Below are positions 1-64,000 of a stretch of DNA of 64,000 nt, in pieces (position 1 is the first letter of the stretch; the number at the start of each line of letters is the position of its first letter). The stretch spans positions 124,001 through 188,000 of the forward strand of contig NZ_FQVX01000001.1 of the NCBI RefSeq assembly GCF_900129495.1. The letters are read 5' to 3'. Source of the DNA: Geodermatophilus nigrescens (GTDB lineage Bacteria > Actinomycetota > Actinomycetes > Mycobacteriales > Geodermatophilaceae). Below the pieces are notes generated by a model. The model had not been told where the DNA came from. It searched no databases and saw nothing but the letters and a program-made list of their open reading frames with translations. The position numbers were made by a program, and so were the translations under genes.

Positions 1-1
1 G

Positions 2-388
2 GCGCTCGACGCCGCCTGGCCGGCGCCGGACGGGGTGCCCGCCGCGGCTGCCGTCTTCGCCGCCGCGGGGGCGGGGGACGCCGCGGCGGTGCGCGTCCGC
101 GACCGGTTCGCCGGCGCGGTGGCGGCCGCCGTGCGCCTGCTGGTGCTCACCTGCGACGTCGAGCACGTGGTGCTCGGCGGTGGTGTGGCCGAGGTGGGGG
201 AGCCGCTGGTCGCCGCGGTGCGCGACCGGCTGGAGCGGCAGGCCGACGGGTCGCCGTTCCTGCGCAGCCTGGGCATGCCGGCGCGGGTGCAGGTGGTCCC
301 GCGCGGGGTGCCGGTGGCCCCGGTCGGGGCCGCGCTGACCGCCCGGGAGGCGGCCGGCCCGCGGCTCGCCGAGCCGCTCGCCCTGTGA
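2..388 (+). CDS. ROK-family sugar kinase, C-terminal part (probable N-acetylglucosamine kinase)
   Basis: The reading frame is open from the window edge to TGA and gives the last 128 residues of a ROK kinase; the 5' part lies outside. The glycine-rich stretch VVLGGGVAEVGEPL and the terminal APVGAALTA are typical of the ROK C-terminal lobe. ROK kinases phosphorylate hexoses or N-acetylhexosamines with ATP in the cytoplasm. The genes beside it (nagB 19 bases downstream, nagA and a hexosaminidase converging) make N-acetylglucosamine the likely substrate, but that is inference from context because the sugar-binding half is not visible. Confidence 0.8.
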   Translation, partial: ALDAAWPAPDGVPAAAAVFAAAGAGDAAAVRVRDRFAGAVAAAVRLLVLTCDVEHVVLGGGVAEVGEPLVAAVRDRLERQADGSPFLRSLGMPARVQVVPRGVPVAPVGAALTAREAAGPRLAEPLAL

Positions 389-407
389 GCGCCGGGGAGG
401 CGGGCAC

Positions 408-1190
408 GTGGAGGTGATCGTGCTGCCGGGGCCCGACGACGTCGCCCGGGTGGCCGCCGACGTCGTCGCCGACGTCGTGCGGCGGCGCCCGGACGCGGTG
501 CTCGGGGTGGCGACCGGCTCCTCGCCGGTGGGCGTCTACGCCGAGCTGGCCCGCCGGGTCACCGCCGGCGACCTGGACCTGTCCGGCGTCACCGCCTTCG
601 CCCTCGACGAGTACGTGGGCCTGCCGGACGGGCACCCGGAGTCCTACGCGGCGGTGGTCGCCCGCGACGTCACCGGGCCGCTGCGGCTGGACCCCGCGCG
701 GGTGCACGTGCCCGACGGCCGGGCGGCCGACCTGGAGGCCGCCGCGGAGGCCTACGAGCGGGCGATCGCGGACGCCGGCGGGATCGACGTGCAGCTGCTG
801 GGCATCGGCGCCAACGGGCACGTCGGCTTCAACGAGCCCACGTCGTCGTTCGGGTCGCGCACCCGGATCAAGACGCTCACCGCCCGCACCCGGGCCGACA
901 ACGCCCGCTTCTTCGCCTCGCCGGAGGAGGTGCCGCTGCACTGCCTCACCCAGGGGCTGGGCACCATCCTCGAGGCCCGCCGGCTGCTGCTGGTGGCGCA
1001 GGGGGAGGCGAAGGCCGACGCGGTGGCGGCCGCCGTCGAGGGGCCGCTGACCAGCATGTGCCCCGGCTCGGCGCTGCAGCTGCACCCGCGGGCGACCGTC
1101 GTCGTCGACGAGGCGGCGGCCGCGGGGCTGACGCTGCTCGGGCACTACCGGGAGGTGTACGCGGCCAAGCCTGCCTGGCAGCGTCCCTGA
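408..1190 (+). CDS. nagB: Glucosamine-6-phosphate deaminase
   Basis: This 260-residue protein converts glucosamine-6-phosphate to fructose-6-phosphate and ammonia, the step that brings amino sugars into glycolysis. The phosphate loop VATGSSPVG lies at residues 34-42, the catalytic region ALDEYVGL at 65-72 (Asp67) and GIGANGHVGFNEP at 132-144 (His138, Glu143). The position of E. coli Asp141 is Asn136, a common variant in the family. The GTG start follows GGGGAGG by about 10 bases and lies 19 bases after the kinase gene, so the two are probably co-transcribed. It converges on nagA. Confidence 0.95.
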   Translation: MEVIVLPGPDDVARVAADVVADVVRRRPDAVLGVATGSSPVGVYAELARRVTAGDLDLSGVTAFALDEYVGLPDGHPESYAAVVARDVTGPLRLDPARVHVPDGRAADLEAAAEAYERAIADAGGIDVQLLGIGANGHVGFNEPTSSFGSRTRIKTLTARTRADNARFFASPEEVPLHCLTQGLGTILEARRLLLVAQGEAKADAVAAAVEGPLTSMCPGSALQLHPRATVVVDEAAAAGLTLLGHYREVYAAKPAWQRP

Positions 1191-1200
1191 CGGCAGGGGC

Positions 1201-2331
1201 TCAGCGCACGCGCGTGCCGGCCGCCCAGACCGCCGTGACGGACCGGTCCGGATCGAGGGCGACGACGTCGGCGGCGAACCCGGGCGCCAGCCGCCCGAGC
1301 CGGTCGCCCAGGCCCAGCGCGCGGGCCGGCACGCTGGTCAGCGCCGCCACCGCCGGCACCAGGCCGATGCCGGCGGCGAGCGCGTTCCGCAGCGCCGCGT
1401 CCTGGGTGAGCGTCGAGCCGGCGATCGTGCCGGTGCCGGCGAGCACGGCCCGGCCGCCGCGGACGGTGACGTCGAGGGCGCCGATGCGGTGCGCGCCGTC
1501 GGGTCCGCCGGCCGCGGCCATCGCGTCGGTGACCAGCGCGACCCGGCCGGGCGCCCCGGCCACCAGCAGCGCCGCGACGACGGGGTGCACGTGCACGCCG
1601 TCGAGGACCAGTTCGAGGGTGACCCGCGGGTCGGCCAGCGCGGCGCCCACCGGGCCCGGCTCCCGGTGGTGCAGGCCGGGCATGGCGTTGAGCGCGTGGG
1701 TGAGCAGCCGGGCGCCGGCGTCGACGGCCGCGGCGGTGAGCGCGGCGTCGGCCTCGGTGTGCCCGACCGCGACGACGACCCCGGCGGCGCTGAACGCGCG
1801 GACGGCCTCCAGGGCGCCGGGCAGCTCGGGCGCGACGGTGACCTGGCGCAGCGCGCCCCGGGCGGCGGCGAGCAGCCGGGCGACGTCGTCCGGCGCGGGC
1901 GCGCGCAGGTGACGCGGGTCGTGCGCGCCGCAGCGGGCCGGCGCCAGGAACGGGCCCTCGAGGTGCGCGCCGAGCACGGTGGGGTCCTCGGCGGCGAGGT
2001 CGGCGACGCCGGCCAGCGACGCCTCGAGCTCCTCCAGCGGGGCGGCGACCAGGCTCACCACCGACCGCGTGGTGCCCGCCGCCCGGTGCGCCGCGAGCGC
2101 GGCGCGGACCGCGTCGGGGCCGTCGTCGAAGGCCGCCCCGCCGCCGCCGTGGGCGTGCAGGTCGACGAAGCCGGGGACCAGGTCGGCGCCCGGGAGCTCG
2201 ACCGTGTCGTCGGCCGGCGGCGGGGGACCGGTGCCGGTGGCGGCGATCGTCGCGCCGTCGAGGAGCAGCCAGCCGCCATCGACGGCGCCGCCCGCGTCGA
2301 CCAGCCGCGCGCCCCGGACCAGCGTGGTCAT
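1201..2331 (-). CDS. nagA: N-acetylglucosamine-6-phosphate deacetylase
   Basis: This 376-residue amidohydrolase removes acetate from GlcNAc-6-phosphate and feeds NagB. The metal-binding DLHAHGGGG begins at residue 58 (His59, His61). Further on are AHLEGPFL (metal-binding Glu), VGHTEADA and THALNAMPGLHHREPG (His ligands), and LVTDAMAAAG with the catalytic Asp, all in family order. Its ATG overlaps the stop of the upstream hexosaminidase gene in an ATGA junction, so both are read from one leftward transcript. Together with the ROK kinase and nagB the locus covers GlcNAc release, phosphorylation, deacetylation and deamination. Confidence 0.95.
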   Translation of the reverse strand: MTTLVRGARLVDAGGAVDGGWLLLDGATIAATGTGPPPPADDTVELPGADLVPGFVDLHAHGGGGAAFDDGPDAVRAALAAHRAAGTTRSVVSLVAAPLEELEASLAGVADLAAEDPTVLGAHLEGPFLAPARCGAHDPRHLRAPAPDDVARLLAAARGALRQVTVAPELPGALEAVRAFSAAGVVVAVGHTEADAALTAAAVDAGARLLTHALNAMPGLHHREPGPVGAALADPRVTLELVLDGVHVHPVVAALLVAGAPGRVALVTDAMAAAGGPDGAHRIGALDVTVRGGRAVLAGTGTIAGSTLTQDAALRNALAAGIGLVPAVAALTSVPARALGLGDRLGRLAPGFAADVVALDPDRSVTAVWAAGTRVR

Positions 2332-3788
2332 CCGGCCAGCACCCCGGCGGCGGCCTCGGTGAGCACCCGCGCGGCGCCGTGCGTGACGACCGCCGGGCCG
2401 GGGGTGAGGGCGGCGTCGTCGGGCATGCCGAGCGCCACGACGACGGCGTCGGGCCGGTGCGCGAGCAGGCCGGCCAGCCAGGCGCGCTCGGTGGGGTGCC
2501 GGTACGCGTCGCGGACGGCGACCACCAGCGGCCGGCCCTGCGCCCGTGCCACCACCGCGGCGGCGCCCGGGTCGCCGTCGCGCACGGTCAGCGCCTCGGC
2601 GAGCAGGCCCCGCCGGGCCAGCGGCCCGGCGAGGTCCCACCGGGCGTCGCCGACGGCCATGTTCGCCTCCCCGCGCACCTCCACGACCACCGCCGGCGCG
2701 GCCAGCGGGACCACGTCGCGGCAGCGCAGCGCCCGGCGGGCGGCGGCCGCGCCGGGGTCGCCGTCCGGCGCCGGGCCGGCGACGCGCGCCGCCTGGCGGG
2801 CCCGCAGCGCCCGCACCCGCCCGGCCGCCTCGTGCAGCCGCTCCTCGGGCAGCGTGCCCGCGCGGACCGCCTCGGTCACCGCCCGGCGGAGGGCCGCGCA
2901 GTGCTCCTCGCCGTCCTCGGCGCCGACCAGCAGCAGGTCCGCGCCCGCCGCCAGCGACAGCGCGCCCGCCCCGGCGATGCCGTGCGCGGCCCGCACGCCC
3001 GCCATGTCGAGCGCGTCGGTGACCACCACGCCGTCGAAGCCGAGCTCGCCGCGCAGCACGTCGACCAGCCAGCGGCGGCTCAGCGTGGCCGGCTGCCCGT
3101 CGACGGCGGGGAAGACCACGTGCGAGGTCATCACCAGGTCGGCGCCGGCGGCGACCGCGGCGGCGAACGGCGGTAGCTCGCGGGCCCGCGCGATCGCCGG
3201 GTCGACGTCGACCACCGGCAGGCCGAGGTGCGAGTCGACGGTGGTGGCCCCGTGGCCGGGGAAGTGCTTGGCGCAGGCGGCGACGCCCGCGGCCTGCAGC
3301 CCGGCCACGAACGCCGCGCCGTGCCGGGCGACCAGCGCCGGGTCGGCACCGAAGGAGCGCACGCCGATCACCGGGTTGCGGGGGTCGCTGTTGACGTCGA
3401 CCGACGGCGCGAGGTCGACGTCGACCCCGGCGGCCCGCAGGTCGGCGCCGACGGCCGCGGCGACCGCGCGGGTGAGCTCGACGTCGTCGACGACGCCGAG
3501 CGCCAGGTTGCCCGGGTAGCCGCTGCCGACCAGGTAGTCCAGCCGGGTGACGTCGCCGCCCTCCTCGTCGAGGGTGACCAGCGCGTCGGGGGCGGCCGCG
3601 TGGACGGCGTCGCTGATGGCCCGCACCCGCTCGGGCGCCGGCTGCGCGGGCCCGCCGGTGAGGTTGGCGCCGTAGACGCAGACGCCGGCCATCCCGCGCT
3701 CCAGCGCCGCGCGGAGCCAGCCGGGGACGGTGTCGCCCGCGAACCCGGGCACGAGGCAGGCGTCGACCAGGTCGTGCAGTTCCGGCAT
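2328..3788 (-). CDS. Glycoside hydrolase family 3 beta-N-acetylhexosaminidase (NagZ-like)
   Basis: This 486-residue GH3 protein carries the NagZ-type signature KHFPGHG at residues 174-180, followed by the Asp/His loop TTVDSHLG, and GVVVTDALDM with candidate nucleophile Asp258. It should remove N-acetylhexosamine from cell-wall or chitin fragments. No signal peptide is visible from the chosen ATG, so it is probably cytoplasmic. A GTG at 3893 would extend the frame, but a -10 hexamer at 3854-3859 lies inside that extension and GGAG precedes the ATG. About 165 C-terminal residues follow the TIM-barrel region. It is translationally coupled to nagA. Confidence 0.88.
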   Translation of the reverse strand: MPELHDLVDACLVPGFAGDTVPGWLRAALERGMAGVCVYGANLTGGPAQPAPERVRAISDAVHAAAPDALVTLDEEGGDVTRLDYLVGSGYPGNLALGVVDDVELTRAVAAAVGADLRAAGVDVDLAPSVDVNSDPRNPVIGVRSFGADPALVARHGAAFVAGLQAAGVAACAKHFPGHGATTVDSHLGLPVVDVDPAIARARELPPFAAAVAAGADLVMTSHVVFPAVDGQPATLSRRWLVDVLRGELGFDGVVVTDALDMAGVRAAHGIAGAGALSLAAGADLLLVGAEDGEEHCAALRRAVTEAVRAGTLPEERLHEAAGRVRALRARQAARVAGPAPDGDPGAAAARRALRCRDVVPLAAPAVVVEVRGEANMAVGDARWDLAGPLARRGLLAEALTVRDGDPGAAAVVARAQGRPLVVAVRDAYRHPTERAWLAGLLAHRPDAVVVALGMPDDAALTPGPAVVTHGAARVLTEAAAGVLAG

Positions 3789-3853
3789 CGTCCCGCCGTT
3801 CTCCGAGGTGCGCCGGGAACGGTCCCCGGGCGGTCCGGGAATGGCGCGCACGC

Positions 3854-3859
3854 AGCCTA
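3854..3859 (-). promoter_or_regulatory. Candidate -10 element for nagZ-nagA
   Basis: On the minus strand the hexamer TAGGCT lies 65 bases before the nagZ-like ATG. It fits the actinobacterial TANNNT -10. No convincing -35 is visible. It supports the shorter start at 3788. Confidence 0.4.
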
Positions 3860-3960
3860 TCGGCGACGGGTGGGGCGGGGCCAGCGGCGCCATTCCGGTG
3901 CGCTCGCGGAAATGGTGGCGGGCGGCCCGCCGGGCCCTTTTCCGGCGCGCCCGGCTGCAC

Positions 3961-3966
3961 TACTGT
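3961..3966 (+). promoter_or_regulatory. Candidate -10 element for the sugar-type ABC ATPase gene
   Basis: TACTGT fits TANNNT and would start a transcript about 70 bases before the ATG at 4044. It shares the 255-base divergent intergenic region with nagZ. I found no DasR-type (TGGTCTAGACCA-like) site here. Confidence 0.35.
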
Positions 3967-4043
3967 CGCGACGTGCCGGGCGCCGTCCCGGTGTGCGCGG
4001 GGAATGGCTTCCCGTGCCCGTTCCCGCCCCCGGAGGCCTCGCG

Positions 4044-5120
4044 ATGGCGACCGTCACCTACGACTCCGCGACGTGCGTCTACGACGGGGCCGACCGCCTC
4101 GCCGTCGACGCGCTCGACCTCGAGGTCGCCGACGGCGAGTTCCTCGTCCTCGTCGGGCCGTCCGGCTGCGGCAAGTCCACGTCGCTGCGGATGCTCGCCG
4201 GCCTGGAGCGGGTCGACGCCGGCCGGATCCTCATCGGCGGCCGCGACGTCACCGAGGCGGCGCCCAAGGACCGCGACGTGGCGATGGTGTTCCAGAACTA
4301 CGCGCTGTACCCCCACATGACCGTCGGCGACAACATGGGCTTCGCGCTCAAGATCGCCGGCGTGCCCAAGGGGGAGATCCGGGAGCGGGTGGCCGAGGCG
4401 GCCCGGATGCTCGACCTCGAGCAGTACCTCGACCGGCGGCCCAAGGCGCTGTCCGGCGGGCAGCGGCAGCGGGTGGCCATGGGCCGGGCCATCGTGCGGC
4501 GGCCGCAGGTCTTCCTCATGGACGAGCCGCTGTCGAACCTCGACGCCAAGCTGCGCGTGCAGACCCGCACCCAGATCGCCTCGCTGCAGCGCCGGCTCGG
4601 CGTCACCACGGTCTACGTCACCCACGACCAGACCGAGGCGATGACCATGGGCGACCGGGTCGCGGTGCTCAAGGACGGCCTCCTCATGCAGGCCGGCCGC
4701 CCGCGCGAGCTCTACGACCGCCCGCGCAACGTCTTCGTCGCCGGCTTCATCGGCTCGCCCGCGATGAACCTGTTCACCCTCCCCGTGGCCGACGGCGGGG
4801 TGCGCCTCGGCGACCAGCTCGTGCCGGTGGCCCGCGAGGCGCTCGGCTCGGTCGACGCGGCCGAGGTGGTGCTCGGGGTGCGCCCGGAGGACCTCGAGCT
4901 CGCGGGCGAGGGGCTGGCGGTGGAGGTCGACGTCGTGGAGGAGCTCGGCGCCGACGCCTACGTCTACGGCCGCGCGCGGCTCGGCGGCGAGACGCACGTC
5001 GTCACCGCCCGCGTCGACGGCCGCCGCCCGCCGCAGAAGGGCGACGTCGTCCGGGTGGCCCCGCGGCCGGGCTCGGTGCACCTGTTCCGCGCCGGCGACG
5101 GGGAGCGCATCGCCGGCTGA
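4044..5120 (+). CDS. Sugar-type ABC transporter ATP-binding protein (MalK/UgpC/MsiK-like)
   Basis: This 358-residue ATPase has Walker A GPSGCGKST at residues 38-46, the signature LSGGQ at 136-140, Walker B FLMDEP at 157-162, THDQTEAMTMGDR after it, and a C-terminal TOBE-like region (about 240-358). This layout is that of carbohydrate-importer ATPases. No sugar permease or binding protein is beside it; the next genes form a peptide-type importer with its own two ATPases. It may therefore serve several distant sugar importers, as MsiK does in Streptomyces; this is inference. GGAGG at 4032-4036 sets the ATG start. Confidence 0.9.
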   Translation: MATVTYDSATCVYDGADRLAVDALDLEVADGEFLVLVGPSGCGKSTSLRMLAGLERVDAGRILIGGRDVTEAAPKDRDVAMVFQNYALYPHMTVGDNMGFALKIAGVPKGEIRERVAEAARMLDLEQYLDRRPKALSGGQRQRVAMGRAIVRRPQVFLMDEPLSNLDAKLRVQTRTQIASLQRRLGVTTVYVTHDQTEAMTMGDRVAVLKDGLLMQAGRPRELYDRPRNVFVAGFIGSPAMNLFTLPVADGGVRLGDQLVPVAREALGSVDAAEVVLGVRPEDLELAGEGLAVEVDVVEELGADAYVYGRARLGGETHVVTARVDGRRPPQKGDVVRVAPRPGSVHLFRAGDGERIAG

Positions 5121-5134
5121 GCAGCCGGGTGGCG

Positions 5135-5156
5135 GAAACGTAACGATCACCGTTTC
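5135..5156. promoter_or_regulatory. Inverted repeat between the ABC ATPase gene and the peptide importer operon
   Basis: GAAACG (5135-5140) and CGTTTC (5151-5156) form six-base arms around a ten-base spacer, 15 bases after the ATPase stop and 68 bases before the importer start. It could be an operator or part of a terminator; there is no T-run. Confidence 0.35.
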
Positions 5157-5223
5157 GGTTCGCGGGGCCGCGCGGTCGGGGCCAGGGTCGGGAGGACGAC
5201 GCCGACGAGCTCCGGAGGTCCCC

Positions 5224-6756
5224 GTGCGCACGAACCGGCTCCTGCCCCTCGCCGCGGCCGCGGCCCTGCTGCTGTCCGCCTGCGGGGGCGGGGAGAGCGT
5301 CGACACCGGAGGCGGTGGCGGGGGGAGCGGCGGCGAGGGCGGCACCCTCGTCGCCGCGGTCGCGGCCCAGCCCGACCAGCTCGACCCGCACCAGACGACG
5401 GCCTACCCGAGTTTCCAGGTGCTCGAGAACGTCTACGACACCCTCGTGGTCCCGAACGCCGAGGACCTGACGATGGAGCCGAGCCTGGCGGAGAGCTGGG
5501 AGACCAGCGAGGACGGCCTGACCTGGACGTTCACCCTCCGCGAGGGCGTCACGTTCCACGACGGCAGCGAGTTCGACTCCGCCGACGTCGTCTACTCCTA
5601 CCGGCGGATCATCGACGAGGAGCTGCAGAACTCCTACCGCTTCGCGACCGTCACCGGCGTCGAGGCCCCCGACCCGCGGACCGTCGTCCTGACGCTCAGC
5701 CAGCCCACGCCGAACCTGCTGGAGCGGATCGGGGCGTTCAAGGGCATGGCGATCCTGCCCGAGAACGCCGCCGAGGACATCGACCTCGTCACCGAGGCCA
5801 ACGGCACCGGGCCCTTCCGCCTCGAGAGCTCCGACGCGAGCAGCACCGTGCTCACCGCGTACGAGGACCACTGGGGCGGCGCCCCGAGCGTGGGCGGCGT
5901 CGAGTTCCGCTACATCACCGAGCCGGCCGCGGCGCTCACCGCGCTGCAGAACGGCGAGGTGCAGTGGACCGACAACGTGCCGCCGCAGCAGATCGAGTCG
6001 CTGGCCGACGACGACAGCGTCGAGCTGCAGACGACGCCCAGCGTCGACTACTGGTACCTGTCGATGAACTACGCTCGGCCGCCGTTCGACAACCGCGACG
6101 TCCGGCGGGCGATCTCCCTGGCCGTCGACCGCGAGGCCGTCGCCGAGGCGGCCTGGTTCGGCGCCGCGCAGGCCAACCAGACGGCGATCCCCGAGGACAG
6201 CTTCTTCCACCTCGACTACGCACCGTTCGAGCGCGACGTCGACCAGGCCCGGCAGCTGCTGTCGCAGGCCGGCGTGCAGACGCCGCTGACGATGGGCCTG
6301 ATGGTCACCGACGAGTTCCCCGAGACCGTCACCGCCGCGCAGGTCATCGCCAGCCAGCTCGAGGAGATCGGCGTGACCGTCGAGATCGAGACGCTGGACT
6401 TCGCCACCTGGCTCGACCGACAGGGCCAGGGCGACTTCGACGCCTTCTACCTCGGCTGGCTCGGCAACCTCGACCCGGCGGCCTACTACCAGGAGCAGCA
6501 CCAGACCGACGGCCCGAACAACTACCAGGGCTACAGCAACCCGCAGGTCGACCAGCTGCTGCAGCAGGGCGCGGTGGAGACCGACGAGGACGCGCGCAAG
6601 CAGCTCTACGACCAGGCGGCGCAGATCATCGTCGACGACGTCTCCTACCTGTACCTCTACAACCCCGACGTCGTGCAGGCCTGGGCGCCGGGGCTGCAGG
6701 GCTACCGGATCCGCGCGGACAAGGCGATCGACTTCGCGACGGTGGAGCTGCCCTGA
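5224..6756 (+). CDS. Peptide/oligosaccharide ABC transporter substrate-binding lipoprotein (SBP family 5)
   Basis: This 510-residue protein starts with a lipoprotein signal: basic MRTNR, a hydrophobic run and the lipobox LLSAC with Cys20, followed by a glycine-rich linker. The body has family-5 features such as QPDQLDPHQTT, EPSLAESWETSEDGLTWTFTLREGVTFHDG and the late GYSNPQVDQLL. It should capture di- or oligopeptides or related solutes outside the membrane. GGAGG at 5214-5218 supports the GTG start. It is the first gene of a five-gene importer operon, all members overlapping by four bases. Confidence 0.93.
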   Translation: MRTNRLLPLAAAAALLLSACGGGESVDTGGGGGGSGGEGGTLVAAVAAQPDQLDPHQTTAYPSFQVLENVYDTLVVPNAEDLTMEPSLAESWETSEDGLTWTFTLREGVTFHDGSEFDSADVVYSYRRIIDEELQNSYRFATVTGVEAPDPRTVVLTLSQPTPNLLERIGAFKGMAILPENAAEDIDLVTEANGTGPFRLESSDASSTVLTAYEDHWGGAPSVGGVEFRYITEPAAALTALQNGEVQWTDNVPPQQIESLADDDSVELQTTPSVDYWYLSMNYARPPFDNRDVRRAISLAVDREAVAEAAWFGAAQANQTAIPEDSFFHLDYAPFERDVDQARQLLSQAGVQTPLTMGLMVTDEFPETVTAAQVIASQLEEIGVTVEIETLDFATWLDRQGQGDFDAFYLGWLGNLDPAAYYQEQHQTDGPNNYQGYSNPQVDQLLQQGAVETDEDARKQLYDQAAQIIVDDVSYLYLYNPDVVQAWAPGLQGYRIRADKAIDFATVELP

Positions 6757-7694
6757 GCGGCTACCTCCTCCGCCGGGTCGGCCAGGCGCTGGTCGTCCTG
6801 GCGGGGGTGAGCGTCGTCGTCTTCGCCCTGGTCCAGCTGGTGCCCGGCGACCCGATCCGGCTGGCCCTGGGCACCCGGTTCGACCAGGAGACCTACGACG
6901 CGCTGCTGGCCCGGTCCGGGCTCGACCAGCCCCTGGTGCAGCAGTACCTCACCTGGGCGGGCCGGGCCGTCACCGGCGACCTCGGGGTCAGCTTCCGCAG
7001 CGGCGAGACCGTCACCTCGCTGATCGCCGAGCGGCTGCCGGCCACGCTCACGCTGGCGCTCGCCTCGATCCTCGTGGCGCTGCTCATCGCGGTGCCGCTC
7101 GGCACGATCTCGGCGCTGCGGCCCCGCTCGCTCGTCGACCGGGTGGCCACCGTGCTCAGCCAGATCGGCATCTCGGTGCCGGAGTTCTGGATGGCGATCG
7201 TGCTGATCCTGGTCTTCGCCGGGACGCTGGGCTGGCTGCCCTCGGGCGGCTACGTCGGGCTGACCGAGGACCCGGCCGGCTGGGCGCAGCGGCTGCTGCT
7301 GCCGGCCGTCGTCACCGGGGTGGTGTCCGGCTCGGTGATCACCCGGTTCGTCCGGTCGAGCGTGCTCGAGGCGCTCGGCGCCGACCACGTGCGGACCGCC
7401 CAGGCCAAGGGGCTGCCGCGGCGGCAGGTGTTCACCTGGCACGTGCTGCGCAACGCGCTGCTGCCGCTGGTCACGGTCACCGGCGTGCAGTTGGCCTACC
7501 TGCTCTCCGGCGTCGTCGTGGTGGAGATCGTCTTCTCCTGGCCGGGGCTGGGGCAGCTCGCGCTGCAGGCCGTCCAGGCCCGCGACTACCCGGTGCTGCA
7601 GGGCGCGATCCTGCTGTTCGCCGTGACCTTCCTGGTGATCAACCTGGTGGTGGACCTCCTGTACACAGCGATCGACCCGAGGATCCGCAGGTGA
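6753..7694 (+). CDS. Peptide ABC transporter permease, DppB/OppB type, apparent CTG start
   Basis: About 313 residues with six predicted membrane segments and the EAA-type loop near EALGADHVRTAQAKGLPRRQVFTWHVLRNALLP. The N-terminus SGYLLRRVGQALVVLAGVSVVVFALVQLVPGDPIR matches DppB proteins from the first residues. No ATG, GTG or TTG exists in frame close upstream, and the next in-frame GTG would delete the first helix. The best start is CTG at 6753, inside a CTGA overlap with the preceding stop. The other junctions of this operon use GTGA. The product is one half of the importer channel. Confidence 0.88.
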   Translation: MSGYLLRRVGQALVVLAGVSVVVFALVQLVPGDPIRLALGTRFDQETYDALLARSGLDQPLVQQYLTWAGRAVTGDLGVSFRSGETVTSLIAERLPATLTLALASILVALLIAVPLGTISALRPRSLVDRVATVLSQIGISVPEFWMAIVLILVFAGTLGWLPSGGYVGLTEDPAGWAQRLLLPAVVTGVVSGSVITRFVRSSVLEALGADHVRTAQAKGLPRRQVFTWHVLRNALLPLVTVTGVQLAYLLSGVVVVEIVFSWPGLGQLALQAVQARDYPVLQGAILLFAVTFLVINLVVDLLYTAIDPRIRR

Positions 7695-8632
7695 CCGGCG
7701 CCCCGCTGCCCGAGCCGGCAGCCTCCCCGACCGCCACCGACGCCGGCGTCCGGTCCACGCAGCGGGCACCCCGGCCGCGGTGGCGGGAGACCCTCGGCCT
7801 GCTCGCCCGCAACCCGACGGCGGCGATCGCGGCCGCCGTCCTCGTGCTGCTCGTGCTCATGGCGGTGTTCGACGAGACCGTCGCGCCCGACGGGCCGAAC
7901 GAGATCTCGGTCGACGACCGGCTGCAGGCGCCGAGCTGGGCGCACCCCTTCGGCACCGACGACCTCGGCCGCGACATCCTGAGCCGGGTGGTCCTCGGGG
8001 CCGGTGTCTCGCTGCGCGTCGGGTTCCTCGCCGTCGCGTTCGCGCTCGTCGTCGGCGCGCTCGTCGGGCTGCTGGCCGGCTTCTACGGCCGCTGGGTGGA
8101 CGACGTCCTCATGCGGTTCATGGACGTCCTCTTCGCCTTCCCCGCCGTCCTGCTGGCGATCGCGGTGCTCGCCGTCCGCGGGCCGGGGGCGGGCAACACC
8201 GCGCTGGCCATCGGGATCGTCTACGTCCCGGTCTTCGCCCGGGTGACGCGGGCGAGCGTCCTCGGCGTGCGCGAGGAGGTCTACGTGCGGGCGTCGCGCT
8301 CGGTGGGCGCCTCGGACTGGCGGCTGCTCACCCGGCACGTGCTGCCCAACGCCGCTCCGCCGATCATCGTGCAGACCTCGATCAGCCTCGCGTTCGCCGT
8401 GCTGGCGGAGGCGGCGCTGTCCTTCCTCGGCCTGGGCACCCAGCCGCCGAACCCCTCCTGGGGGCTGATGCTCGCCGAGGGCCGCGGGTTCATCGACATC
8501 GCCTGGTGGCTGGCCTTCTTCCCCGGGATGGCGATCTTCCTGACCGTGCTGTGCTTCAACCTGCTCGGCGACGGCCTGCGCGACGTCCTCGACCCGCGCC
8601 AGCGCACCCTCATGGCCGGAGGTGGACGGTGA
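7691..8632 (+). CDS. Peptide ABC transporter permease, DppC/OppC type
   Basis: This 313-residue permease has a cytoplasmic N-terminal tail, then HPFGTDDLGRDILSRVV, the hallmark of DppC/OppC, and six membrane segments. The coupling loop is YVRASRSVGASDWRLLTRHVLPNAAPPIIVQ. It pairs with the DppB-type protein to form the channel. The GTG start overlaps the stop of the preceding gene (GTGA). The end PSWGLMLAEGR...FNLLGDGLRDVLDPR is also family-typical. The substrate cannot be read from the permeases. Confidence 0.95.
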   Translation: MTGAPLPEPAASPTATDAGVRSTQRAPRPRWRETLGLLARNPTAAIAAAVLVLLVLMAVFDETVAPDGPNEISVDDRLQAPSWAHPFGTDDLGRDILSRVVLGAGVSLRVGFLAVAFALVVGALVGLLAGFYGRWVDDVLMRFMDVLFAFPAVLLAIAVLAVRGPGAGNTALAIGIVYVPVFARVTRASVLGVREEVYVRASRSVGASDWRLLTRHVLPNAAPPIIVQTSISLAFAVLAEAALSFLGLGTQPPNPSWGLMLAEGRGFIDIAWWLAFFPGMAIFLTVLCFNLLGDGLRDVLDPRQRTLMAGGGR

Positions 8633-9627
8633 CCGCCCCCCTCCTGGAGGTCGAGGACCTCCGCGTGCGGCTGCGCACCCCGCGCGGCCCGGCCGCGGTG
8701 GTCAACGGGCTGAGCTACACGGTGGGCCGCGGCGAGACGGTCGCCGTCGTCGGGGAGTCCGGCAGCGGCAAGAGCGTCTCCGTGCTGGCGCTGCTCGGCC
8801 TCCTCCCCGAGCGGGTGGCGACGGTGACCGGCAGCGCGCGCCTGGACGGCGAGGACCTGCTCACCATGTCGCCCGAGCGGCTGCGGCAGGTGCGCGGCCC
8901 CGGCGTCGGCATGGTCTTCCAGGACCCGATGACCTCGCTCAACCCCGTGCTGACCGTCGGCCGGCAGCTGGTCGAGGGGATCCGCGCGCACGGCGAGGTG
9001 TCGAAGGCCGCGGCGCGCGAGCGGGCGGCCGGGCTGCTGGCGGAGGTGGGTCTGCCCGACCCGCAGGGCGCGCTCGACCGCTATCCGCACGAGCTGTCCG
9101 GCGGGATGCGGCAGCGGGTGGTCATCGCGATCGCGCTCGCCAACAGCCCCGCGCTGCTCATCGCCGACGAGGCCACCACCGCGCTCGACGTCACGGTGCA
9201 GGCGCAGATCCTCGACCTGGTCGAGTCGCTGCAGGCCGACCACGGCACCGGCGTCATCTGGATCACCCACGACCTCGGCGTCGTCGCCGGCATCGCCGAC
9301 CGGGTGCTGGTCATGTACGGCGGGCGCTGCGTGGAGGACGGCACGGTCGACGACGTCCTGGAGCGGCCCGCGCACCCCTACACGCGCGGCCTGCTCGGGG
9401 CGCTGCCGGACCTGGCCGGCGACGGCGGCGACCTCGCCACCATCCCCGGCACGCCGCCGGCGCCCACCGACCTGCCGGGCGGCTGCGTCTTCTGGCCGCG
9501 CTGCCCGGTGCGCGGCGACGCCCGCTGCGAGACCGAGCAGCCGCCGCTGCAGGTGGTCGGCGCCGGGTTGTCGAAGGGGCTGCCGCACCGCGCGGCCACC
9601 TGGTGCACGGAGGGGAGCGCGCGGTGA
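8629..9627 (+). CDS. Peptide ABC transporter ATPase, DppD/OppD type
   Basis: This 332-residue ATPase has Walker A GESGSGKS, the DppD-typical QDPMTSLNPVLTVGRQ, signature LSGGMRQRV, Walker B LLIADEATTALDVTVQAQIL and the switch His in WITHDLGVV. The C-terminal oligopeptide-transporter extension carries GGCVFWPRCPVRGDARCE, whose cysteines in relatives bind an iron-sulfur cluster. The GTG start overlaps the permease stop by four bases. It drives import together with the next gene product. Confidence 0.95.
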   Translation: MTAPLLEVEDLRVRLRTPRGPAAVVNGLSYTVGRGETVAVVGESGSGKSVSVLALLGLLPERVATVTGSARLDGEDLLTMSPERLRQVRGPGVGMVFQDPMTSLNPVLTVGRQLVEGIRAHGEVSKAAARERAAGLLAEVGLPDPQGALDRYPHELSGGMRQRVVIAIALANSPALLIADEATTALDVTVQAQILDLVESLQADHGTGVIWITHDLGVVAGIADRVLVMYGGRCVEDGTVDDVLERPAHPYTRGLLGALPDLAGDGGDLATIPGTPPAPTDLPGGCVFWPRCPVRGDARCETEQPPLQVVGAGLSKGLPHRAATWCTEGSAR

Positions 9628-10721
9628 GCTCGGTCTTCCTGGACAAGGGGTCCGCGCCGGGGCAGGGGCGGCGCGACGTCCTGGTCTCCGCCCGGGGGCT
9701 GGAGGTGCACTTCCCGGTCCGGTCGGGCGGCCCGCTGCGGCGGACGACGGGCGCGCTGCGCGCCGTCGACGGCGTCGACCTCGACGTCTACCGCGGCGAG
9801 ACGCTCGGCCTGGTGGGGGAGTCCGGCTGCGGCAAGTCCACGCTGGGCAACGCGCTGCTGCGGCTGGTCCCGCCCACCGGCGGCACGGTCACCTTCGACG
9901 GCCTCGACGTCACCGCGATGGGCCGCCGGCAGCTGCGCGACCTGCGGCGGCGGGCGGGGATGGTCTTCCAGGACCCGTTCGCCTCGCTGGACCCGCGGCG
10001 CACGGTGGCCCAGACGGTGTCCGAGCCGCTGGAGGTGCACCGCCTGCACCCCGGCCGGCAGGCCCGCGCCGCGCGGGTGCGGGAGCTGCTGGAGCTGGTC
10101 GGGCTCGACCCCGCCGTCGCCTCCCGGTACCCGCACGAGTTCTCCGGCGGCCAGCGGCAGCGGGTCGGCATCGCCCGGGCGCTGGCCGGGGAGCCGGACT
10201 TCCTGGTCTGCGACGAGGCGATCGCCTCCCTCGACGTCAGCATCCAGGCGCAGGTGCTCAACCTGCTGCGCCGGCTGCAGCGGCAGCTCGGTCTCACGCT
10301 GCTGTTCATCTCCCACGACCTGTCGGCGGTGCGGCACGTCTCCGACCGGATCGCGGTCATGTACCTGGGCCGGGTGGTCGAGGTGGGGCCGGCGACCGCC
10401 GTCGCCGCGGAGCCGCAGATGCCCTACACGCGGGCGCTGCTGTCGGCGGTGCCGCTGCCGCACCCGGCGCTGGAGCGCTCTCGGCAGCGGATCGTGCTGC
10501 GCGGCGACGTCCCCTCGCCGGCCCGGGTGCCCAGCGGCTGCCGGTTCCGGACCCGCTGCCCCGACGTGTTCGAGCCCTGCCCCGACGTCGACCCGGCCCT
10601 GCAGGCGGTGGGCTCCGCGCCCGGGCACGTGGCCGCCTGCCACCTGCACGGTGTCGTCGGGACGCCCGTGCGGCGGGAGGACCCCGCCGCCCCGGCCGGC
10701 GCCGGGGACCCGGCGCGCTGA
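9624..10721 (+). CDS. Peptide ABC transporter ATPase, DppF/OppF type
   Basis: This 365-residue ATPase has Walker A GESGCGKST, QDPFASLDPRRTV, signature FSGGQRQRVGIARAL, Walker B FLVCDEAIASLDVSIQAQVLNLL and FISHDLSAVRHVSDR, the DppF/OppF pattern. The C-terminal Cys motif GCRFRTRCPDVFEPCPD is present. It overlaps the previous gene by GTGA and ends the importer operon; about 100 bases separate it from the aquaporin gene. About 35 C-terminal residues are Pro/Ala-rich and probably unstructured. Confidence 0.95.
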   Translation: MSSVFLDKGSAPGQGRRDVLVSARGLEVHFPVRSGGPLRRTTGALRAVDGVDLDVYRGETLGLVGESGCGKSTLGNALLRLVPPTGGTVTFDGLDVTAMGRRQLRDLRRRAGMVFQDPFASLDPRRTVAQTVSEPLEVHRLHPGRQARAARVRELLELVGLDPAVASRYPHEFSGGQRQRVGIARALAGEPDFLVCDEAIASLDVSIQAQVLNLLRRLQRQLGLTLLFISHDLSAVRHVSDRIAVMYLGRVVEVGPATAVAAEPQMPYTRALLSAVPLPHPALERSRQRIVLRGDVPSPARVPSGCRFRTRCPDVFEPCPDVDPALQAVGSAPGHVAACHLHGVVGTPVRREDPAAPAGAGDPAR

Positions 10722-10818
10722 CCTGCCGGTACGCGACCGTCCGTTTGCCGATCAGGCCACCCGGCTAGTGGCCCCCGGATCAGGCGGCGCGGGGGCGCCG
10801 CCGGGAACGGGGAGCGGG

Positions 10819-11571
10819 ATGGCGTCGAGCAGGACGACCTCGAGGGTCGGGTCCACCGGCCTCTACGGCAGCAGGATCGGGGACCGGCTGGGGCGCGCGG
10901 CGCTCACCGAGGTGATCGGGACGGCGATCCTGGTGTTCGTCGGGACGAGCACCGTGGTCGCGGGCCCGGCCACCGGCAACAGCCTCTTCGAGCTGGTCGG
11001 CGTGGTGCTGGCCTTCGGGGTGACGCTGGTGGCGCTGGCCGCGGCCCTCGGGCACGTCTCGGGCTGTCACCTCAACCCCGCGGTGACGCTGGGGCTGGCC
11101 GCGACGCGGCGCTTCCCGTGGCCGGCCGCCGGGGTCTACGTCGTCGCGCAGCTGCTCGGCGGTCTTCTCGGCGCGGCCGCCACGTGGGCGGTCTACGGCA
11201 GCGCGGCGCGCGAGGAGGGACTGCTCGGCGCCACGACGCCGCAGGAGGGCGTCTCGGCCGGCCAGGCGTTCCTGGCCGAGGCGCTGGTGACGTTCGTGCT
11301 GGTGCTGGTCGTGGTGTCGGTGGCCACCGACGACCGCGCCGAGTCCGCGATCGCCCCGGTCGCCGTCGGGTTCGCCCTGGCGGCCGGCATCTTCGCCGTC
11401 GGCGGGCTCACCGGCGGCGCGGTGAACCCCGCCCGCGCCTTCGGCCCCAACCTGCTGGCCGGCCAGGTCGGGCCGCTGTGGATCTACCTGCTGGCCCCGG
11501 TGGTGGGAGGCGTCCTCGCCGCACTCGTGTACGACCGGCTGCTCTCCCGCGGCGAGCCGCCGGAGGCCTGA
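10819..11571 (+). CDS. MIP-family channel (aquaporin or glycerol facilitator)
   Basis: This 250-residue channel protein has six membrane segments and the two pore loops HLNPAVTLG and GAVNPARAFGP with intact NPA boxes. The residues around them look more like water-selective aquaporins than GlpF, but selectivity cannot be settled by eye. A 30-residue Ser/Thr/Arg tail precedes the first helix. ATG at 10819 follows GGAG by 4 bases. It probably has its own promoter in the 97-base gap after the importer operon. Confidence 0.9.
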   Translation: MASSRTTSRVGSTGLYGSRIGDRLGRAALTEVIGTAILVFVGTSTVVAGPATGNSLFELVGVVLAFGVTLVALAAALGHVSGCHLNPAVTLGLAATRRFPWPAAGVYVVAQLLGGLLGAAATWAVYGSAAREEGLLGATTPQEGVSAGQAFLAEALVTFVLVLVVVSVATDDRAESAIAPVAVGFALAAGIFAVGGLTGGAVNPARAFGPNLLAGQVGPLWIYLLAPVVGGVLAALVYDRLLSRGEPPEA

Positions 11572-11623
11572 CCGCCCGGCCGCGGCCGCCCCTGGGAGCA
11601 GCCGCGGCCCGAGGTCAGGCGGG

Positions 11624-13429
11624 TCAGCCGCGGCCGCTGCGGGTGGGCCGCCGGCCCTGCCGGGAGCCCGAGCGGGGCGCCCGCCGGGAGTCCCGGCCGC
11701 CGGCGCGGGGATGCCCGTCGGAGCCGCGGCCGCGCGGGGCGCTGCACGGGCGGCAGATGGAGAACCACGGCGCGATCGGCGTCCCGCACTCCACGCACGC
11801 CGACGACCGGCTGACCGCGATGGCGTCGGGCAGCAGCTCGCTGATGGCCTCCGCGCACTCCTCCTCGACCCAGGCGGCGTCGTCGCCGTCCAGCCCGGCG
11901 ACGCCCGGGAACTGGCGCAGCAGCGTCTGGGCGTCGCGGGCGGCCGCGGCGGCCTGCTCGAACTCCTCGACGCTGCCGCCGACCGGCACGTCGGGCAGCA
12001 CGACCTCCGGCCGGACCGGCAGGCCGACGGCGTGCCGCAGGGCCGCGCGGGCGAGCAGCAGCCAGCGGGTGCGCCGCGGCGGCTCGTAGTCGATGGGCAG
12101 GCGGACCAGCCGCCAGACGGTGTGCAGGTCGCCGGCCGCGCCGAGCGGGCCGCGCAGCAGGGGCAGCAGCGCCTGCACCCGCAGCACGAGGACGGTGACG
12201 TCGTCGGGCGCGACGGCCTGGTCGCGGGTGGCCGCGCGGGCCCACGCCTGCCAGCGGACCAGCGCCTCGGGCAGGTCGACGGGCTCGAGCGCCCCGAGGT
12301 CGTCGAGCTCGGGTCGCAGCCGCGGCATGCGCCCGGGCAGGTCGCTCGGTCGGTCGCCGCGGGCCACCTCGGCGCCGAGGGACACCAGCGCGGCCGACGG
12401 CTTCAGGCCGCGCACGCCGGTGAGGATCCCGACGGTGCCGTGCCCGGTGAGGCCGTAGCGGCCGGCGCGCCCCGCGATCTGCGCGGCCTCCCAGCTGCGC
12501 AGCGGCCGCAGCTCGGTGCCGTCGAACTTCGTCGTCTCGGCGAACAGCACGGTGGTGGCCGGCACGTTGATGCCGTGGCCGATGACGTCGGTGGTCACCA
12601 GGACGTCGAGCTCACCGGTGGTGAACCGCTCGATGACCTCGCGGCGGGTGGCCGGCGGCAGCGCGCCGTAGAGGACGCCGACCTTGCCGGGCCGGTGCCG
12701 GTCGAGTTCGGCGGCGACGGCGTAGACGGTCTTGCGGGAGAAGGCGACGACGAGCGTCTGCGGCCGGACGCCGGTGGTGCGGACCGGGGCGCGCAGGACG
12801 TCGAGCCGCGACAGCCGCCGGTGGTGCACGACCTCGACGTCGTCGGCGTCGGCGACCAGCGGCGCGAGCAGCGGGTGCGCCTCGGCGGCGGCGATCAGGT
12901 GCATCTCCCGGTACGCGCCGGTGAGCAGGAGCCGCGCCCAGGTGTGGCCGCGGTCGGGGTCGGCGACCCAGTGCGACTCGTCGAGCACGAGCATCTCGCC
13001 GGCCATCGGGGCCTTCTCGACGGTGCAGCACAGGACGGGCGCGCCCGGGTCGATCTCCTCCTCGCCGGTGGACAGGCCGACGGTGCCCTCGGGCAGCAGC
13101 GCGGAGAGCTTGGCGTAGGCCTCGTGCGCCAGCTGGCGCAGCGGCGCGGCGTAGACACCGGACCCGCCGGCGGCCAGCGCCTGCAGCGACTCGTACGTCT
13201 TGCCGGAGTTGGTGGGGCCCAGGTGGAACACCACGCGCTGCGGCAGGGTGGCGCGCACGGGGAGGTCCGGCGCGGTGGCCTCGACCCAGCGCTGCTGGGC
13301 GGCCCGCTCGGCGCGGGCGGCCTCCCGCTCGGCGGCACGCTCGGCGGCGCGGGCGGCGGCGCGGTCGCCGGCGTCGTACGCGTCGTACGCGGTCCGGACG
13401 GGCGGGCGGTCGGCGTCGGGGCGCCGCAC
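11624..13429 (-). CDS. SUV3-like superfamily 2 RNA helicase with C-terminal zinc-ribbon motif
   Basis: The 601-residue protein has an Ala/Arg-rich helical N-terminus (about 1-60), a SUV3-type Walker A FHLGPTNSGKTYESLQAL (GPTNSGKT at 71-78), motif II LDESH (149-153) and a helicase C region with VLVTTDVIGHGINVP and QIAGRAGRYGL. Near the end CVECGTPIAPWFSICRPC can bind zinc, followed by a basic Arg/Gly tail that may bind RNA. SUV3 is the helicase of the mitochondrial RNA degradosome, so a role in RNA turnover is a guess from homology. The GTG start is uncertain: no Shine-Dalgarno is seen and the frame is open further upstream without ATG/GTG/TTG. Confidence 0.85.
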   Translation of the reverse strand: MRRPDADRPPVRTAYDAYDAGDRAAARAAERAAEREAARAERAAQQRWVEATAPDLPVRATLPQRVVFHLGPTNSGKTYESLQALAAGGSGVYAAPLRQLAHEAYAKLSALLPEGTVGLSTGEEEIDPGAPVLCCTVEKAPMAGEMLVLDESHWVADPDRGHTWARLLLTGAYREMHLIAAAEAHPLLAPLVADADDVEVVHHRRLSRLDVLRAPVRTTGVRPQTLVVAFSRKTVYAVAAELDRHRPGKVGVLYGALPPATRREVIERFTTGELDVLVTTDVIGHGINVPATTVLFAETTKFDGTELRPLRSWEAAQIAGRAGRYGLTGHGTVGILTGVRGLKPSAALVSLGAEVARGDRPSDLPGRMPRLRPELDDLGALEPVDLPEALVRWQAWARAATRDQAVAPDDVTVLVLRVQALLPLLRGPLGAAGDLHTVWRLVRLPIDYEPPRRTRWLLLARAALRHAVGLPVRPEVVLPDVPVGGSVEEFEQAAAAARDAQTLLRQFPGVAGLDGDDAAWVEEECAEAISELLPDAIAVSRSSACVECGTPIAPWFSICRPCSAPRGRGSDGHPRAGGRDSRRAPRSGSRQGRRPTRSGRG

Positions 13430-13559
13430 CCGGCGGCGGGTGGTGGACGGCTGGGGAGCGGTGTCGGTCAGGAGGGGTCCTCGGGTCGTTCGCGGGGCAA
13501 CTCCCGGACAACACCGCGGGCGCCGCGGACATGCCCGCGCCCGTCGCGCGGGTGCGCGT

Positions 13560-13565
13560 TAGCCT
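13560..13565 (+). promoter_or_regulatory. Candidate -10 element for tRNA-Ser
   Basis: TAGCCT ends 10 bases before the first tRNA base, so transcription would begin within a few bases of the mature 5' end. No clear -35 is visible. Confidence 0.45.
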
Positions 13566-13575
13566 CGGACGGCTG

Positions 13576-13662
13576 GGAGGGCTCGCCTAGAGGCCGATGG
13601 CGGCGGTCTTGAAAACCGCTATGGGGTCACACCCATCGTGGGTTCGAATCCCACGCCCTCCG
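13576..13662 (+). tRNA. tRNA-Ser (anticodon UGA)
   Basis: An 87-base class II tRNA. The acceptor arms GGAGGGC (13576-13582) and GCCCTCC (13655-13661) pair perfectly and G13662 is the discriminator. The anticodon loop CTTGAAA is flanked by CGGT/ACCG and reads UGA (codons UCN). A long variable arm and the T-loop GGTTCGAATCC are present. CCA is not encoded. The size and long arm are those of tRNA-Ser, not tRNA-Sec. Confidence 0.95.
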
Positions 13663-13701
13663 CTCGCGCCGCCGGTTCCCCTCCGTGCGCCGTCCATCGC
13701 C

Positions 13702-13707
13702 TAGCGT
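13702..13707 (+). promoter_or_regulatory. Candidate -10 element for the PAS-GGDEF-EAL gene
   Basis: TAGCGT lies 45 bases before the ATG at 13753, giving a leader of about 40 bases that carries GGGGAG just before the start. Confidence 0.4.
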
Positions 13708-13752
13708 GTGCCCCTCCGCGGGGGAACCGAGCCCCGCGGGCCGGGGAGTGCG

Positions 13753-16278
13753 ATGAGCGGGGCAGCGGTGCCGGACGCCGGCACGCAGGCGCGGGAGGAC
13801 GACGCCGCGGCGCTGGAGCGCAGCCGCCGCTGGCTGGCCGAGGCCCAGCGGCTGGCCGCGCTCGGCAGCTGGGAGTGGGACGTCCGCACCGGCGCCGTCC
13901 TGTTCAGCGACGAGCTCCGCGCCGTCTACCGCCTCGACCCCTCGGTCACGCCGACCTTCGCCACCTGCCTGGAGATGGTCCACCCCGACGACCGCCCGCG
14001 GGCCGAGCGGGCGATCCTCGCCGCGCTCACCGACGGCGGGGTCTTCGACCTCGACCACCGGGTCGTGTGCGGCGACGGCGAGGTCATCTGGGTGCGGGCG
14101 CGCGGCTCGGTGACCCGCGGCGAGGACGGCAGCCCGCTGCTGCTCGTGGGCACCGCGCAGGACGTCACCGAGCGGGTGGCGATCGAGGCCCGCCTGCAGG
14201 AGAGCGAGCGGCGGCTGCTGGAGGCCCAGAGGGTGGCCCGCCTGGGCCGGTGGGACTGGGACGTGCGCAGCGACGTCGTCGTCTGGTCCGACGACATGTT
14301 CCGCATCTTCGGCATCCCGCCGGCCGCGCTGGAGCCCACGGTCGAGGGCTACCTGGCGCGGGTGCACCCCGACGACCGCGACGAGCTGCTGCAGATGCTC
14401 GCCGACGTCCGGGCCGGCCGGGAGGACTACGCGCTCGAGCACCGGGTGCTGCGCGCCGACGGCAGCGTCGGCTGGGTGAGCTGCCGGGCCGCCGTCGTCC
14501 GCGACGACGACGGCGCCGAGGTGCGCCTGCACGGCACCGCCACCGACGTCACCGAGCGCAAGCTCGCCGAGCTGGCCGCCGCCCGCGCCACGGCCGAGCT
14601 GGCCGCCCGCGCCGAGCAGCTGCGCCGGCTGGCCTTCACCGACCCGCTCACCGGCCTGGCCAACCGGGCGCTGTTCGCCGACCGGCTGCAGCACGCCCTG
14701 GACGCCCGCTCCCCGGCCGGGGTCAGCGTGCTGCTGGTCGACCTCGACGACTTCAAGGACGTCAACGACGTGCTCGGCCACCAGGTCGGTGACCGGCTGC
14801 TCGTCGAGGTCGCCGGGCGGCTGACCCGCTGCGTGCGCCCGGAGGACACCGTGGCCCGCCTGGGCGGCGACGAGTTCGCCGTCGTGCTGGCCGAGGCCGC
14901 GCACGGCGAGCAGGTGGCCCGGCGGATCGGGGCGGCGCTGGACACCCCGGTGCGGTTCGGCGACCGGCAGCTCGTGCCCACCGGCAGCATCGGCCTGGCC
15001 CGGGTGGCCGGCGGCGAGCCCGTCCCCGCCGACGTGCTGCTGCAGCAGGCAGACATCGCGATGTACGCGGCCAAGCGCGCCGGCAAGGGCCGCTACGAGG
15101 TGTTCGACCCGACGATGTCCACGGCGGTGCTCGCCCGCGCCGACGTCGAGAACGGGCTGCGCCAGGCGCTCGACCGCGACGAGCTCGTCGTACACCTGCA
15201 GCCGCTGGTCGACGTGACCGCCCGCGCGGCCACCCGGGTCGAGGCGCTGGTCCGCTGGCCGCGCCCGTCCGGGCTGGCGCTGCCGGCCGACTTCCTCCCG
15301 GTCGCCGAGCGCAGCGGCCTGGTGCGCACCCTCGGCCAGCAGGTGCTGCGGGCCGCCTGCCGGGGGCTCGCCCCGTGGCTGGCGGCCGACCCGGGCCGCT
15401 CGGTGGCGGTCAACGTCTCGCCGGTGCAGCTGCGCGAGCCGGACTTCGCGACGACGGTGCTCGGCATCCTGGCGCGCACCGGCGTCGGCCCGCGGCAGCT
15501 GCTGCTGGAGGTGACCGAGACGCTGTTCCTCGAGGCCGGCCCGCGGGTGGTCGGCCAGCTCGCCGAGCTGCGCGCCGCGGGCATCCGGGTGGCCATCGAC
15601 GACTTCGGCACCGGCTACTCCTCCCTCGGCCGGCTGCAGGACCTGCCCGTCGACGGCGTCAAGGTCGACCGCACCTTCGTCCAGCAGATGGGCGCCGGCC
15701 CGGGGGACGCCGCGATCCTCACCGCGATGGTCACCCTCGCCCACGACCTCGGCCTCGAGGTCACCGCCGAGGGCGTGGAGACCCGGGACCAGGCGACCAG
15801 GCTGCTGGAGCTGGGCGTGGACCACCTGCAGGGCCACCACCTGGCCCGCCCGGTGCCGCTGGACGCGCTCGACGACGCGGTGGCCGCGGCCGGCGCCGCG
15901 GTGCGGGCCGCCGCCGGCTGCCCCGGCCGGTCCGGGCGGGCCACCGTGCAGCTCGTCGCCGGCGAGGACGCCCTCGGGCGGGCGGTGCGCGGCGCCCTGG
16001 TGCGCGCCGGCCTCGCCGTGGCCGGGCCGGGCGAGCCGCCGGACGCCGTCGTGCTGGTCACCGCCCGCGGCGAGGACGCGCTCGCCCGGTCGGCCGCGCT
16101 GCGGCCCCCGGGCGGTGCCGCCGTCCTGGTGCTGTGCGCGCGGGCCGACCGGGCCACCCGGGCGCGGCTGCTCGCCGCGGGTGCCGACGACGTCGTCGTC
16201 GACCCGGGCTGCCCGGCCGGCCTCGCCGACCGGGTGCGCGGGGCGCTGCGGACGGCGGCCGCCGAGGCGGGCGGCTGA
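13753..16278 (+). CDS. PAS-PAS-GGDEF-EAL cyclic-di-GMP protein with a pseudo-receiver tail
   Basis: 841 residues, no membrane segment. Two PAS domains (about 35-145 and 160-270; each starts near LGSWEWDV/LGRWDWDV and ends in DVTER) precede a GGDEF domain with intact GGDEF at 371-375 and an intact RxxD inhibitory site RPED at 362-365. The EAL domain has EAL at 497-499, DDFGTGYSS at 616-624 and EGVE near 673, so both synthesis and hydrolysis of c-di-GMP are possible. The last 110 residues resemble a receiver fold (LLAAGADDVVVDP) but have no Asp at the usual phospho-site. The ATG at 13753 has GGGGAG upstream; an earlier in-frame start at 13708 overlaps the promoter. Confidence 0.93.
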   Translation: MSGAAVPDAGTQAREDDAAALERSRRWLAEAQRLAALGSWEWDVRTGAVLFSDELRAVYRLDPSVTPTFATCLEMVHPDDRPRAERAILAALTDGGVFDLDHRVVCGDGEVIWVRARGSVTRGEDGSPLLLVGTAQDVTERVAIEARLQESERRLLEAQRVARLGRWDWDVRSDVVVWSDDMFRIFGIPPAALEPTVEGYLARVHPDDRDELLQMLADVRAGREDYALEHRVLRADGSVGWVSCRAAVVRDDDGAEVRLHGTATDVTERKLAELAAARATAELAARAEQLRRLAFTDPLTGLANRALFADRLQHALDARSPAGVSVLLVDLDDFKDVNDVLGHQVGDRLLVEVAGRLTRCVRPEDTVARLGGDEFAVVLAEAAHGEQVARRIGAALDTPVRFGDRQLVPTGSIGLARVAGGEPVPADVLLQQADIAMYAAKRAGKGRYEVFDPTMSTAVLARADVENGLRQALDRDELVVHLQPLVDVTARAATRVEALVRWPRPSGLALPADFLPVAERSGLVRTLGQQVLRAACRGLAPWLAADPGRSVAVNVSPVQLREPDFATTVLGILARTGVGPRQLLLEVTETLFLEAGPRVVGQLAELRAAGIRVAIDDFGTGYSSLGRLQDLPVDGVKVDRTFVQQMGAGPGDAAILTAMVTLAHDLGLEVTAEGVETRDQATRLLELGVDHLQGHHLARPVPLDALDDAVAAAGAAVRAAAGCPGRSGRATVQLVAGEDALGRAVRGALVRAGLAVAGPGEPPDAVVLVTARGEDALARSAALRPPGGAAVLVLCARADRATRARLLAAGADDVVVDPGCPAGLADRVRGALRTAAAEAGG

Positions 16279-16288
16279 GCTCCGCGAC

Positions 16289-16340
16289 GGGACCCGGCAG
16301 CGGGACCCGGCAGCGGGACTCAGCAGCAGGACTCAGCAGC
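16289..16340. repeat. Four tandem 13-base units at the 3' end of arsI
   Basis: Units at 16289-16301 and 16302-16314 are both GGGACCCGGCAGC; 16315-16327 is GGGACTCAGCAGC and 16328-16340 is AGGACTCAGCAGC. The last unit contains the arsI Cys-Cys-stop, and the preceding unit copies that Cys-Cys-stop downstream of the gene. Confidence 0.85.
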
Positions 16341-16743
16341 AGGACGAGGTCGTCGTCGCGCCCTCCAGGTCGGGCCGGGCGTCGGCGGTGACGGTGTAGA
16401 CCTCCCACGGCTCGCCGCCGGGCGCGGTCACCCACACCTTGTCCTGGACCGCGTAGCAGCAGGTGGTCTGCTCCTCGGTGCGCGTGGCGAGGCCGGCGTC
16501 GGCGAGCCGGCCGGTGGCGGCCGTGACCTCCGCCGTGTCCGCCACCTCCACGCCCAGGTGGTCGAGCCGGGTGGGCTCCCCGCCCTCGCCCTCCAGCAGG
16601 ACGAGCTTGAGCGGCGGCTCGGCGACGGCGAAGTTGGCGTAGCCCGGGCGGCGCTTGGCCGGCGGCGTGCCGAACAGGCGGCCGTAGAAGTCGACGGCGG
16701 CGTCGAGGTCGGCGACGCGCAGGGCGAGCTGGATCCGGGACAC
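16333..16743 (-). CDS. arsI: ArsI/CadI-type glyoxalase-fold protein, probable C-As lyase
   Basis: This 136-residue vicinal-oxygen-chelate protein begins SRIQLALRVADLDAAVDFYGRLFG and contains EQTTCCYAVQDKVWVTAPGGEPWEVYTV. Adjacent Cys95-Cys96 match the As(III)-binding pair of ArsI, and His62 and the Glu in PWEVY fit the metal site. ArsI cleaves methyl or aryl groups from trivalent organoarsenicals using Fe(II) and oxygen. A second Cys pair sits at the extreme C-terminus. The GTG start follows GAGGAGG. It diverges from arsR-acr3-arsC, sharing a 119-base control region, which supports an arsenic role over cadmium. Confidence 0.88.
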   Translation of the reverse strand: MSRIQLALRVADLDAAVDFYGRLFGTPPAKRRPGYANFAVAEPPLKLVLLEGEGGEPTRLDHLGVEVADTAEVTAATGRLADAGLATRTEEQTTCCYAVQDKVWVTAPGGEPWEVYTVTADARPDLEGATTTSSCC

Positions 16744-16764
16744 GGGGACCTCCTCAGGTGGGGA

Positions 16765-16786
16765 GACATCGACGCTCGTCGATGTC
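16765..16786. promoter_or_regulatory. Perfect 22-base palindrome, candidate ArsR operator
   Basis: Arms GACATCGACG and CGTCGATGTC are exact reverse complements around a two-base spacer. The site is 21 bases before the arsI start and 76 bases before arsR, a position suited to repression of arsI. Confidence 0.65.
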
Positions 16787-16802
16787 CGGGCCACCGTGCG
16801 CC

Positions 16803-16822
16803 TTGACATCGAGATCTGTCAA
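16803..16822. promoter_or_regulatory. Second inverted repeat overlapping a -35-like TTGACA, arsR promoter region
   Basis: TTGACA (16803-16808) and TGTCAA (16817-16822) form six-base arms around TCGAGATC. TTGACA also looks like a -35, with TACGAT (16823-16828) as a possible, closely spaced -10 for arsR. The GACATCGA core is shared with the neighbouring palindrome. Confidence 0.55.
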
Positions 16823-16862
16823 TACGATGGTCGTCGAAGTGACCGACGTCGATGGAGGACCC

Positions 16863-17201
16863 GTGAGCGACCCGGCTGCCTGCTGCACGCCCCTGACGGG
16901 CACCGCCATGTCCGCCGAGCGCGCGGAGGAGGTGGCCGGGCTGCTCAAGGCGCTGGCCGACCCGGTGCGCCTGCGGCTGGTGAGCCTCATCGCCGGCAGC
17001 GACACCGGCGAGGCCTGCGTCTGCGACCTCAACGCCGCCTTCGACCTGACCCAGGCCACGATCAGCCACCACCTCAAGGTGCTGCACACCGCGGGCCTGC
17101 TCGACCGCGAGAAGCGGGGCGTGTGGGTGTACTACGCCGTCCGCCGGGAGGCGCTGGCCGCCGTCGCCGGCCTGTTCGACGCCGCCGCGGTCCCCGCGTG
17201 A
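16863..17201 (+). CDS. arsR: ArsR-family arsenic-responsive repressor
   Basis: This 112-residue winged-helix repressor has the DNA-binding stretch LTQATISHHLKVLHTAGLL. Cys52 and Cys54 lie in EACVCDL, the metal-sensing start of the recognition helix region, and an N-terminal pair Cys7-Cys8 (AACCTPL) recalls the Corynebacterium glutamicum ArsR type, where an N-terminal Cys pair and one helix Cys bind As(III). GGAGG at 16854-16858 selects the GTG start. It overlaps acr3 by GTGA and should repress arsI and arsR-acr3-arsC through the palindromes between them. Confidence 0.93.
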   Translation: MSDPAACCTPLTGTAMSAERAEEVAGLLKALADPVRLRLVSLIAGSDTGEACVCDLNAAFDLTQATISHHLKVLHTAGLLDREKRGVWVYYAVRREALAAVAGLFDAAAVPA

Positions 17202-18307
17202 GCGACGCCGTCCGCGAGGCCCCGGTCGCGGGGCCGGAGGCGCCGGTGCTCCGGCGGCTGTCGGTCCTCGACCGGTTCCTGCCCGTCTGGATCCTCGCCG
17301 CCATGGCCGCCGGCCTGCTGCTCGGCCGCCTGGTGCCCGGGTTCGACGACGCCCTGGCGGCCGTCGAGGTCGGCGGGGTCAGCCTGCCGATCGCCGCAGG
17401 CCTGCTGCTGATGATGTACCCGGTGCTGGCGAAGGTCCGGTACACCGAGCTCGGCCGGGTCGCCGGCGACCGGCGGCTGCTCGCCGCGAGCCTGGTGCTC
17501 AACTGGCTGGTCGGCCCGGCCGTCATGTTCGCGCTGGCCTGGCTGCTGCTGCCCGACCTGCCCGAGTACCGCACCGGCCTGGTGGTCGTGGGCCTCGCCC
17601 GCTGCATCGCCATGGTGCTGATCTGGAACGACCTGTCCTGCGGCGACCGCGAGGCCGCCGCCGTGCTGGTCGCCGTCAACGCGGTGTTCCAGGTGGTCGC
17701 CTTCGGCGCGCTCGGCTGGTTCTACCTGCAGGTGCTGCCCGGATGGCTCGGCCTGCCCACCACGTCGGCGGAGTTCTCGGTCGCGGCGATCGTGGTGTCG
17801 GTCCTGGTCTTCCTGGGCGTCCCGCTGGCCGCCGGTGCGCTCACCCGCGTGCTGGGGGAGCGGGCCCGCGGCCGCGCCTGGTACGAGCAGCGCTTCCTGC
17901 CGCGGATCGGCCCGGTGGCGCTCTACGGCCTGCTGTTCACCATCGTCGTGCTGTTCGCGCTGCAGGGCGACGCCATCGCGTCGCGCCCCTGGGACGTCGC
18001 CCGCATCGCGCTGCCGCTGCTGGCCTACTTCGTCCTCCTGTTCGGCGGGTCGTTCCTGCTCGGGATGCGGCTGCGCCTCGGCTATGCGAGGACGGCCACG
18101 CTGGCCTTCACCGCGGCCGGCAACAACTTCGAGCTGGCCATCGCCGTCGCCATCGGCACCTTCGGCGTCACCAGCGGGCAGGCCCTGGCCGGCGTCGTCG
18201 GCCCGCTCGTCGAGGTGCCCGTCCTCGTCGCGCTCGTGTACGTCTCGCTGTGGGCCGCCCGCTGGTTCCCCGGCGACCCGACCGTCCCCGTCAGGAGCAC
18301 CCCGTGA
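17198..18307 (+). CDS. acr3: ACR3-family arsenite efflux permease
   Basis: This 369-residue protein has about ten membrane segments and the ACR3 hallmark LARCIAMVLIWNDLSCGDREAAAVLVAVN, whose first Cys is the conserved residue required for arsenite transport in the family, plus TLAFTAAGNNFELAIAVAIGTFG near the end. It exports As(III) using the membrane potential. Start GTG overlaps the arsR stop and its end overlaps arsC by GTGA, making a tightly coupled operon. Confidence 0.94.
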   Translation: MSDAVREAPVAGPEAPVLRRLSVLDRFLPVWILAAMAAGLLLGRLVPGFDDALAAVEVGGVSLPIAAGLLLMMYPVLAKVRYTELGRVAGDRRLLAASLVLNWLVGPAVMFALAWLLLPDLPEYRTGLVVVGLARCIAMVLIWNDLSCGDREAAAVLVAVNAVFQVVAFGALGWFYLQVLPGWLGLPTTSAEFSVAAIVVSVLVFLGVPLAAGALTRVLGERARGRAWYEQRFLPRIGPVALYGLLFTIVVLFALQGDAIASRPWDVARIALPLLAYFVLLFGGSFLLGMRLRLGYARTATLAFTAAGNNFELAIAVAIGTFGVTSGQALAGVVGPLVEVPVLVALVYVSLWAARWFPGDPTVPVRSTP

Positions 18308-18720
18308 CCCGTCCCAGCGTCCTGTTCGTCTGCGTGCACAACGCCGGCCGCTCGCAGATGGCCGCCGGCTGGCTGCGGCACCTCGCCGGCGACGCCGTCG
18401 AGGTCCGCTCGGCCGGCTCGATGCCCGGCGACCGGATCAACCCCGCCGCGGTGGAGGCGATGGCCGAGGCCGGCATCGACATCACCGACCAGCGCCCCCG
18501 GGTCCTCACCACCGACGCCGTCGAGGCCTCCGACGTCGTCGTCACGATGGGCTGCGGGGACGCCTGCCCGGTCTTCCCGGGCAAGCGCTACCTCGACTGG
18601 GCGCTCGACGACCCCGCCGGCCAGGGGGTCGAGGCGGTCCGGCCGATCCGCGACGAGGTCGAGCGCCGGGTCCGCGGGCTGCTCGCCGAGCTGGAGGTCC
18701 CCGCTCCCGCGCGGGACTGA
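18304..18720 (+). CDS. arsC: Arsenate reductase, low-molecular-weight phosphatase fold
   Basis: The 138-residue protein has the P-loop CVHNAGRSQM (CX5R) near the N-terminus, RSAGSMPGDRINPAAVEAM, and VTMGCGDACPVFPGKRYLDWALDDPAGQ. This end pattern is that of actinobacterial arsenate reductases, of which the mycothiol-dependent enzymes of Corynebacterium are the known examples; the electron donor here is inferred. It reduces arsenate to arsenite for export by ACR3. It is the last gene of the ars operon. Confidence 0.9.
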   Translation: MTRPSVLFVCVHNAGRSQMAAGWLRHLAGDAVEVRSAGSMPGDRINPAAVEAMAEAGIDITDQRPRVLTTDAVEASDVVVTMGCGDACPVFPGKRYLDWALDDPAGQGVEAVRPIRDEVERRVRGLLAELEVPAPARD

Positions 18721-18778
18721 CCTCCCCCCTCGGGGTGGCCCGGCTCAGGACGGCGGCCCCACCTGCCGAAGACCAGGT

Positions 18779-19825
18779 GTGGCCATCGCCCGGGGACTGC
18801 GCGCACGGCAGCCGCGCGCCGCCGCGCGGTCGCTCGTGCTGATGATCGCCGTGTCCGCCGGCGTACTGGCCGTGGTCAGCACCTTCGGCGCCAACGCGGC
18901 GAGCGCCGTGACCGTCGGGGCCACCTGGGCGGGCGTCGCGTTCCTCGTCGTCCTCGCCGCCGTCGTGCGCCGCACCGAGCCCGGCCGGCTCGACCGGGCC
19001 GGCGTCTTCGTCGCCGTGGGGATCGCCGGGGTGGCGATGGTCTGCGTGCTCAACTGGATCACCGAGGACACCTCGGCCGGCGCGCAGGCGTTCCTCGCCT
19101 TCCCGGTGCTGTGGGCCGCCTCGCACCTGCGCCGGACCGCGGTCGCCGTCGTCACCGCCGCCGCGGTCGTCGCCAACGCCGTCGTCGTGCCGCTGCTGGT
19201 GCCGCTGGAGACCGCGCTGTCCGACGTGCTGCTGACGGGCGTCGTCCTCGCGGTCGTGGCCTCGATGCTCGAGCGGGCCGGGTCGGTGCAGGAGCGGCTG
19301 GTCGAGGCGCTGGAGCAGCAGGCCACCGTGGACACCCTCACCGGCCTGGTCAACCGCCGCGTCTTCGACGACGCCCTCGCCGTCGCGCTCGACGGCCGCC
19401 GCGCGGGCCCGGCCGAGGGCACCGCGCTCATGCTGCTCGACGTCGACTCGTTCAAGCAGATCAACGACGTGCACGGGCACCCGGTGGGCGACGACGCGCT
19501 GGTCCACCTCGCCGGGATCATCCGCCGGCAGATCCGCGCCGGCGACGCCGTGCTGTCCCGGCTCGGCGGCGACGAGCTCGCCGTGCTGCTGCCCGGCTGC
19601 AGCGCCGACGTCGCGGTCGACCGCGCCGGGGCGCTGCTGGAGAGCGTGCTGTCGACGCCGCTGACGCTGCCCGACGGGAGCCTGCTGGCCATGTCGGTGA
19701 GCGTGGGCGTGGCGCACTCCGGCGGCCGGGCGCCCGGGATGCGCGAGTTCTACGCCGCCGCCGACCGCGCCCTCTACCGCGCCAAGCGCGGCGGCCGCGG
19801 CCGCGTCGAGGTCGCCCCGGTCTGA
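18779..19825 (+). CDS. Membrane-bound diguanylate cyclase (GGDEL variant)
   Basis: 348 residues: about five or six hydrophobic segments in residues 15-165, a short helix and a GGDEF domain with DTLTGLVNRRVFDDAL, LLDVDSFKQINDVHGHPVGDDAL and the active-site variant GGDEL. Phe-to-Leu at the last position occurs in functional cyclases, so c-di-GMP synthesis is likely. An RxxD (RAGD) precedes it, but six residues away instead of five, so product inhibition is doubtful. The GTG start is the best guess; no strong Shine-Dalgarno is seen. The last codons and stop are duplicated in the DNA (19811-19849). Confidence 0.88.
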   Translation: MAIARGLRARQPRAAARSLVLMIAVSAGVLAVVSTFGANAASAVTVGATWAGVAFLVVLAAVVRRTEPGRLDRAGVFVAVGIAGVAMVCVLNWITEDTSAGAQAFLAFPVLWAASHLRRTAVAVVTAAAVVANAVVVPLLVPLETALSDVLLTGVVLAVVASMLERAGSVQERLVEALEQQATVDTLTGLVNRRVFDDALAVALDGRRAGPAEGTALMLLDVDSFKQINDVHGHPVGDDALVHLAGIIRRQIRAGDAVLSRLGGDELAVLLPGCSADVAVDRAGALLESVLSTPLTLPDGSLLAMSVSVGVAHSGGRAPGMREFYAAADRALYRAKRGGRGRVEVAPV

Positions 19826-19849
19826 GTCGCCCCGGTCTGAGTCGCCCCG
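19811..19849. repeat. 15-base tandem repeat spanning a stop codon
   Basis: GTCGCCCCGGTCTGA occurs at 19811-19825 and 19826-19840, followed by a partial third copy GTCGCCCCG. Each full copy encodes Val-Ala-Pro-Val-stop in the frame of the cyclase gene, giving two in-frame stops. Confidence 0.9.
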
Positions 19850-19850
19850 C

Positions 19851-20750
19851 CTAGCTGATCGCCCAGGTGCCGCCCTCGGCGCGCACCACCCCGGCGCGCT
19901 CCAGCCGGGCCAGGTGCTGCTCGGCGGTGCGCCGCTCCACCGTCGGCACGAACGGCAGCTGCACGTGCGGGCGGTACACCAGTCGGTGCTCGACCACCTC
20001 GGCCACCGTGCGCGGCCGCTCGGCGAGCAGGCCGAGCAGCGTCTCGTCGCGGCGGGCGACGACGCCCGCGTAGGTGTCGAGCGCGGCGAGGAACGCCTCC
20101 CGCCCCTCGACGACGCCCTTCTGGTGCGCGGTGCCGTACCAGCGGGCCTCGATGCCGCGGAGCCGGTCGAAGGAGGCCTCCAGCGCGTCGAGGTCGCTGC
20201 TCACGTCGCCGTAGTACGGGCCGAAGCCGGTGAGGTCGATGTCGCCGATGAACAGGAAGCCGTCGGGCTCCACGAGCAGCCCGCAGTGCCCGGCGGTGTG
20301 CCCGGGCAGGTGGACGACGGTCAGCGTGCGCCCGCCGAGGTCGATCACGTCGCCGTCGGTCACCTCCCGGACGTCGGCGTGCCCGGTGATGCCGAAGTCC
20401 GTGCGCAGCTCCTCGCGGAAGACGTCGGCGGCCGCGTCGTCCATCCCGAAGCCGGCGAGCAGCGCCTCGGTCTCACGCACCGCGGGGGCGTCGGCCGGGT
20501 GCGCGTGCGCCGGCACCTCGGGGAAGACGTGCAGGCCCGCGACGTGGTCCTCGTGCCCGTGGCTGACGAACGCCAGGTCGACCGGCCCGACGGCGCGACC
20601 GCGGCGGCCGACCTCGATCGACGGGTCCACGAGCGCCGTCGCCTCGGTGCCCGCGACCAGCAGCGAGTTGCCGCACGGGTAGCGGCCGCCCTCGGCGGAG
20701 GCGAGGAGCGTGATGCCGCCGTAGCGGAGGTCGTCGTCGCGGCTGCCCAC
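19851..20750 (-). CDS. MBL-fold metallo-hydrolase with C-terminal winged-helix region
   Basis: This 299-residue beta-lactamase-fold protein has the metal motif SHGHEDH (His64, His66, Asp68, His69), LPGHTAGHCG and FIGDIDLTG. The last 80 residues (TVAEVVEHRLVYRP...RRTAEQHLARLERAGVV) look like the winged helix found behind the MBL domain in LACTB2-like proteins, which cleave RNA or thioesters. Substrate unknown. The GTG at 20750 puts residue 1 just before the first beta strand; upstream extensions are antisense to the FadR gene. It ends in TAG, a minority stop here. Confidence 0.83.
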   Translation of the reverse strand: MGSRDDDLRYGGITLLASAEGGRYPCGNSLLVAGTEATALVDPSIEVGRRGRAVGPVDLAFVSHGHEDHVAGLHVFPEVPAHAHPADAPAVRETEALLAGFGMDDAAADVFREELRTDFGITGHADVREVTDGDVIDLGGRTLTVVHLPGHTAGHCGLLVEPDGFLFIGDIDLTGFGPYYGDVSSDLDALEASFDRLRGIEARWYGTAHQKGVVEGREAFLAALDTYAGVVARRDETLLGLLAERPRTVAEVVEHRLVYRPHVQLPFVPTVERRTAEQHLARLERAGVVRAEGGTWAIS

Positions 20751-20834
20751 GCGCCCACCCTGGCACGGCGCGGAACGGCGGGGGCGACGGCGGCTCGTAG
20801 AGTGCCGCCCGACGGCGGCGGAGGAGGGGACGGG

Positions 20835-21608
20835 ATGCGCGACGTGCTCTCGACGCTCACCCGCGACGTGCTCTTCGGCCCGCTCGACACGCCCGGTCGC
20901 ACCGAGGCGGTGGTCAACCGGCTGCGCACGGCCGTCGCCCTCGGTGTGCTCGCCGACGGCGCCCAGCTGCCCTCCGAGGTCGAGCTCGCCGCCCAGTTCA
21001 ACGTCGCGCCGGGGACCCTGCGGGAGGCGCTCGCGGCGCTGCGCGAGGAGGGCATCGTCGAGACCCGGCGCGGGCGCGGCGGCGGCAGCTTCGTCCGGGT
21101 GCCCGAGTCGCTGCACGTCGCGCACGCGTCGGCGCTGCTGGCGTCGATGCCCCCGCCGGAGTTCCGCGACCTCTCCGACTGGCGGGCCGCCGTCGCCGGC
21201 GCCTCCGCCGAGCTGGCCGCCGAGCGCGCCTCCGACCAGGACGTCGGCCACCTCGGCTCGCTGGCCGGCAGCCTGGCCGCCGCCGAGGACGAGGCGACCG
21301 CCCGCCGGTTCGACGCCCGGTTCCACATCGCGCTGGCGGCCGCGGCCCAGTCGCGCCGGCTGAGCACCGAGGCGATCAACCTGCAGGTCACCTACGCCCC
21401 CATGCTCGCGCTCGTGTACGCCGACCCCGACGTCCGGCGCGAGGGCGGGACGCGGCTGGCCGAGGTCGCCGACTGCGTCCGCGCCGGCGAGGCGGAGCGG
21501 GCGCGCCGCGTCGTGACCGAGCTGACCAGCGACACCGCGCGCAGACTGTCCCGGCTGCGGAGCCGGACGGCGGCGCCGGGCACCGGGACGGGGAGGGAGG
21601 CGCGGTGA
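20835..21608 (+). CDS. FadR-subfamily GntR transcriptional regulator
   Basis: 257 residues. The N-terminal winged helix (about 20-90) has VVNRLRTAVALGVLADGAQLPSEVELAAQFNVAPGTLREALAALREEGIVETRRGRGGGSFV, and the C-terminal half is an all-helical FCD-type ligand domain with DARFHIALAAAAQ. GAGGAGGGG precedes the ATG and a -10 TAGAGT lies at 20798-20803. It overlaps the cache-domain gene by GTGA and stands just before the catabolic operon at 22622, which it probably controls in response to a small acid or amino acid. Confidence 0.92.
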   Translation: MRDVLSTLTRDVLFGPLDTPGRTEAVVNRLRTAVALGVLADGAQLPSEVELAAQFNVAPGTLREALAALREEGIVETRRGRGGGSFVRVPESLHVAHASALLASMPPPEFRDLSDWRAAVAGASAELAAERASDQDVGHLGSLAGSLAAAEDEATARRFDARFHIALAAAAQSRRLSTEAINLQVTYAPMLALVYADPDVRREGGTRLAEVADCVRAGEAERARRVVTELTSDTARRLSRLRSRTAAPGTGTGREAR

Positions 21609-22369
21609 CGCAGGACGACGTCGACCAGGGGACCGCGGTGGCGCGGGCCGTCACGCGGGTCCGCACCCACCTCGACGGCCTGGCCGCCCTGCTGGAGGGG
21701 GTGCGGGAGCCGGTCGAGGCCGGCCTGGCCGCCGCCGGCGCCGACGTGCCCGCGCTCGGCTACCGGGAGCTGACCGCGCTGCTGCGCGAGGTCGCGGCGC
21801 CGCACTGCACCGCGGCGCTCGGCGCGGCGCCGTCGGTGGCCGGCGTCGGGTGCGTGGCGCAGAGCCCGGCGGAGGCGGGGGAGGCCTTCGCGATGGTCTG
21901 GTGGGTCAGCCGCAACGGCGTGGTGAGCGAGAAGCGGCACGACCTCAACCCCACCTCCGACGCCTTCTACGACTACCGGGACGCCGAGTGGTTCTCGGTA
22001 CCCCGCACCACCGGCGGGTTCGTCGTCGCGGGCCCCTACATCGACGCGTGGGGCACCGACGACCTCACGATCACCGCGGGCCTGCCGCTGCGGGCCGGTG
22101 GCCGGGCGATCGGGGTCGTGGCGCTCGACGTCGCCACCGCCCGCTTCGTCGGCGAGCTCACCGACGCGCTCGACGAGCTGCCGCAGGACGCCGTCCTGGT
22201 GAACGCCGACGGCCGCGTCGTCGCCTCGACCGCGCCCGACCTCAGCACCGGCCTGCGGCTGACTCCGCGCTCGCGCGCCGCCGCGGGCGCGCCGGCCGGC
22301 ACCGCGGTCCCGGCCGGCGCCCGCGGCTGGTCGCTGGTGCTGCTCCCCGGGGCCGACGCCCCCGCCTGA
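21605..22369 (+). CDS. Stand-alone soluble cache-domain protein
   Basis: 254 residues with no signal peptide or membrane helix. After a helical N-terminus the stretch from AMVWWVSRNGVVSEKRHDLNP through YDYRDAEWFSVPRTTGG, VAGPYIDAWGTDDLTITAGLPLRAGG and IGVVALDV resembles the membrane-distal half of double-cache sensor domains, including the Arg/Trp and PY-D positions used to bind amino acids. Such domains are normally extracellular parts of receptors; here it should be cytoplasmic. Translation is coupled to the FadR gene (GTGA), which suggests it senses the operon's substrate or modulates the regulator. That role is inference. Confidence 0.8.
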   Translation: MTQDDVDQGTAVARAVTRVRTHLDGLAALLEGVREPVEAGLAAAGADVPALGYRELTALLREVAAPHCTAALGAAPSVAGVGCVAQSPAEAGEAFAMVWWVSRNGVVSEKRHDLNPTSDAFYDYRDAEWFSVPRTTGGFVVAGPYIDAWGTDDLTITAGLPLRAGGRAIGVVALDVATARFVGELTDALDELPQDAVLVNADGRVVASTAPDLSTGLRLTPRSRAAAGAPAGTAVPAGARGWSLVLLPGADAPA

Positions 22370-22380
22370 CCCGGCACCCC

Positions 22381-22401
22381 GCCCGCCGGGTCCCGGCGGG
22401 C
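22381..22401 (+). terminator. GC hairpin after the cache-domain gene
   Basis: GCCCGCCGG and CCGGCGGGC form a perfect nine-base stem around GTC, 12 bases after the stop. There is no T-run, as is usual for hairpin terminators in high-GC actinobacteria. Confidence 0.55.
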
Positions 22402-22439
22402 CTCGCGCAACGACTCGGCAACGACCGCCAGAACAGCCG

Positions 22440-22471
22440 TTGACCTCTAAAACGTCAGGACTGTAGGTTTT
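22440..22471 (+). promoter_or_regulatory. Promoter of the catabolic operon with an overlapping inverted repeat
   Basis: TTGACC (22440-22445), 18 bases, then TAGGTT (22464-22469) form a good promoter. AAAAC (22449-22453) and GTTTT (22467-22471) are inverted arms around 13 bases, placed between -35 and -10, a fitting site for repression by the FadR-type protein encoded just upstream. An AT-rich island in this DNA is itself unusual. Confidence 0.6.
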
Positions 22472-22621
22472 CGCCACCGCGCCGCCCGGGAGGGCGTGCG
22501 GGGGCCCGCGGGAGCCACCTGCCGGACCCTCCGCAGCGGTCCGTCCACCGCCTCCAGACGACGTCCGGCTCCGGCCGGTCGCCGTCCGTGGAGTGCCGTC
22601 CACCAACAGCAGGGAGCCGTC

Positions 22622-23812
22622 GTGGGGGATGTCCGGGTCGCCGTCGTGGGAGCCGGGGTGTGTGGGGTGACCACCGCCCTGGAGCTCCAGGCGCTCGGCG
22701 TGCGCGACGTCGTCGTCCTCGACGCCCGCCACCCCGGCGACGGGTCCTCCGGGCTGTCGGTCGGCATGGTCGAGACGCAGTACGTCGAGGTGCCCGACAT
22801 CGCCGTCCGGGCGCACGGCCGCCGGTACTACGACGCGGTCGAGCGCGACCACGGGCTGACGTTCGTCCGCGGCGGCTACCTGCGCACCGCCCACGACGGC
22901 GCCGACCTCGCCGACTACGAGCGCAGCGTGCGGCGGCAGCGCGAGGCCGGCGTCCCCGACGCCGAGGTGCTCGACGCCGCCGAGATCGCGCGGCGCTGGC
23001 CGCAGCTGGTGGTCGACGACCTCACCGGCGGACTGTACGGGCCCTCCGACGGCCACATCGACGGCTACGAGTACTGCACGCTGGCCGCCCGGCTGGTCCG
23101 CGAGCGCGGCGGCCGGGTGCTCCCCGGCACCCCGCTCGTCGGCGCGGAGTCCCTGCCCGGCGGCGGCTGGCGCCTGGTCACCGGCCGCGAGCCGGTCGAG
23201 GCCGACGTCGTCGTCAACGCCGCGGGGCCGTGGGCCGGGGTGGTCGGCGACCTGCTCGGCGCGCCGGTGCCCCTGGTGCCGCAGCTGCACGGGGCGGTGA
23301 CCGTCGAGCTGGCCGCGCCGCTCACCCCGCTGCTGCCCTTCGTCATGGACTACGTGCCCGGCTCCGGCCAGGCCGGCGTCTACTTCCGCTCCGAGCGCGC
23401 CGACCAGCTCGTCGCCGGCCTGCACGTGGAGGAGGCCGTCGCCGAGTCGGTGTCGCCCGACGTGCCGCTGGGCCGGGTCGACGACGCCTTCCTCGAGGAG
23501 CTCGTCGAGCGCATGGGCGAGCGCCTCGCCGACACCGACGGCGCCGGCATCGGGCGCAGCTGGACCGGCATCTACCCGATGACGCCCGACCACCGGCCGA
23601 TCGTCGGGCGTCACCCCGCCCGCGCCGACGTCGTCTGCGCGGTGGGCGGCGGCGGCAACGGCATCCAGCTCGCCCCGGCCATCGGCCGCGTCGCCGCCGA
23701 GGCGCTCACCGGCGCCGCCGACCCCACGTTCGCCGCGACCGACCCGGGCTGGGACCCGGCCCGCATCGCCGACGGCGCCCCCGCCGGCCCCGCCTCCGCG
23801 CAGACCCCCTGA
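22622..23812 (+). CDS. FAD-dependent amine/amino-acid oxidoreductase (DAO family)
   Basis: 396 residues. The dinucleotide fold VAVVGAGVCGVTTALEL gives GAGVCG at residues 10-15, followed by the acidic strand end VVVLDA. The C-terminal GIYPMTPDHRPIVGRHP and VGGGGNGIQLAPAIGRVAAEAL are typical of sarcosine, glycine and D-amino acid oxidoreductases. It probably oxidises a C-N bond in an imported amine or amino acid, giving an imine or aldehyde for the dehydrogenase encoded 31 bases downstream. The exact substrate is not readable. The GTG start is preceded by AGGGAG. First gene of the operon. Confidence 0.87.
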   Translation: MGDVRVAVVGAGVCGVTTALELQALGVRDVVVLDARHPGDGSSGLSVGMVETQYVEVPDIAVRAHGRRYYDAVERDHGLTFVRGGYLRTAHDGADLADYERSVRRQREAGVPDAEVLDAAEIARRWPQLVVDDLTGGLYGPSDGHIDGYEYCTLAARLVRERGGRVLPGTPLVGAESLPGGGWRLVTGREPVEADVVVNAAGPWAGVVGDLLGAPVPLVPQLHGAVTVELAAPLTPLLPFVMDYVPGSGQAGVYFRSERADQLVAGLHVEEAVAESVSPDVPLGRVDDAFLEELVERMGERLADTDGAGIGRSWTGIYPMTPDHRPIVGRHPARADVVCAVGGGGNGIQLAPAIGRVAAEALTGAADPTFAATDPGWDPARIADGAPAGPASAQTP

Positions 23813-23843
23813 CCGACCCGACCCGACGACTGAGGAGTCCCCG

Positions 23844-25379
23844 GTGACCACCAGGCTCGACTACGGATCGACCGACCTCGGCGACGCCGCGCTCGACGCG
23901 CGCTTCGAGGCCGCCCTCGCCGAGGCGCGGAAGGGCGCCGACGTGCTCGACCACGTCATCGGCGGGCGGCCCGACGGGCGCGGGGAGACCTTCACCCGCG
24001 AGGACCCGTGCGCCCCCGGGACCGTGGTCTCGACCGCCCGCACCGCCGACGACGCCGTGGTGGCCGACGCCGTGGCCGCCGCCCGCGCCGCCGCCCGGGG
24101 CTGGCGGACGACGTCCCCGGCCGACCGGATCGCCGCCCTGCGCGCGGCGAAGGCCGGGTTCGCCGACCGCGCCGTGGAGATCGCCGGCGTCGTCTCCGCC
24201 GAGACCGGCAAGACCCGGCTCGAGGCGCTGGCCGAGGCGCAGGAGGCCGTCGACCTCGTCGAGCACTACTGCGCCGAGATGGAGCGCAACGACGGCTTCG
24301 TCACCCCGCTGCGGTCGGGTCCCGGCGAGCGCAACACCGACGTGCTGCGCCCCTTCGGCGTCTTCGCCGTCATCGCGCCGTTCAACTTCCCGGTCGCCCT
24401 CGCCGTCAACATGGCGGCGGCCGCGCTGGTCACCGGCAACACCGTCGTGGCCAAGCCCTCGGACAAGACGCCGCGCTCCACGGCGCTGGCGTGGGAGCTG
24501 CTCGGCGCGGCGCTGCCGGCCGGTGTGCTGAACGTGGTGCACGGCGGCGCGGACACCGGCCGCGCGCTGGCCGGCGCCGCCGTCGACGGGATCGCCTTCA
24601 CGGGCTCGGCCGCCGTCGGCTGGCAGCTGGTGCGCGAGCTGGGCCAGGGCGCGTACGCCCGCCCGGTGCTCGCCGAGATGGGCGGCAGCAACCCCGCGAT
24701 CGTCACCGCCACCGCCGACCTCGACGACGCCGCCCACGGCATCGCCCGCTCCGCCTTCGGACTGTCGGGCCAGAAGTGCAGCGCCTGCCGCCGGGTGGTG
24801 GTCGACCGCAGCGTCGCCGACGAGCTGCTCGAGAAGCTGGCCGCCGCGGCCGAGGCGATCGTCGTCGGCGACCCGGCCGACCCGCGTACCGGCATGGGCC
24901 CGGTCGCCGACGACGCCGTCAGCCGCCGCATCGACGACGCCCTGGCCGCCGCCGCCCGCGACGGCCGGGTGGTCACCGGCGGGCGGGCCGCGGAGCTCGA
25001 CGGCAACTTCTACCGGCCGGTCGTCGTCACCGACCTGCCGCCGGGCCACCCGCTGACCCGCGAGGAGCTGTTCGCGCCGTTCGTCACCGTCACCGCGGTG
25101 GACGGCTTCGACGCGGCGATCGCGGAGGCCAACGCCGTCGACTACGGCCTGTCGGCGGGGGTCTTCACCGGCGACGAGGAGGAGACGGAGCGCTTCCTCG
25201 ACGAGATCGAGGCCGGCGTCGTCTACGTCAACCGCCGCGCCGGCGCGACCACCGGCGCCTGGCCCGGCATCCAGTCCTTCTGCGGCTGGAAGGCCAGCGG
25301 CTCGTCCGGCAAGGGCGGCCTCGGCCCCTGGTACCTGCCCGGCTTCATGCGCGAGCAGTCGCGCACCGTCGCCGGCTGA
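23844..25379 (+). CDS. NAD(P)-dependent aldehyde dehydrogenase, pyrroline-5-carboxylate dehydrogenase-like
   Basis: 511 residues with the full aldehyde dehydrogenase set: APFNFP with Asn181, GFTGS-like AFTGSAAVG near 251-259, Glu278 in LAEMGG and catalytic Cys312 in GQKCSACRR. The GQKCSAC pattern and the end RRAGATTGAWPGIQSFCGWKASGSSGKGGLGPWYL resemble glutamate-semialdehyde (P5C) dehydrogenases, so the substrate may be an amino-acid semialdehyde. It should oxidise the product of the preceding FAD enzyme. GGAG precedes the GTG start. Confidence 0.9.
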   Translation: MTTRLDYGSTDLGDAALDARFEAALAEARKGADVLDHVIGGRPDGRGETFTREDPCAPGTVVSTARTADDAVVADAVAAARAAARGWRTTSPADRIAALRAAKAGFADRAVEIAGVVSAETGKTRLEALAEAQEAVDLVEHYCAEMERNDGFVTPLRSGPGERNTDVLRPFGVFAVIAPFNFPVALAVNMAAAALVTGNTVVAKPSDKTPRSTALAWELLGAALPAGVLNVVHGGADTGRALAGAAVDGIAFTGSAAVGWQLVRELGQGAYARPVLAEMGGSNPAIVTATADLDDAAHGIARSAFGLSGQKCSACRRVVVDRSVADELLEKLAAAAEAIVVGDPADPRTGMGPVADDAVSRRIDDALAAAARDGRVVTGGRAAELDGNFYRPVVVTDLPPGHPLTREELFAPFVTVTAVDGFDAAIAEANAVDYGLSAGVFTGDEEETERFLDEIEAGVVYVNRRAGATTGAWPGIQSFCGWKASGSSGKGGLGPWYLPGFMREQSRTVAG

Positions 25380-25383
25380 CCGG

Positions 25384-25414
25384 CCCCACCCCACCGGCCC
25401 ACCCCACCCACCCC
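25384..25414 (-). repeat. C-rich tract; G-quadruplex motif on the minus strand
   Basis: The gap between two operon genes reads CCCCACCCCACC, GG, then CCCACCCCACCCACCCC. The minus strand has GGGGTGGGTGGGGTGGG, four G-runs joined by single T loops, a classic parallel quadruplex pattern. Confidence 0.7.
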
Positions 25415-25432
25415 ACCGACCGAGGAGGCACC

Positions 25433-26593
25433 GTGACGGTCGCCGAGCTCCGGGACCGCGCCCGCCGCGTCATGCCGGGCGGCAACACCCGCAGCACGCT
25501 GTTCGTGCCGCCGCACCCGCCGTACGCGGTGTCCGGCGCCGGCTGTGTCGTCACCGACGCCACCGGCCACCGGGTCGTCGACTGCAACAACAACTACACG
25601 GCGCTCATCCACGGTCACGCGCACCCGGAGCTGGTCGCGGTGGCCACCGAGGCGGTGGCGGCGGGCTCGGCGTTCGGGCTGCCGACGGAGTCCGAGGTGG
25701 TGTGCGCCGAGCTGCTGCGCGAGCGGACCGGGCTGCCGAGCTGGCGGTTCTGCAACTCCGGGACCGAGGCCGTGATGATGGCGCTGCGGGGCGCCCGGGC
25801 GGCCACCGGCCGCGACCTGGTGGTCCGCTTCGCCGGCAGTTACCACGGCACCTACGACGCCGTCGTCGACCCGGCCGCCCCCGGCGTCCCGGGCAGCGTC
25901 GCCGACTCGGTGGTCACCCTCCCGCAGGGCGACGCCGGCGCCCTCGCCGACCTGCTGCGCAGCCGGGGGAGCGAGGTCGCGGCCGTCCTGCTCGACCTCA
26001 TGCCCAACCGGGCGGGCCTGCGCCCGGCCGACCCGGCCTTCGTCGAGCAGGCCGCCGACCTCACCCGCCGCGCCGGCGCGCTGCTCGTCGTCGACGAGGT
26101 CATCACCCTGCGGCTGGAGGTCGGCGGGCTGCACACCCGCTACGGCCTCGAGCCCGACCTGGTCACCGTCGGGAAGGTCGTCGGCGGCGGCTTCCCGGTC
26201 GGCGGCGTCGGCGGGCGGGCCGAGGTGCTCGACTCGTTCAGCCCGCTCACCGACGGCCCGGTCAGCTGGGGCGGCACCTTCAGCGCCAACCCGGTGACCA
26301 TGCGCACCGGCACCGCCGCGCTGCGGCTGTTCGGGGCGGCGGAGGTGGCCGCGCTCAACGCCCGCGGCGACCGGCTGCGCGGGGAGCTGGCCGGACGCGG
26401 GGTCCCGGTGAGCGGCTCGGGCTCGCTGGTGCGCCTGCTGCTGCCCGACCCCGGCGCCACCTGGTGGCGGCTGTACGAGCGCGGCGTGCTGGCCGGCACC
26501 AACGGCCTGCTCGCCCTGTCGACCCCGATGACCGACGACGACGTGGACGCCGTCCGCGACGCCGTCCTGTCCGCCGTGGAGGGAGCCGCGTGA
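25433..26593 (+). CDS. Class III aminotransferase (glutamate-1-semialdehyde aminotransferase-like)
   Basis: 386 residues. PLP features: CNSGTEAVMMALRGAR at about 107-122, SYHGTYD at 136-142, Asp221 in VVDEV and Lys248 in TVGKVVGGGFPVGG, which forms the Schiff base. It resembles HemL but lies in a catabolic operon without other tetrapyrrole genes and ITLRLEVGGLHTRYG departs from the HemL consensus, so it more likely transaminates an amino acid or amine of the pathway. GAGGAGG sets the GTG start. A C-rich tract fills the gap before it. Overlaps the ABC ATPase gene by GTGA. Confidence 0.87.
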   Translation: MTVAELRDRARRVMPGGNTRSTLFVPPHPPYAVSGAGCVVTDATGHRVVDCNNNYTALIHGHAHPELVAVATEAVAAGSAFGLPTESEVVCAELLRERTGLPSWRFCNSGTEAVMMALRGARAATGRDLVVRFAGSYHGTYDAVVDPAAPGVPGSVADSVVTLPQGDAGALADLLRSRGSEVAAVLLDLMPNRAGLRPADPAFVEQAADLTRRAGALLVVDEVITLRLEVGGLHTRYGLEPDLVTVGKVVGGGFPVGGVGGRAEVLDSFSPLTDGPVSWGGTFSANPVTMRTGTAALRLFGAAEVAALNARGDRLRGELAGRGVPVSGSGSLVRLLLPDPGATWWRLYERGVLAGTNGLLALSTPMTDDDVDAVRDAVLSAVEGAA

Positions 26594-27354
26594 GCGCCGT
26601 CGCGCAGGAGCCGGCCGTCGTGCTCGACCGGATCCACAAGCAGTTCGGCGACCTCGTCGTCGTGAGGGACGTGTCGCTGACGGTGGCCCGCGGCGAGGTC
26701 GTCGCGATCATCGGACCCAGCGGCTCGGGCAAGAGCACCCTGCTGCGCTGCATCAACCTGCTCGAGCGGGCCGACTCCGGCCGGGTCGAGGTGGTCGGCC
26801 GCGCCGTCGAGCCGGGCGCCGGGGTGGCCGGCCGCGACCTCGCCGCCCTGCGGCGCAGCGTCGGCATGGTCTTCCAGTCGTTCAACCTGTTCCCGCACAT
26901 GACCGTGCTGCGCAACGTGTCGCTGCCGCAGGAGCGGGTGCTCGGCCGCAGCCGCGCCGAGGCCGACGCGCGGTCCCGGCAGCTGCTCGAGCGGGTGGGC
27001 CTGGCCGCCAAGGCCGACACCTACCCCTCCCGCTGCTCCGGCGGCCAGCAGCAGCGGGTGGCCATCGCCCGCGCCCTGGCCCTCGACCCCGAGGTGATGC
27101 TCTTCGACGAGCCGACCTCCGCGCTCGACCCGGAGCTGGGCCTCGAGGTGCTCGCGGTCATGCGGGAGCTCGCCGCCGACGGCATGACGATGGTCGTGGT
27201 CACCCACGAGATCCACTTCGCCGCCGACGTCGCCGACCGCGTCGTGGTCATGGCCGACGGCGCGGTCCTCGAGGAGGGCACCCCGGAGCAGGTGCTGCGC
27301 AGCCCGTCCACCGAGCGCGCCCGCCGCTTCCTCAGCGCGGTGGTCGACCGCTGA
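26590..27354 (+). CDS. Polar amino-acid ABC transporter ATPase
   Basis: 254 residues with Walker A GPSGSGKST, VFQSFNLFPHMTVLRNV, signature CSGGQQQRVAIARALAL, Walker B VMLFDEPTSALDPEL and VVVTHEIHFAADVADRVVVMADG. This is the GlnQ/HisP type that drives import of polar amino acids. It is coupled to the aminotransferase gene (GTGA) and its TGA shares a base with the ATG of the first permease (TGATG). Encoding the importer inside the catabolic operon indicates that the substrate is an amino acid or close analogue. Confidence 0.95.
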   Translation: MSAVAQEPAVVLDRIHKQFGDLVVVRDVSLTVARGEVVAIIGPSGSGKSTLLRCINLLERADSGRVEVVGRAVEPGAGVAGRDLAALRRSVGMVFQSFNLFPHMTVLRNVSLPQERVLGRSRAEADARSRQLLERVGLAAKADTYPSRCSGGQQQRVAIARALALDPEVMLFDEPTSALDPELGLEVLAVMRELAADGMTMVVVTHEIHFAADVADRVVVMADGAVLEEGTPEQVLRSPSTERARRFLSAVVDR

Positions 27355-27992
27355 TGGAGGTCCTCGAGGCGGTGCTGCTCGGGGTGCCGGTCACCCTGCT
27401 GGTCACGGTCGCCGCGCTGGCCCTCGGCGCGGTGCTGGCGGTGCCGCTCGCGGCGGCCCGGCGCTCCCGGGTCGTCCCGCTGCGCTGGCTCGGCCGCGTC
27501 GTCATCGACGTCGTGCGCGGCATCCCGCCGGTCGTCTGGCTGTTCCTCATCTTCTTCGGCCTGGGCCGCGACCTGATCAGGCTCGAGCCGATCGAGGCCG
27601 GGATCATCGGGCTGGGCGTCATCTCCGCCGGCTACCTGGCCGAGATCTACCGCGGCGGGCTGTCGGCGGTGCACGCCGGCCAGTGGGAGGCCGCCTCGGC
27701 GCTCGGCATGGGCGGCACGGACACCCTCGTCCGCGTCGTCGCGCCGCAGGCGTTCCGGGTCTCGCTGCCGGCCGTGACGACCTACGCGATCAGCCTGCTC
27801 AAGGACTCCACGATCGTCTCGGCGATCGGGGTCAGCGAGATCCTGTTCCGGGCCACGCAGAGCGCCCGCTCGACGGGCGCCGGGCTCACCCCGTTCTTCG
27901 TCGCCGCCGCGGTGTACATCCTCCTCAGCGCGCCGCTGGCCTGGCTGTCGCGGGGCCTGGACGCCCGGCTGCGGGCGAGGGTCGCGCGATGA
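27354..27992 (+). CDS. Polar amino-acid ABC transporter permease 1
   Basis: 212 residues, about five membrane helices, with GIPPVVWLFLIFFGLG and the coupling loop EAASALGMGGTDTLVRVVAPQAFRVSLPAVTTYAISLLKDSTIVSAIGVSEI, the signature of HisM/GlnP-type permeases. It forms the channel with the next gene product. Translation is coupled to the ATPase gene (TGATG) and to permease 2 (ATGA). Confidence 0.94.
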   Translation: MEVLEAVLLGVPVTLLVTVAALALGAVLAVPLAAARRSRVVPLRWLGRVVIDVVRGIPPVVWLFLIFFGLGRDLIRLEPIEAGIIGLGVISAGYLAEIYRGGLSAVHAGQWEAASALGMGGTDTLVRVVAPQAFRVSLPAVTTYAISLLKDSTIVSAIGVSEILFRATQSARSTGAGLTPFFVAAAVYILLSAPLAWLSRGLDARLRARVAR

Positions 27993-28645
27993 CCGGGCTG
28001 CTCACCTCGTGGGGCGAGTGGCTGCCCCGTCTGCTGGAGGGGCTGGTCACCAGCGTCGAGCTCACCGCGGCCAGCCTGCTGCTGGGCATCCCCCTGGGGC
28101 TGGTGCTCGCGCTGCTCAGCTCCTCACGCACCCGCGCGGTGCGCTGGGCCGCGATCGCGCTGGTCGAGATCGGGCGCGGGACGCCGGCGCTGGTGATGCT
28201 GCAGTTCGTCTACTACGGGCTGCCGTCGGCGGGGCTGTCGCTGACGGCCTTCGTCTCGGCGGTGGCGGCCCTGTCGCTCACCACCGCCGGCTACACCAGC
28301 GAGATCCTGCGCGGCGGCCTGCAGGCGGTGCCGGCCGGCGAGACCGAGGCGGCCGGCGCGCTCGGGATGTCCCACCGCGACACGCTGCGCTTCGTCGTCG
28401 TGCCGCAGGGCGTCCGGATCGCGCTCCCGTCGCTCATGGGCTTCGCCATCCTGATCTTCCAGGCCACCTCGCTGACCTTCACGATCTCGGTCGTCGAGCT
28501 GCTCAGCCAGGCCTACTCGATCGGTGCGGCCACCTTCCGCTACCTCGACGTCCTCGTCCTCGCCGGCCTGCTCTACCTGGCCGTGACCATCCCGGCCGGG
28601 CTGCTGACCAACCGCACCGAACGGCGGCTGTCCCGCCACCTCTGA
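27989..28645 (+). CDS. Polar amino-acid ABC transporter permease 2
   Basis: 218 residues, about five membrane helices, with IGRGTPALVMLQFVYYGLP and the coupling loop ETEAAGALGMSHRDTLRFVVVPQGVRIALPSLMGFAILIFQATSL. It pairs with permease 1 as in other amino-acid importers with two different permeases. The ATG overlaps the preceding stop by four bases. The binding-protein gene follows after 75 bases. Confidence 0.94.
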   Translation: MTGLLTSWGEWLPRLLEGLVTSVELTAASLLLGIPLGLVLALLSSSRTRAVRWAAIALVEIGRGTPALVMLQFVYYGLPSAGLSLTAFVSAVAALSLTTAGYTSEILRGGLQAVPAGETEAAGALGMSHRDTLRFVVVPQGVRIALPSLMGFAILIFQATSLTFTISVVELLSQAYSIGAATFRYLDVLVLAGLLYLAVTIPAGLLTNRTERRLSRHL

Positions 28646-28720
28646 CGGCACCACCCGCTCCACCCGCACCCAGCGCGACGGCGCCCCGCCGTCGGGCCAG
28701 TTCGTCCTGAGGAGATCACC

Positions 28721-29557
28721 GTGAAGACGCACCGCCTGAGCGCCGCCGTCCTCGCCCTCGGTTCCGCCGTGGCCCTCGTGGGCTGCGGGTCGGACTCGAC
28801 CAGCGAGGTGGCGGCCGACTGCGAGCCCGCCCACGAGTTCGAGACGGTCAGCGAGGGCGTGCTCACCGTCGCCCTGACCAACACCCCGCCGTACTCCTTC
28901 GAGGAGGGCGGCCAGGCCGAGGGCATCGACAGCGACATCCTCAAGCAGATCGCCGCCGACGAGTGCCTGACGATCGAGTACGAGGCCTACACCTACGCCA
29001 CCGCGGTCCCGGCCGTGGAGACCGGCCGGGTCGACGTCGCCGTCGGCGGCTTCTACCGCACGGCCGCCCGCGGCGAGGTCGTCACGCTGAGCGCCCCGGT
29101 CTACCTCGACGAGCTCACCGTCATGTCCGCCGACGGCGTCTCCACCGTCGACGACCTGGTCGGCAAGCAGGTCGGCACCGTCGAGGGCTATCTGTGGGTG
29201 GACGCGCTGCGCGAACTACTCGGTGACGACCTGCGCACCTACCCCGACTCGCTGAGCCTGGCGCAGGACCTGACCGCCGGCCGCCTCGACATCGGCCTCG
29301 ACGGCTACGGCGCCGCCGCCCAGTCGACCGAGGACACCGACTTCGCGATCGAGGTCCTCGAGAGCGACCCGCGGGTGCCGGCCACCGAGGAGCCCTCGCA
29401 GACGAGCCTGCTGCTCGACCCGAGCAACGACGCCCTGGCCACCGCCGTGGACGAGCACATCGGGGCCATGCGCGAGGACGGCTCGCTCGTGACCATCCTC
29501 GAGGACAACGGCCTCCCCGCGTCGGCGGCCGAGGTCGGGGACGCGCGGCTGATCTGA
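28721..29557 (+). CDS. Amino-acid ABC transporter substrate-binding lipoprotein (SBP family 3)
   Basis: 278 residues. A lipoprotein signal ends in ALVGC (Cys22). The body has LTVALTNTPPYSFEEGGQAEGIDSDILKQIA, VETGRVDVAVGGFYRTAARGEVVTLSAPVY and DDLVGKQVGTVEGYLW, the family-3 pattern. It should bind the substrate outside the membrane for the two permeases. GAGGAG stands 6 bases before the GTG start. Last gene of the operon that begins at 22622. Confidence 0.94.
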   Translation: MKTHRLSAAVLALGSAVALVGCGSDSTSEVAADCEPAHEFETVSEGVLTVALTNTPPYSFEEGGQAEGIDSDILKQIAADECLTIEYEAYTYATAVPAVETGRVDVAVGGFYRTAARGEVVTLSAPVYLDELTVMSADGVSTVDDLVGKQVGTVEGYLWVDALRELLGDDLRTYPDSLSLAQDLTAGRLDIGLDGYGAAAQSTEDTDFAIEVLESDPRVPATEEPSQTSLLLDPSNDALATAVDEHIGAMREDGSLVTILEDNGLPASAAEVGDARLI

Positions 29558-29666
29558 CCCCCGGCAGCCGCGTCCGCGGGCCCGTGGCCGGGCGACCCCC
29601 GGCCGCGGGCCCGCGCCGTCCCGCCTCCGCGCGCGGACGGCGGGCCGACAGCGCTCCGGAGGCCCC

Positions 29667-30776
29667 TCAGCGCAGGGAGCGGGCCGCCGCGGCGAGGGTG
29701 CGGGCGGTGAGCCGGCCGTCGGCGAGGCCGAGCGCGACGACGTCGTCGAACACTCGCTGGTCGGCCGCCGCGGCGCGGAAGGCGGCGTCCATGACCACCG
29801 GCCACCGGCTGATCCACGACGCCGCCGACGCCGACCGGTGGTGCGCGCCCAGCCGCCGGCGCAGCGCCCGCCGGTGCAGCGCACCCGCGCCCGCCCCGGC
29901 CGCGGCCGCCCGCCCGGCGAGCACGCCGGACAGCACCGCGTAGAAGATCCCCTCGCCGGTCATCGGGTTGACCAGCGAGGCGGCGTCCCCGGCGAGCAGG
30001 ACCCGGCCGTCGGGCTGGCGCGGGCGGCCGGTCGACAGCGGCAGCCGGTGCGCGCGCAGCCCCTCCGGCTGCACCCCGGGCAGCAGCCGGTGCAGGCCCT
30101 CCACCAGCGCGGCACGGTTCGCCCCGCCGCTGACCAGCTCGCCGTAGCCGACGTTGGCCCGCCCGTCACCGAGGGGGAACGACCACGCGTAGGCCGGCCA
30201 GCGCTGCTCGGTGGTCACCAGCACCTGCGTGCCGGCCTGACCGGGCAGCTCCGGCGCGTAGCCGCGCAGCGCCACCGCCAGCCGGTCGTCGCGGTTGCGG
30301 CCCAGCCCCAGCGACCGGCGCACCACCGACTCCGCGCCGTCGGCGCCCACCAGCACCCCGGCGGTGAGCACCCCGTCGACGTCCACCCCGTCCGGGCCGG
30401 GCGTGACCCGGCGGACGGCGTGCCGGCGGAACGCGGCGCCGCGGTCGAGCGCGGCGGCGAGCAGCCGGGCGTCGAACACCTCCCGCGGCACCACCGACGA
30501 CGGCCGGTGCGTGTCGCGCTCCACCGCCGCGCCACCGGGGGAGCGCAGCGACAGCCGCGGCACGGGGGCGTAGCCCGCGGTCAGTGCGGCGACGTCGACG
30601 CCGAGGCCCGCGAGCACGTCGAGCGCCTCGGGGGCGACGCCGTCGCCGCAGACCTTGTCGCGGGGGAAGTCCGCCCGGTCGAGCACCAGCACCGAGGCGC
30701 CCGTGCCGAGCGCGGCGAGCGCGGCGGCCGCCCCCGCCGGGCCGCCGCCGGCCACGACGACGTCCCAGCGCTCCAC
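29667..30776 (-). CDS. Geranylgeranyl-reductase-family FAD-dependent oxidoreductase
   Basis: 369 residues. N-terminal VVVAGGGPAGAAAALAAL binds FAD; DRADFPRDKVCGDGVAPEALDVL is the hallmark of the geranylgeranyl reductase family; LLAGDAASLVNPMTGEGIFYAVLSG closes the FAD site. Members reduce isoprenoid double bonds (for example in menaquinone side chains) or act as monooxygenases. Which applies is not visible; menB lies 4 kb away but is not linked. The GTG has no Shine-Dalgarno, and a -10 TAGCGT sits seven bases before it, so the transcript is probably leaderless. Confidence 0.88.
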   Translation of the reverse strand: MERWDVVVAGGGPAGAAAALAALGTGASVLVLDRADFPRDKVCGDGVAPEALDVLAGLGVDVAALTAGYAPVPRLSLRSPGGAAVERDTHRPSSVVPREVFDARLLAAALDRGAAFRRHAVRRVTPGPDGVDVDGVLTAGVLVGADGAESVVRRSLGLGRNRDDRLAVALRGYAPELPGQAGTQVLVTTEQRWPAYAWSFPLGDGRANVGYGELVSGGANRAALVEGLHRLLPGVQPEGLRAHRLPLSTGRPRQPDGRVLLAGDAASLVNPMTGEGIFYAVLSGVLAGRAAAAGAGAGALHRRALRRRLGAHHRSASAASWISRWPVVMDAAFRAAAADQRVFDDVVALGLADGRLTARTLAAAARSLR

Positions 30777-30783
30777 GCCCGCG

Positions 30784-30789
30784 ACGCTA
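30784..30789 (-). promoter_or_regulatory. -10 element of a leaderless transcript (FAD oxidoreductase)
   Basis: TAGCGT on the minus strand is followed by seven bases and the GTG at 30776, so transcription should start at or next to the start codon. Confidence 0.65.
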
Positions 30790-30858
30790 GGCAGGCCCGC
30801 GCCGCGCGGCCAGCCGGGGGCTGTCGGGACCGCGCCCCCGCGGCGGAGGATGGCGGCC

Positions 30859-31407
30859 GTGAGCGCACCGGACGAGCGGGACCTGCTGCTGCGGATGCTG
30901 GAGAACCAGCGCGCCGGGCTGCGCAACGCCCTGCTGGGCCTGACCGAGGAGCAGGCGCGGGCGCGGCCCAGCGCGAGCGAGCTGTCACTGTCGGCGCTGG
31001 TCAAGCACGTGACGCAGGGGGAGCGGGTGAACGTGGCCGGGCGCATCGGCCGCCGCCCGCACGCGGTGGAGACCGATCCGCAGGCCGAGTGGATGGCGGG
31101 CTTCACCGTGGGGCCGGGCGAGACCGTCGAGGTGCTGCTCGACCGCATGGCCGAGGTGGCGCGGGAGACCGAGGAGGTCGTGCGCGCCGAGCGCGACCTC
31201 GACCGCGTCGTCGAGGTCCCCGACGGCGTGGCGCAGTGGCTGCCGCCGGGCACCGTCCTCAGCGTGCGGTGGCTGCTGCTGCACCAGATCGAGGAGCAGG
31301 CCCGCCACGCCGGGCACGCCGACGTCATCCGCGAGTCGATCGACGGCAAGGGCGCCTGGCAGCTCGAGGCCGAGGCGCAGGGCATCGCCGCGCCGGGCTG
31401 GCGCTAG
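30859..31407 (+). CDS. DinB-superfamily (DUF664-like) protein
   Basis: 182 residues, a four-helix-bundle DinB-like protein: [50 protein letters not shown] has the metal-ligand His in LVKHV, and [27 protein letters not shown] supplies the later His pair. Actinobacterial members include mycothiol-dependent enzymes; the reaction here is unknown. GGAGG abuts an ATG at 30850 with no spacer but stands 9 bases before the GTG at 30859, so the GTG is the better start. It ends in TAG and overlaps the LOG gene end-to-end by four bases. Confidence 0.87.
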
Positions 31408-31967
31408 CGGGCGGCCCACTTCCGCGGCGGGTGCTCGTAGCCCTCGACGAAGGCCAGCAGGCCCGCCGCGTCGCCGACCACGCCGAGTGCGTCGAGCCGG
31501 CGCTGCTCCAGGTAGCCGTCGTCGGCCATGCGGCGCAGCTGGGCGAGCAGCGGCTGCCAGAACCCGTCGACGTCGAGCAGCGCCACGGGCTTGGCGTGCA
31601 GGCCGAGCATCCCCCAGGTCCAGGCCTCGAACAGCTCCTCGAGGGTGCCGGCGGCCCCGGGCAGCGCGACGAAGGCGTCGGCGAGCTCGGTCATCCGCGC
31701 CTTGCGCTCGTGCATCGACCCGACGACGTCGAGGCGCGGCAGGCCGGGGTGCGCCAGCTCGTCGTCGACCAGGTGCTGCGGGATCACCCCGACCACCTCG
31801 CCGCCGGCGGCCAGCGCGGCGTCGGCCACCGTGCCCATGAGCCCGACGTGCCCGCCGCCGTAGACGACGCCCACCCCGGCCGCGGCCAGGTCGGCGCCCA
31901 GAGCCGCGGCGGCCGCGCGGTGCGGCTCCGGCCCGGGCCGGCTGCCGGTGAAGACCGCGACCCGCAT
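31404..31967 (-). CDS. LOG-family protein (cytokinin riboside monophosphate phosphoribohydrolase-like)
   Basis: 187 residues. [32 protein letters not shown] and [10 protein letters not shown] match the LOG/YvdD family, which hydrolyses nucleoside monophosphates at the N-glycosidic bond. The usual PGGxGTxxE motif reads PGAAGTLEE, so the second glycine is alanine while the Thr and Glu are kept; activity may differ. The ATG shares one base with the stop of the MaoC-like gene (TGATG), so they are co-translated. It ends in TAG. Confidence 0.88.
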
Positions 31968-32425
31968 CAGGCGCCGTAGTAGCGGAAGACCGGCTCGGCG
32001 ATGCAGACCGGCTTGTCGCCGCCCTCGCGCTCGATGACCGCCGCGAGGGTCAGCTGCAGCCCGCCGGCGACCTCCTGCACGTCCTTGAGACCGGCGCTGA
32101 GCCGGACCCGCGAGCCGACCGGCACGGGGGCGGGGAAACGGACCTTGTTCAGGCCGTAGTTCACGCCCATCGCCGTGTCGGTGACCACCAGCACCTGCCC
32201 GGACAGGGAGGCCAGCAGCGACAACGTGAGGTAGCCGTGGGCGATCGGCCCGCCGAAGGGGCTCTCGGCCTTCGCCCGCTCGACGTCGACGTGGATCCAC
32301 TGGTGGTCGCCGGTGGCCTCGGCGAACGTGTCGACGTGCTCCTGCGTCACCTCGAACCACTCGCTGGTGCCGAGCTCGGTGCCGACCAGGCCGGGCAGCT
32401 CGGCCATCGTGGTCGTGGTGGTCAT
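31967..32425 (-). CDS. MaoC-like hot-dog-fold dehydratase
   Basis: 152 residues. [41 protein letters not shown] is the hydratase-2 signature (catalytic Asp and His in GDHQWIHVD). It probably hydrates an enoyl-CoA. After ATG the sequence starts [15 protein letters not shown] precedes the start. It is upstream of, and coupled to, the LOG gene. Confidence 0.9.
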
Positions 32426-32491
32426 CGTGCGTGCTCCCGTCGTCGGTGGCGGCGTCCGCGCCGGATCCTGCCAGTGCGGTTCACTGGTCGC

Positions 32492-32983
32492 GTGGGGAGC
32501 AGCGGGCTGACGCCGACCGACGGCTGGACCACCTGCTCGCTCGGCCACCGGCACTGGGGCCGCGCGGGGGCGGCGGGCCTGCTGGTGCACCGCTACGGCG
32601 CGGGCGGCCCCGAGCTGCTGCTCCAGCACCGGGCGCTGTGGTCGCACCACGGCGGCACGTGGGGGACGCCCGGCGGCGCGCTGCACCTCGGCGAGAGCCC
32701 CGAGCAGGGCGCGCTGCGCGAGGTGGAGGAGGAGCTGGGGCTGCCGGCCAGCGCGCTGGTCCTGGGCGCCCGCTCGGTCGACGACCACGGCGGCTGGGCC
32801 TACACCACCGTGCTGGCCCGCCCGGCCGGCGAGCTCGACCCCGCGCGGCTGCGGCTCGACGGCGAGAGCACCGGCGTCGCCTGGGTGCCGCTGGCCGGGT
32901 TGCACCAGGTGACGCTGCACCCGGGGCTGGCGGGCTCCCTGGACCGGCTGCGCCCCCTGCTGGCGGACACCCCCGCGGCCTGA
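32492..32983 (+). CDS. NUDIX hydrolase
   Basis: 163 residues. The NUDIX box is complete: GALHLGESPEQGALREVEEELGL fits GX5EX7REUXEEXGU. WSHHGGTWGTPGGALHLGE resembles MutT-type domains that clean nucleotide pools, but the substrate is not readable. The GTG at 32492 gives a compact domain; no Shine-Dalgarno is visible and a weak -10-like TTCACT lies six bases upstream. Confidence 0.86.
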   Translation: MGSSGLTPTDGWTTCSLGHRHWGRAGAAGLLVHRYGAGGPELLLQHRALWSHHGGTWGTPGGALHLGESPEQGALREVEEELGLPASALVLGARSVDDHGGWAYTTVLARPAGELDPARLRLDGESTGVAWVPLAGLHQVTLHPGLAGSLDRLRPLLADTPAA

Positions 32984-32987
32984 GGGG

Positions 32988-33791
32988 TCAGGCGCCGAGC
33001 GTCACCGTCAGCGCGCGGTGGTCGCCGACCCCCAGCACGCGGACCGCGGCGTCCCGCGCCGGCACCGGGCCCAGGGCGAGCAGGTGGTCGAGCTGGATGC
33101 GCGGCTCGTGCGCGGGGAAGCTCGGGCCGCTGACCAGCCGGGTGGCGCCGAGCAGCCGGGCCGGCACCCCGCCGGGCAGGTTCAGGTCGCCGGCGACGAC
33201 GACCGGCCCGGGCAGCGCCGCCGCCCACCGCCGCAGCCGGCGCAGCTGGCGCACCGCGGTGGGCGGGGAGAAGGACAGGTGCGTGCCGACGACGGTGAGC
33301 CCGTCGAGGCAGGCGGCGACGGCGATGCGCGGCTCGTCGGGCACCCACCAGGTGCGCACCCGGCCGGTGGCGGGGTCGGGCGCGCGCAGCGGCAGCCGGG
33401 CACGGCCGGCGCCCAGCCCGAGCACCGCCCACTCCCGCACGGGACGGCGGGACACCAGCGCCACGCCGTACACGGGCCCGTCCACCGCGTCACCGGGCCC
33501 GCGCAGCGAGGGCTCCGCGGCGGTCCACGTGCCGCGGAACGGGCTCGGGGTGCCGTGCAGCGTCGCGGCGGCCCGCCAGTCGGCGGCGCCCAGCGCCCCG
33601 GCGACGACGGCGGCCTGGTCGGTGCCGTCCGAGCGGTGCTGGCCGCCGTCGACCTCCTGGACGGCGAGCACGTCGACGTCGAGATCGGCCACCGCGGCGG
33701 CGAGGCCGGCGGGGGAGAGCACGCGGCCGGCGGGGCCGCGGCCGGAGGCCAGGTTGAGGGTGCCCACGCGCAGGGCGGCGCCGTCGGGCAC
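32988..33791 (-). CDS. Endonuclease/exonuclease/phosphatase-family hydrolase
   Basis: 267 residues with the EEP catalytic residues in order: Asn in GTLNLASG, Glu in AVQEVDGG, His in GTHLSF, Asp-Asn in AGDLNLP, Asp in QLDHLL and His in VGDHRAL. It cuts a phosphodiester in DNA, RNA or a lipid head group; substrate unknown. No signal peptide is seen. The GTG start has a -10 TAGCGT seven bases upstream, indicating a leaderless transcript. It converges on the NUDIX gene, with four bases between stops. Confidence 0.9.
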   Translation of the reverse strand: MPDGAALRVGTLNLASGRGPAGRVLSPAGLAAAVADLDVDVLAVQEVDGGQHRSDGTDQAAVVAGALGAADWRAAATLHGTPSPFRGTWTAAEPSLRGPGDAVDGPVYGVALVSRRPVREWAVLGLGAGRARLPLRAPDPATGRVRTWWVPDEPRIAVAACLDGLTVVGTHLSFSPPTAVRQLRRLRRWAAALPGPVVVAGDLNLPGGVPARLLGATRLVSGPSFPAHEPRIQLDHLLALGPVPARDAAVRVLGVGDHRALTVTLGA

Positions 33792-33798
33792 GGGGGCG

Positions 33799-33804
33799 AC
33801 GCTA
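33799..33804 (-). promoter_or_regulatory. -10 element of a leaderless transcript (EEP hydrolase)
   Basis: TAGCGT on the minus strand with seven bases to the GTG at 33791. Confidence 0.65.
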
Positions 33805-33858
33805 GCCGGGGACGGTCACCCGTGCGCGGTCCCGCGGTGGACGCGCAACCCCGCGGCT

Positions 33859-33896
33859 GGTACCTCGTTGTACCGGCGGTGTGAGGCCAGTCTCAC
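33859..33896. promoter_or_regulatory. Two adjacent inverted repeats before the Pro/Ala-rich secreted protein gene
   Basis: GGTAC-N6-GTACC (33859-33874) is followed six bases later by GTGAG-N6-CTCAC (33881-33896). Both have five-base arms and the same spacing. They lie 26-63 bases before the ATG at 33922 and may be operator sites. Confidence 0.4.
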
Positions 33897-33921
33897 CCAC
33901 CTCGACGGAGAGGAACGGCCG

Positions 33922-34701
33922 ATGAGCGCGCGGCACCGTGCGACCGACGTCGTCGCGACGACCGGACGGCCGGACCCGGACGGCGAGGCCCCGGCGCGCG
34001 CCGCTGCACCCGCCTCCGAGACCGCCGCGCAGCGCCTCACCTGGCGGGTGCTCATGTCCTTCGCCGTCACCGGCCTCGTCGTCGCCCCGCTCATGGCCAC
34101 CGCCGGCGCCGACGCCGCGGGCGCCGCCGGAGGAAGCGGCGCGGACGGCTCCGGCGTCTACATCGCCGACGGCACGGCGGGCGCGGCACCCGGCTACACG
34201 CGGCTCACGCCGTCCTTCGGCGTCCCCGGCACGCCCGACGGCTCCCTCTTCCCCGGCTTCGGCACCACGGCGTCGTCCTCGCAGGGCGCCGGCGGCCGGG
34301 CGGCCTCCGCGTCGGCCGGGCTCTTCGACCTCGGCGGCGCCGCCGCGTCCGCCGCGTCCGCCGCCCCCGCGCCGGCCGCGGCCCCGGCGGCGCCCGCCGC
34401 CCCCGCACCGGCACCCGGGACGCCGACCCCCGGCACCCCGGCCGGCGGCGCACCCGCGGCCCCGGCCGCGCCCGCTCCCCAGGCGCCGGCCCCGGCGCCC
34501 GCCCCCGTCCCGGCGCCCGCGCCGGCCCCCGTGCCCGCGCCGCCGGCCCCGCTCGCGCCGGTGACCGAGCCGGTCGGGGAGCTCGTCGAGGACGTCTCCG
34601 GCACCGTCGGCGGGGTCGTCGAGGACGTGACCGGCACGGTCGGCGGCACGGTCGGCGGTGTCGTCGGCGGCGTCACCGGGGTCCTGCCCGGCGGCGGCTG
34701 A
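33922..34701 (+). CDS. Exported Pro/Ala-rich low-complexity protein
   Basis: 259 residues. A polar N-terminus of about 43 residues leads to one hydrophobic helix (VLMSFAVTGLVVAPLMATAGADA), a signal peptide or anchor. Then follow a Gly/Ser region, a Pro/Ala repeat region (about 150-215, PAPAPVPAPAPAPVPAP) and a C-terminal repeat of Val-Glu-Asp-Val and GTVGG units (SGTVGGVVEDVTGTVGGTVGG). No sorting motif is seen. Such proteins span or decorate actinobacterial cell walls; function unknown. GGAGAGG precedes the ATG. Confidence 0.75.
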   Translation: MSARHRATDVVATTGRPDPDGEAPARAAAPASETAAQRLTWRVLMSFAVTGLVVAPLMATAGADAAGAAGGSGADGSGVYIADGTAGAAPGYTRLTPSFGVPGTPDGSLFPGFGTTASSSQGAGGRAASASAGLFDLGGAAASAASAAPAPAAAPAAPAAPAPAPGTPTPGTPAGGAPAAPAAPAPQAPAPAPAPVPAPAPAPVPAPPAPLAPVTEPVGELVEDVSGTVGGVVEDVTGTVGGTVGGVVGGVTGVLPGGG

Positions 34702-34742
34702 CCGCGGGCCCGCCTCCGGCGGCCCGGCGTCCCGGACGCCGC

Positions 34743-34748
34743 TAGGTT
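34743..34748 (+). promoter_or_regulatory. -10 element of a leaderless transcript (menB)
   Basis: TAGGTT is followed by six bases and the menB ATG at 34755. Confidence 0.7.
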
Positions 34749-34754
34749 CGGGGC

Positions 34755-35645
34755 ATGAGTGCCCGCGACGACGTCTCGGAGATCTTCGACAGCGCCGCGT
34801 GGCAGCCGGTCGACGGGTTTGACTTCGGTGACATCACCTACCACCGCGCCGTCGACGCCGGCGTCGTCCGGATCGCCTTCGACCGGCCCGAGGTGCGCAA
34901 CGCCTTCCGCCCGCAGACGGTCGATGAGCTCATCACCGCGCTCGAGCACGCACGGCTGTCCACCGACGTCGGCTGCGTGCTGCTCACCGGCAACGGGCCG
35001 AGCCCGAAGGACGGCGGGTGGGCGTTCTGCTCCGGCGGTGACCAGCGGGTGCGCGGGCGCCACGGCTACGAGCACGAGGTGGGCCGGTCGAGCGGCCGGC
35101 TGCACGTGCTGGAGGCCCAGCGGCTGATCCGGTTCATGCCGAAGGTCGTCGTCTGCGTCGTCCCCGGGTGGGCCGCCGGCGGCGGGCACAGCCTGCACGT
35201 GGTCAGCGACCTCACCCTGGCCAGCGCCGAGCACGCCCGGTTCAAGCAGACCGACGCCGACGTCGGCAGCTTCGACGGCGGATTCGGCTCCGCCTACCTC
35301 GCCCGGCAGGTCGGCCAGAAGTTCGCCCGCGAGGTCTTCTTCCTCGGCGAGGAGTACTCGGCGGCCGACGCGCACGCCATGGGCATGGTCAACCGCGTCG
35401 TCCCGCACGCCGAGCTGGAGCGCACCGCGCTGGACTGGGGACGGCGGATCGTCGCCAAGAGCCCCACCGCCCAGCGGATGCTCAAGTACTCGTTCAACCT
35501 GATCGACGACGGCCTCGTCGGCCAGCAGTTGTTCGCCGGGGAGACGACCCGGCTGGCCTACGCGGCCGAGGAGGCCGTCGAGGGCCGCGACGCCTTCCTG
35601 GAGAAGCGCGACCCCGACTTCTCCCGGTTTCCCTGGCATGTATGA
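34755..35645 (+). CDS. menB: 1,4-dihydroxy-2-naphthoyl-CoA synthase
   Basis: 296 residues. This crotonase cyclises succinylbenzoyl-CoA in menaquinone synthesis. MenB features: ITYHRAVDAGVVRIAFDRPEVRNAFRPQTVDEL, WAFCSGGDQRVRGRHGYE, VPGWAAGGGHSLHVVSDLTLAS, KQTDADVGSFDGGFGSAYLARQVGQKFAREVFFLGEEY and the C-terminal EGRDAFLEKRDPDFSRFPWHV. Length and motifs are normal. The start ATG lies six bases behind a -10 and lacks a Shine-Dalgarno. No other men gene is beside it. Its last codons and stop are duplicated in tandem (35631-35664). Confidence 0.97.
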   Translation: MSARDDVSEIFDSAAWQPVDGFDFGDITYHRAVDAGVVRIAFDRPEVRNAFRPQTVDELITALEHARLSTDVGCVLLTGNGPSPKDGGWAFCSGGDQRVRGRHGYEHEVGRSSGRLHVLEAQRLIRFMPKVVVCVVPGWAAGGGHSLHVVSDLTLASAEHARFKQTDADVGSFDGGFGSAYLARQVGQKFAREVFFLGEEYSAADAHAMGMVNRVVPHAELERTALDWGRRIVAKSPTAQRMLKYSFNLIDDGLVGQQLFAGETTRLAYAAEEAVEGRDAFLEKRDPDFSRFPWHV

Positions 35646-35664
35646 GCCCCTGGCACGTGTGAGC
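35631..35664. repeat. 17-base tandem duplication of the menB end and stop codon
   Basis: CCCTGGCATGTATGAGC (35631-35647) is followed by CCCTGGCACGTGTGAGC (35648-35664), 15 of 17 bases identical. Both encode Pro-Trp-His-Val-stop, in different frames; the differences are silent in that reading. Confidence 0.9.
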
Positions 35665-35673
35665 GGAGGACCT

Positions 35674-36006
35674 GTGATCGTCGAGGTGGTGGGCGGCGCC
35701 GACGAGCGCCCCGAGGTGCGGGTCGTCGACACCGACGACCTCACGCGGTTGCACCTGGCCCTGGGCCAGGTCACCGACGAGGAGGCCGACCAGGCGCTGC
35801 GCGACGCGGGCCTGGGCCGGATGCAGGACGCCGACACCGGCGTCCTCGACGCCGCGGCCCTGCGCGCCGCGGCCGAGCCGGACGCCGACGTCGCCGACTG
35901 GGCGCAGCGCTGGGACGGCATGGTCGAGTCCGCCCGCGGCCGGGGCTGGGTCAGCGACGACGGCGCGTTCCTGCAGGTCCACGTCGAGTCGGCGGCCGGC
36001 GCCTGA
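35674..36006 (+). CDS. Hypothetical small acidic protein downstream of menB
   Basis: About 110 residues, rich in Asp, Glu and Ala, with no membrane helix. It starts IVEVVGGADERPEVRVVDTDDLTRLHLAL, has a helical middle (VTDEEADQALRDAGLGRMQDADTGVLDAAALRAAA) and ends WDGMVESARGRGWVSDDGAFLQVHVE. I do not recognise the family. GGAGGA is only 3-4 bases before the GTG at 35674; a GTG at 35659 and an ATG at 35638 are alternatives. It lies 28 bases after menB, so co-transcription is likely. Confidence 0.65.
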   Translation: MIVEVVGGADERPEVRVVDTDDLTRLHLALGQVTDEEADQALRDAGLGRMQDADTGVLDAAALRAAAEPDADVADWAQRWDGMVESARGRGWVSDDGAFLQVHVESAAGA

Positions 36007-36139
36007 CCTCCCACGGGCCCCGCGCAACCCGCCGTTCCGGCAGGAGGGGTTGCGGGGGACCGGTCGGGTGACTCGGCACCCCGGTCGTTGTGGTGACTCC
36101 ACCGACAGGCCAGTATGAGGCGGTGCACAACCTGATGAC

Positions 36140-36754
36140 GTGCGAACGGACCCGCTCGTGAGCGGCACGCCCGGACGACCGCTGAGCGCCGAGCTGTCCG
36201 AGCAGCTGGTCGCGGTCGCCGTCGACATCCTCGCGGAGGAGGGCTGGGGCCGGCTCAACAGCGACCGCGTCGCGGCCCGCGCGCGGGCGGGCAAGGCCGG
36301 CATCTACCGGCGCTGGCCGTCGATGTCCGCGCTCGCCCGGTCGGCGGTCAGCCGCTTCACGCTGGTGACGGCGCCGCAGGACGAGGGCTCGCCCCGTGCC
36401 GACCTGGCCGCGCTGGTCGCCTCCTGGCGCCGGCCGCTGTCGCGCGAGGAGCGCGCCGTGGCCAGCCTGGTCGGCGCCGCCCGGCACGACGAGGACCTGC
36501 GCGCCGGGCTCGACGCGGCCCTCGTGCACCCGCTCACCGACGCCGTCGAGACGCTCGGCGACCGCTGGTCGGCGCGGGGCGAGGAGGTGCCGGCCGAGCG
36601 GCTGGCCCTGCTGCGCTCGGTGCTCGAGGCGTTCTGGTGGCAGCGGCTCACCGTGGCCGGCGACGGCGCGCTGGTGGCCGAGCACGTGGAGCAGGTCGTC
36701 GACGACGTCCTGCTGCCGATCGTGGCGCCTGCCGTGGAGCGGGTCGCGAGCTGA
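36140..36754 (+). CDS. TetR-family transcriptional regulator
   Basis: 204 residues. The N-terminal helix-turn-helix LVAVAVDILAEEGWGRLNSDRVAARARAGKAGIYRRWPSMSALARSAV is a TetR domain (about 18-70). The helical remainder is the ligand and dimer part, of unknown specificity. GTG at 36140 or at 36158 could start it. It converges on the second TetR gene with 10 bases between, so the two are separate units. Target genes are not obvious. Confidence 0.88.
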   Translation: MRTDPLVSGTPGRPLSAELSEQLVAVAVDILAEEGWGRLNSDRVAARARAGKAGIYRRWPSMSALARSAVSRFTLVTAPQDEGSPRADLAALVASWRRPLSREERAVASLVGAARHDEDLRAGLDAALVHPLTDAVETLGDRWSARGEEVPAERLALLRSVLEAFWWQRLTVAGDGALVAEHVEQVVDDVLLPIVAPAVERVAS

Positions 36755-36764
36755 GGGCGCCGGG

Positions 36765-37466
36765 TCAGACCGCCCGCAGCGTCCCCGGGACGGCGCCGGC
36801 CGCGGTCCCGGGGCCGGCCACGCCCGCGTCCTCGAGGTCGGCCTGCATGCGGGACAGCAGCCGGCCCGTCGTCGCCCGCACCTCCGCGACGAGGACGGGC
36901 ACATCCGCGGGCTCGGGCAGCGGGTCGCGCAGCGTGAGGACCAGCGACCGGGTGACCGACAGCCAGGTGGCCGCCACCAGCCGGGCGGCCAGGCGTGGGG
37001 GCGTGGTGAGGCCGGCGGGCGGCTCCTCCGTGAGGGCCTCCTCGAGCGCGTCCGCGAGCAGGCGCTCGGCCTCGTGGTGCAGCTCGCGCTCGGCGGCCTG
37101 CAGTGCCGGCGAGCGGTCGAGGGCGGCGACGGCGCAGCGGCCCTCGGGCTCACCGAGGCGCTGGGCGAAGCCGGCCATCGACTCCACCAGGTGGCGGCAG
37201 AGGGCGCCCAGCGGGGTCACCCCGGCGGGCCGCTCGCGGACGGCGTCGGCCGGTCCGGTCACCCAGGGGGCGCGCCCGGACCAGTAGAGCTCCTCCTTGG
37301 TCGCGAAGTGGTTGAACACCGTCTGCACGGCCACGTCCGCGGCCGCCGCGACGTCGGCGATGGTGACGGCGTCGAACCCGCGCTCGGCGAACAGGCGCTG
37401 AGCGGTCGCGAGGACGTGCGCCCGGGTCAGTGCCTTCTTCCGCGCACGCAGGGACTGCTCACTCAC
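36765..37466 (-). CDS. TetR-family regulator divergent from the alcohol dehydrogenase gene
   Basis: 233 residues. The DNA-binding part is LTRAHVLATAQRLFAERGFDAVTIADVAAAADVAVQTVFNHFATKEELYW (about 13-62). The rest is helical and ends in a flexible Gly/Ala/Pro tail. GTG at 37466 follows a -10 TAGCCT by six bases, and a perfect 15-base palindrome lies just beyond that -10. The regulator thus probably represses itself and perhaps the alcohol dehydrogenase gene on the other side. Confidence 0.9.
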   Translation of the reverse strand: MSEQSLRARKKALTRAHVLATAQRLFAERGFDAVTIADVAAAADVAVQTVFNHFATKEELYWSGRAPWVTGPADAVRERPAGVTPLGALCRHLVESMAGFAQRLGEPEGRCAVAALDRSPALQAAERELHHEAERLLADALEEALTEEPPAGLTTPPRLAARLVAATWLSVTRSLVLTLRDPLPEPADVPVLVAEVRATTGRLLSRMQADLEDAGVAGPGTAAGAVPGTLRAV

Positions 37467-37472
37467 GGTTCG

Positions 37473-37478
37473 AGGCTA
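37473..37478 (-). promoter_or_regulatory. -10 element of a leaderless transcript (tetR)
   Basis: TAGCCT on the minus strand with six bases to the GTG at 37466. Confidence 0.65.
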
Positions 37479-37493
37479 GCAACGCAGCGTTGC
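37479..37493. promoter_or_regulatory. Perfect 15-base palindrome, candidate TetR operator
   Basis: GCAACGC and GCGTTGC are exact inverted arms around one A, directly upstream of the tetR -10, where a bound repressor would block the promoter. It lies 229 bases before the alcohol dehydrogenase start. Confidence 0.65.
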
Positions 37494-37721
37494 GACTCCG
37501 GTCCCATCCGGAACGACATCAGCCGGACGGGGCATGCCGGCGCGGCGACAGGGGTGTGCTCGGGCATCCGGACGATCCTGCCCCGGACCGCCCGGTCCCG
37601 CAGGCCGACGGGCCTGGCACCCGGTGCCACCCCGCCGTCGGCCGTGCCGGGCCGGTGGGGTTGGCTGGTCGCCGGACGGCGCCGACGGGGACGCCGCCGG
37701 GTTCGAGGAGGACCGACGCCG

Positions 37722-38837
37722 GTGAGGACCAGGGGAGCGGTGCTGCGCGAGGCGGGCACCGAGTACGAGATCGTCGACCTCGAGGTCGTGGACCCCGGGC
37801 CGGGCGAGGTTCTGGTCGAGATGGCCTACGCCGGCCTGTGCCACTCCGACGAGCACCTGCGCCACGCCAACCCCGGCGGGCGCTACCCGATCGTCGGCGG
37901 CCACGAGGGCTCCGGCGTCGTCCTGGCCGTCGGCCCGGGCGTCACGGGCGTGGCGCCGGGCGACCACGTCGTCACCAGCTTCCTGCCTGCCTGCGGGCAC
38001 TGCCGGTACTGCGCGACCGGCCGCTCCAACATCTGCGACGCCGGCGCCACCATCGCCATCGGGCAGCTGCCCACCGGCACCTACCCCTTCCGGCTCGACG
38101 GCGAGCCGCTCGGCGGCTTCTGCATCGTCGGCGCGTTCGCCCGGCACACCGTGCTCAGCGAGTTCTCCTGCGTGCGCATCGACCCGCACCTGCCGCTGGA
38201 CACCGCCGCCCTGCTCGCCTGCAGCGTGCCCACCGGCTGGGGCTCGGCGGTCTACTCCGGCGGCACCCGCCCCGGCGACGTCGTCGTGGTCGTCGGCCTC
38301 GGCGGGGTCGGCGTCAACGCCGTGCAGGGCGCGCGGCACGCCGGCGCGGCGCACGTCATCGGCGTCGACCCGGTGGCGATGAAGCGGGAGTTCGCGCAGA
38401 CCCTGGGCGCCACGCACACCGTCGCCGACGCCGCCGAGGCCGCGCAGCTGGCCCGGCACCTCTCGCGGGGCACCGGCGCGGACGTCGTCGTCGTGACCGT
38501 CGGGAAGATGTCGCCCGGCGTGATGGCGGGCGCGTCGGCGTGCCTGGGCAAGGGCGGCACGCTGGTGCTCACGGCGCTGGCCGACCACCCGCGCGAGGGC
38601 CACGTGGACCTCAACGGGCAGATGACCACCGTGTTCGAGCACCGCGTGCAGGGCTCGCTGTTCGGCTCGTGCAACCCGTTCCGCGACATCCCGATGCTGG
38701 CGCGCCTGGCCGAGGAGGGCCGGCTCGAGCTCGACTCGTTGGTCACCCGCCGGTACGCCCTCGAGGAGCTGAACCAGGGCTACCGCGACCAGGCGGCCGG
38801 CGAGACGGTGCGGGGGCTGCTGGTCCACGGGGGTTGA
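37722..38837 (+). CDS. Zinc-dependent alcohol dehydrogenase, NDMA-dependent type
   Basis: 371 residues of the medium-chain dehydrogenase family. Catalytic zinc ligands lie in AGLCHSDEHLRH and GGHEGSG, structural zinc cysteines in CGHCRYCATGRSNIC, and the cofactor fold in VVVVGLGGVGVNAVQGARHAGA. The motifs resemble the NDMA-dependent alcohol dehydrogenases of actinobacteria, which hold NAD tightly and pass electrons to mycofactocin; no mycofactocin gene is in the window, so that link is inference. GAGGAGG precedes the GTG start. Divergent from the TetR gene. Confidence 0.88.
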   Translation: MRTRGAVLREAGTEYEIVDLEVVDPGPGEVLVEMAYAGLCHSDEHLRHANPGGRYPIVGGHEGSGVVLAVGPGVTGVAPGDHVVTSFLPACGHCRYCATGRSNICDAGATIAIGQLPTGTYPFRLDGEPLGGFCIVGAFARHTVLSEFSCVRIDPHLPLDTAALLACSVPTGWGSAVYSGGTRPGDVVVVVGLGGVGVNAVQGARHAGAAHVIGVDPVAMKREFAQTLGATHTVADAAEAAQLARHLSRGTGADVVVVTVGKMSPGVMAGASACLGKGGTLVLTALADHPREGHVDLNGQMTTVFEHRVQGSLFGSCNPFRDIPMLARLAEEGRLELDSLVTRRYALEELNQGYRDQAAGETVRGLLVHGG

Positions 38838-38866
38838 CGCCCGCCGCGCCGGGGCAGGTGCCCGGC

Positions 38867-39817
38867 GTGGCCCTGAGGGTGGGACTGGTGGGAGCCGGTG
38901 GCGTGGGCGCGCGGCACGGCCGCACGCTGACCGGACTGGACGACGTGGAGCTGGTCGGGGTGGCCGACGCCGTCCCGGCCGCGGCGCGGGCGCTGGCCGG
39001 CGAGCTCGGCGTGCCGGCGCTCGAGCCGGACGAGCTGCTGCGCTCCCGTCTCGACGCCGTGTGGCTGTGCGTCCCGCCGTTCGCGCACGGCGAGCTCGAG
39101 CTCGCCGTGGTGCGCGCCGGGCTGCCGCTGTTCGTGGAGAAGCCGCTGGGCGCCGGGCTCGCCGTCGCCGAGGAGGTGGCCGCCGCCGTCGCGGCCGCGG
39201 GCGTGCCGACGGCGACCGGCTACCACTGGCGCCACCTCGACACCGTGGCCGCCGCCCGGGAGGTCTGCGCCGCGCACCCGCCCCGGCTGGTGTCGGCCAC
39301 GTGGCTGGACAAGGTGCCGCCGCCGGCGTGGTGGTCGCGGGCCGACCGCTCCGGCGGCCAGGTGGTCGAGCAGGCCACCCACGTGCTCGACCTCGCCCGG
39401 CTGCTCGCCGGGGAGGTCGCCGAGGTGCAGGCGGTGCGCGCGCCGTCGTCGGACCCCGGCCGCGACGTCGACGACGCCACCGCGGCGGTGCTGCGGTTCG
39501 CCTCCGGCGCGGTCGGCACCCTCGCCGCCGCCTGCGCGCAGCCGGCCAAGACCCGCGCCGGCCTCGAGCTCTCCTGCGCCGGCGCCGCGGTGGAGCTGAC
39601 CGAGACGGCGCTGACGGTGACCACCGCGGAGGGCGCGGACCGCCGGGAGCCCGCGGTGGACGCGCGCCTCGCCGTCGACCGGGCCTTCGTCGACCTGCTC
39701 ACCGGCGGGCCGCGCGCCGACGGGCTGGTCGACTACGCCGAGGCGCTGCGCACCCACCGCGTCGCTGTCGCGGTGGCCGAGTCGGCCCGCACCGGCGCCC
39801 CCGTCCGCCCCGGATAG
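38867..39817 (+). CDS. Gfo/Idh/MocA-family oxidoreductase
   Basis: 316 residues. N-terminal VGLVGAGGVGARHGRTL is the NAD(P) fold, FVEKPLG holds the conserved EKP lysine, and GYHWRHLD plus GGQVVEQATHVLDLARLL form the substrate side with His. Members oxidise or reduce sugars, inositols or dihydrodiols. GTG at 38867 places residue 1 just before the first strand; GTG at 38858 is an alternative. It begins 29 bases after the alcohol dehydrogenase stop and may be co-transcribed. It ends in TAG. Confidence 0.88.
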   Translation: MALRVGLVGAGGVGARHGRTLTGLDDVELVGVADAVPAAARALAGELGVPALEPDELLRSRLDAVWLCVPPFAHGELELAVVRAGLPLFVEKPLGAGLAVAEEVAAAVAAAGVPTATGYHWRHLDTVAAAREVCAAHPPRLVSATWLDKVPPPAWWSRADRSGGQVVEQATHVLDLARLLAGEVAEVQAVRAPSSDPGRDVDDATAAVLRFASGAVGTLAAACAQPAKTRAGLELSCAGAAVELTETALTVTTAEGADRREPAVDARLAVDRAFVDLLTGGPRADGLVDYAEALRTHRVAVAVAESARTGAPVRPG

Positions 39818-39830
39818 GGCCCTTGTAGCG

Positions 39831-41000
39831 CTAATGGCTCCCCAAGGGCTGCAGGGGAGCCGCCGCGGCCGCGCGCGCGACCACCTCGGCGTAGAGCTCC
39901 TCGTAGGCCGCCGCCATCACCGCCGGGGCGAAGCGCCGGCGTGCCTCGGCCGCGCACGCCGCCGGGTCGATCGCGCCCACCCGGCGCAGGGCGGCGGCGA
40001 GGCCGGCCTCGTCGGCGGCGAGCAGGCCGGTGCGGCCGTCGTCGACCAGCGAGGGCAGGCAGCCGCGCGGTCTGGCGACCACCGGTGTGCCGGCGGCCAG
40101 CGCCTCGCACACCGCGGTGCCGCCCGGCTCGTCCCACCGCACCGGCGTCAACAGCGCCCGCGCCCGGCGCAGCAGCGCGTCCTTCCCCGCGCCGGCGACG
40201 CTGCCCACCCACCTCGCGCGCCCGCCGTCGAGCTGCGGCGCGACCTCCCGGAGGAACCACGCGACGTCGGGGTGGCCGAGCCCCGGGTGGCCGGGCGTGG
40301 CCACCGCGGCGTTGAGCTCGGCCGGGCCGGCGAAGGGCCCCACCGGGCCGGCCAGCACCACCGGGACCCCGGCGGCGGCGCACGCGCGCACCGCGGTGTC
40401 GGTGCCCTTGAGCTCGCAGATGCGGGCGAGCACGAGCACGGCGTCGTCGCGGTCCTCCCGGGGTAGCGGCGGCGGGCCGTCCACCGGGACGGCCAGCGGC
40501 ACCGCGGCCAGCGTCTGGCGCCGCAGCGCGTCGGGCCCGCGGGCCACCTGGCTGTCGGACACCCCGGCGAAGAACACCCGGCCGCGGCCGTCGAAGCGCT
40601 CGTAGAACGAGGCGTTGCGGCGCAGGTCCCAGTGCAGCGTGGCGAGCACGGGCGGGGCGGCCGGGCCGAGGGCGCCGAGCACCGCGGGGCCGACCACCTC
40701 GAGGTGGGTGTGCACGACGTCGAACGGCTCCGCCGCCACCGCCTCGGCGACGGCGAGCGCGTGGGCGTGCGCGTCGCCCACCACCTGCGGGTACGGCAGG
40801 CCCAGGCGCTCGAACCGGCCGGTGGGGAAGGCGCTGACCAGGCCGTCGACCGGGAGCGGGGAGTCGCCGGAGGCGGCCAGCACGACGGTGTGCCCGCGCT
40901 CGCGCAGCGCGGTGGTGAGCGTGGCGACGACGTTCTCCAGCCCGCCGTAGCCCGGCGGCGGCACCGGCAGCCACGGGCCGGCGTCCATGAGCACCCTCAC
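39831..41000 (-). CDS. Glycosyltransferase family 4/GT-B type
   Basis: 389 residues. N-terminal PPPGYGGLENVVATLTTALRERGHTVVLAA is the acceptor domain start typical of GT4 enzymes with a glycine loop. DVVHTHLEVVGP, VLVLARICELKGTDTAVRAC and the donor-site stretch TPVRWDEPGGTAVCEALAAGTPVVARPRGCLPSLVDDGRTGLLA follow. Donor and acceptor sugars are unknown. The GTG start overlaps the gpgS-like gene stop (GTGA), so they act together, perhaps extending a glycerate glycoside. It ends in TAG. Confidence 0.88.
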   Translation of the reverse strand: MRVLMDAGPWLPVPPPGYGGLENVVATLTTALRERGHTVVLAASGDSPLPVDGLVSAFPTGRFERLGLPYPQVVGDAHAHALAVAEAVAAEPFDVVHTHLEVVGPAVLGALGPAAPPVLATLHWDLRRNASFYERFDGRGRVFFAGVSDSQVARGPDALRRQTLAAVPLAVPVDGPPPLPREDRDDAVLVLARICELKGTDTAVRACAAAGVPVVLAGPVGPFAGPAELNAAVATPGHPGLGHPDVAWFLREVAPQLDGGRARWVGSVAGAGKDALLRRARALLTPVRWDEPGGTAVCEALAAGTPVVARPRGCLPSLVDDGRTGLLAADEAGLAAALRRVGAIDPAACAAEARRRFAPAVMAAAYEELYAEVVARAAAAAPLQPLGSH

Positions 41001-41959
41001 GACAGGGGCCCGGGCTCGCCGGCGGCCGCGCGGACCGTGCGCATCGGCGGCCGCTCGCTCACCCCGACGTCCCAGCTCACCGCCTCCACGCCGTCGGCGG
41101 TGCGGAGGAACTGCAGCAGCTCCGACGACGGCCGCCCGGCGCCCGGCCGGCGGGCGATCGCGGTGGACAGGATCTGCCCCGCCATCCGCCCGAGCGCCGC
41201 GTCGGACTGGTGGCTGTGCCGGCGGGTGCCGACGTCCACCTGGGCGAGCGCGTCGACGCCGGCCAGCCCCGCGAGGTCCACGAGCAGGCCGAACTCGACG
41301 CCGTAGCCGGAGACGAACGGCACCCGCTCGAGCAGCTCCCGGCGGCCGGCGTACTCCCCGGACAGCGGCTGCACGAAGCCCGCGAGCTCCGGCCACCAGG
41401 CGTTGAGCAGCGGCCGGGCGAGCAGCTCGGTGACCCGCCCGCCGCCGGAGGGGACGATGCCCTCGGGCGTGTGCAGCGGCCGGTCGTAGAGCGCCTTGAC
41501 GTAGCCGATCGCCGGGTCGGTGAGCAGCGGGCCGAGCAGCCCGACGACGAACTGCGGGTCGAACCCGACGAGGTCGGCGTCGACGAAGACGACGAGATCG
41601 CCGCTCGTGGCGTGCAGCCCCTTCCACAGCGCCTCGCCCTTGCCCGGCACCCGCCCGTGGGCCGACAGCACGGTGGCGGTGTCGACGACGGTGGCCCCGG
41701 CCTCGGCGGCGACCGCGGCGGTGCGGTCGACCGACCCGCTGTCGACGACGACCACCTCGTCGACCAGCGGGGCCTCCTCCACCAGGGCCCGCCGGATCGT
41801 GCCGACGATCGTCCCGACGGTGGGCTCCTCGTCGAGCGCCGGCAGTACGACGCTGACGGTGGAGCCCCGGGCCGACTTGGCCTCGGCGAGCTCGGCGGCG
41901 CACCACGTGGCCGCGCTGAAGGTCCGCCGGCGCAGCCAGCGGGAGACGTCAGGGCGCAT
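40997..41959 (-). CDS. gpgS: Glucosyl-3-phosphoglycerate synthase-like glycosyltransferase (copy 1)
   Basis: 320 residues, GT-A fold, family 81-like: VSVVLPALDEEPTVG, VDEVVVVDSGSVDRTAAVA, GKGEALWKGL, metal-binding FVDADL and RPLLNAWWPELAGFVQPLSGEYAGRRELLERVPFVSGYGVEFGLLVD. GpgS joins glucose to 3-phosphoglycerate, first step to glucosylglycerate and methylglucose lipopolysaccharide. ATG at 41959 has GGGGAG in front. A close paralogue lies 3.9 kb away at 45860-46828. It is divergent from the phosphopantetheinyl transferase gene. Confidence 0.9.
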   Translation of the reverse strand: MRPDVSRWLRRRTFSAATWCAAELAEAKSARGSTVSVVLPALDEEPTVGTIVGTIRRALVEEAPLVDEVVVVDSGSVDRTAAVAAEAGATVVDTATVLSAHGRVPGKGEALWKGLHATSGDLVVFVDADLVGFDPQFVVGLLGPLLTDPAIGYVKALYDRPLHTPEGIVPSGGGRVTELLARPLLNAWWPELAGFVQPLSGEYAGRRELLERVPFVSGYGVEFGLLVDLAGLAGVDALAQVDVGTRRHSHQSDAALGRMAGQILSTAIARRPGAGRPSSELLQFLRTADGVEAVSWDVGVSERPPMRTVRAAAGEPGPLS

Positions 41960-42079
41960 GCCGCTCCCCATGGTCGTGGGCCGGCTCTTCTGCCGGCACG
42001 GGACCCCCGTCGCGACAGGATGCACGACTCCGGACGTCCGTGGGGTCGTCAACGCCCATTGCGGTCCGTCTCCGAAGCG

Positions 42080-42157
42080 GTCACGCTGCGCAGCGTCACG
42101 CCGCGACGCACCTGGGCGTTCACGCGTCGTTCCCCTGGAACGGCTACGCAGCGTGAC
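42080..42157. promoter_or_regulatory. Divergent control region with repeated CGCAGCGTGAC half-sites
   Basis: GTCACGCTGCG (42080-42090) is the exact reverse complement of CGCAGCGTGAC (42147-42157). CGCAGCGTCAC (42089-42099) differs by one base, and ACGCTGC-GCAGCGT (42083-42096) is a perfect 14-base palindrome. A possible -10 TACCGT (42159-42164) reads toward the PPTase gene. Confidence 0.55.
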
Positions 42158-42223
42158 GTACCGTCGGTCCGTCGAGATCCCGACCGGGCACCTGTGGCCG
42201 GGCCACGACCGGGAGGAGGAGCG

Positions 42224-42910
42224 GTGCCGACGTCCCTGTGCGCCCCACTGTCCGCCCCTCTGCGCGTCTGGTCGGTCGACCTCACCGACGACCGCTGGGA
42301 CGAGGACGCCGCGGCCGCGCGGCTCACGCCCGGGGAGCGCGCCGCGGCCGACCGGGGCGTCGCCGCGGTCCGCCGTCGCCGGGTGCTCGTGCGCGCCGTG
42401 CTGCGCACCGTCCTCGGCGACCTGCTCCGGCTGGCGCCGGCCGACGTCCCCCTCGAGGTCCGTGGGGGCCGGCCGCTGGTCCGGTCCGCCCGCCGCGGGC
42501 CGGGCGTCAGCTGCTCCACCGCCGGCGGCCTCGCGCTCGTCGCCGTGGCCCCGCGCGCCGGCCTCGGCATCGACCTGGAGCCCGCCGGCCCCGGTCCCGA
42601 GGGCGACGAGTGGCTGGCCGCCCCCGAGCTCGCCCGGCTCGCCGGGCGCGCGGGTGAGGGCACGGGTGAGGGCATCGAGCGCACCCGGGCCTGGACGGCC
42701 AAGGAGGCGGTGCTGAAGGCGGAGGGGACCGGGCTGCGGCGGGACCCGCGCACGGTCGTCACCCCCGCCGGTGGCCGGGGCCGTCTCGGCTCCTGGTGGC
42801 TCGCGCCGCTGCCCGTGCCCGCCGGCTGGGTGGCCACCGCCGCGCTCGACCGCCGCTGGGACCCGGCGCGGGTGCGCGTGCGCCCGCTGACGCCGGAGCG
42901 CCTCCGGTGA
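42224..42910 (+). CDS. 4'-phosphopantetheinyl transferase (Sfp type)
   Basis: 228 residues. LGIDLEP holds the magnesium-binding Asp and Glu, and WTAKEAVLKAEGTGL is the WxxKEA motif; an N-terminal half-domain VWSVDLTDDRWDEDAAAARLTPGERAAADR is typical of Sfp/Gsp enzymes. It transfers phosphopantetheine from CoA to a carrier-protein serine. GGGAGGAGGAG precedes the GTG. Its stop overlaps the next gene, which contains a carrier domain; that is almost surely its client. Confidence 0.92.
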   Translation: MPTSLCAPLSAPLRVWSVDLTDDRWDEDAAAARLTPGERAAADRGVAAVRRRRVLVRAVLRTVLGDLLRLAPADVPLEVRGGRPLVRSARRGPGVSCSTAGGLALVAVAPRAGLGIDLEPAGPGPEGDEWLAAPELARLAGRAGEGTGEGIERTRAWTAKEAVLKAEGTGLRRDPRTVVTPAGGRGRLGSWWLAPLPVPAGWVATAALDRRWDPARVRVRPLTPERLR

Positions 42911-45903
42911 CCGCCGTCGCCCCCCGCACCGCGGTCCGTGCCGGGTCCGGGCGCCGGCCCCAGCTCGCCGCGTTCCGCGCGCTGCTCGAGCGCCGCACCG
43001 GCCGCGACCTCTCGGCCGCCCCAGAGCTGCACCGCCTCTCGGTCGACGAGCCGGACCTGTTCTGGCGCGCCCTGCTCGACTGGTCGGGCCTCGCCTGGGA
43101 GGGCGTCGCCGAGCCGGTGCGCACCGGCGCCGACGTCCGCACGGCGCGCTTCTTCCCCGGCGTCTGCCTCAACTACGCGGAGAACCTGCTGCGGCCGCTG
43201 CCCGGGGTCGACGAGGGCGCGCCCGCGCTCACCGCGGTGCACGCCGGCCGCCCGGCGGAGGTCCTGACCCGGGCGGAGCTGCGCGATGCGGTCGAGCGGG
43301 CCTCGGCCGCGCTGGCCGCCCGAGGCGTCCGGACCGGCGGCCGCGTCGCGGCCGTGGGCGCCAACTCCGCGCCGGTGCTCGTCGCGGCCCTCGCCGTCGC
43401 CGCGCTCGGCGCGACGCTGGCCACCGCCACGCCCGACATGGGCGTGCCCACCCTGCTCGGCCGCTTCGGCCAGCTGCGCCCGGGCACCCTGCTCGTGGAC
43501 CGGCGGGACCTGGGTGGGCGGGGTGAGGCCGAGGCCGCCCTCGCCGAGCTCACCGCGCAGCTCCCCTCGCTGCGGCTGGTGCTGCTCCTCGACGACGCCC
43601 CGCCGCCCGACCTCGGCCCCGGCGTGACCGTCGCCCGCCTGGCCGACGACGTCGCCGCGCTGCCCGACCCGGTGCGCGTGCCGGACTGGCCGCGGCTGCC
43701 CTTCGACCACCCGCTGTGGGTCATGAGCACGTCGGGCACCACCGGGCCGCCCAAGGCGCTGGTGCACGGCGCCGGCGGCGCGCTGCTCGAGCACGTCAAG
43801 GAGCACCGGCTGCACGGCGACCTGACGCCGGCGGACACGCTCTACTTCCACACCACGACCGCCTGGATGATGTGGAACTGGCAGCTGTCGGCCCTGGCCG
43901 TCGGCGCGCACGTCGTCCTCTACGACGGCCCGGTCACCGGCCCGGACACGCTGTGGGCGCTGGCCGCCCGGCACGGCGTCACCGTCCTCGGCACCAGCCC
44001 GGCGTACCTGCAGATGTGCCAGGACGCCGGCTTCCGCCCGCGCGATGCCGCCGACCTCTCCCGGCTGCGCGCGGTCATGTCCACCGGCGCGGTGCTGCAC
44101 GAGTGGCAGTTCGACTGGGTGCGCGACGCGGTCGGCGACGTGCCGCTGCAGTCGATCTCCGGCGGCACCGACATCGTCGGCTGCTTCGTCCTCGGCCACC
44201 CGGAGCTGCCGGTGGTCCGCGGCCGCTCGCAGGCGCTGAGCCTCGGCCTCGACGTCGCCGCGGTCGACGAGGACGGCCGCCCGGTGCTGGGCCGGGAGGG
44301 CGAGCTGGTCTGCCGCAACCCGTTCCCCTCGCGGCCGGTCGGCGTGCTCGACGACCCCGACGGCGAGCGCTACGAGCGGGCCTACTTCGCGCAGCACCCC
44401 GGCGTCTGGACCCACGGTGACCGGGTGGAGGTGCACCCCGACGGCACCGCCCGGGTGCTGGGCCGCTCCGACGGCGTGCTCAACGTCGACGGCGTCCGCA
44501 TCGGCCCGTCGGAGATCTACGCGGTCGTGCGGCGCATCCCGGGCGTCGTCGACGCGATGGCGCTCGAGCAGCGCGACACGCGGGCGCGGGGCAGCAGCCG
44601 GCTGGTGCTGCTCGTCGTCCTCGCGCCGGGGCTGCGGCTCGACGAGGAGCTGGCCGGGCGGATCCGCGCGACGCTGCGCCGGGAGGCCTCGCCCGCGCAC
44701 GTGCCCGCCGTCGTCCTCGCCGTGCCCGAGGTGCCGCGCACGCACAACGGCAAGCCCTCCGAGCGCGCCGCCCGAGACGCCCTCGACGGGCGGCCGGCGG
44801 CCAACCTGCAGTCGCTGCGCAACCCGGCCTGCCTCGACGCCATCCGCGCGGCGGCCCGGGCCCAGGAGCCCGCCGCGCCGGTCCCGGAGGGGGAGGGCGT
44901 CGAGGCCGTCGTCGCCCGGGTGTTCGCGGAGGTGCTCGGCCGGCCCGTGCCGGACGGCGTCGCCTTCGCCGACCTCGGCGGCACGTCCCGGCAGTCGATG
45001 ACGCTGCTGCGCCGGCTGCGCCAGGAGCTCGGCCGCCCGGTGGAGATCGCCGACCTCGCCGAGGCGTCCACGGTCGGGGCGCTGGCCGCGCTGCTCACCG
45101 GGCGCGACGGCGCCGAGCCCGACACCCGCACGCTGCGCGACGGCGACCCGGCCGCGCCGCCGCTGTTCCTGGTGCACGGCGCGCACGGCGACCTCGACAG
45201 CTGGCACGCCCTGGTCGCCGAGCTGACGGTGCCCGGCGAGGTCGTCGGGCTGGTCGGCCCGCTCGCGCGGCCGGACGGGTCGCGGTTCTCCGTCGACGAG
45301 CTCGCCGCGCGCCACGTCGCGTCGGTGACCGCCCGGGCGCCCGCGGGCCCCGTGCGGCTGGCCGGGTACTCCTTCGGCGGCGTCGTGGCCCTCGAGGTCG
45401 CCCGGCGGCTCACCGCGGCGGGGCGGGACGTCGACTTCCTCGGCCTGTTCGACTGCCGCCCGCCCTACGCCGAGCTCGGCCGCGGGCGGAGGCTGGCCCG
45501 CAAGGTGGCCGGCGCGCTGGCCCTCGTCGTCCCCGGCCTCAGCGACGAGAGCGTGCGCACGGCGCTGGCCGACCGGCGCAGCGCGGAGCTGCCGGCCGAC
45601 CGCCGGGTGCTGCGCGACTCCGCCGCGCTGTACGAGGCGTTCCCGCTGCCCGACCACGCCGGGCCGGTGACCTACTTCCGGATCCGCCGGCGCGTGCCGG
45701 TGCTCGCCCACCAGATGGCGGTCTGGCGGCGGCACCTGCCCGACTTGCGGGTGGTGCCGGTGCCGGGCACGCACAACGACCTGCTGGCCGGCCGGTACGC
45801 GGCGACTCTGGGGGCGCGGGTGTCGGCGGCGATCGAGGGAGCCGGCGGAGGAGCCGGCGTCACATGGCCCCGGCGCGCTCGGCGAGGTACTCGCCGACGG
45901 TGA
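42907..45903 (+). CDS. Single-module NRPS-like protein: acetoacetyl-CoA-synthetase-like adenylation, carrier, thioesterase
   Basis: 998 residues. Adenylation (1-650): STSGTTGPPK at 274-283, YFHTTTAWMMWNWQLSALA, SISGGTDIVGCF, WTHGDRVEVHPDG and catalytic Lys616 in PRTHNGKP; N-terminus and VCLNYAENLL are like acetoacetyl-CoA synthetases, so the acid is probably a short keto or hydroxy acid. Carrier (about 660-735): ADLGGTSRQS, Ser694 for phosphopantetheine. Thioesterase (about 750-985): LFLVHGAHGDLDSWH, Ser822 in AGYSFGG, late His in GTHNDLL. No condensation domain. Translation is coupled to the PPTase gene (GTGA). The 3' end overlaps the convergent gpgS-like gene by 44 bases. Product unknown. 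Confidence 0.88.
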   Translation: MTAVAPRTAVRAGSGRRPQLAAFRALLERRTGRDLSAAPELHRLSVDEPDLFWRALLDWSGLAWEGVAEPVRTGADVRTARFFPGVCLNYAENLLRPLPGVDEGAPALTAVHAGRPAEVLTRAELRDAVERASAALAARGVRTGGRVAAVGANSAPVLVAALAVAALGATLATATPDMGVPTLLGRFGQLRPGTLLVDRRDLGGRGEAEAALAELTAQLPSLRLVLLLDDAPPPDLGPGVTVARLADDVAALPDPVRVPDWPRLPFDHPLWVMSTSGTTGPPKALVHGAGGALLEHVKEHRLHGDLTPADTLYFHTTTAWMMWNWQLSALAVGAHVVLYDGPVTGPDTLWALAARHGVTVLGTSPAYLQMCQDAGFRPRDAADLSRLRAVMSTGAVLHEWQFDWVRDAVGDVPLQSISGGTDIVGCFVLGHPELPVVRGRSQALSLGLDVAAVDEDGRPVLGREGELVCRNPFPSRPVGVLDDPDGERYERAYFAQHPGVWTHGDRVEVHPDGTARVLGRSDGVLNVDGVRIGPSEIYAVVRRIPGVVDAMALEQRDTRARGSSRLVLLVVLAPGLRLDEELAGRIRATLRREASPAHVPAVVLAVPEVPRTHNGKPSERAARDALDGRPAANLQSLRNPACLDAIRAAARAQEPAAPVPEGEGVEAVVARVFAEVLGRPVPDGVAFADLGGTSRQSMTLLRRLRQELGRPVEIADLAEASTVGALAALLTGRDGAEPDTRTLRDGDPAAPPLFLVHGAHGDLDSWHALVAELTVPGEVVGLVGPLARPDGSRFSVDELAARHVASVTARAPAGPVRLAGYSFGGVVALEVARRLTAAGRDVDFLGLFDCRPPYAELGRGRRLARKVAGALALVVPGLSDESVRTALADRRSAELPADRRVLRDSAALYEAFPLPDHAGPVTYFRIRRRVPVLAHQMAVWRRHLPDLRVVPVPGTHNDLLAGRYAATLGARVSAAIEGAGGGAGVTWPRRARRGTRRR

Positions 45904-46828
45904 CCATCGGCGGGCGCTCGTCGACCCCGACGCCCGTGCTGACCGGGACGAAGCCGGCGCCGTCGCTGCGGAACTGGGTGAGCAGGCCGGCCGCCGAGCC
46001 GGCCCCGCCGCGGGCGAGCACCGCCGACACCACCTGACCGGCCATCCGCCCGAGCGCCTCCTGGTCCTGGGAGGTGTGCCGGCGCACGCCGAGGTCGACC
46101 TGCGCCAGCCCGTTCAGGCCGAGCAGCCCGAGCAGGTCGACGAGCAGGCCCACCTCCACGCCGTAGCCGGAGACGAACGGCACCTGCTCCAGGGCCGCGC
46201 GGCGGCCGGCGTACTCCCCGCCCAGCGGCTGCACGAACCCGGCGAGCTCGGGCCACAGCGCGTTGAGCAGCGGCCGCGCGGTGAGCTCGGTGACCCGCCC
46301 GCCGCCGGCCGGGGTGCTGCGGCCGTCGACCTCCAGCGGGCGGGTGTAGCAGCCCTTCACGTAGCCGACCTGGGGGTCGGTGAGCAGCGGGGTGAGCAGG
46401 CCGGGGACGTAGTGGGAGACGTCGCCGAGCAGGTCGGCGTCGAGGAAGACGAGCAGGTCGCCGGTGGTGGCGGCCAGCGACTTCCACAGCGCCTCGCCCT
46501 TGCCCGGCCGGCTGCCGTGCGCGGGCAGCACCTCGGCGGCGGCGACGACGTCGGCCCCGGCGGCGCGGGCCACCTCGGCGGTGCGGTCGCCCGAGTCGGA
46601 GTCGACCACCAGCACCTCGTCGACCAGCGGTACGAGCCGCACCCAGCGCTCGACCAGGTCGGCGACCAGCCCGCCGACGGTGGCCTCCTCGTCGCGGGCG
46701 GGCAGGACCACGCTCACCCGGTGCCCGCCGCGCCGCTTGGCGCGCAGCAGCCGGGCGACGTCGACGTCGTGGACCGAGCGGGTCGTGGACGTGCGGCCGG
46801 TGAACCAGGCGCGGGCGTCGGGTCGCAT
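45860..46828 (-). CDS. Glucosyl-3-phosphoglycerate synthase-like glycosyltransferase (copy 2)
   Basis: 322 residues, colinear with copy 1 and identical over long stretches: VSVVLPARDEEATVG, PLVDEVLVVDSDSGDRTAEVARAAGADVV, GKGEALWKSL, FLDADL, RPLLNALWPELAGFVQPLGGEYAGRRAALEQVPFVSGYGVEVGLLVD. One copy may be true GpgS and the other may use another acceptor; the sequence does not decide. ATG at 46828 has no clear Shine-Dalgarno; a weak -10-like CAGAGT lies six bases before it. It converges on the A-carrier-thioesterase gene. Confidence 0.9.
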   Translation of the reverse strand: MRPDARAWFTGRTSTTRSVHDVDVARLLRAKRRGGHRVSVVLPARDEEATVGGLVADLVERWVRLVPLVDEVLVVDSDSGDRTAEVARAAGADVVAAAEVLPAHGSRPGKGEALWKSLAATTGDLLVFLDADLLGDVSHYVPGLLTPLLTDPQVGYVKGCYTRPLEVDGRSTPAGGGRVTELTARPLLNALWPELAGFVQPLGGEYAGRRAALEQVPFVSGYGVEVGLLVDLLGLLGLNGLAQVDLGVRRHTSQDQEALGRMAGQVVSAVLARGGAGSAAGLLTQFRSDGAGFVPVSTGVGVDERPPMVTVGEYLAERAGAM

Positions 46829-46876
46829 CGGCCCACTCTGGGGGAACGGGATCCGGCCTCGCCACGGACGGAGCCG

Positions 46877-46890
46877 GTGTTCACGAACAC
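46877..46890. promoter_or_regulatory. Perfect 14-base palindrome upstream of gpgS copy 2
   Basis: GTGTTC-AC-GAACAC is an exact inverted repeat 49-62 bases before the ATG at 46828. It is not a LexA box: the arms are in the opposite order and spaced by two bases. Confidence 0.45.
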
Positions 46891-46915
46891 GTAGCCCGCC
46901 GTTCCGGGACGGGGC

Positions 46916-49078
46916 TCAGACCCGCCCGGCGCCGGCCGTCTGCAGGGCGGTGCGGCTGAGCGGTCCCACCGCGGCGCCGGCGCCGTCGGGCTCGGGGTGG
47001 CCGAGCTCGGTGAGCCAGCCCCGCAGCACCCGGTGCAGGTGCTCCGCGCCGACGATCTCGCCGGGCGGGGAGAGCACGCGGGGGTGGGCGAGGAAGCCGC
47101 GCTGCTGCGGGCCGCCGAGGCCGCCGTGCGAGCCGACGTGCGGCTCGAAGGGGGAGGCCTCGTCGGTGTCGGGGTCGTAGCGGCTGTTGACCATCACGTC
47201 GGGGCAGTGCGGGAACGCCGACACCCGGGCGACCAGCGCCGGCGCGTGCTCGCCGTAGGGGGCCAGCGGGTCGGCGCCGATGACCACCCCGGTGGCCAGG
47301 CGGTGCAGGCCGTCGCGGCCGAGGACGACCGGCCCGTGCTCCTCGGAGTGCACGAGCGCGAACCCGACGCCGGCGTGGTCGACGAGCGCGGGCAGCAGGT
47401 CGGGCCAGTGCCGCTCGATCTCCTCCAGCGGCACGCGGCCGTGCAGGTCGGCGAAGTGCACCCCCGCGGTGTGGCCGGAGACGACGACCACCACGCCCGG
47501 CGCCACGCGGGCCACCTGCCCGGGCTGCCCCGACGGCGTGCGGTGCGTGTGCTCGTCGGCCCCGGCGCTCTCCACCCGCTCGCGCAGCCGCCGCGCGATC
47601 GGCCCCGGCCCGGACGCGGCCTCGGCCAGCGCGGAGGCCACCTGCCAGCCCTCGGCGGGGCGGCGGCTGTCCTTCGGCTCGCCGCCGCGGCGCCCGGGCG
47701 CGGGGGAGCCGCCGCAGTGCCGGCCGACGAACGCCTCGATCGTCTCGCCGAACCGCTGCGCGAACGCCTCGCCCTGGGTCTGGCCGTGGTCGGACAGCAA
47801 CACCAGGTGGTAGTCGCGCGGCGCGAGGGCGCCGGCCCGGGCGAGCCGGCCGATCTGCTGGTCGATGGTGCGCAGCACCTCGAGGGTGTCGAAGCGCTCG
47901 ACGCCGCTGTGGTGGGCGACCTCGTCGTAGCCGAGGAAGTCGGCGTAGACCACCGGCCGCCCGGCCAGCATGTCCTCGAGGATCGCCGCCACCACGACGT
48001 CGCGCGCGATCACCGTGGTGCCCGGCCGGGCCAGCGGGTAGATGCCGCCGCGGCTGACCCGCGGCCGGACGTCGGCGCGCCGCTGCCGGGCGGCGGCGGA
48101 CAGCTCGCGGGCGACGTCGACGAGCGAGACGCCCAGCGTGCGGACGGCGTTCACCGGGTTGGCGAAGTAGGCGTAGTAGCCGGCGCCCACCCGCTCGCGG
48201 CGGCGGATCGAGCGCCGGGTGGTGACCAGCGGCAGCGAGCTCATCGTCAGGCTCACGTGCGGGGCGTCGCCGCTGAACAGGTTGCCGCGGCTGGCCCCGC
48301 CCCCGGCCAGCAGCCCGCGCCCGTCGGAGTGCCGGCGCTCGACCTCGGCGGCGTCTGCCGGGTGGGAGACCTGGACGACGTGGTCGCGGTCCTTCTCGTA
48401 GTAGCGGAAGCCGACGACGTCGTGGTTGGAGCCGTGCAGGATGCCGCACACCGCGGCGCCGGTCTGGGAGCTCCAGTCGGTGTGCCAGGAGGTGAGCGCG
48501 TGGCTGCCCGAGCGCAGCCAGGCGGCGAGGGTGGGCATCGACCCGTCGCGCACGGCGCGGCGCGCGGTGTCGAAGCCGAGGCCGTCGATCTGCAGGAACA
48601 GCACCCCGGGCGGCTGCGGGCCGGCGGCCCGGGTGCGGGCCGCCCGGCGGCGGGCGCGGCGGAAGAACAGCTCGTCCTCGTCGATGGCCAGCGCGCTGTT
48701 CACCACCGCCGTCACCCCGGCCATCGCCACCACGACCAGCACGGCCGTGCGCAGGTCGGCGACGGTGACGCCGGGGACGGCGAAGGAGGCGGCGAGCACC
48801 ACGGCGCCGAGCAGCAGGAAGCTGCCGAGGCCCAGGGTGAACAGCGCCAGCGGCAGCGCCACCCGCATGACCAGCGGCCACACCACGCCGGAGAGCAGGC
48901 CGAGCAGCAGCGCGGCCAGCGGGGGCTGCCACCAGTCGCGCATCGCGAAGCCGGCGAGCCACCGGTCGAGGACGACGAGCGCCAGCGTGGTGAGCGCCCA
49001 GGTGAGCAGCACGCGCGCGGTGGCCCGGCCGGGGCCGAGCACGCGCCCCCCTGCGCGCCCCGGGGACCCGGCGCTCAC
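46916..49078 (-). CDS. Holin-like membrane domain fused to a type I phosphodiesterase/alkaline-phosphatase-fold domain
   Basis: 720 residues. The first 125 residues hold four membrane helices of the kind annotated as mycobacterial phage holin superfamily IV. From about 150 a phosphodiesterase domain follows: VLFLQIDGLGFD (metal Asp), SSQTGAAVCGILHG (nucleophile region), YADFLGYDEVAHHSG and VLLSDHGQTQG (metal Asp-His), and later VVVVSGHTAGVHFAD. It should be a membrane-bound hydrolase of phosphodiesters or phospholipid-like substrates. Translation is coupled to the DedA gene upstream (GTGA), hinting at envelope lipid work. GTG at 49078 starts just ahead of the membrane part. Confidence 0.87.
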   Translation of the reverse strand: MSAGSPGRAGGRVLGPGRATARVLLTWALTTLALVVLDRWLAGFAMRDWWQPPLAALLLGLLSGVVWPLVMRVALPLALFTLGLGSFLLLGAVVLAASFAVPGVTVADLRTAVLVVVAMAGVTAVVNSALAIDEDELFFRRARRRAARTRAAGPQPPGVLFLQIDGLGFDTARRAVRDGSMPTLAAWLRSGSHALTSWHTDWSSQTGAAVCGILHGSNHDVVGFRYYEKDRDHVVQVSHPADAAEVERRHSDGRGLLAGGGASRGNLFSGDAPHVSLTMSSLPLVTTRRSIRRRERVGAGYYAYFANPVNAVRTLGVSLVDVARELSAAARQRRADVRPRVSRGGIYPLARPGTTVIARDVVVAAILEDMLAGRPVVYADFLGYDEVAHHSGVERFDTLEVLRTIDQQIGRLARAGALAPRDYHLVLLSDHGQTQGEAFAQRFGETIEAFVGRHCGGSPAPGRRGGEPKDSRRPAEGWQVASALAEAASGPGPIARRLRERVESAGADEHTHRTPSGQPGQVARVAPGVVVVVSGHTAGVHFADLHGRVPLEEIERHWPDLLPALVDHAGVGFALVHSEEHGPVVLGRDGLHRLATGVVIGADPLAPYGEHAPALVARVSAFPHCPDVMVNSRYDPDTDEASPFEPHVGSHGGLGGPQQRGFLAHPRVLSPPGEIVGAEHLHRVLRGWLTELGHPEPDGAGAAVGPLSRTALQTAGAGRV

Positions 49079-49749
49079 GACGCCGGGCCGCACGGGGACG
49101 CGCTGGCCTGCCCGGCGGGTTCCTCCGCGGGGTCGTCGCCGGACCGCTCGGGCGCGGCCCGGCGCCGGCGGGCGGCGGCGACGAGGTTGAGCAGCGCACC
49201 CACCAGGAGCACGAGCAGCGTGGCGACCAGGGTGGCCACCAGCGGGTTGTCGAACACGCCGCCGCTGACGACGCCGAGCAGGGCGTAGGCGACCGCCCAC
49301 AGCGTCGAGGCCAGCAGGGAGGCCGGGAGCAGCCGCCGCCACGGGTAGGCCAGCGCACCGGCGGCGAGCAGGACGGGGATGCGCCCGGCGGGCAGCAGCC
49401 GCCCGACCAGGACGATCTGCCAGCCGTGCGCCCGGAACTGGGCCCGGACCTCCTCGATCCGGTCGGCGTGCTGGCCGCGGGCCACGAACCGCACCGCGGC
49501 GGGCCCGCCGAACCGGCAGACGGCGAAGGTGACGACGTCGCCGATCCAGGCGCCGAGCGTGGACAGCACGAGCACCAGCACGAGGTCGAGGCGGCCGGTG
49601 CTCACCGCCAGGGCGGCCGCCGCGCCGACGACCGCGCCGGTGGGTACGACCGGCACGATCGAGCCGAGCAGCACACCGCCGAACACGACGGGGTAGCCGA
49701 GCGAGGACCCGTCGGTCCAGCTCGACGCCAGCGTCCCGGTGGTGCTCAC
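49075..49749 (-). CDS. DedA-family membrane protein
   Basis: 224 residues. GSIVPVVPTGAVVGAAAALA, LVLSTLGAWIGDVVTFAVCRFGG, and FRAHGWQIVLVGRLLPAGRIPVLLAAGALAYPWRRLLPASLLASTLWAVAYALLG fit the DedA/VTT fold, which includes undecaprenyl-phosphate and phospholipid flippases. The VGRLLPAGRIP motif has the Gly-Arg-Pro pattern of the family. GTGA overlaps link it to both the MBL gene upstream and the phosphodiesterase fusion downstream. Confidence 0.87.
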   Translation of the reverse strand: MSTTGTLASSWTDGSSLGYPVVFGGVLLGSIVPVVPTGAVVGAAAALAVSTGRLDLVLVLVLSTLGAWIGDVVTFAVCRFGGPAAVRFVARGQHADRIEEVRAQFRAHGWQIVLVGRLLPAGRIPVLLAAGALAYPWRRLLPASLLASTLWAVAYALLGVVSGGVFDNPLVATLVATLLVLLVGALLNLVAAARRRRAAPERSGDDPAEEPAGQASASPCGPAS

Positions 49750-50555
49750 GGCGTCCCCGCGGCGGTGGGCAGGACGACCGGCTCGCCCGGTTCGGCGATC
49801 ACGACCGTGGTGGGCAGCGCGCGCCCGGCGACGGCGGCGGCGAACTCCCGCGGCGGCTCGGTGAGCAGCCGCCGGTAGCGCCCGGCCAGCCCCGGCACCG
49901 TGGTGCCGCCGGGCACGGTGAGCGTGCCCCAGTGCACCGGGACGGCGAACCGCGGGCGCACCCGTGCCACCGCCTCGGCCGCGCGCCGCGGGTCGAGGTG
50001 GCCGGGGCCCAGGGTGGGACCCCAGCCCCACACCGGCACGAGCGCGACGTCGACCCCGCGCCCGCCGATGCGGGCCATGCCGTCGAACAGGTCGGTGTCG
50101 CCGAGGGCGTAGACGGTCCGCCCGTCGCCCTCGACCAGGTGGCCGACGGCGGCCGTGTCGGGGCCGTGGGTGAGCCGCGGGCCCCACCGGTGGCCGCTGT
50201 GCACGGCCGGGACGGCGGTGATCCGCAGCCCGCCGTGGGTCAGCGACTCGCCCGGCGCCAGCTCGTCGACCCAGCGCAGGCCGCGGGAGCGCAGCCACGG
50301 CCCGGCGCCGCGCGGCACGACGACGCGGACGTCGTCGCCCAGCAGGCGCAGGGACGGCAGGTGCAGGTGGTCGGCGTGCAGGTGGCTGACCAGCACCAGG
50401 TCGGTGCCGGCCCAGGCCGGCTCCGGCGGCGGGGGGACGACGCGGCGCAGCGGCCCGACGGTGGCGGTGAGGACCGGGTCGGTCAGCACCGTGCTGCCGG
50501 CCAGCTCGACGCGGACCGTCGAGTGGCCCAGCCAGTGCAGCCCGGGGTCGCCCAC
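49746..50555 (-). CDS. UlaG/NAPE-PLD-like MBL-fold hydrolase
   Basis: 269 residues. LHWLGHSTVRVELAGSTVLTDPVL and VLVSHLHADHLHLPSLRLLG (HxHxDH metal motif), AVHSGHRWG, YALGDTDLFDGM and FAVPVHWGTLTVPGG place it with the UlaG/NAPE-PLD branch. NAPE-PLD cleaves a phospholipid, which would suit the DedA and phosphodiesterase neighbours, but the substrate is unproven. GTG at 50555 lies six bases behind a -10-like GATACT, so the three-gene operon is probably leaderless. Confidence 0.87.
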   Translation of the reverse strand: MGDPGLHWLGHSTVRVELAGSTVLTDPVLTATVGPLRRVVPPPPEPAWAGTDLVLVSHLHADHLHLPSLRLLGDDVRVVVPRGAGPWLRSRGLRWVDELAPGESLTHGGLRITAVPAVHSGHRWGPRLTHGPDTAAVGHLVEGDGRTVYALGDTDLFDGMARIGGRGVDVALVPVWGWGPTLGPGHLDPRRAAEAVARVRPRFAVPVHWGTLTVPGGTTVPGLAGRYRRLLTEPPREFAAAVAGRALPTTVVIAEPGEPVVLPTAAGTP

Positions 50556-50561
50556 CGGGCC

Positions 50562-50567
50562 AGTATC
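50562..50567 (-). promoter_or_regulatory. -10 element of a leaderless transcript (MBL-DedA-phosphodiesterase operon)
   Basis: GATACT on the minus strand with six bases to the GTG at 50555. Confidence 0.55.
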
Positions 50568-50601
50568 GACCCCGGCACCGACGTCTCCGGAGATCCTCCC
50601 T

Positions 50602-50617
50602 CGGACGGATCCGTCCG
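50602..50617. promoter_or_regulatory. Perfect 16-base palindrome in a divergent intergenic region
   Basis: CGGACGGA-TCCGTCCG is an uninterrupted palindrome, 47 bases upstream of the MBL start and 43 bases before the ATG at 50660. It suits a dimeric regulator such as a TetR protein; which one is unknown. Confidence 0.55.
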
Positions 50618-50659
50618 TTCGAGGTGCGCGCGGCGCGGGGGCGGCCCACCATGCCTGCC

Positions 50660-50923
50660 ATGACCTCAGCGGGGCGCGACCCGGGGTCGACCGGACCGGC
50701 TGCCGAGCTGTCCGAGGAGCTGCGCCGCATGGCCCTGCTCCTCGAGACGGCGGCGGTCCTCGACCTGCGGGCGCAGCGCACGACCGATCCCCGGCAGGTG
50801 GCGGTGCTGCGGCGCCGCGCCGAGCAGCGCAGGCAGGAGGCCGGCCGGCTGCGCGAGCACCTGGCGGCCTGCGGCCGCGCGCTCCCGCCCCGGACGTCGA
50901 GGACGGCGGCACCGGCTCCCTGA
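50660..50923 (+). CDS. Hypothetical small helical protein
   Basis: 87 residues: GPAAELSEELRRMALLLETAAVLDLRAQRTTDPRQVAVLRRRAEQRRQEAGRLREHLAACG forms two or three charged helices with coiled-coil character; both termini are flexible. No family recognised. ATGs at 50651 and 50660 are both possible; neither has a clear Shine-Dalgarno. It stands alone between a palindrome and the MmcQ/YjbR gene. Confidence 0.6.
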   Translation: MTSAGRDPGSTGPAAELSEELRRMALLLETAAVLDLRAQRTTDPRQVAVLRRRAEQRRQEAGRLREHLAACGRALPPRTSRTAAPAP

Positions 50924-50938
50924 GCCCCCGGTCGCCGC

Positions 50939-50944
50939 TAGCCT
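50939..50944 (+). promoter_or_regulatory. -10 element of a leaderless transcript (MmcQ/YjbR)
   Basis: TAGCCT with seven bases to the GTG at 50952. Confidence 0.65.
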
Positions 50945-50951
50945 CCCGCGC

Positions 50952-51356
50952 GTGGCCACCTGGGCGGACGTCCGGCGCCTGGCCCTCGCGCTGCCGGAGA
51001 CCAGCGAGGGCACGTCCTGGGGCTCGCCGGCGTGGAAGGTGCGCGACCGCACCTTCGTGTGGGAGCGACCCCTGCGCCGCGCCGACCTCGAGCACCTGGG
51101 CCCCGGCGCCCCCGACGGGCCGCTGCTCGGCGCCGCCGTGGCCGACGAGGGCGTCAAGCGGGCGCTGGTCGCCGACGACCCCGCCGTCTACCTGACGACG
51201 CCGCACTTCGACGGGTACGCCGCCGTCCTCGTCCGGCTCGAGGCGGTCGACGCCGGCGAGCTCGCCGAGCTGGTCACCGACGCGTGGCTGGCCAAGGCGC
51301 CTAAGCGGCTGGCGCGGCAGCACCTCGCCGCCGAGCGTCCCGCCCCGTCCGAGTAG
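50952..51356 (+). CDS. MmcQ/YjbR-family protein
   Basis: 134 residues: TWADVRRLALALPETSEGTSWGSPAWKVRDRTFVWERPL at the N-terminus and YLTTPHFDGYAAVLVRLEAVDAGELAELVTDAWLAKAPKRLAR at the C-terminus are the standard MmcQ/YjbR pattern. Members have a CyaY-like fold with suspected nucleic-acid binding; no precise role is known. The GTG is preceded by a -10 at seven bases and no Shine-Dalgarno. It ends in TAG. Confidence 0.88.
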   Translation: MATWADVRRLALALPETSEGTSWGSPAWKVRDRTFVWERPLRRADLEHLGPGAPDGPLLGAAVADEGVKRALVADDPAVYLTTPHFDGYAAVLVRLEAVDAGELAELVTDAWLAKAPKRLARQHLAAERPAPSE

Positions 51357-51496
51357 GGCGGTCTCAGCGAGCCGGCCGACGGGCCCGCGGTGTGCCGGTA
51401 CCGCATCGTCCGGTGCCGCGCGCGAACCCCTGGCCCGGCCCGGCGGGCTCTGGCATGTTGCGCCGCCGTCCCGCTCCCGCGATCACTGGCGATCCC

Positions 51497-51982
51497 GTGC
51501 GTCTGCGTTCCCTCGTCGCCGGCACCGCCCTCGCCGCGACGTCCGTCCTCACCCTCGCCGGTCCCGCCGCGGCGGCGCCCAGGCCGGCCTACGAGGCCGA
51601 CGTCGTCGGCGTCGTGCGCATCGACCCGTCGGACCCGACGAGCGCGGAGATCCAGGTGCGCTACCGCTGCGCGGACGACGCCGGCCTGTGGATCTCGGTC
51701 AAGCAGACCGCGGACCGCTCGGCGGACCCGCGTCTGGCCGAGGAGGGGAGCAGCGCCATCTCCGCGGCGTGGAGCGACAGCCACCGGGAGACGGTGACCT
51801 GCGACGGCCGGGTCCGCCTCGGCACGTTCACCGTCGACCTCGACGAGGCATGGCCTGGCCGACCGGGCCAGGCGCCGCTGCGAAAGGGAGAGGGCTACGT
51901 GCAGTTCTGCCTGACCGATCCCGACGCGCCCGGGCCCGAGGGTCTGGTCCTCAGCCACTCCGAGTTCGTGCACGTGCGCTGA
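51497..51982 (+). CDS. Secreted hypothetical protein
   Basis: 161 residues. RLRSLVAGTALAATSVLTLAGPAAAAPRPAY is a clear signal peptide with cleavage after an AAA stretch. The mature part YEADVVGVVRIDPSDPTSAEIQVRYRC, ISVKQTADRS, RETVTCDGRVRLGTFTVDL, GYVQFCLTD looks like a beta-sandwich with three cysteines, a type common in actinobacterial exported proteins. Function unknown. GTG at 51497 fits the signal best; earlier starts at 51392 and 51455 add a Pro/Arg-rich stretch that would spoil it. Confidence 0.72.
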   Translation: MRLRSLVAGTALAATSVLTLAGPAAAAPRPAYEADVVGVVRIDPSDPTSAEIQVRYRCADDAGLWISVKQTADRSADPRLAEEGSSAISAAWSDSHRETVTCDGRVRLGTFTVDLDEAWPGRPGQAPLRKGEGYVQFCLTDPDAPGPEGLVLSHSEFVHVR

Positions 51983-52067
51983 CGCCGGCGGACGCCGCGG
52001 TACCGGTCCGATCGGTACCGCGGCGTTCCGCGCGCCGGATCGCCGTCGCGGTGGCACAGTCAACCGG

Positions 52068-55000
52068 GTGAAGACCTGGCTCGACGCGTGGCCGGTGTTC
52101 CGGCAGCTGACCGGTCCCGACCCCCTCGGACGCGGCGCCGCGGCGCGCAGCAAGGCGACGGAGGGCGTGGTGAGCCGCACGGCCACCGCCGACCGCGTCG
52201 TCCAGAGCGTGTGCCCCTACTGCGCGGTGGGCTGCGGGCAGCGGATCTACGTGAAGGACGAGCAGATCGTCCAGATCGAGGGCGATCCCGACTCGCCGAT
52301 CAGCCGTGGACGCCTGTGCCCCAAGGGCAGCGCGAGCAAGTCCCTGGTGACCAGCCCGACCCGGGTGACCAAGGTCCGCTACCGCCGGCCGTACGGCACC
52401 GAGTGGGAGGACCTCGACCTCGACACGGCGATGCACATGATCGCCGACCGCGTCCTCGAGGCCCGGCGCAAGGGCTGGCAGGACGAGAACGACGGCAAGC
52501 GCGTGAACCGCACCATGGGGTTGGCGAGCCTCGGAGGGGCGACCCTCGACAACGAGGAGAACTACCTCATGAAGAAGCTGTACAGCGCCATGGGCGCCAT
52601 ACAGATCGAGAACCAGGCGCGCATATAGCACTCCGCCACGGTGCCCGGTCTGGGTGCCTCGTTCGGACGTGGCGGTGCCACGAACTCCCAGGAAGACCTC
52701 GCGAACTCCGACTGCATCGTCATCGAGGGTTCCAACATGGCCGAGTGCCACCCGGTGGGTTTCCAGTGGGTGAGCGAGGCCAAGGCGCGCGGCGCGAAGA
52801 TCATCCACGTCGACCCGCGGTTCACCCGCACCAGCGCGATCGCCGACCTGCACGTGCCGCTGCGCATGGGCACCGACATCGCCTTCCTCGGCGGGCTGAT
52901 CCGGTACGTCCTCGAGAACGACCTGTACTTCAAGGAGTACGTCGTCGCCTACACCAACGCCGCGGCGCTGGTGAGCGAGGAGTTCGCCGACGCCGAGGAC
53001 CTCGGCGGCCTGTTCTCCGGCTTCGACCCGGAGAACAACACCTACGACGAGTCCACCTGGCAGTACGAGCCGGAGGAGCCGCCGCACTCGGGCTCCGACG
53101 ACCCGGCCGGTGCCGCCGAGCAGGACGAGCTCGAGGACCACCCCGAGATCCGCAAGACCGACAAGGCGCAGGCCGCCGGCAGCGGCGGCCCGCCGATCGC
53201 CGCCAAGCCGAAGCGCGACGAGACGCTGCAGCACCCGCGGACGGTCTTCCAGGTCCTCAAGCGGCACTTCGCCCGCTACACCCCGGAGATGGTGGCCGAG
53301 GTCTGCGGCGTCGAGCCGGAGGCGTTCCTGCAGGTGGCCCGCTGGGTCACCGAGAACAGCGGCCGCGACCGGACGACGGCGTGGGTGTACTCGGTGGGCT
53401 GGACGCAGCACAGCGTCGGCGCGCAGTACATCCGCACCTGCTCGATCCTGCAGACGCTGCTGGGCAACATCGGCCGGCCCGGCGGCGGCATCCTGGCCCT
53501 GCGCGGCCACGCCAGCATCCAGGGCTCGACCGACGTCCCGACGCTGTACAACCTGCTGCCCGGCTACCTGCCGATGCCGCACGCCAAGCAGCACGAGTCG
53601 CTCGACGACTACTGCGCCGACGCCGCCGGCAAGGCCGGGTTCTGGGGCAACAAGCGCGCCTACATGGTCAGCCTGCTCAAGGCCTGGTGGGGCGACGCCG
53701 CGACGGCGGAGAACGACTACGCCTTCGACCACATGCCGCGCATCGACGGCGACCACAGCTCCTACCAGCAGATCAAGGACATGATCGAGGGGAAGATCTC
53801 CGGCTACTTCCTGGTCGGCGAGAACCCCACGGTCGGCCACCCCAACGGCCGGATGAACCGCTTCGGCCTGGCCAACCTCGACTGGCTGGTCGTCCGCGAC
53901 CTGCAGCTGATCGAGTCGGCGACCTTCTGGAACGAGTCGCCGGAGATCGAGACCGGCGAGCTCGCCCCCGAGACCATCGCCACCGAGGTCTTCTTCATGC
54001 CCGCGGCGTCGCACGCGGAGAAGGAGGGGACCTTCACCCAGACGCAGCGGCTGCTGCAGTGGCGGCACAAGGCCGTCGATCCGCCGGGCGACGCCAAGAG
54101 CGACCTGTGGTTCTTCTTCCACCTCGGCCGCATCCTGCGCGAGCGCCTCGCGGGCTCCACCGACCCGCGCGACCGCCCGCTGCTCGACCTCACGTGGGAC
54201 TACCCGGTGCACGGGCCCGACCAGGAGCCCAGCGCCGAGGACGTGCTGCGCGAGATCAACGGCGTCGGCCCCGACGGCCGCGCGGTCTCCGGGTACCTGG
54301 AGCTCAAGGACGACGGGTCGACGTCGTGCGGCTGCTGGATCTACTCCGGCGTCTACGCCGACGAGGTCAACCAGTCCGCGCGGCGCAGGCCCGGCCGCGA
54401 GCAGGGCCAGGTCGCCTCCGAGTGGGGCTGGGCGTGGCCGTACAACCGGCGGGTCCTCTACAACCGCGCCTCGGCCGACCCCGACGGGAAGCCGTGGAGC
54501 GAGCGCAAGAAGTACGTGTGGTGGGACGAGGAGGCCGGCCGCTGGACCGGCGTCGACACCCCGGACTTCGAGGCGACCAAGCGACCGGACTACGTGCCGC
54601 CGGAGGGGGCCCGGGCGCAGGACGCGATCGGCGGCTCCGACCCGTTCATCATGCAGGGGGACGGGAAGGCCTGGCTGTACGCGCCGGCGGGCGTCGTCGA
54701 CGGTCCGCTGCCGACGCACTACGAGCCGGCGGAGTCCGTCGTCGAGAACGCCCTGTACAAGCAGCAGGCGAACCCGACGATCGAGCACATCAACGGCCCG
54801 TGGAACCGGGAGAACCCGTCGCTGAGCCCGGTCTTCCCGTTCCAGGTGACCACCTACCGGCTCACCGAGCACCACACCGCCGGCGGGATGAGCCGCACGC
54901 TGCCCTACCTCTCGGAGCTCCAGCCGGAGTTCTTCGTCGAGGTCAGCCCCGAGCTCGCCGCGCTGCGGGGCCTGGTCAACGGCGAGTTCGCGACGCTGGT

Positions 55001-55358
55001 GAGCACCCGGACGGCGATCGAGGCGAAGGTCCTGGTCACCGAGCGGATGCGGCCGATCCGGCTGCGCAGCGGCCAGGTCGTGCACCAGATCGGGATGCCC
55101 TACCACTGGTCCTACAGCGGCATCTCCACCGGCGACTCGGCCAACGACCTGCTCGGGATCGTGCTCGACCCGAACACGCACATCCAGGAGGACAAGGTCA
55201 GCACCGCCGACATCCGGCCCGGACGGCGCCCGCGCGGGCCCGAGCTGCTCGAGTTCGTGGAGGGCTACCGGCGCCGCGCCGGGGTCGAGTCCGGCCGCGT
55301 GGGCGTCAACGGCCGGGAGCCGGTGGCCGCCGAGGCGGGGGAGGGGTCGCAGCAGTGA
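52068..55358 (+). CDS. fdhA: Formate dehydrogenase alpha subunit with UAG-encoded selenocysteine
   Basis: 1096 residues if TAG at 52626 is read through. Start VKTWLDAWPVFRQLTGPDPLGRGAAA and CPYCAVGCGQ...RGRLCPKG (Cys49, 52, 56, 84 for a 4Fe-4S cluster) match actinobacterial formate dehydrogenases; no Tat signal is present. At residue 187 ENQARI-TAG-HSATVPGLG falls exactly where relatives have Sec or Cys as the molybdenum/tungsten ligand. The frame then continues unbroken (SFGRGGATN, SNMAECHPVGFQW, VGENPTVGHPNGRMNRFG) to TGA, followed by the beta and membrane subunits. A SECIS-like hairpin follows TAG. The reading as one gene is strong; identity of the inserted residue as Sec is inferred. A weak -10-like CACAGT lies seven bases before the GTG. 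Confidence 0.93.
52626..52628 (+). other. In-frame UAG codon, probable selenocysteine codon
   Basis: TAG is codon 187 of fdhA. Both flanks are conserved protein sequence in the same frame (ENQARI before, HSATVPGLG after). E. coli formate dehydrogenases have Sec encoded by UGA followed by His at this site. Six other genes in the window use TAG as a normal stop, so its meaning must depend on context. Confidence 0.9.
52640..52658 (+). promoter_or_regulatory. SECIS-like hairpin
   Basis: GGUGCCC (52640-52646), loop GGUCU (52647-52651), GGGUGCC (52652-52658): seven pairs including two G-U. It starts 11 bases after the UAG, as in E. coli fdhF, and the codon pair GGU CUG stands at the same codon distance from the recoded codon as in fdhF. 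GGUCU is the loop recognised by SelB there. Confidence 0.85.
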
Positions 55359-56419
55359 CGACGATCAGCTCGGCGAGCGCGGCCTTCACGGGCAACGACC
55401 CCGAGAACCGGCTCTTCGGGCCGGTCCCGGACGTGACCGGGCAGTCCGGCTACGAGACCGACCACCCGGCGCGGGTCGGCTTCTTCACCGACACCTCGGT
55501 GTGCATCGGCTGCAAGGCCTGCGAGGTGGCGTGCAAGGAGTGGAACACCCTGCCGATGGACGACTCGCACGGCGTGCGCGACGTCATCGGGCTGTCCGGG
55601 ATGTCCTACGACAACACCGGCCAGCTGGGGGCCAACTCCTGGCGGCACGTGGCCTTCATCGAGCAGTCGCGCGCCGTCGACCTGCCCATGCCGACCTTCG
55701 GCCGCCCCGGCGACGACCGGCGGGGCAGCGGCCCGTCGGTGGCGGAGGGCGAGAACGACGGCAGCCTCGCCGCGGGGCAGCAGTCGAGCGTGCTCAACGC
55801 CGAGGCGCTGAGCGAGTTCGACCCGCAGACCGGGCAGAGCGGCACCGACAAGCAGATCCGGTGGCTCATGAGCTCCGACGTCTGCAAGCACTGCACGCAC
55901 GCCGGCTGCCTCGACGTGTGCCCCACCGGGGCGCTGTTCCGCACCGAGTTCGGCACCGTCGTCGTCCAGGGCGACATCTGCAACGGCTGCGGCTACTGCG
56001 TGCCCGCCTGCCCGTACGGCGTCATCGACCAGCGCAAGGACGACGGCCGGGTCTTCAAGTGCACGATGTGCTACGACCGGCTCACCGACGGGCTGCAGCC
56101 GGCCTGCGCCACGGCCTGCCCCACGCAGTCCATCCAGTTCGGCAACCTCGACGAGCTGCAGGCCCGGGCCGACGCACGGCTGGCCACGCTGAAGAGCCAG
56201 GGTGTGGAGACGGCGCGGCTCTACGGCCGGGACGAGGACGACGGCGTCGGCGGCGCGGGGGCGTTCTTCCTGCTGCTCGACGAGCCGGAGGTCTACGGGC
56301 TGCCGCCGGACCCGGTGGTGACCACCCGCGACCTGCCCTCGATGTGGCGCGCGGCGGCGGCCGGCGCGGCGATGATCGCCGGCGTCGTGATCTCGTCGTT
56401 CCTCGGGCGGCGACCGTGA
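55355..56419 (+). CDS. fdhB: Formate dehydrogenase beta subunit, four-cluster ferredoxin-type
   Basis: 354 residues. Cysteine sets for four 4Fe-4S clusters: CIGCKACEVACKEWN, CKHCTHAGCLDVCPTGAL, CNGCGYCVPACPYGV and CTMCYDRLTDGLQPACATACP. It carries electrons from the alpha subunit toward the membrane. A C-terminal hydrophobic helix (AAAAGAAMIAGVVISSFLG) anchors it, as in FdnH-type subunits. The GTG overlaps the fdhA stop (GTGA). An insertion rich in Asp/Gly/Ser (about 105-150) lies between the first two clusters. Confidence 0.95.
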   Translation: MTTISSASAAFTGNDPENRLFGPVPDVTGQSGYETDHPARVGFFTDTSVCIGCKACEVACKEWNTLPMDDSHGVRDVIGLSGMSYDNTGQLGANSWRHVAFIEQSRAVDLPMPTFGRPGDDRRGSGPSVAEGENDGSLAAGQQSSVLNAEALSEFDPQTGQSGTDKQIRWLMSSDVCKHCTHAGCLDVCPTGALFRTEFGTVVVQGDICNGCGYCVPACPYGVIDQRKDDGRVFKCTMCYDRLTDGLQPACATACPTQSIQFGNLDELQARADARLATLKSQGVETARLYGRDEDDGVGGAGAFFLLLDEPEVYGLPPDPVVTTRDLPSMWRAAAAGAAMIAGVVISSFLGRRP

Positions 56420-57468
56420 CCGAGGGGCTGACCGCGCCGGGCGCCGGCTGGCGGCGGGCCGACGGCCCGGCCGCGGAGGCCCGCGGCAAGCGGCGGCGCA
56501 GGGGCGGGCGGCGCGGCGGCGGTGGCGAGGTCGCCATGGTCGACGACGCCACCTTCACGTCGTACTACGGCCGCCCGATCGTCAAGCCGCCGGTGTGGAA
56601 GTCGCCCGACGTCCCGCTCTACCTGTTCCTCGGCGGGATGGCGGGGTCGTCGTCGATCCTGGCGGCGGTCGCCGACGTCACCGGCCGGCCGACGCTGACC
56701 CGGGTCAGCCGCTACACCGCCGGCGGCGGGGCGCTGGCCTCGGTGGTCTTCCTCATCCACGACCTCGGCCGGCCCGAGCGGTTCCTGCACATGCTGCGGG
56801 TGTTCAAGCCGACGTCCCCGCTGTCGGTCGGGTCCTACATCCTCGCGCCGTTCAGCGGAGCGGCCGCGGCGACGGCGGCCGTGGAGCTGCTCGGCTGGTT
56901 CCCGCGGCTCAAGCGCTTCGGCGGTGTGGTGTCGGCGCTGTTCGGCGGGCCGCTGGCCACCTACACCGGCGTGCTGCTGGCCAACACCGCGGTGCCCTCG
57001 TGGCACGCGGCGCACGACCAGCTGCCGTACGTCTTCGGTGGCTCGGCGATGGCGGCCGGCGGCGGCGTGACGATGGTCTTCACGCCGGTGGCCGAGGCGG
57101 CGCCGTCGCGGCGCACCGCGGTGGCGGGCGCCGCGATCGAGCTCGCGGTCATGCACCGGGTGGAGCACGACCACGGGATCGTCAGCGAGCCCTACCTCGA
57201 GGGGCGGCCCGGCGCGCTGCTGCGCGCGGCCAAGGCGTGCACCGCGGCCGGTGCGGCGCTGACCGTCGTCGCCGGGCGCCGGCGGGCCGGGGCCGTGGTG
57301 GCCGGGGTGCTGCTGGCGGCCGGCTCGCTGCTCACCCGGTTCGGCGTGTTCGAGGCCGGGCTGGTGAGCGCCAAGGACCCGAAGTACACCGTGGTGCCGC
57401 AGCGCGAGCGGCTGGCGGCCAAGGAGGCCGCGAAGCTGGACGGGCACGCCTCGACGATCACCCGGTGA
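56416..57468 (+). CDS. NrfD/PsrC-type membrane subunit of formate dehydrogenase
   Basis: 350 residues. A basic Gly/Arg stretch (about 20-38) leads to TSYYGRPIVKPPVWKSPDVPLYLFLGGMAGSS, then about eight or nine membrane helices with FLIHDLGRPERFLHMLRVFKPTSPLSVGSYIL, the NrfD signature. It takes the place of a cytochrome b subunit and should pass electrons to menaquinone. It overlaps fdhB by GTGA, forming the third gene of the fdh operon. No fdhD, selA, selB, selD or tRNA-Sec gene is found in the window. Confidence 0.92.
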   Translation: MTEGLTAPGAGWRRADGPAAEARGKRRRRGGRRGGGGEVAMVDDATFTSYYGRPIVKPPVWKSPDVPLYLFLGGMAGSSSILAAVADVTGRPTLTRVSRYTAGGGALASVVFLIHDLGRPERFLHMLRVFKPTSPLSVGSYILAPFSGAAAATAAVELLGWFPRLKRFGGVVSALFGGPLATYTGVLLANTAVPSWHAAHDQLPYVFGGSAMAAGGGVTMVFTPVAEAAPSRRTAVAGAAIELAVMHRVEHDHGIVSEPYLEGRPGALLRAAKACTAAGAALTVVAGRRRAGAVVAGVLLAAGSLLTRFGVFEAGLVSAKDPKYTVVPQRERLAAKEAAKLDGHASTITR

Positions 57469-57483
57469 CCGCCTGGGTGGGCC

Positions 57484-58317
57484 TCAGCGGCGCTGATGGC
57501 CCCTCAGGTGGTCGGCGAAGGTGCGCGGCGGGCGGCCGAGCAGCGCGGTGAGCACCCGCGGGCTGCCGGTGAACCCGTGCGCCCGGTACTCGGCGAACAT
57601 CGCGCGCAGGCAGCGGCGGGCGTAGCTGCCGTCGTCGGCCGGTGGGGCGGCGTCGACGGCGATGACCCCGCGGCCGAGGTGCGCGCCCGCCAGCCGGGCC
57701 AGGTCCGGCGCGGTGAGCTCCTCGGGACCGGCCGCCTCGAAGGTGCCGCTGTCCAGGCCGTCCCCGGTGAGCAGCACGGCGGCGGCCTCGGCGACGTCGC
57801 GCAGGTCGACCAGCGACTGCGCGCGCTCCAGGCCCCAGGCGCTGCGCAGCTCGCCCGACCGCGCGGCCGCGGCGACGGCGTCGTCGAGGTTGTCGGCGTA
57901 GGCGCACGGCTGCAGCACCCGCCAGCGGGCGCCGGTGCCGGCGACGACGGCGTCGAGCGCCTCCTCCACCCGGTCCTTGGCGGCGTGGTGGGGCATCGAC
58001 CGCGCCTGCGGGCGCAGTACCGAGTGGTAGACCAGCCGTCGCACGCCCGACCGGGCCGCCGCGCGCAGCACCGCGGGGGCGCCGCCGGCCTCGGCCGGGT
58101 CGAAGTTCGGCCAGATCAGGTACAGCGCGTCGGCGCCGGCGAGCGCGGCGGACGGGTCGCCGGTGAGGTCGGCGGCGACCACCTCGGCGCCCAGGGCCTC
58201 CAGCTCCGGCCGGGGCCGCGGGGACGCGACGACGGCGCGCACCTGCTCGCCGCGGTCCCGCAGCGCCCGGACGACGGCGGTCCCGGTGGCCCCGCCCGCG
58301 GCGGTCACGACGATCAC
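57484..58317 (-). CDS. NmrA-like NAD(P)-binding protein
   Basis: 277 residues, an atypical short-chain-dehydrogenase fold: IVVTAAGGATGTAVVRALRDRGEQVRAVVASPRP is the cofactor loop, ADLTGDPSAALAGADALYLIWPNFDP and YHSVLRPQ follow. These proteins act as redox sensors or reduce small quinones and ketones; the role here is unknown. GTG at 58317 lies seven bases behind a -10 TAGGGT without Shine-Dalgarno. It converges on the fdh operon with 15 bases between stops. Confidence 0.88.
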   Translation of the reverse strand: MIVVTAAGGATGTAVVRALRDRGEQVRAVVASPRPRPELEALGAEVVAADLTGDPSAALAGADALYLIWPNFDPAEAGGAPAVLRAAARSGVRRLVYHSVLRPQARSMPHHAAKDRVEEALDAVVAGTGARWRVLQPCAYADNLDDAVAAAARSGELRSAWGLERAQSLVDLRDVAEAAAVLLTGDGLDSGTFEAAGPEELTAPDLARLAGAHLGRGVIAVDAAPPADDGSYARRCLRAMFAEYRAHGFTGSPRVLTALLGRPPRTFADHLRGHQRR

Positions 58318-58324
58318 GCGCCCG

Positions 58325-58330
58325 ACCCTA
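58325..58330 (-). promoter_or_regulatory. -10 element of a leaderless transcript (NmrA-like)
   Basis: TAGGGT on the minus strand with seven bases to the GTG at 58317. Confidence 0.65.
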
Positions 58331-58350
58331 GAGCGGGCCGGAGCGGGCCG
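58331..58350. repeat. Perfect 10-base tandem duplication after the SpoIIE-type phosphatase gene
   Basis: GAGCGGGCCG occurs twice in direct succession, eight bases beyond the stop of the minus-strand phosphatase gene and next to the -10 of the NmrA-like gene. Confidence 0.8.
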
Positions 58351-58358
58351 GGACGGGC

Positions 58359-60497
58359 TCAGGCGGGTGTGGCCGGGTCCGGCGGGACGGCGGCGGGCAC
58401 GTCGACCGGTCCGGCGGCGGCCGGGCGCGGGCTGTCCTGCGGGTGCAGGCGCACGGCGACCAGCGCGACGTCGTCGTCGGGGTGGTCGTCGACCATGTGC
58501 TCGACCAGCAGGTCGCAGGTCTCCTGCAGCGGCCGTCCGGAGAGGGCGGCCAGCGTCTCGACGAGCCGGGCGGTGCCGCTGTCGAGGTCGCCGTCGCGGC
58601 GCTCGACGAGACCGTCGGTGTAGAGCAGCACGGTGTCGCCACGGCGGAGCTCGAGGACCGACTCACGCCGCTGCCGGGTGGGGTCGACGCCGAGCAGCAG
58701 GTCGGCGCGCTCGGGCGCCAGCACGCTCACGCGGCCGTCGGCGTGCAGCACCAGCGGCGGCGGGTGGCCGGCGTTGGCCCAGCGCAGCCGGGTGACGCCG
58801 CGCGCGATCTCCTCCGGCGTCTGCTCGAGGCGCGCGACGGCGGCGGTGACGAGGGTGCCCAGCCGCAGCAGGTCCATGGCGCGGTCGAGGTCGGCGAGGA
58901 CGGCGGCGGGGCCGGCGCCGGTGCCGAGGGCGACCCCGCGCAGCAGGCTGCGCAGCTGGCCCATCGTGGCGGCCGCGGCGGTGTCGTGGCCGGCGACGTC
59001 GCCGATGACCAGCGTCGTCGCCCCCTCGGCGGTGAGGAAGGCGTCGTACCAGTCGCCGCCGACCGCCGCGGCCTCGGCGGCGGGGTGGTACCGCACGACG
59101 ATCTCGGCGTGGTCGGGCTCCGGCGGGGCGGTGAGCATCGAGTGCTGCAGCTCCAGCGCGAGGCGCCGCTGCGTGCCGTACAGGCGGGCGTTGTCGAGGG
59201 CCATCCCCACCCGGTCGGCGACGTCGCGCAGGGTGGCGACCTCCTCCGCCGTCGGCGCGCGCCCGTCGGTGTAGAGCAGGGAGAGCAGGCCGAGCGTGTG
59301 CCCGCGGCCGCGCAGGGGGAGGGCCACGGCGGCGCTGGGGGCGAGGGCCGTGAGGAGGTCGCGCGGCCGGCCTGGCGGGGTGGTGGCCAGCGACTGCGCG
59401 CCGGTCAGCTGCAGGACCTCACCGGTGGCGAGGGTGCGGGTCACGGCGGGGATGGCGGCGAGCGCCGCGGCCCGGGCGGCGGCGTAGTCCTGGAGCAGCT
59501 CGCGGGCGGCGGGGTCGGCGTGCCAGGAACTGACGCCCTGGGGGCGGCCGTGCTGGTCGAGGACGCTGACGATGCAGGCGTCGGCGAGGGCGGGGACCAC
59601 CAGCCGCGGCACCTGCCCCGTGGCGACCTCGGCGTCGAGGGAGTCGGCCAGCTCGGTGCTGATCCGGGCGACGGTCGCCACCCGCTCGGCGCTGCGGCGC
59701 AGCTGCTCCTGGACGCGCAGCCGCTCGGTGACGTCGAGGAAGTACACCGACAGGCCCTCGGGGGTCGGCCAGGCGCGGACCTCGTACCAGCCGTCGAGCG
59801 GCGGAGGGTAGTAGGCGTCGAAGGAGACCGGCTCGCCGGTCTCGACCGCGCGCCGGTAGCCGGTCTCGAACTCCGAGCCCACCGTGGCCGGGAACGCGTC
59901 CCAGATGACCGTGCCGAGGAGCCGCTCCCGGCTGACGCCGAGCAGCCGCTCGCCCTCGGCGTTGACCTGTGCGAAGCGCCAGTCCGGGGTGAGGGAGTAG
60001 AAGCCGGCCGGCATCGCCTCGAGGACGCGGGTCACCGCCAGCTCGGTGCCGCGCTGATCCGTGACGTCGGTGGCGGCACCCAGCAGGCGGGTGGACCGCC
60101 CCCGCGTGTCGGTGAGGGTGCGGCCGCGGGCGGAGATCCAGCGGAGGACGCCGCCGGGCAGCACGATGCGGTACACGGAGGCGAAGTCGCTGCCGGTGTC
60201 GAGCGCGTGCTGCAGCCCGGCGAGGACGTCGTCGCGGTCCTCGGGGTGGACGCGGGCGGCGAAGCTCGCCAGGGTCCGGTCGAAGCCGGTGTCGGTGTAA
60301 CCGAAGAGCTCGACCAGGCGGTCGTCCCAGTCGAGGGTGCCGGTGACCGGGTCCCAGTCCCAGGTGCCGATGCCGGCGGCGTCCATCGCCAGCTCGTTGC
60401 GCAGGGCGGCGGCGATCTCGTCGACGTGCTGCTGTGCGGGGTGCCGTGCGGCCCCGGTCGGGGCGTCGACCGGGCCTGGCTGTCCTGCGTCCCTCAC
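58359..60497 (-). CDS. PAS-PAS-GAF-PP2C (SpoIIE-type) sensor phosphatase
   Basis: 712 residues, soluble. The first PAS (about 40-150) has GTWDWDPVTGTLDWDDRLVELFGY and ends in ATDVTDQRG; the second (about 155-270) ends in FLDVTERL; a GAF domain (about 285-440) includes ALPLRGRGHTLGLLSLLY; the SpoIIE/PP2C domain (about 460-690) has VGGDWYDAF, VIGDVAGHD, LLYTDGLVERRDGDL and DDDVALVAVRL, all metal-site residues kept. Such proteins dephosphorylate anti-sigma-factor antagonists in stress pathways. GGAGAGG four bases before the GTG fixes the start; the longer frame to 60650 is not needed. Confidence 0.92.
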   Translation of the reverse strand: MRDAGQPGPVDAPTGAARHPAQQHVDEIAAALRNELAMDAAGIGTWDWDPVTGTLDWDDRLVELFGYTDTGFDRTLASFAARVHPEDRDDVLAGLQHALDTGSDFASVYRIVLPGGVLRWISARGRTLTDTRGRSTRLLGAATDVTDQRGTELAVTRVLEAMPAGFYSLTPDWRFAQVNAEGERLLGVSRERLLGTVIWDAFPATVGSEFETGYRRAVETGEPVSFDAYYPPPLDGWYEVRAWPTPEGLSVYFLDVTERLRVQEQLRRSAERVATVARISTELADSLDAEVATGQVPRLVVPALADACIVSVLDQHGRPQGVSSWHADPAARELLQDYAAARAAALAAIPAVTRTLATGEVLQLTGAQSLATTPPGRPRDLLTALAPSAAVALPLRGRGHTLGLLSLLYTDGRAPTAEEVATLRDVADRVGMALDNARLYGTQRRLALELQHSMLTAPPEPDHAEIVVRYHPAAEAAAVGGDWYDAFLTAEGATTLVIGDVAGHDTAAAATMGQLRSLLRGVALGTGAGPAAVLADLDRAMDLLRLGTLVTAAVARLEQTPEEIARGVTRLRWANAGHPPPLVLHADGRVSVLAPERADLLLGVDPTRQRRESVLELRRGDTVLLYTDGLVERRDGDLDSGTARLVETLAALSGRPLQETCDLLVEHMVDDHPDDDVALVAVRLHPQDSPRPAAAGPVDVPAAVPPDPATPA

Positions 60498-60717
60498 GGC
60501 GCCTCTCCTGGTCCCGGCCCGTGCCGGGTCCCGCGTGACCACACCCGGGTGCTCGAGGAGGTCGAGACACAGGTGTACCGGAACGGTCGGTTGCGTGCAA
60601 TCCATCCCGTCGGAGGTCACACTCTGACCCGTCCGCCGTGCGACGTCCACTCACGCTCGGTAGCTTTCGTATACCGGAGGGTGACCAGGGGGAGTCGCCC
60701 TCCGACCGGGGGGAGCG

Positions 60718-60894
60718 ATGCCGTGGTGGACGTGGGTGCTCGTCGGCTGGCTCGCCGTGGCCGTCGTGGTGGGCATGGTCCTCGGGCCGGCGCTAGGGGC
60801 GGCTGACCGGTCCGGCCGCCGTACGGGTCCGGCGGGCGAGGAGGCCCCGCCGGACGAGGAGGACCCGCCCGCGGAGGAGCGGCGCGCCGGGTGA
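60718..60894 (+). CDS. Tiny single-helix membrane protein, copy 1
   Basis: 58 residues. MPWWTWVLVGWLAVAVVVGMVLGPALGAADR gives one membrane helix with a Trp-rich start; the tail is acidic and Pro/Glu-rich. GGGGGGAG stands just before the ATG. The start and layout match the next small gene, which supports it being real. Function unknown; the acidic tail is probably cytoplasmic. Confidence 0.7.
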   Translation: MPWWTWVLVGWLAVAVVVGMVLGPALGAADRSGRRTGPAGEEAPPDEEDPPAEERRAG

Positions 60895-61010
60895 CCGGCG
60901 GCCGTCCGCGAGGGGGACGCTGGGGTGGGCGGTCAGCGAGCCGCTCGCGGGCAGCGGTGCAGGTGTCAGGACGTCACCACGGGGGTCGGAGTCCGGCTGG
61001 GGGAACAGCA

Positions 61011-61166
61011 GTGCCGTGGTGGGCGTGGGTGCTCGTCGCCTGGGTCGTGCTCGCCGTGGTGGCGGCGCTCGTGCTGGGTGCGGCCATCCGGAACGCGGAC
61101 CGGCACGAGGCCACCGACGACGAGCCCGGCGGGCCGTCGGACGAGGAGGTCGACGGGCCCCGCTGA
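61011..61166 (+). CDS. Tiny single-helix membrane protein, copy 2
   Basis: 51 residues, paralogue of the gene at 60718: VPWWAWVLVAWVVLAVVAALVLGAAIRNADR followed by an acidic tail (EATDDEPGGPSDEEVDG). GGGGGA lies 6 bases before the GTG. Two copies in tandem with the same PWW-WVLV start, helix and acidic tail suggest duplication and a conserved role, perhaps as a small membrane-protein modulator. Unknown family. Confidence 0.68.
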   Translation: MPWWAWVLVAWVVLAVVAALVLGAAIRNADRHEATDDEPGGPSDEEVDGPR

Positions 61167-61211
61167 CGTGCCGGCCGGGCCGGTCCGCGCCGTCGGGGGC
61201 GTCGCCCGGGG

Positions 61212-61733
61212 TCAGCGCACGCCGCGGTAGCGGACGACGGTGCCGGCGCCGCACGAGCGCGCGGTGTTCAGGCTGAGCGTGGCGCGGCGCAGCACCTCAC
61301 CGGCGGTGACGCCGTCCTCGAGCACCGCGATGCCGGCGCCCGCGCCCAGGCCGGAGGACCCCAGGGCGGCGACGCCGGCCGTGAGGCGGGCGGCCACCGC
61401 GTCGGCGTCGTCGGCCGAGCCGTCGAGCAGGACGGCGAACTCCGCGGGACCGGAGCGGCCGAGCCAGTCGTCGCCGCGCAGGGTGCGCGCCACGAGCGCC
61501 GTCGTCGCGTCGAGGACGCCCGGCGACGTGGGCCAGGTGTCGTCGCGGCGGAGCAGGCCGAGGACCACCAGCGCGCGCGGCCGGCGTGCCGGGCGGGCGA
61601 CGCGGCGCTCGAGCTCGGCGCGGACGCCGGCCGGGCCGGGGAGCAGCCCGGCGGAGCCGAGCTCGAGGGCGGGCAGGCCGTCTTCTAGCGGAGCGAAAGT
61701 GTCGTGGGCGATCGGGTCGTGCGCGATGGTCAT
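61212..61733 (-). CDS. Degenerate stand-alone GGDEF-domain protein
   Basis: 173 residues. The fold of a GGDEF domain can be followed (RALVVLGLLRRDD, TALVARTLRGDDWLGRSGPAEFAVLLDGSADDADAVAARL, GAGIAVLEDGVTAGEVLRRATLSLNTAR), but the active site reads SGPAEF instead of GGDEF and the metal and substrate residues are lost. It cannot be an ordinary diguanylate cyclase; it might bind c-di-GMP or GTP or a partner. ATG at 61733. Two other c-di-GMP enzymes are in the window. Confidence 0.75.
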   Translation of the reverse strand: MTIAHDPIAHDTFAPLEDGLPALELGSAGLLPGPAGVRAELERRVARPARRPRALVVLGLLRRDDTWPTSPGVLDATTALVARTLRGDDWLGRSGPAEFAVLLDGSADDADAVAARLTAGVAALGSSGLGAGAGIAVLEDGVTAGEVLRRATLSLNTARSCGAGTVVRYRGVR

Positions 61734-61808
61734 GGCGGTCAGAACGGCCGCCGGTACCCGTCCCGACAGCCGGGCACCCGCCGTCCCACCCCGAGGGGTG
61801 AGACCGGG

Positions 61809-62612
61809 TCAGTCGGTCGGCCCGAACACCCGGACGCAGCCGCCGTACGTCTCGTCGTCGAGCCGGCCGCCGCAGGTGGAGCCGTAGGTCTCGTAGGGGT
61901 CGCCGACCGGGGTCTGCGCGTAGAGGTCGTCGCAGGCCGCCATCTCGCCGCCGTAGCAGTCGCCGGCCGCATCCGCGAAATGCCCGTCGAAGTCCTGACC
62001 GCCGGGCGCGGGCGGGGCCACCGGCTCGCCGCTGCCGGAGTACGTGCCGCCCACGTCGTCGGTGAAGACGGCGTCCGTGCCGGTGATCGCGAGGACCACC
62101 GTCGCCGTCGCGGCCAGGGCGGCGACCGGCCCGAGCAGCGCGGCGACCGTCCCGGTGCGGACGGGGTCGCGGCCCGTCCGGGACCAGGCGCGGACCTCGG
62201 CCCGGCTGACGAGCACGAGCCGGACGACGGGCAGGGCGAGCAGGGCGACGGCGGCGAGCAGCACCAGGGCGTCGCCGGAGGAGGAGGCGCCGGCGCGGAC
62301 CAGGCCGGCCAGGGCGACGACGGACGCGAGGCCGGAGACGCCCGCCTCGACCGCGGCGGTGACCAGCAGCAGCGTGCGGCCGGCGCCGCGGAGGAGGGAC
62401 AGGCCGCCCAGCAGGTCGAGGCCGGCCAGCGTGCAGGCGCCGATGGCTAACAGGGCGGGCAGGCCAACGTCGGCGCTGCGCCCGAGGCCCGCGACGTCGA
62501 CGACGACCACGAGGACGAGCAGCAGGAGCACCGCGGCCTGCGCGAGGGCGAGGACGGCGGCGGCGACGGCGGTCGCCGGCCGGGGCGGTGGTCCGTAGCG
62601 CTCACCCGTCAC
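61809..62612 (-). CDS. Membrane protein with Cys-rich extracellular C-terminal domain
   Basis: 267 residues. Four to five membrane helices (about 15-180, including LVLVVVVDVAGLG and VLLAAVALLALPVVRLVLV) precede GTYSGSGEPVAPPAPGG and a C-terminal part DAAGDCYGGEMAACDDLYAQTPVGDPYETYGSTCGGRLDDETYGGCVRVFG. The four cysteines and the CYGGEMAACDDLY pattern occur in many actinobacterial membrane proteins of unknown role. GTG at 62612 gives the first helix a short basic start. Confidence 0.78.
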   Translation of the reverse strand: MTGERYGPPPRPATAVAAAVLALAQAAVLLLLVLVVVVDVAGLGRSADVGLPALLAIGACTLAGLDLLGGLSLLRGAGRTLLLVTAAVEAGVSGLASVVALAGLVRAGASSSGDALVLLAAVALLALPVVRLVLVSRAEVRAWSRTGRDPVRTGTVAALLGPVAALAATATVVLAITGTDAVFTDDVGGTYSGSGEPVAPPAPGGQDFDGHFADAAGDCYGGEMAACDDLYAQTPVGDPYETYGSTCGGRLDDETYGGCVRVFGPTD

Positions 62613-62725
62613 GCGCGCCCCCCGTCCCGTCGTCCGGCCGCCCGGCACGGTCCGTCCGGCAGCCAGCGTGCCACCCGGGCGGGTACCGCCGCGGCACGGT
62701 TCCGGCACGACGTCCTCTCCGCGAC

Positions 62726-62731
62726 TACCGT
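62726..62731 (+). promoter_or_regulatory. -10 element of a leaderless transcript (small membrane protein)
   Basis: TACCGT with seven bases to the ATG at 62739. Confidence 0.6.
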
Positions 62732-62738
62732 GGCGCGG

Positions 62739-62984
62739 ATGCTCCGCTGGACGTGTGCCGCCGTCGCGGGGGCGGTCCTGTCCGGGTTCGCCTTCCTGCT
62801 GGTCACCGGCAACTACATCAACGACGGGCCGGTCCTGGTCCGCCTGTCGGTGACGCACGGGCTGCACCTGGGCGACCTGTTCATCGGCGCCGGCTGGCTG
62901 GTCGCGATGCTCATGCTGCTCGTGCTGGCCCGCACGGACCGGCGCCCGGTCAGCCGAGGAGACCGGACTCCGCTTTCGCGGTGA
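62739..62984 (+). CDS. Small two-helix membrane protein
   Basis: 81 residues: MLRWTCAAVAGAVLSGFAFLLVTGNYINDG holds the first helix, LHLGDLFIGAGWLVAMLMLLVLAR the second, with a basic cytoplasmic tail. The ATG at 62739 lies seven bases behind a -10, so the transcript is probably leaderless; a GTG at 62730 overlaps that -10 and is unlikely. The 3' end overlaps the convergent GH3 gene by 35 bases. Family unknown. Confidence 0.72.
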   Translation: MLRWTCAAVAGAVLSGFAFLLVTGNYINDGPVLVRLSVTHGLHLGDLFIGAGWLVAMLMLLVLARTDRRPVSRGDRTPLSR

Positions 62985-64000
62985 GCGCGGTGCGGACAGC
63001 GGCGTCGACGACCTCGCTGAAGGCCGGGTCCGCCTCGGCGCGGGCGAGGACGGCGTCGAGCATCTCGGGGTAGACCGCCGGGTCGACGGTGAGCACCAGC
63101 GTGCCGCCGGCCTCCAGGAAGCGGACGGCGCGGTCGCCGGGCGGCGTGTCCTGGAAGGCGGCGGCCGCGCCGACGTCGTCGCTGATCACCACGCCGTCGA
63201 AGCGCAGGAAGCCGCGCAGCAGCGTGGTGATGACCTGACGCGAGAACGTCGCCGGCGCGGCGGGGTCCAGCCGTGGGTAGATCGCCGACGACACCATCAC
63301 GAACGGATCGGCGTCGGAGCGGGCGAGCTCGCCGAAGGCGGCCACCTGCTCGCTGGAGGCGGTGGTGACCTCGTCGGTGACGCCGGGGACCTCGTCGGTG
63401 TTCTCGTCGACCAGCCCGAGGCCGGGGAAGTGCTTGACGGTCGCGGTCACGCCGTGGGCGGCCAGCCCGTCGACAACGGCCCGCACGTCGGGGACGACGT
63501 CGGCAGGGGTGCTGCCGTACTGCCGGCCGAATGCGCCGATCGGGTCGTTGTCCGCCTCCGTGCCCGCCGGGACGACGTCGGCCACGGGCGCGAGGTCGAG
63601 GGTGATGCCAGCCGAGGCCAGGTCGGCGCCCAGGCCGTCGGCGAGCGCGGCGAGCTGGTCGGGCGGCAGCTGTCCCTGGTCGACCGCGGCCGGCAGCCGC
63701 TCGAAGCCGGGCCCCTGCAGGCTCTGCACCGCCCCGCCCTCCTGGTCGGCGGCGGTCCACGGGCGCGGCCCGGGGGCGGAGTCGACCCACCGGCCGGTGA
63801 CGGCGGCGATCTCCTCGGCCGGGGCCTGCGAGCGCCCGGCGAGGAAGACCCCGCCGACGCCGTCGGCGACCAGGACGTCGCCGGGGGAGAGGTCCTCGAG
63901 CCGGACCCCGACGACGAACAGCTGCGCCACCTGGGCGCGACGGTCGAGGCCGGCGAGGGCGGCGTCGACCTGCTCCTCCACCGGGTCGGCGGGCGACGGG
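62950..64000 (-). CDS. Glycoside hydrolase family 3 protein (beta-N-acetylhexosaminidase-like), 5' end outside
   Basis: At least 350 residues are visible; the frame is open to the window edge (PSPADP before VEEQVDAAL), so the start, perhaps with a signal peptide, lies beyond. GH3 features: AADQEGGAVQSLQGPGF, LAPVADVVPAG, TVKHFPGLGLVDENTDEVPGVTD and DGVVISDDVGAAAAF with the nucleophile Asp. The usual KHFPGHG reads KHFPGLG, as in many extracellular NagZ relatives. With the enzyme at 2328-3788 the window holds two GH3 hexosaminidases. Confidence 0.85.
   Translation of the reverse strand, partial: PSPADPVEEQVDAALAGLDRRAQVAQLFVVGVRLEDLSPGDVLVADGVGGVFLAGRSQAPAEEIAAVTGRWVDSAPGPRPWTAADQEGGAVQSLQGPGFERLPAAVDQGQLPPDQLAALADGLGADLASAGITLDLAPVADVVPAGTEADNDPIGAFGRQYGSTPADVVPDVRAVVDGLAAHGVTATVKHFPGLGLVDENTDEVPGVTDEVTTASSEQVAAFGELARSDADPFVMVSSAIYPRLDPAAPATFSRQVITTLLRGFLRFDGVVISDDVGAAAAFQDTPPGDRAVRFLEAGGTLVLTVDPAVYPEMLDAVLARAEADPAFSEVVDAAVRTALTAKAESGLLG

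Follow-up and report, generated by a model that had tools for sequence, protein, structure and literature searches.

The formate dehydrogenase locus

The window is a stretch of 64,000 nucleotides from the forward strand of Geodermatophilus nigrescens (GCF_900129495.1, NZ_FQVX01000001.1, 124,001 to 188,000), and positions without a prefix are those of the window. The host genome, G000, comprises 4.74 Mb in 11 contigs and is 99.77% complete. Translation from 52068 to 55358 yields a single frame with one internal stop, a TAG flanked by ENQARI and HSATVPGLG, as described in an earlier sequence-only reading, which placed a TAG at codon 187, the Sec/Cys ligand position, within a continuous frame (Table 1). 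With codon 187 taken as a residue, the protein scores 1920.7 bits against the NCBIfam profile 'formate dehydrogenase' (NF041513; cut-off 1400), spans positions 2-1067 of its 1067, and carries three molybdopterin-enzyme domains above Pfam cut-offs. By a crude scan of GC per codon position, no other TAG in the window lies between two coding-like frames. Automatic annotation truncates FdhA at the UAG.

Table 1. Features of the fdhA locus (window positions).
Feature	Position	Strand	Description
fdhA, formate dehydrogenase alpha subunit	52068..55358	+	GTG start, TGA end; 1096 residues with codon 187 read through
AUA, rare Ile codon directly 5' of UAG	52623..52625	+	Same in 70/70 TAG fdhA loci read
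TAG, Sec/Cys ligand position, codon 187	52626..52628	+	Between ENQARI and HSATVPGLG
SECIS-type hairpin	52640..52658	+	Stem 52640-52646 with 52652-52658, 7 bp; loop GGUCU 52647-52651; 11 nt 3' of UAG
Iron-sulphur (beta) subunit gene	55355..56419	+	GTG start overlaps fdhA stop; without internal stops
NrfD-like membrane subunit gene	56416..57468	+	GTG start overlaps beta stop; without internal stops

The genes for the beta and membrane subunits lie downstream and are intact, as had been noted. The beta protein has a Fer4_11 domain above the Pfam cut-off and falls below the NCBIfam cut-off for the formate dehydrogenase beta subunit (180 versus 334.7 bits). The overlaps of starts and stops at 55355 and 56416 suggest that the three genes may be translationally coupled.

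Conservation of the site among relatives

FdhA relatives were collected by scanning contigs of GTDB species, from which the best 80 of 213 were taken (L023-L102). Among these 80, TAG occupies the site in all 50 other named loci of the family type that cover it (L023-L072); 49 are titled with Geodermatophilaceae genera or the family name and one, L040, is titled 'UNVERIFIED_ORG: Bacillus'. Of the remaining loci in the same set (L073-L102), all but one are from outside the family, 15 with TGA and 14 with TGC or TGT; the exception, L092, is a 51st locus of the family type, on a Blastococcus metagenome-assembled contig, and starts beyond the site. The check proposed with the sequence-only reading, UAG at this site in related genomes, thus finds TAG throughout these family relatives. 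FdhA matches occur in 100 of 112 family genomes, and in 98 of those 100 a match spans residue 187 with a TAG inside. The letters themselves were read in 70 TAG fdhA loci (the window, the 50 named loci and 19 from family genomes), the remainder being represented by the stop count.

From G034 comes only an FdhA fragment that lies past the site. Both fdhA copies of G079 (L171, L296) have lost the Sec codon and the hairpin through two different deletions with a frame change; these deletions share their downstream end point, which may reflect genuine loss or misassembly around the hairpin, and the G079 match rows also show a TGA and a TAG within fragments. Rows with both TGA and TAG in G024, G009 and G029 were considered as signs of a second recoded codon and set aside, the TGA near residue 1090 being the natural end of the gene.

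A conserved hairpin downstream of the UAG

The hairpin reported after the TAG was located at the position given in Table 1. All seven stem pairs form in 66 of 70 TAG loci, 6 of 15 TGA loci and none of 14 Cys loci, and the TGA loci without a full stem mainly miss the outermost pair. The loop reads GGUCU or AGUCU in every TAG (70/70) and TGA (15/15) locus, and GGUCU is found in 1 of the 14 Cys loci. In a set of 17 distinct sequences from FdhA and UGSC, pairing holds in 97.5% of cells, and two-sided changes fill 26 cells against 5.9 in shuffles, a covariation signal that vanishes when the partners are slid. Weaker measures of covariation were reached more often by chance: further pair types in 57 of 500 shuffles and two-sided-change pairs in 12 of 500. 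The hairpin after the UAG is conserved and shows compensatory changes.

Selenocysteine machinery of the host genome

G000 has one match above the Rfam cut-off for tRNASec, which scores 66.6 bits over all 91 positions. Its anticodon is CUA, and no copy with UCA exceeds the cut-off. The genes selD, tRNASec, selA and selB stand side by side (locus L009), and selA, selB and selD each have a single match above their curated cut-offs: 413.8, 277.6 and 389.2 bits for SelA, SelB and SelD against 267.9, 242.25 and 125. The SelB match covers the first 341 of 581 profile positions, and the protein carries a C-terminal winged-helix domain. In known SelB proteins, the winged-helix domain binds the SECIS hairpin. 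Both genomic checks that had been proposed, for a tRNASec with anticodon CUA and for selA, selB and selD, therefore came out positive, the tRNA being the only one of its family above the Rfam cut-off in G000 and the sel genes adjoining it.

A second UAG-containing gene

The UAG-plus-hairpin pattern is present in only two G000 genes, fdhA and a member of the UGSC family (NF041046). The latter (G000:C2:928120-928548) reads ALAD-UAG-GSC and has a hairpin of 7 bp with loop AGUGU, 11 nt after the UAG. Of the 112 family genomes, 54 have a UGSC match, which exceeds the cut-off in 48; 72 of 95 matches contain one internal stop, which is always TAG, and 23 contain none. In the 22 UGSC loci read, TAG stands at the U of the motif.

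A hairpin model was applied to the whole of G000; being built from fdhA and UGSC hairpins only, it could miss other selenoproteins. It scored 53.3 bits at fdhA, 44.2 at UGSC and 23.0 or lower elsewhere. Seven of its ten best matches begin with TAG, and among those seven only fdhA and UGSC combine seven pairs in register with coding-like frames on both sides. The five other TAG matches were rejected as UAG genes, having 1-3 pairs in register and a composition that is not coding-like on both sides. AhpC was likewise rejected as a third UAG gene in G000, where none of seven AhpC-TSA matches is interrupted by a stop. By a crude analysis, UAG seems still to terminate other genes, so that its reading as selenocysteine would be at best context-dependent.

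Interpretation of the fdhA UAG

The fdhA UAG is very probably decoded as selenocysteine by the genome's own tRNASec(CUA), because the same genome carries a tRNASec whose anticodon matches the codon. That Sec would be inserted at this UAG had been proposed in the sequence-only reading, and the proposal gains support from the tRNA, from selA, selB and selD, and from the TAG in relatives. Weighing against it are the ARAGORN label of the tRNA (see below), the restriction of the UAG-plus-hairpin pattern to two genes of G000, the uninterrupted AhpC matches, the two less clear covariation measures and the apparent use of UAG as a stop elsewhere. By analogy with established bacterial Sec insertion, SerRS would charge tRNASec with serine, SelA would make Sec-tRNA with selenophosphate supplied by SelD, and SelB would bind the hairpin and deliver Sec at the UAG in competition with release factor 1. 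The Sec residue would ligate molybdenum or tungsten, and readthrough would carry ribosomes on to the overlapping start codons of the beta and membrane subunit genes.

In a graded version of this explanation, the UAG serves chiefly as a stop under regulation: translation would mostly end at codon 186, with Sec inserted only when selenium or formate is plentiful, and the codon would thereby gate the operon. The apparent use of UAG to end other genes and the rare codon before this UAG fit such a role, as do the starts of the next two genes inside the preceding stop codons, since early termination would probably lower downstream translation. However, competition with release factors is usual at bacterial Sec codons, so these features show nothing special, and we regard a mainly regulatory stop as unlikely.

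It appears highly improbable that a pyrrolysine system, or an amber suppressor such as Ser-tRNASec escaping SelA, inserts some residue other than Sec at the UAG. The idea is prompted by the fact that ARAGORN labels the tRNASec(CUA) as tRNA-Pyl (L001:1501-1596), a label through which automatic annotation may report pyrrolysine tRNAs in Geodermatophilaceae. The CUA anticodon is indeed common to pyrrolysine insertion at UAG and to the system described here, but this tRNA fits the tRNASec family over its full length and adjoins selA, selB and selD. PylS (TIGR02367) is far below its cut-off in G000 (best match 24.5 bits versus 178.15), while the control genome set had one match above it, and pyrrolysine was rejected on this ground. 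Moreover, a SelB-type hairpin is kept where the codon is TAG or TGA and lost where it is Cys, and the position is that of the Sec/Cys ligand.

Least credible, to the point of being nearly negligible, is the view that a gene normally carrying a Cys or UGA codon here acquired the TAG by nonsense mutation, or shows it through faulty sequencing or assembly: it could appeal to a single in-frame stop in a single assembly and to the pseudogene-like copies in the family (G079, both without the site), but TAG recurs in all 50 other named loci of the family type that cover the site, from many strains, the frame is intact after it, a matching CUA tRNA is present, and TAG lies two substitutions from TGA or TGC. 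The sequence-only reading had counted TGA to TAG as one change; in fact two positions differ, as they do between TGC and TAG, which makes a read error less likely.

The AUA codon preceding the UAG

The codon before the UAG is AUA in all 70 fdhA loci read, those of small, separately placed groups (see below) included, although AUA makes up only 50 of 2578 Ile codons elsewhere in the same genes. UGA-containing relatives have AUU (14/15) or AUA (1/15) at this position, and Cys relatives have Val codons (14/14). Because UGSC genes have GAC (9) or GAU (13) before their UAG, the AUA rule belongs to fdhA and not to UAG generally.

The window contains fewer CTAG tetranucleotides than a second-order model predicts (13 against 47.4), and CTAG is tolerated in 9 of 22 UGSC loci. 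The mean unpaired probability of the codon region, by third base, is 0.58 for C, 0.73 for A and 0.70 for U. An unpaired region combined with CTAG avoidance was considered as the reason for AUA and rejected, since both disfavour AUC but give no account of A versus U. The AUA-UAG pairing could instead stem from shared descent or patch copying without function. An independent-pairs test of AUA against UAG rests on 3 starred pairs, which agree in nearly all pairings and are too few for significance.

Two codes within one family

Of the 112 family genomes, 108 yielded a tRNASec, among them all 96 of good quality. The anticodon was read in all 108 and is CUA in 101 (75 by exact pattern, 10 from 30 loci and 16 more) and UCA in 7. 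The UCA genomes belong to genera g5 (3), g6 (1) and g7 (3). A UCA tRNA from g7 (L112) differs from the G000 tRNASec at 7 of 92 bases. Two of the differences fall in the anticodon, two replace U-A by C-G at the closing pair of the anticodon stem and so compensate each other, and three lie elsewhere. By eye, selA-like frames adjoin the UCA tRNA in L109 and L112. No FdhA match at E 1e-100 was obtained in the UCA genera, and the UGSC matches in two of their genomes (G066, G072) are without an internal stop. CUA and UCA thus both occur within one GTDB family, and the switch required two base changes in the anticodon and two per codon. The presence of UCA in relatives elsewhere suggests that it is the older state.

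One Geodermatophilus genome (G058) has a second tRNASec, with UCA, besides the usual CUA copy. It lies on a contig of 2763 bases (L108, contig 17) whose GC is lower (0.66) and part of which resembles ISAs1 transposases, and it may represent either contamination or a mobile element returning the old code. Outside the family, 322 other genomes of the order were scanned with the tRNA pattern, which matched in 2. At one of these matches (G280), ARAGORN finds no tRNA. The other (G230, from another family and 82% complete) carries a CUA tRNASec together with frames that by eye resemble selA and selD, on a contig of 4845 bases (L266, contig 194) that is probably misbinned.

Separate fdhA lineages under one code

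Quick-type trees were built from 58 chosen FdhA proteins (34 TAG, 15 TGA, 9 Cys), in which the Sec position was masked. TAG rows are dispersed over the tree as follows: a main group of 26; L172 and L174 together; L176 beside a Kineosporiaceae UGA protein; and L173, L177, L178 and L187 inside a branch that holds Micromonosporaceae UGA proteins, with L175 adjoining. The small groups were named after the tree was seen. Five codon changes are needed on this tree, at least four of them forced by starred branches. A single TAG clade is rejected (AU p 5.5e-43), as is joining each small group to the main group (p 6.9e-5, 1.5e-6, 5.1e-4 and 2.0e-6). Two later parts of FdhA also reject one TAG clade (p 3.7e-9 and 6.3e-7), whereas the 222 columns around the codon, which have less power, do not reject it (p 0.178), with one change forced by starred branches.

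All eight small-group rows carry TAG. A CUA tRNA is present in six of their genomes (G057, G039, G104, G052, G092, G001); in the other two, G097 and G098, both incomplete, tRNASec was not found. The combination of TAG with separate placement implies that foreign or anciently paralogous fdhA genes carry UAG within the family. A search for patch recombination that carried the TAG, by identity along the gene, gave no clear long tract. Upstream of the site, L176 (G104) is nearest to the main group at the DNA level.

We tentatively suggest that the UAG code may be enforced on newcomers, a scenario that is plausible though somewhat more doubtful than not. Foreign or anciently paralogous fdhA genes of UGA lineages would repeatedly have acquired the six-base AUA-UAG in CUA hosts, by substitution or through a short patch from a resident gene. 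The rare AUA would be part of the signal by which UAG is read, and the UCA sister genera would represent the state before the switch.

Relation to known systems

Geodermatophilaceae with tRNASec(CUA) and UAG-containing selenoproteins, namely formate dehydrogenases and UGSC-motif proteins, were reported by Mukai 2016, according to excerpts of a citing account (PMC5330540) that names three genomes and adds AhpC for Blastococcus saxobsidens. The attribution of UAG-directed selenoproteins in this family to Mukai 2016, made in the sequence-only reading, agrees with those excerpts. The window is a further instance of this known family code change, and the phenomenon is already reported. As far as the excerpts of the citing account go, the two systems share the family, the anticodon, the codon and two protein families (formate dehydrogenase and UGSC). 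They differ in AhpC, which is listed for B. saxobsidens whereas the G000 AhpC matches are without an internal stop; moreover, those excerpts mention neither UCA genera nor separately placed fdhA groups nor an AUA before the UAG. According to PMC10778597, UAG, UAA and sense codons have been reassigned to Sec in some species. The excerpted parts of a 2026 review (PMC13188914) mention UAG solely as a stop and as a Sec codon in engineered systems. Excerpts of PMC7609411 and PMC9312934 hold nothing further on the UAG-Sec case.

The fetched E. coli fdhF resembles the window's fdhA in having a Sec codon separated by 11 nt from a hairpin with GGUCU in its apical part, and both systems comprise SelA, SelB, SelD and tRNASec. 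In contrast, the E. coli gene has UGA, anticodon UCA and a Val codon (GTC) before the Sec codon, where the window has UAG, CUA and Ile (ATA). Closer counterparts are the actinobacterial UGA formate dehydrogenases of Micromonosporaceae, Kineosporiaceae, Kocuria and others, which are 62-68% identical over the best segment and have their Sec codon at the same site. This set shares the loop GGUCU/AGUCU with the window (15/15) and differs in its TGA (15/15) and preceding AUU (14/15).

A literature search of titles and abstract openings, with most subscription journals outside its coverage, returned nothing on UCA-bearing sister genera, separate UAG fdhA lineages or AUA before UAG. The coexistence of two codes in one family, the sharing of a single code by several fdhA lineages and the pairing of AUA with UAG are thus additions beyond the literature found, which is weak evidence of their novelty. 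UAG-directed Sec insertion belongs to a small number of natural examples of an amino acid moving to a new codon with its machinery retained. With both codes present in Geodermatophilaceae, the route of the codon switch would be testable by swapping the anticodon, the codon and the preceding AUA.
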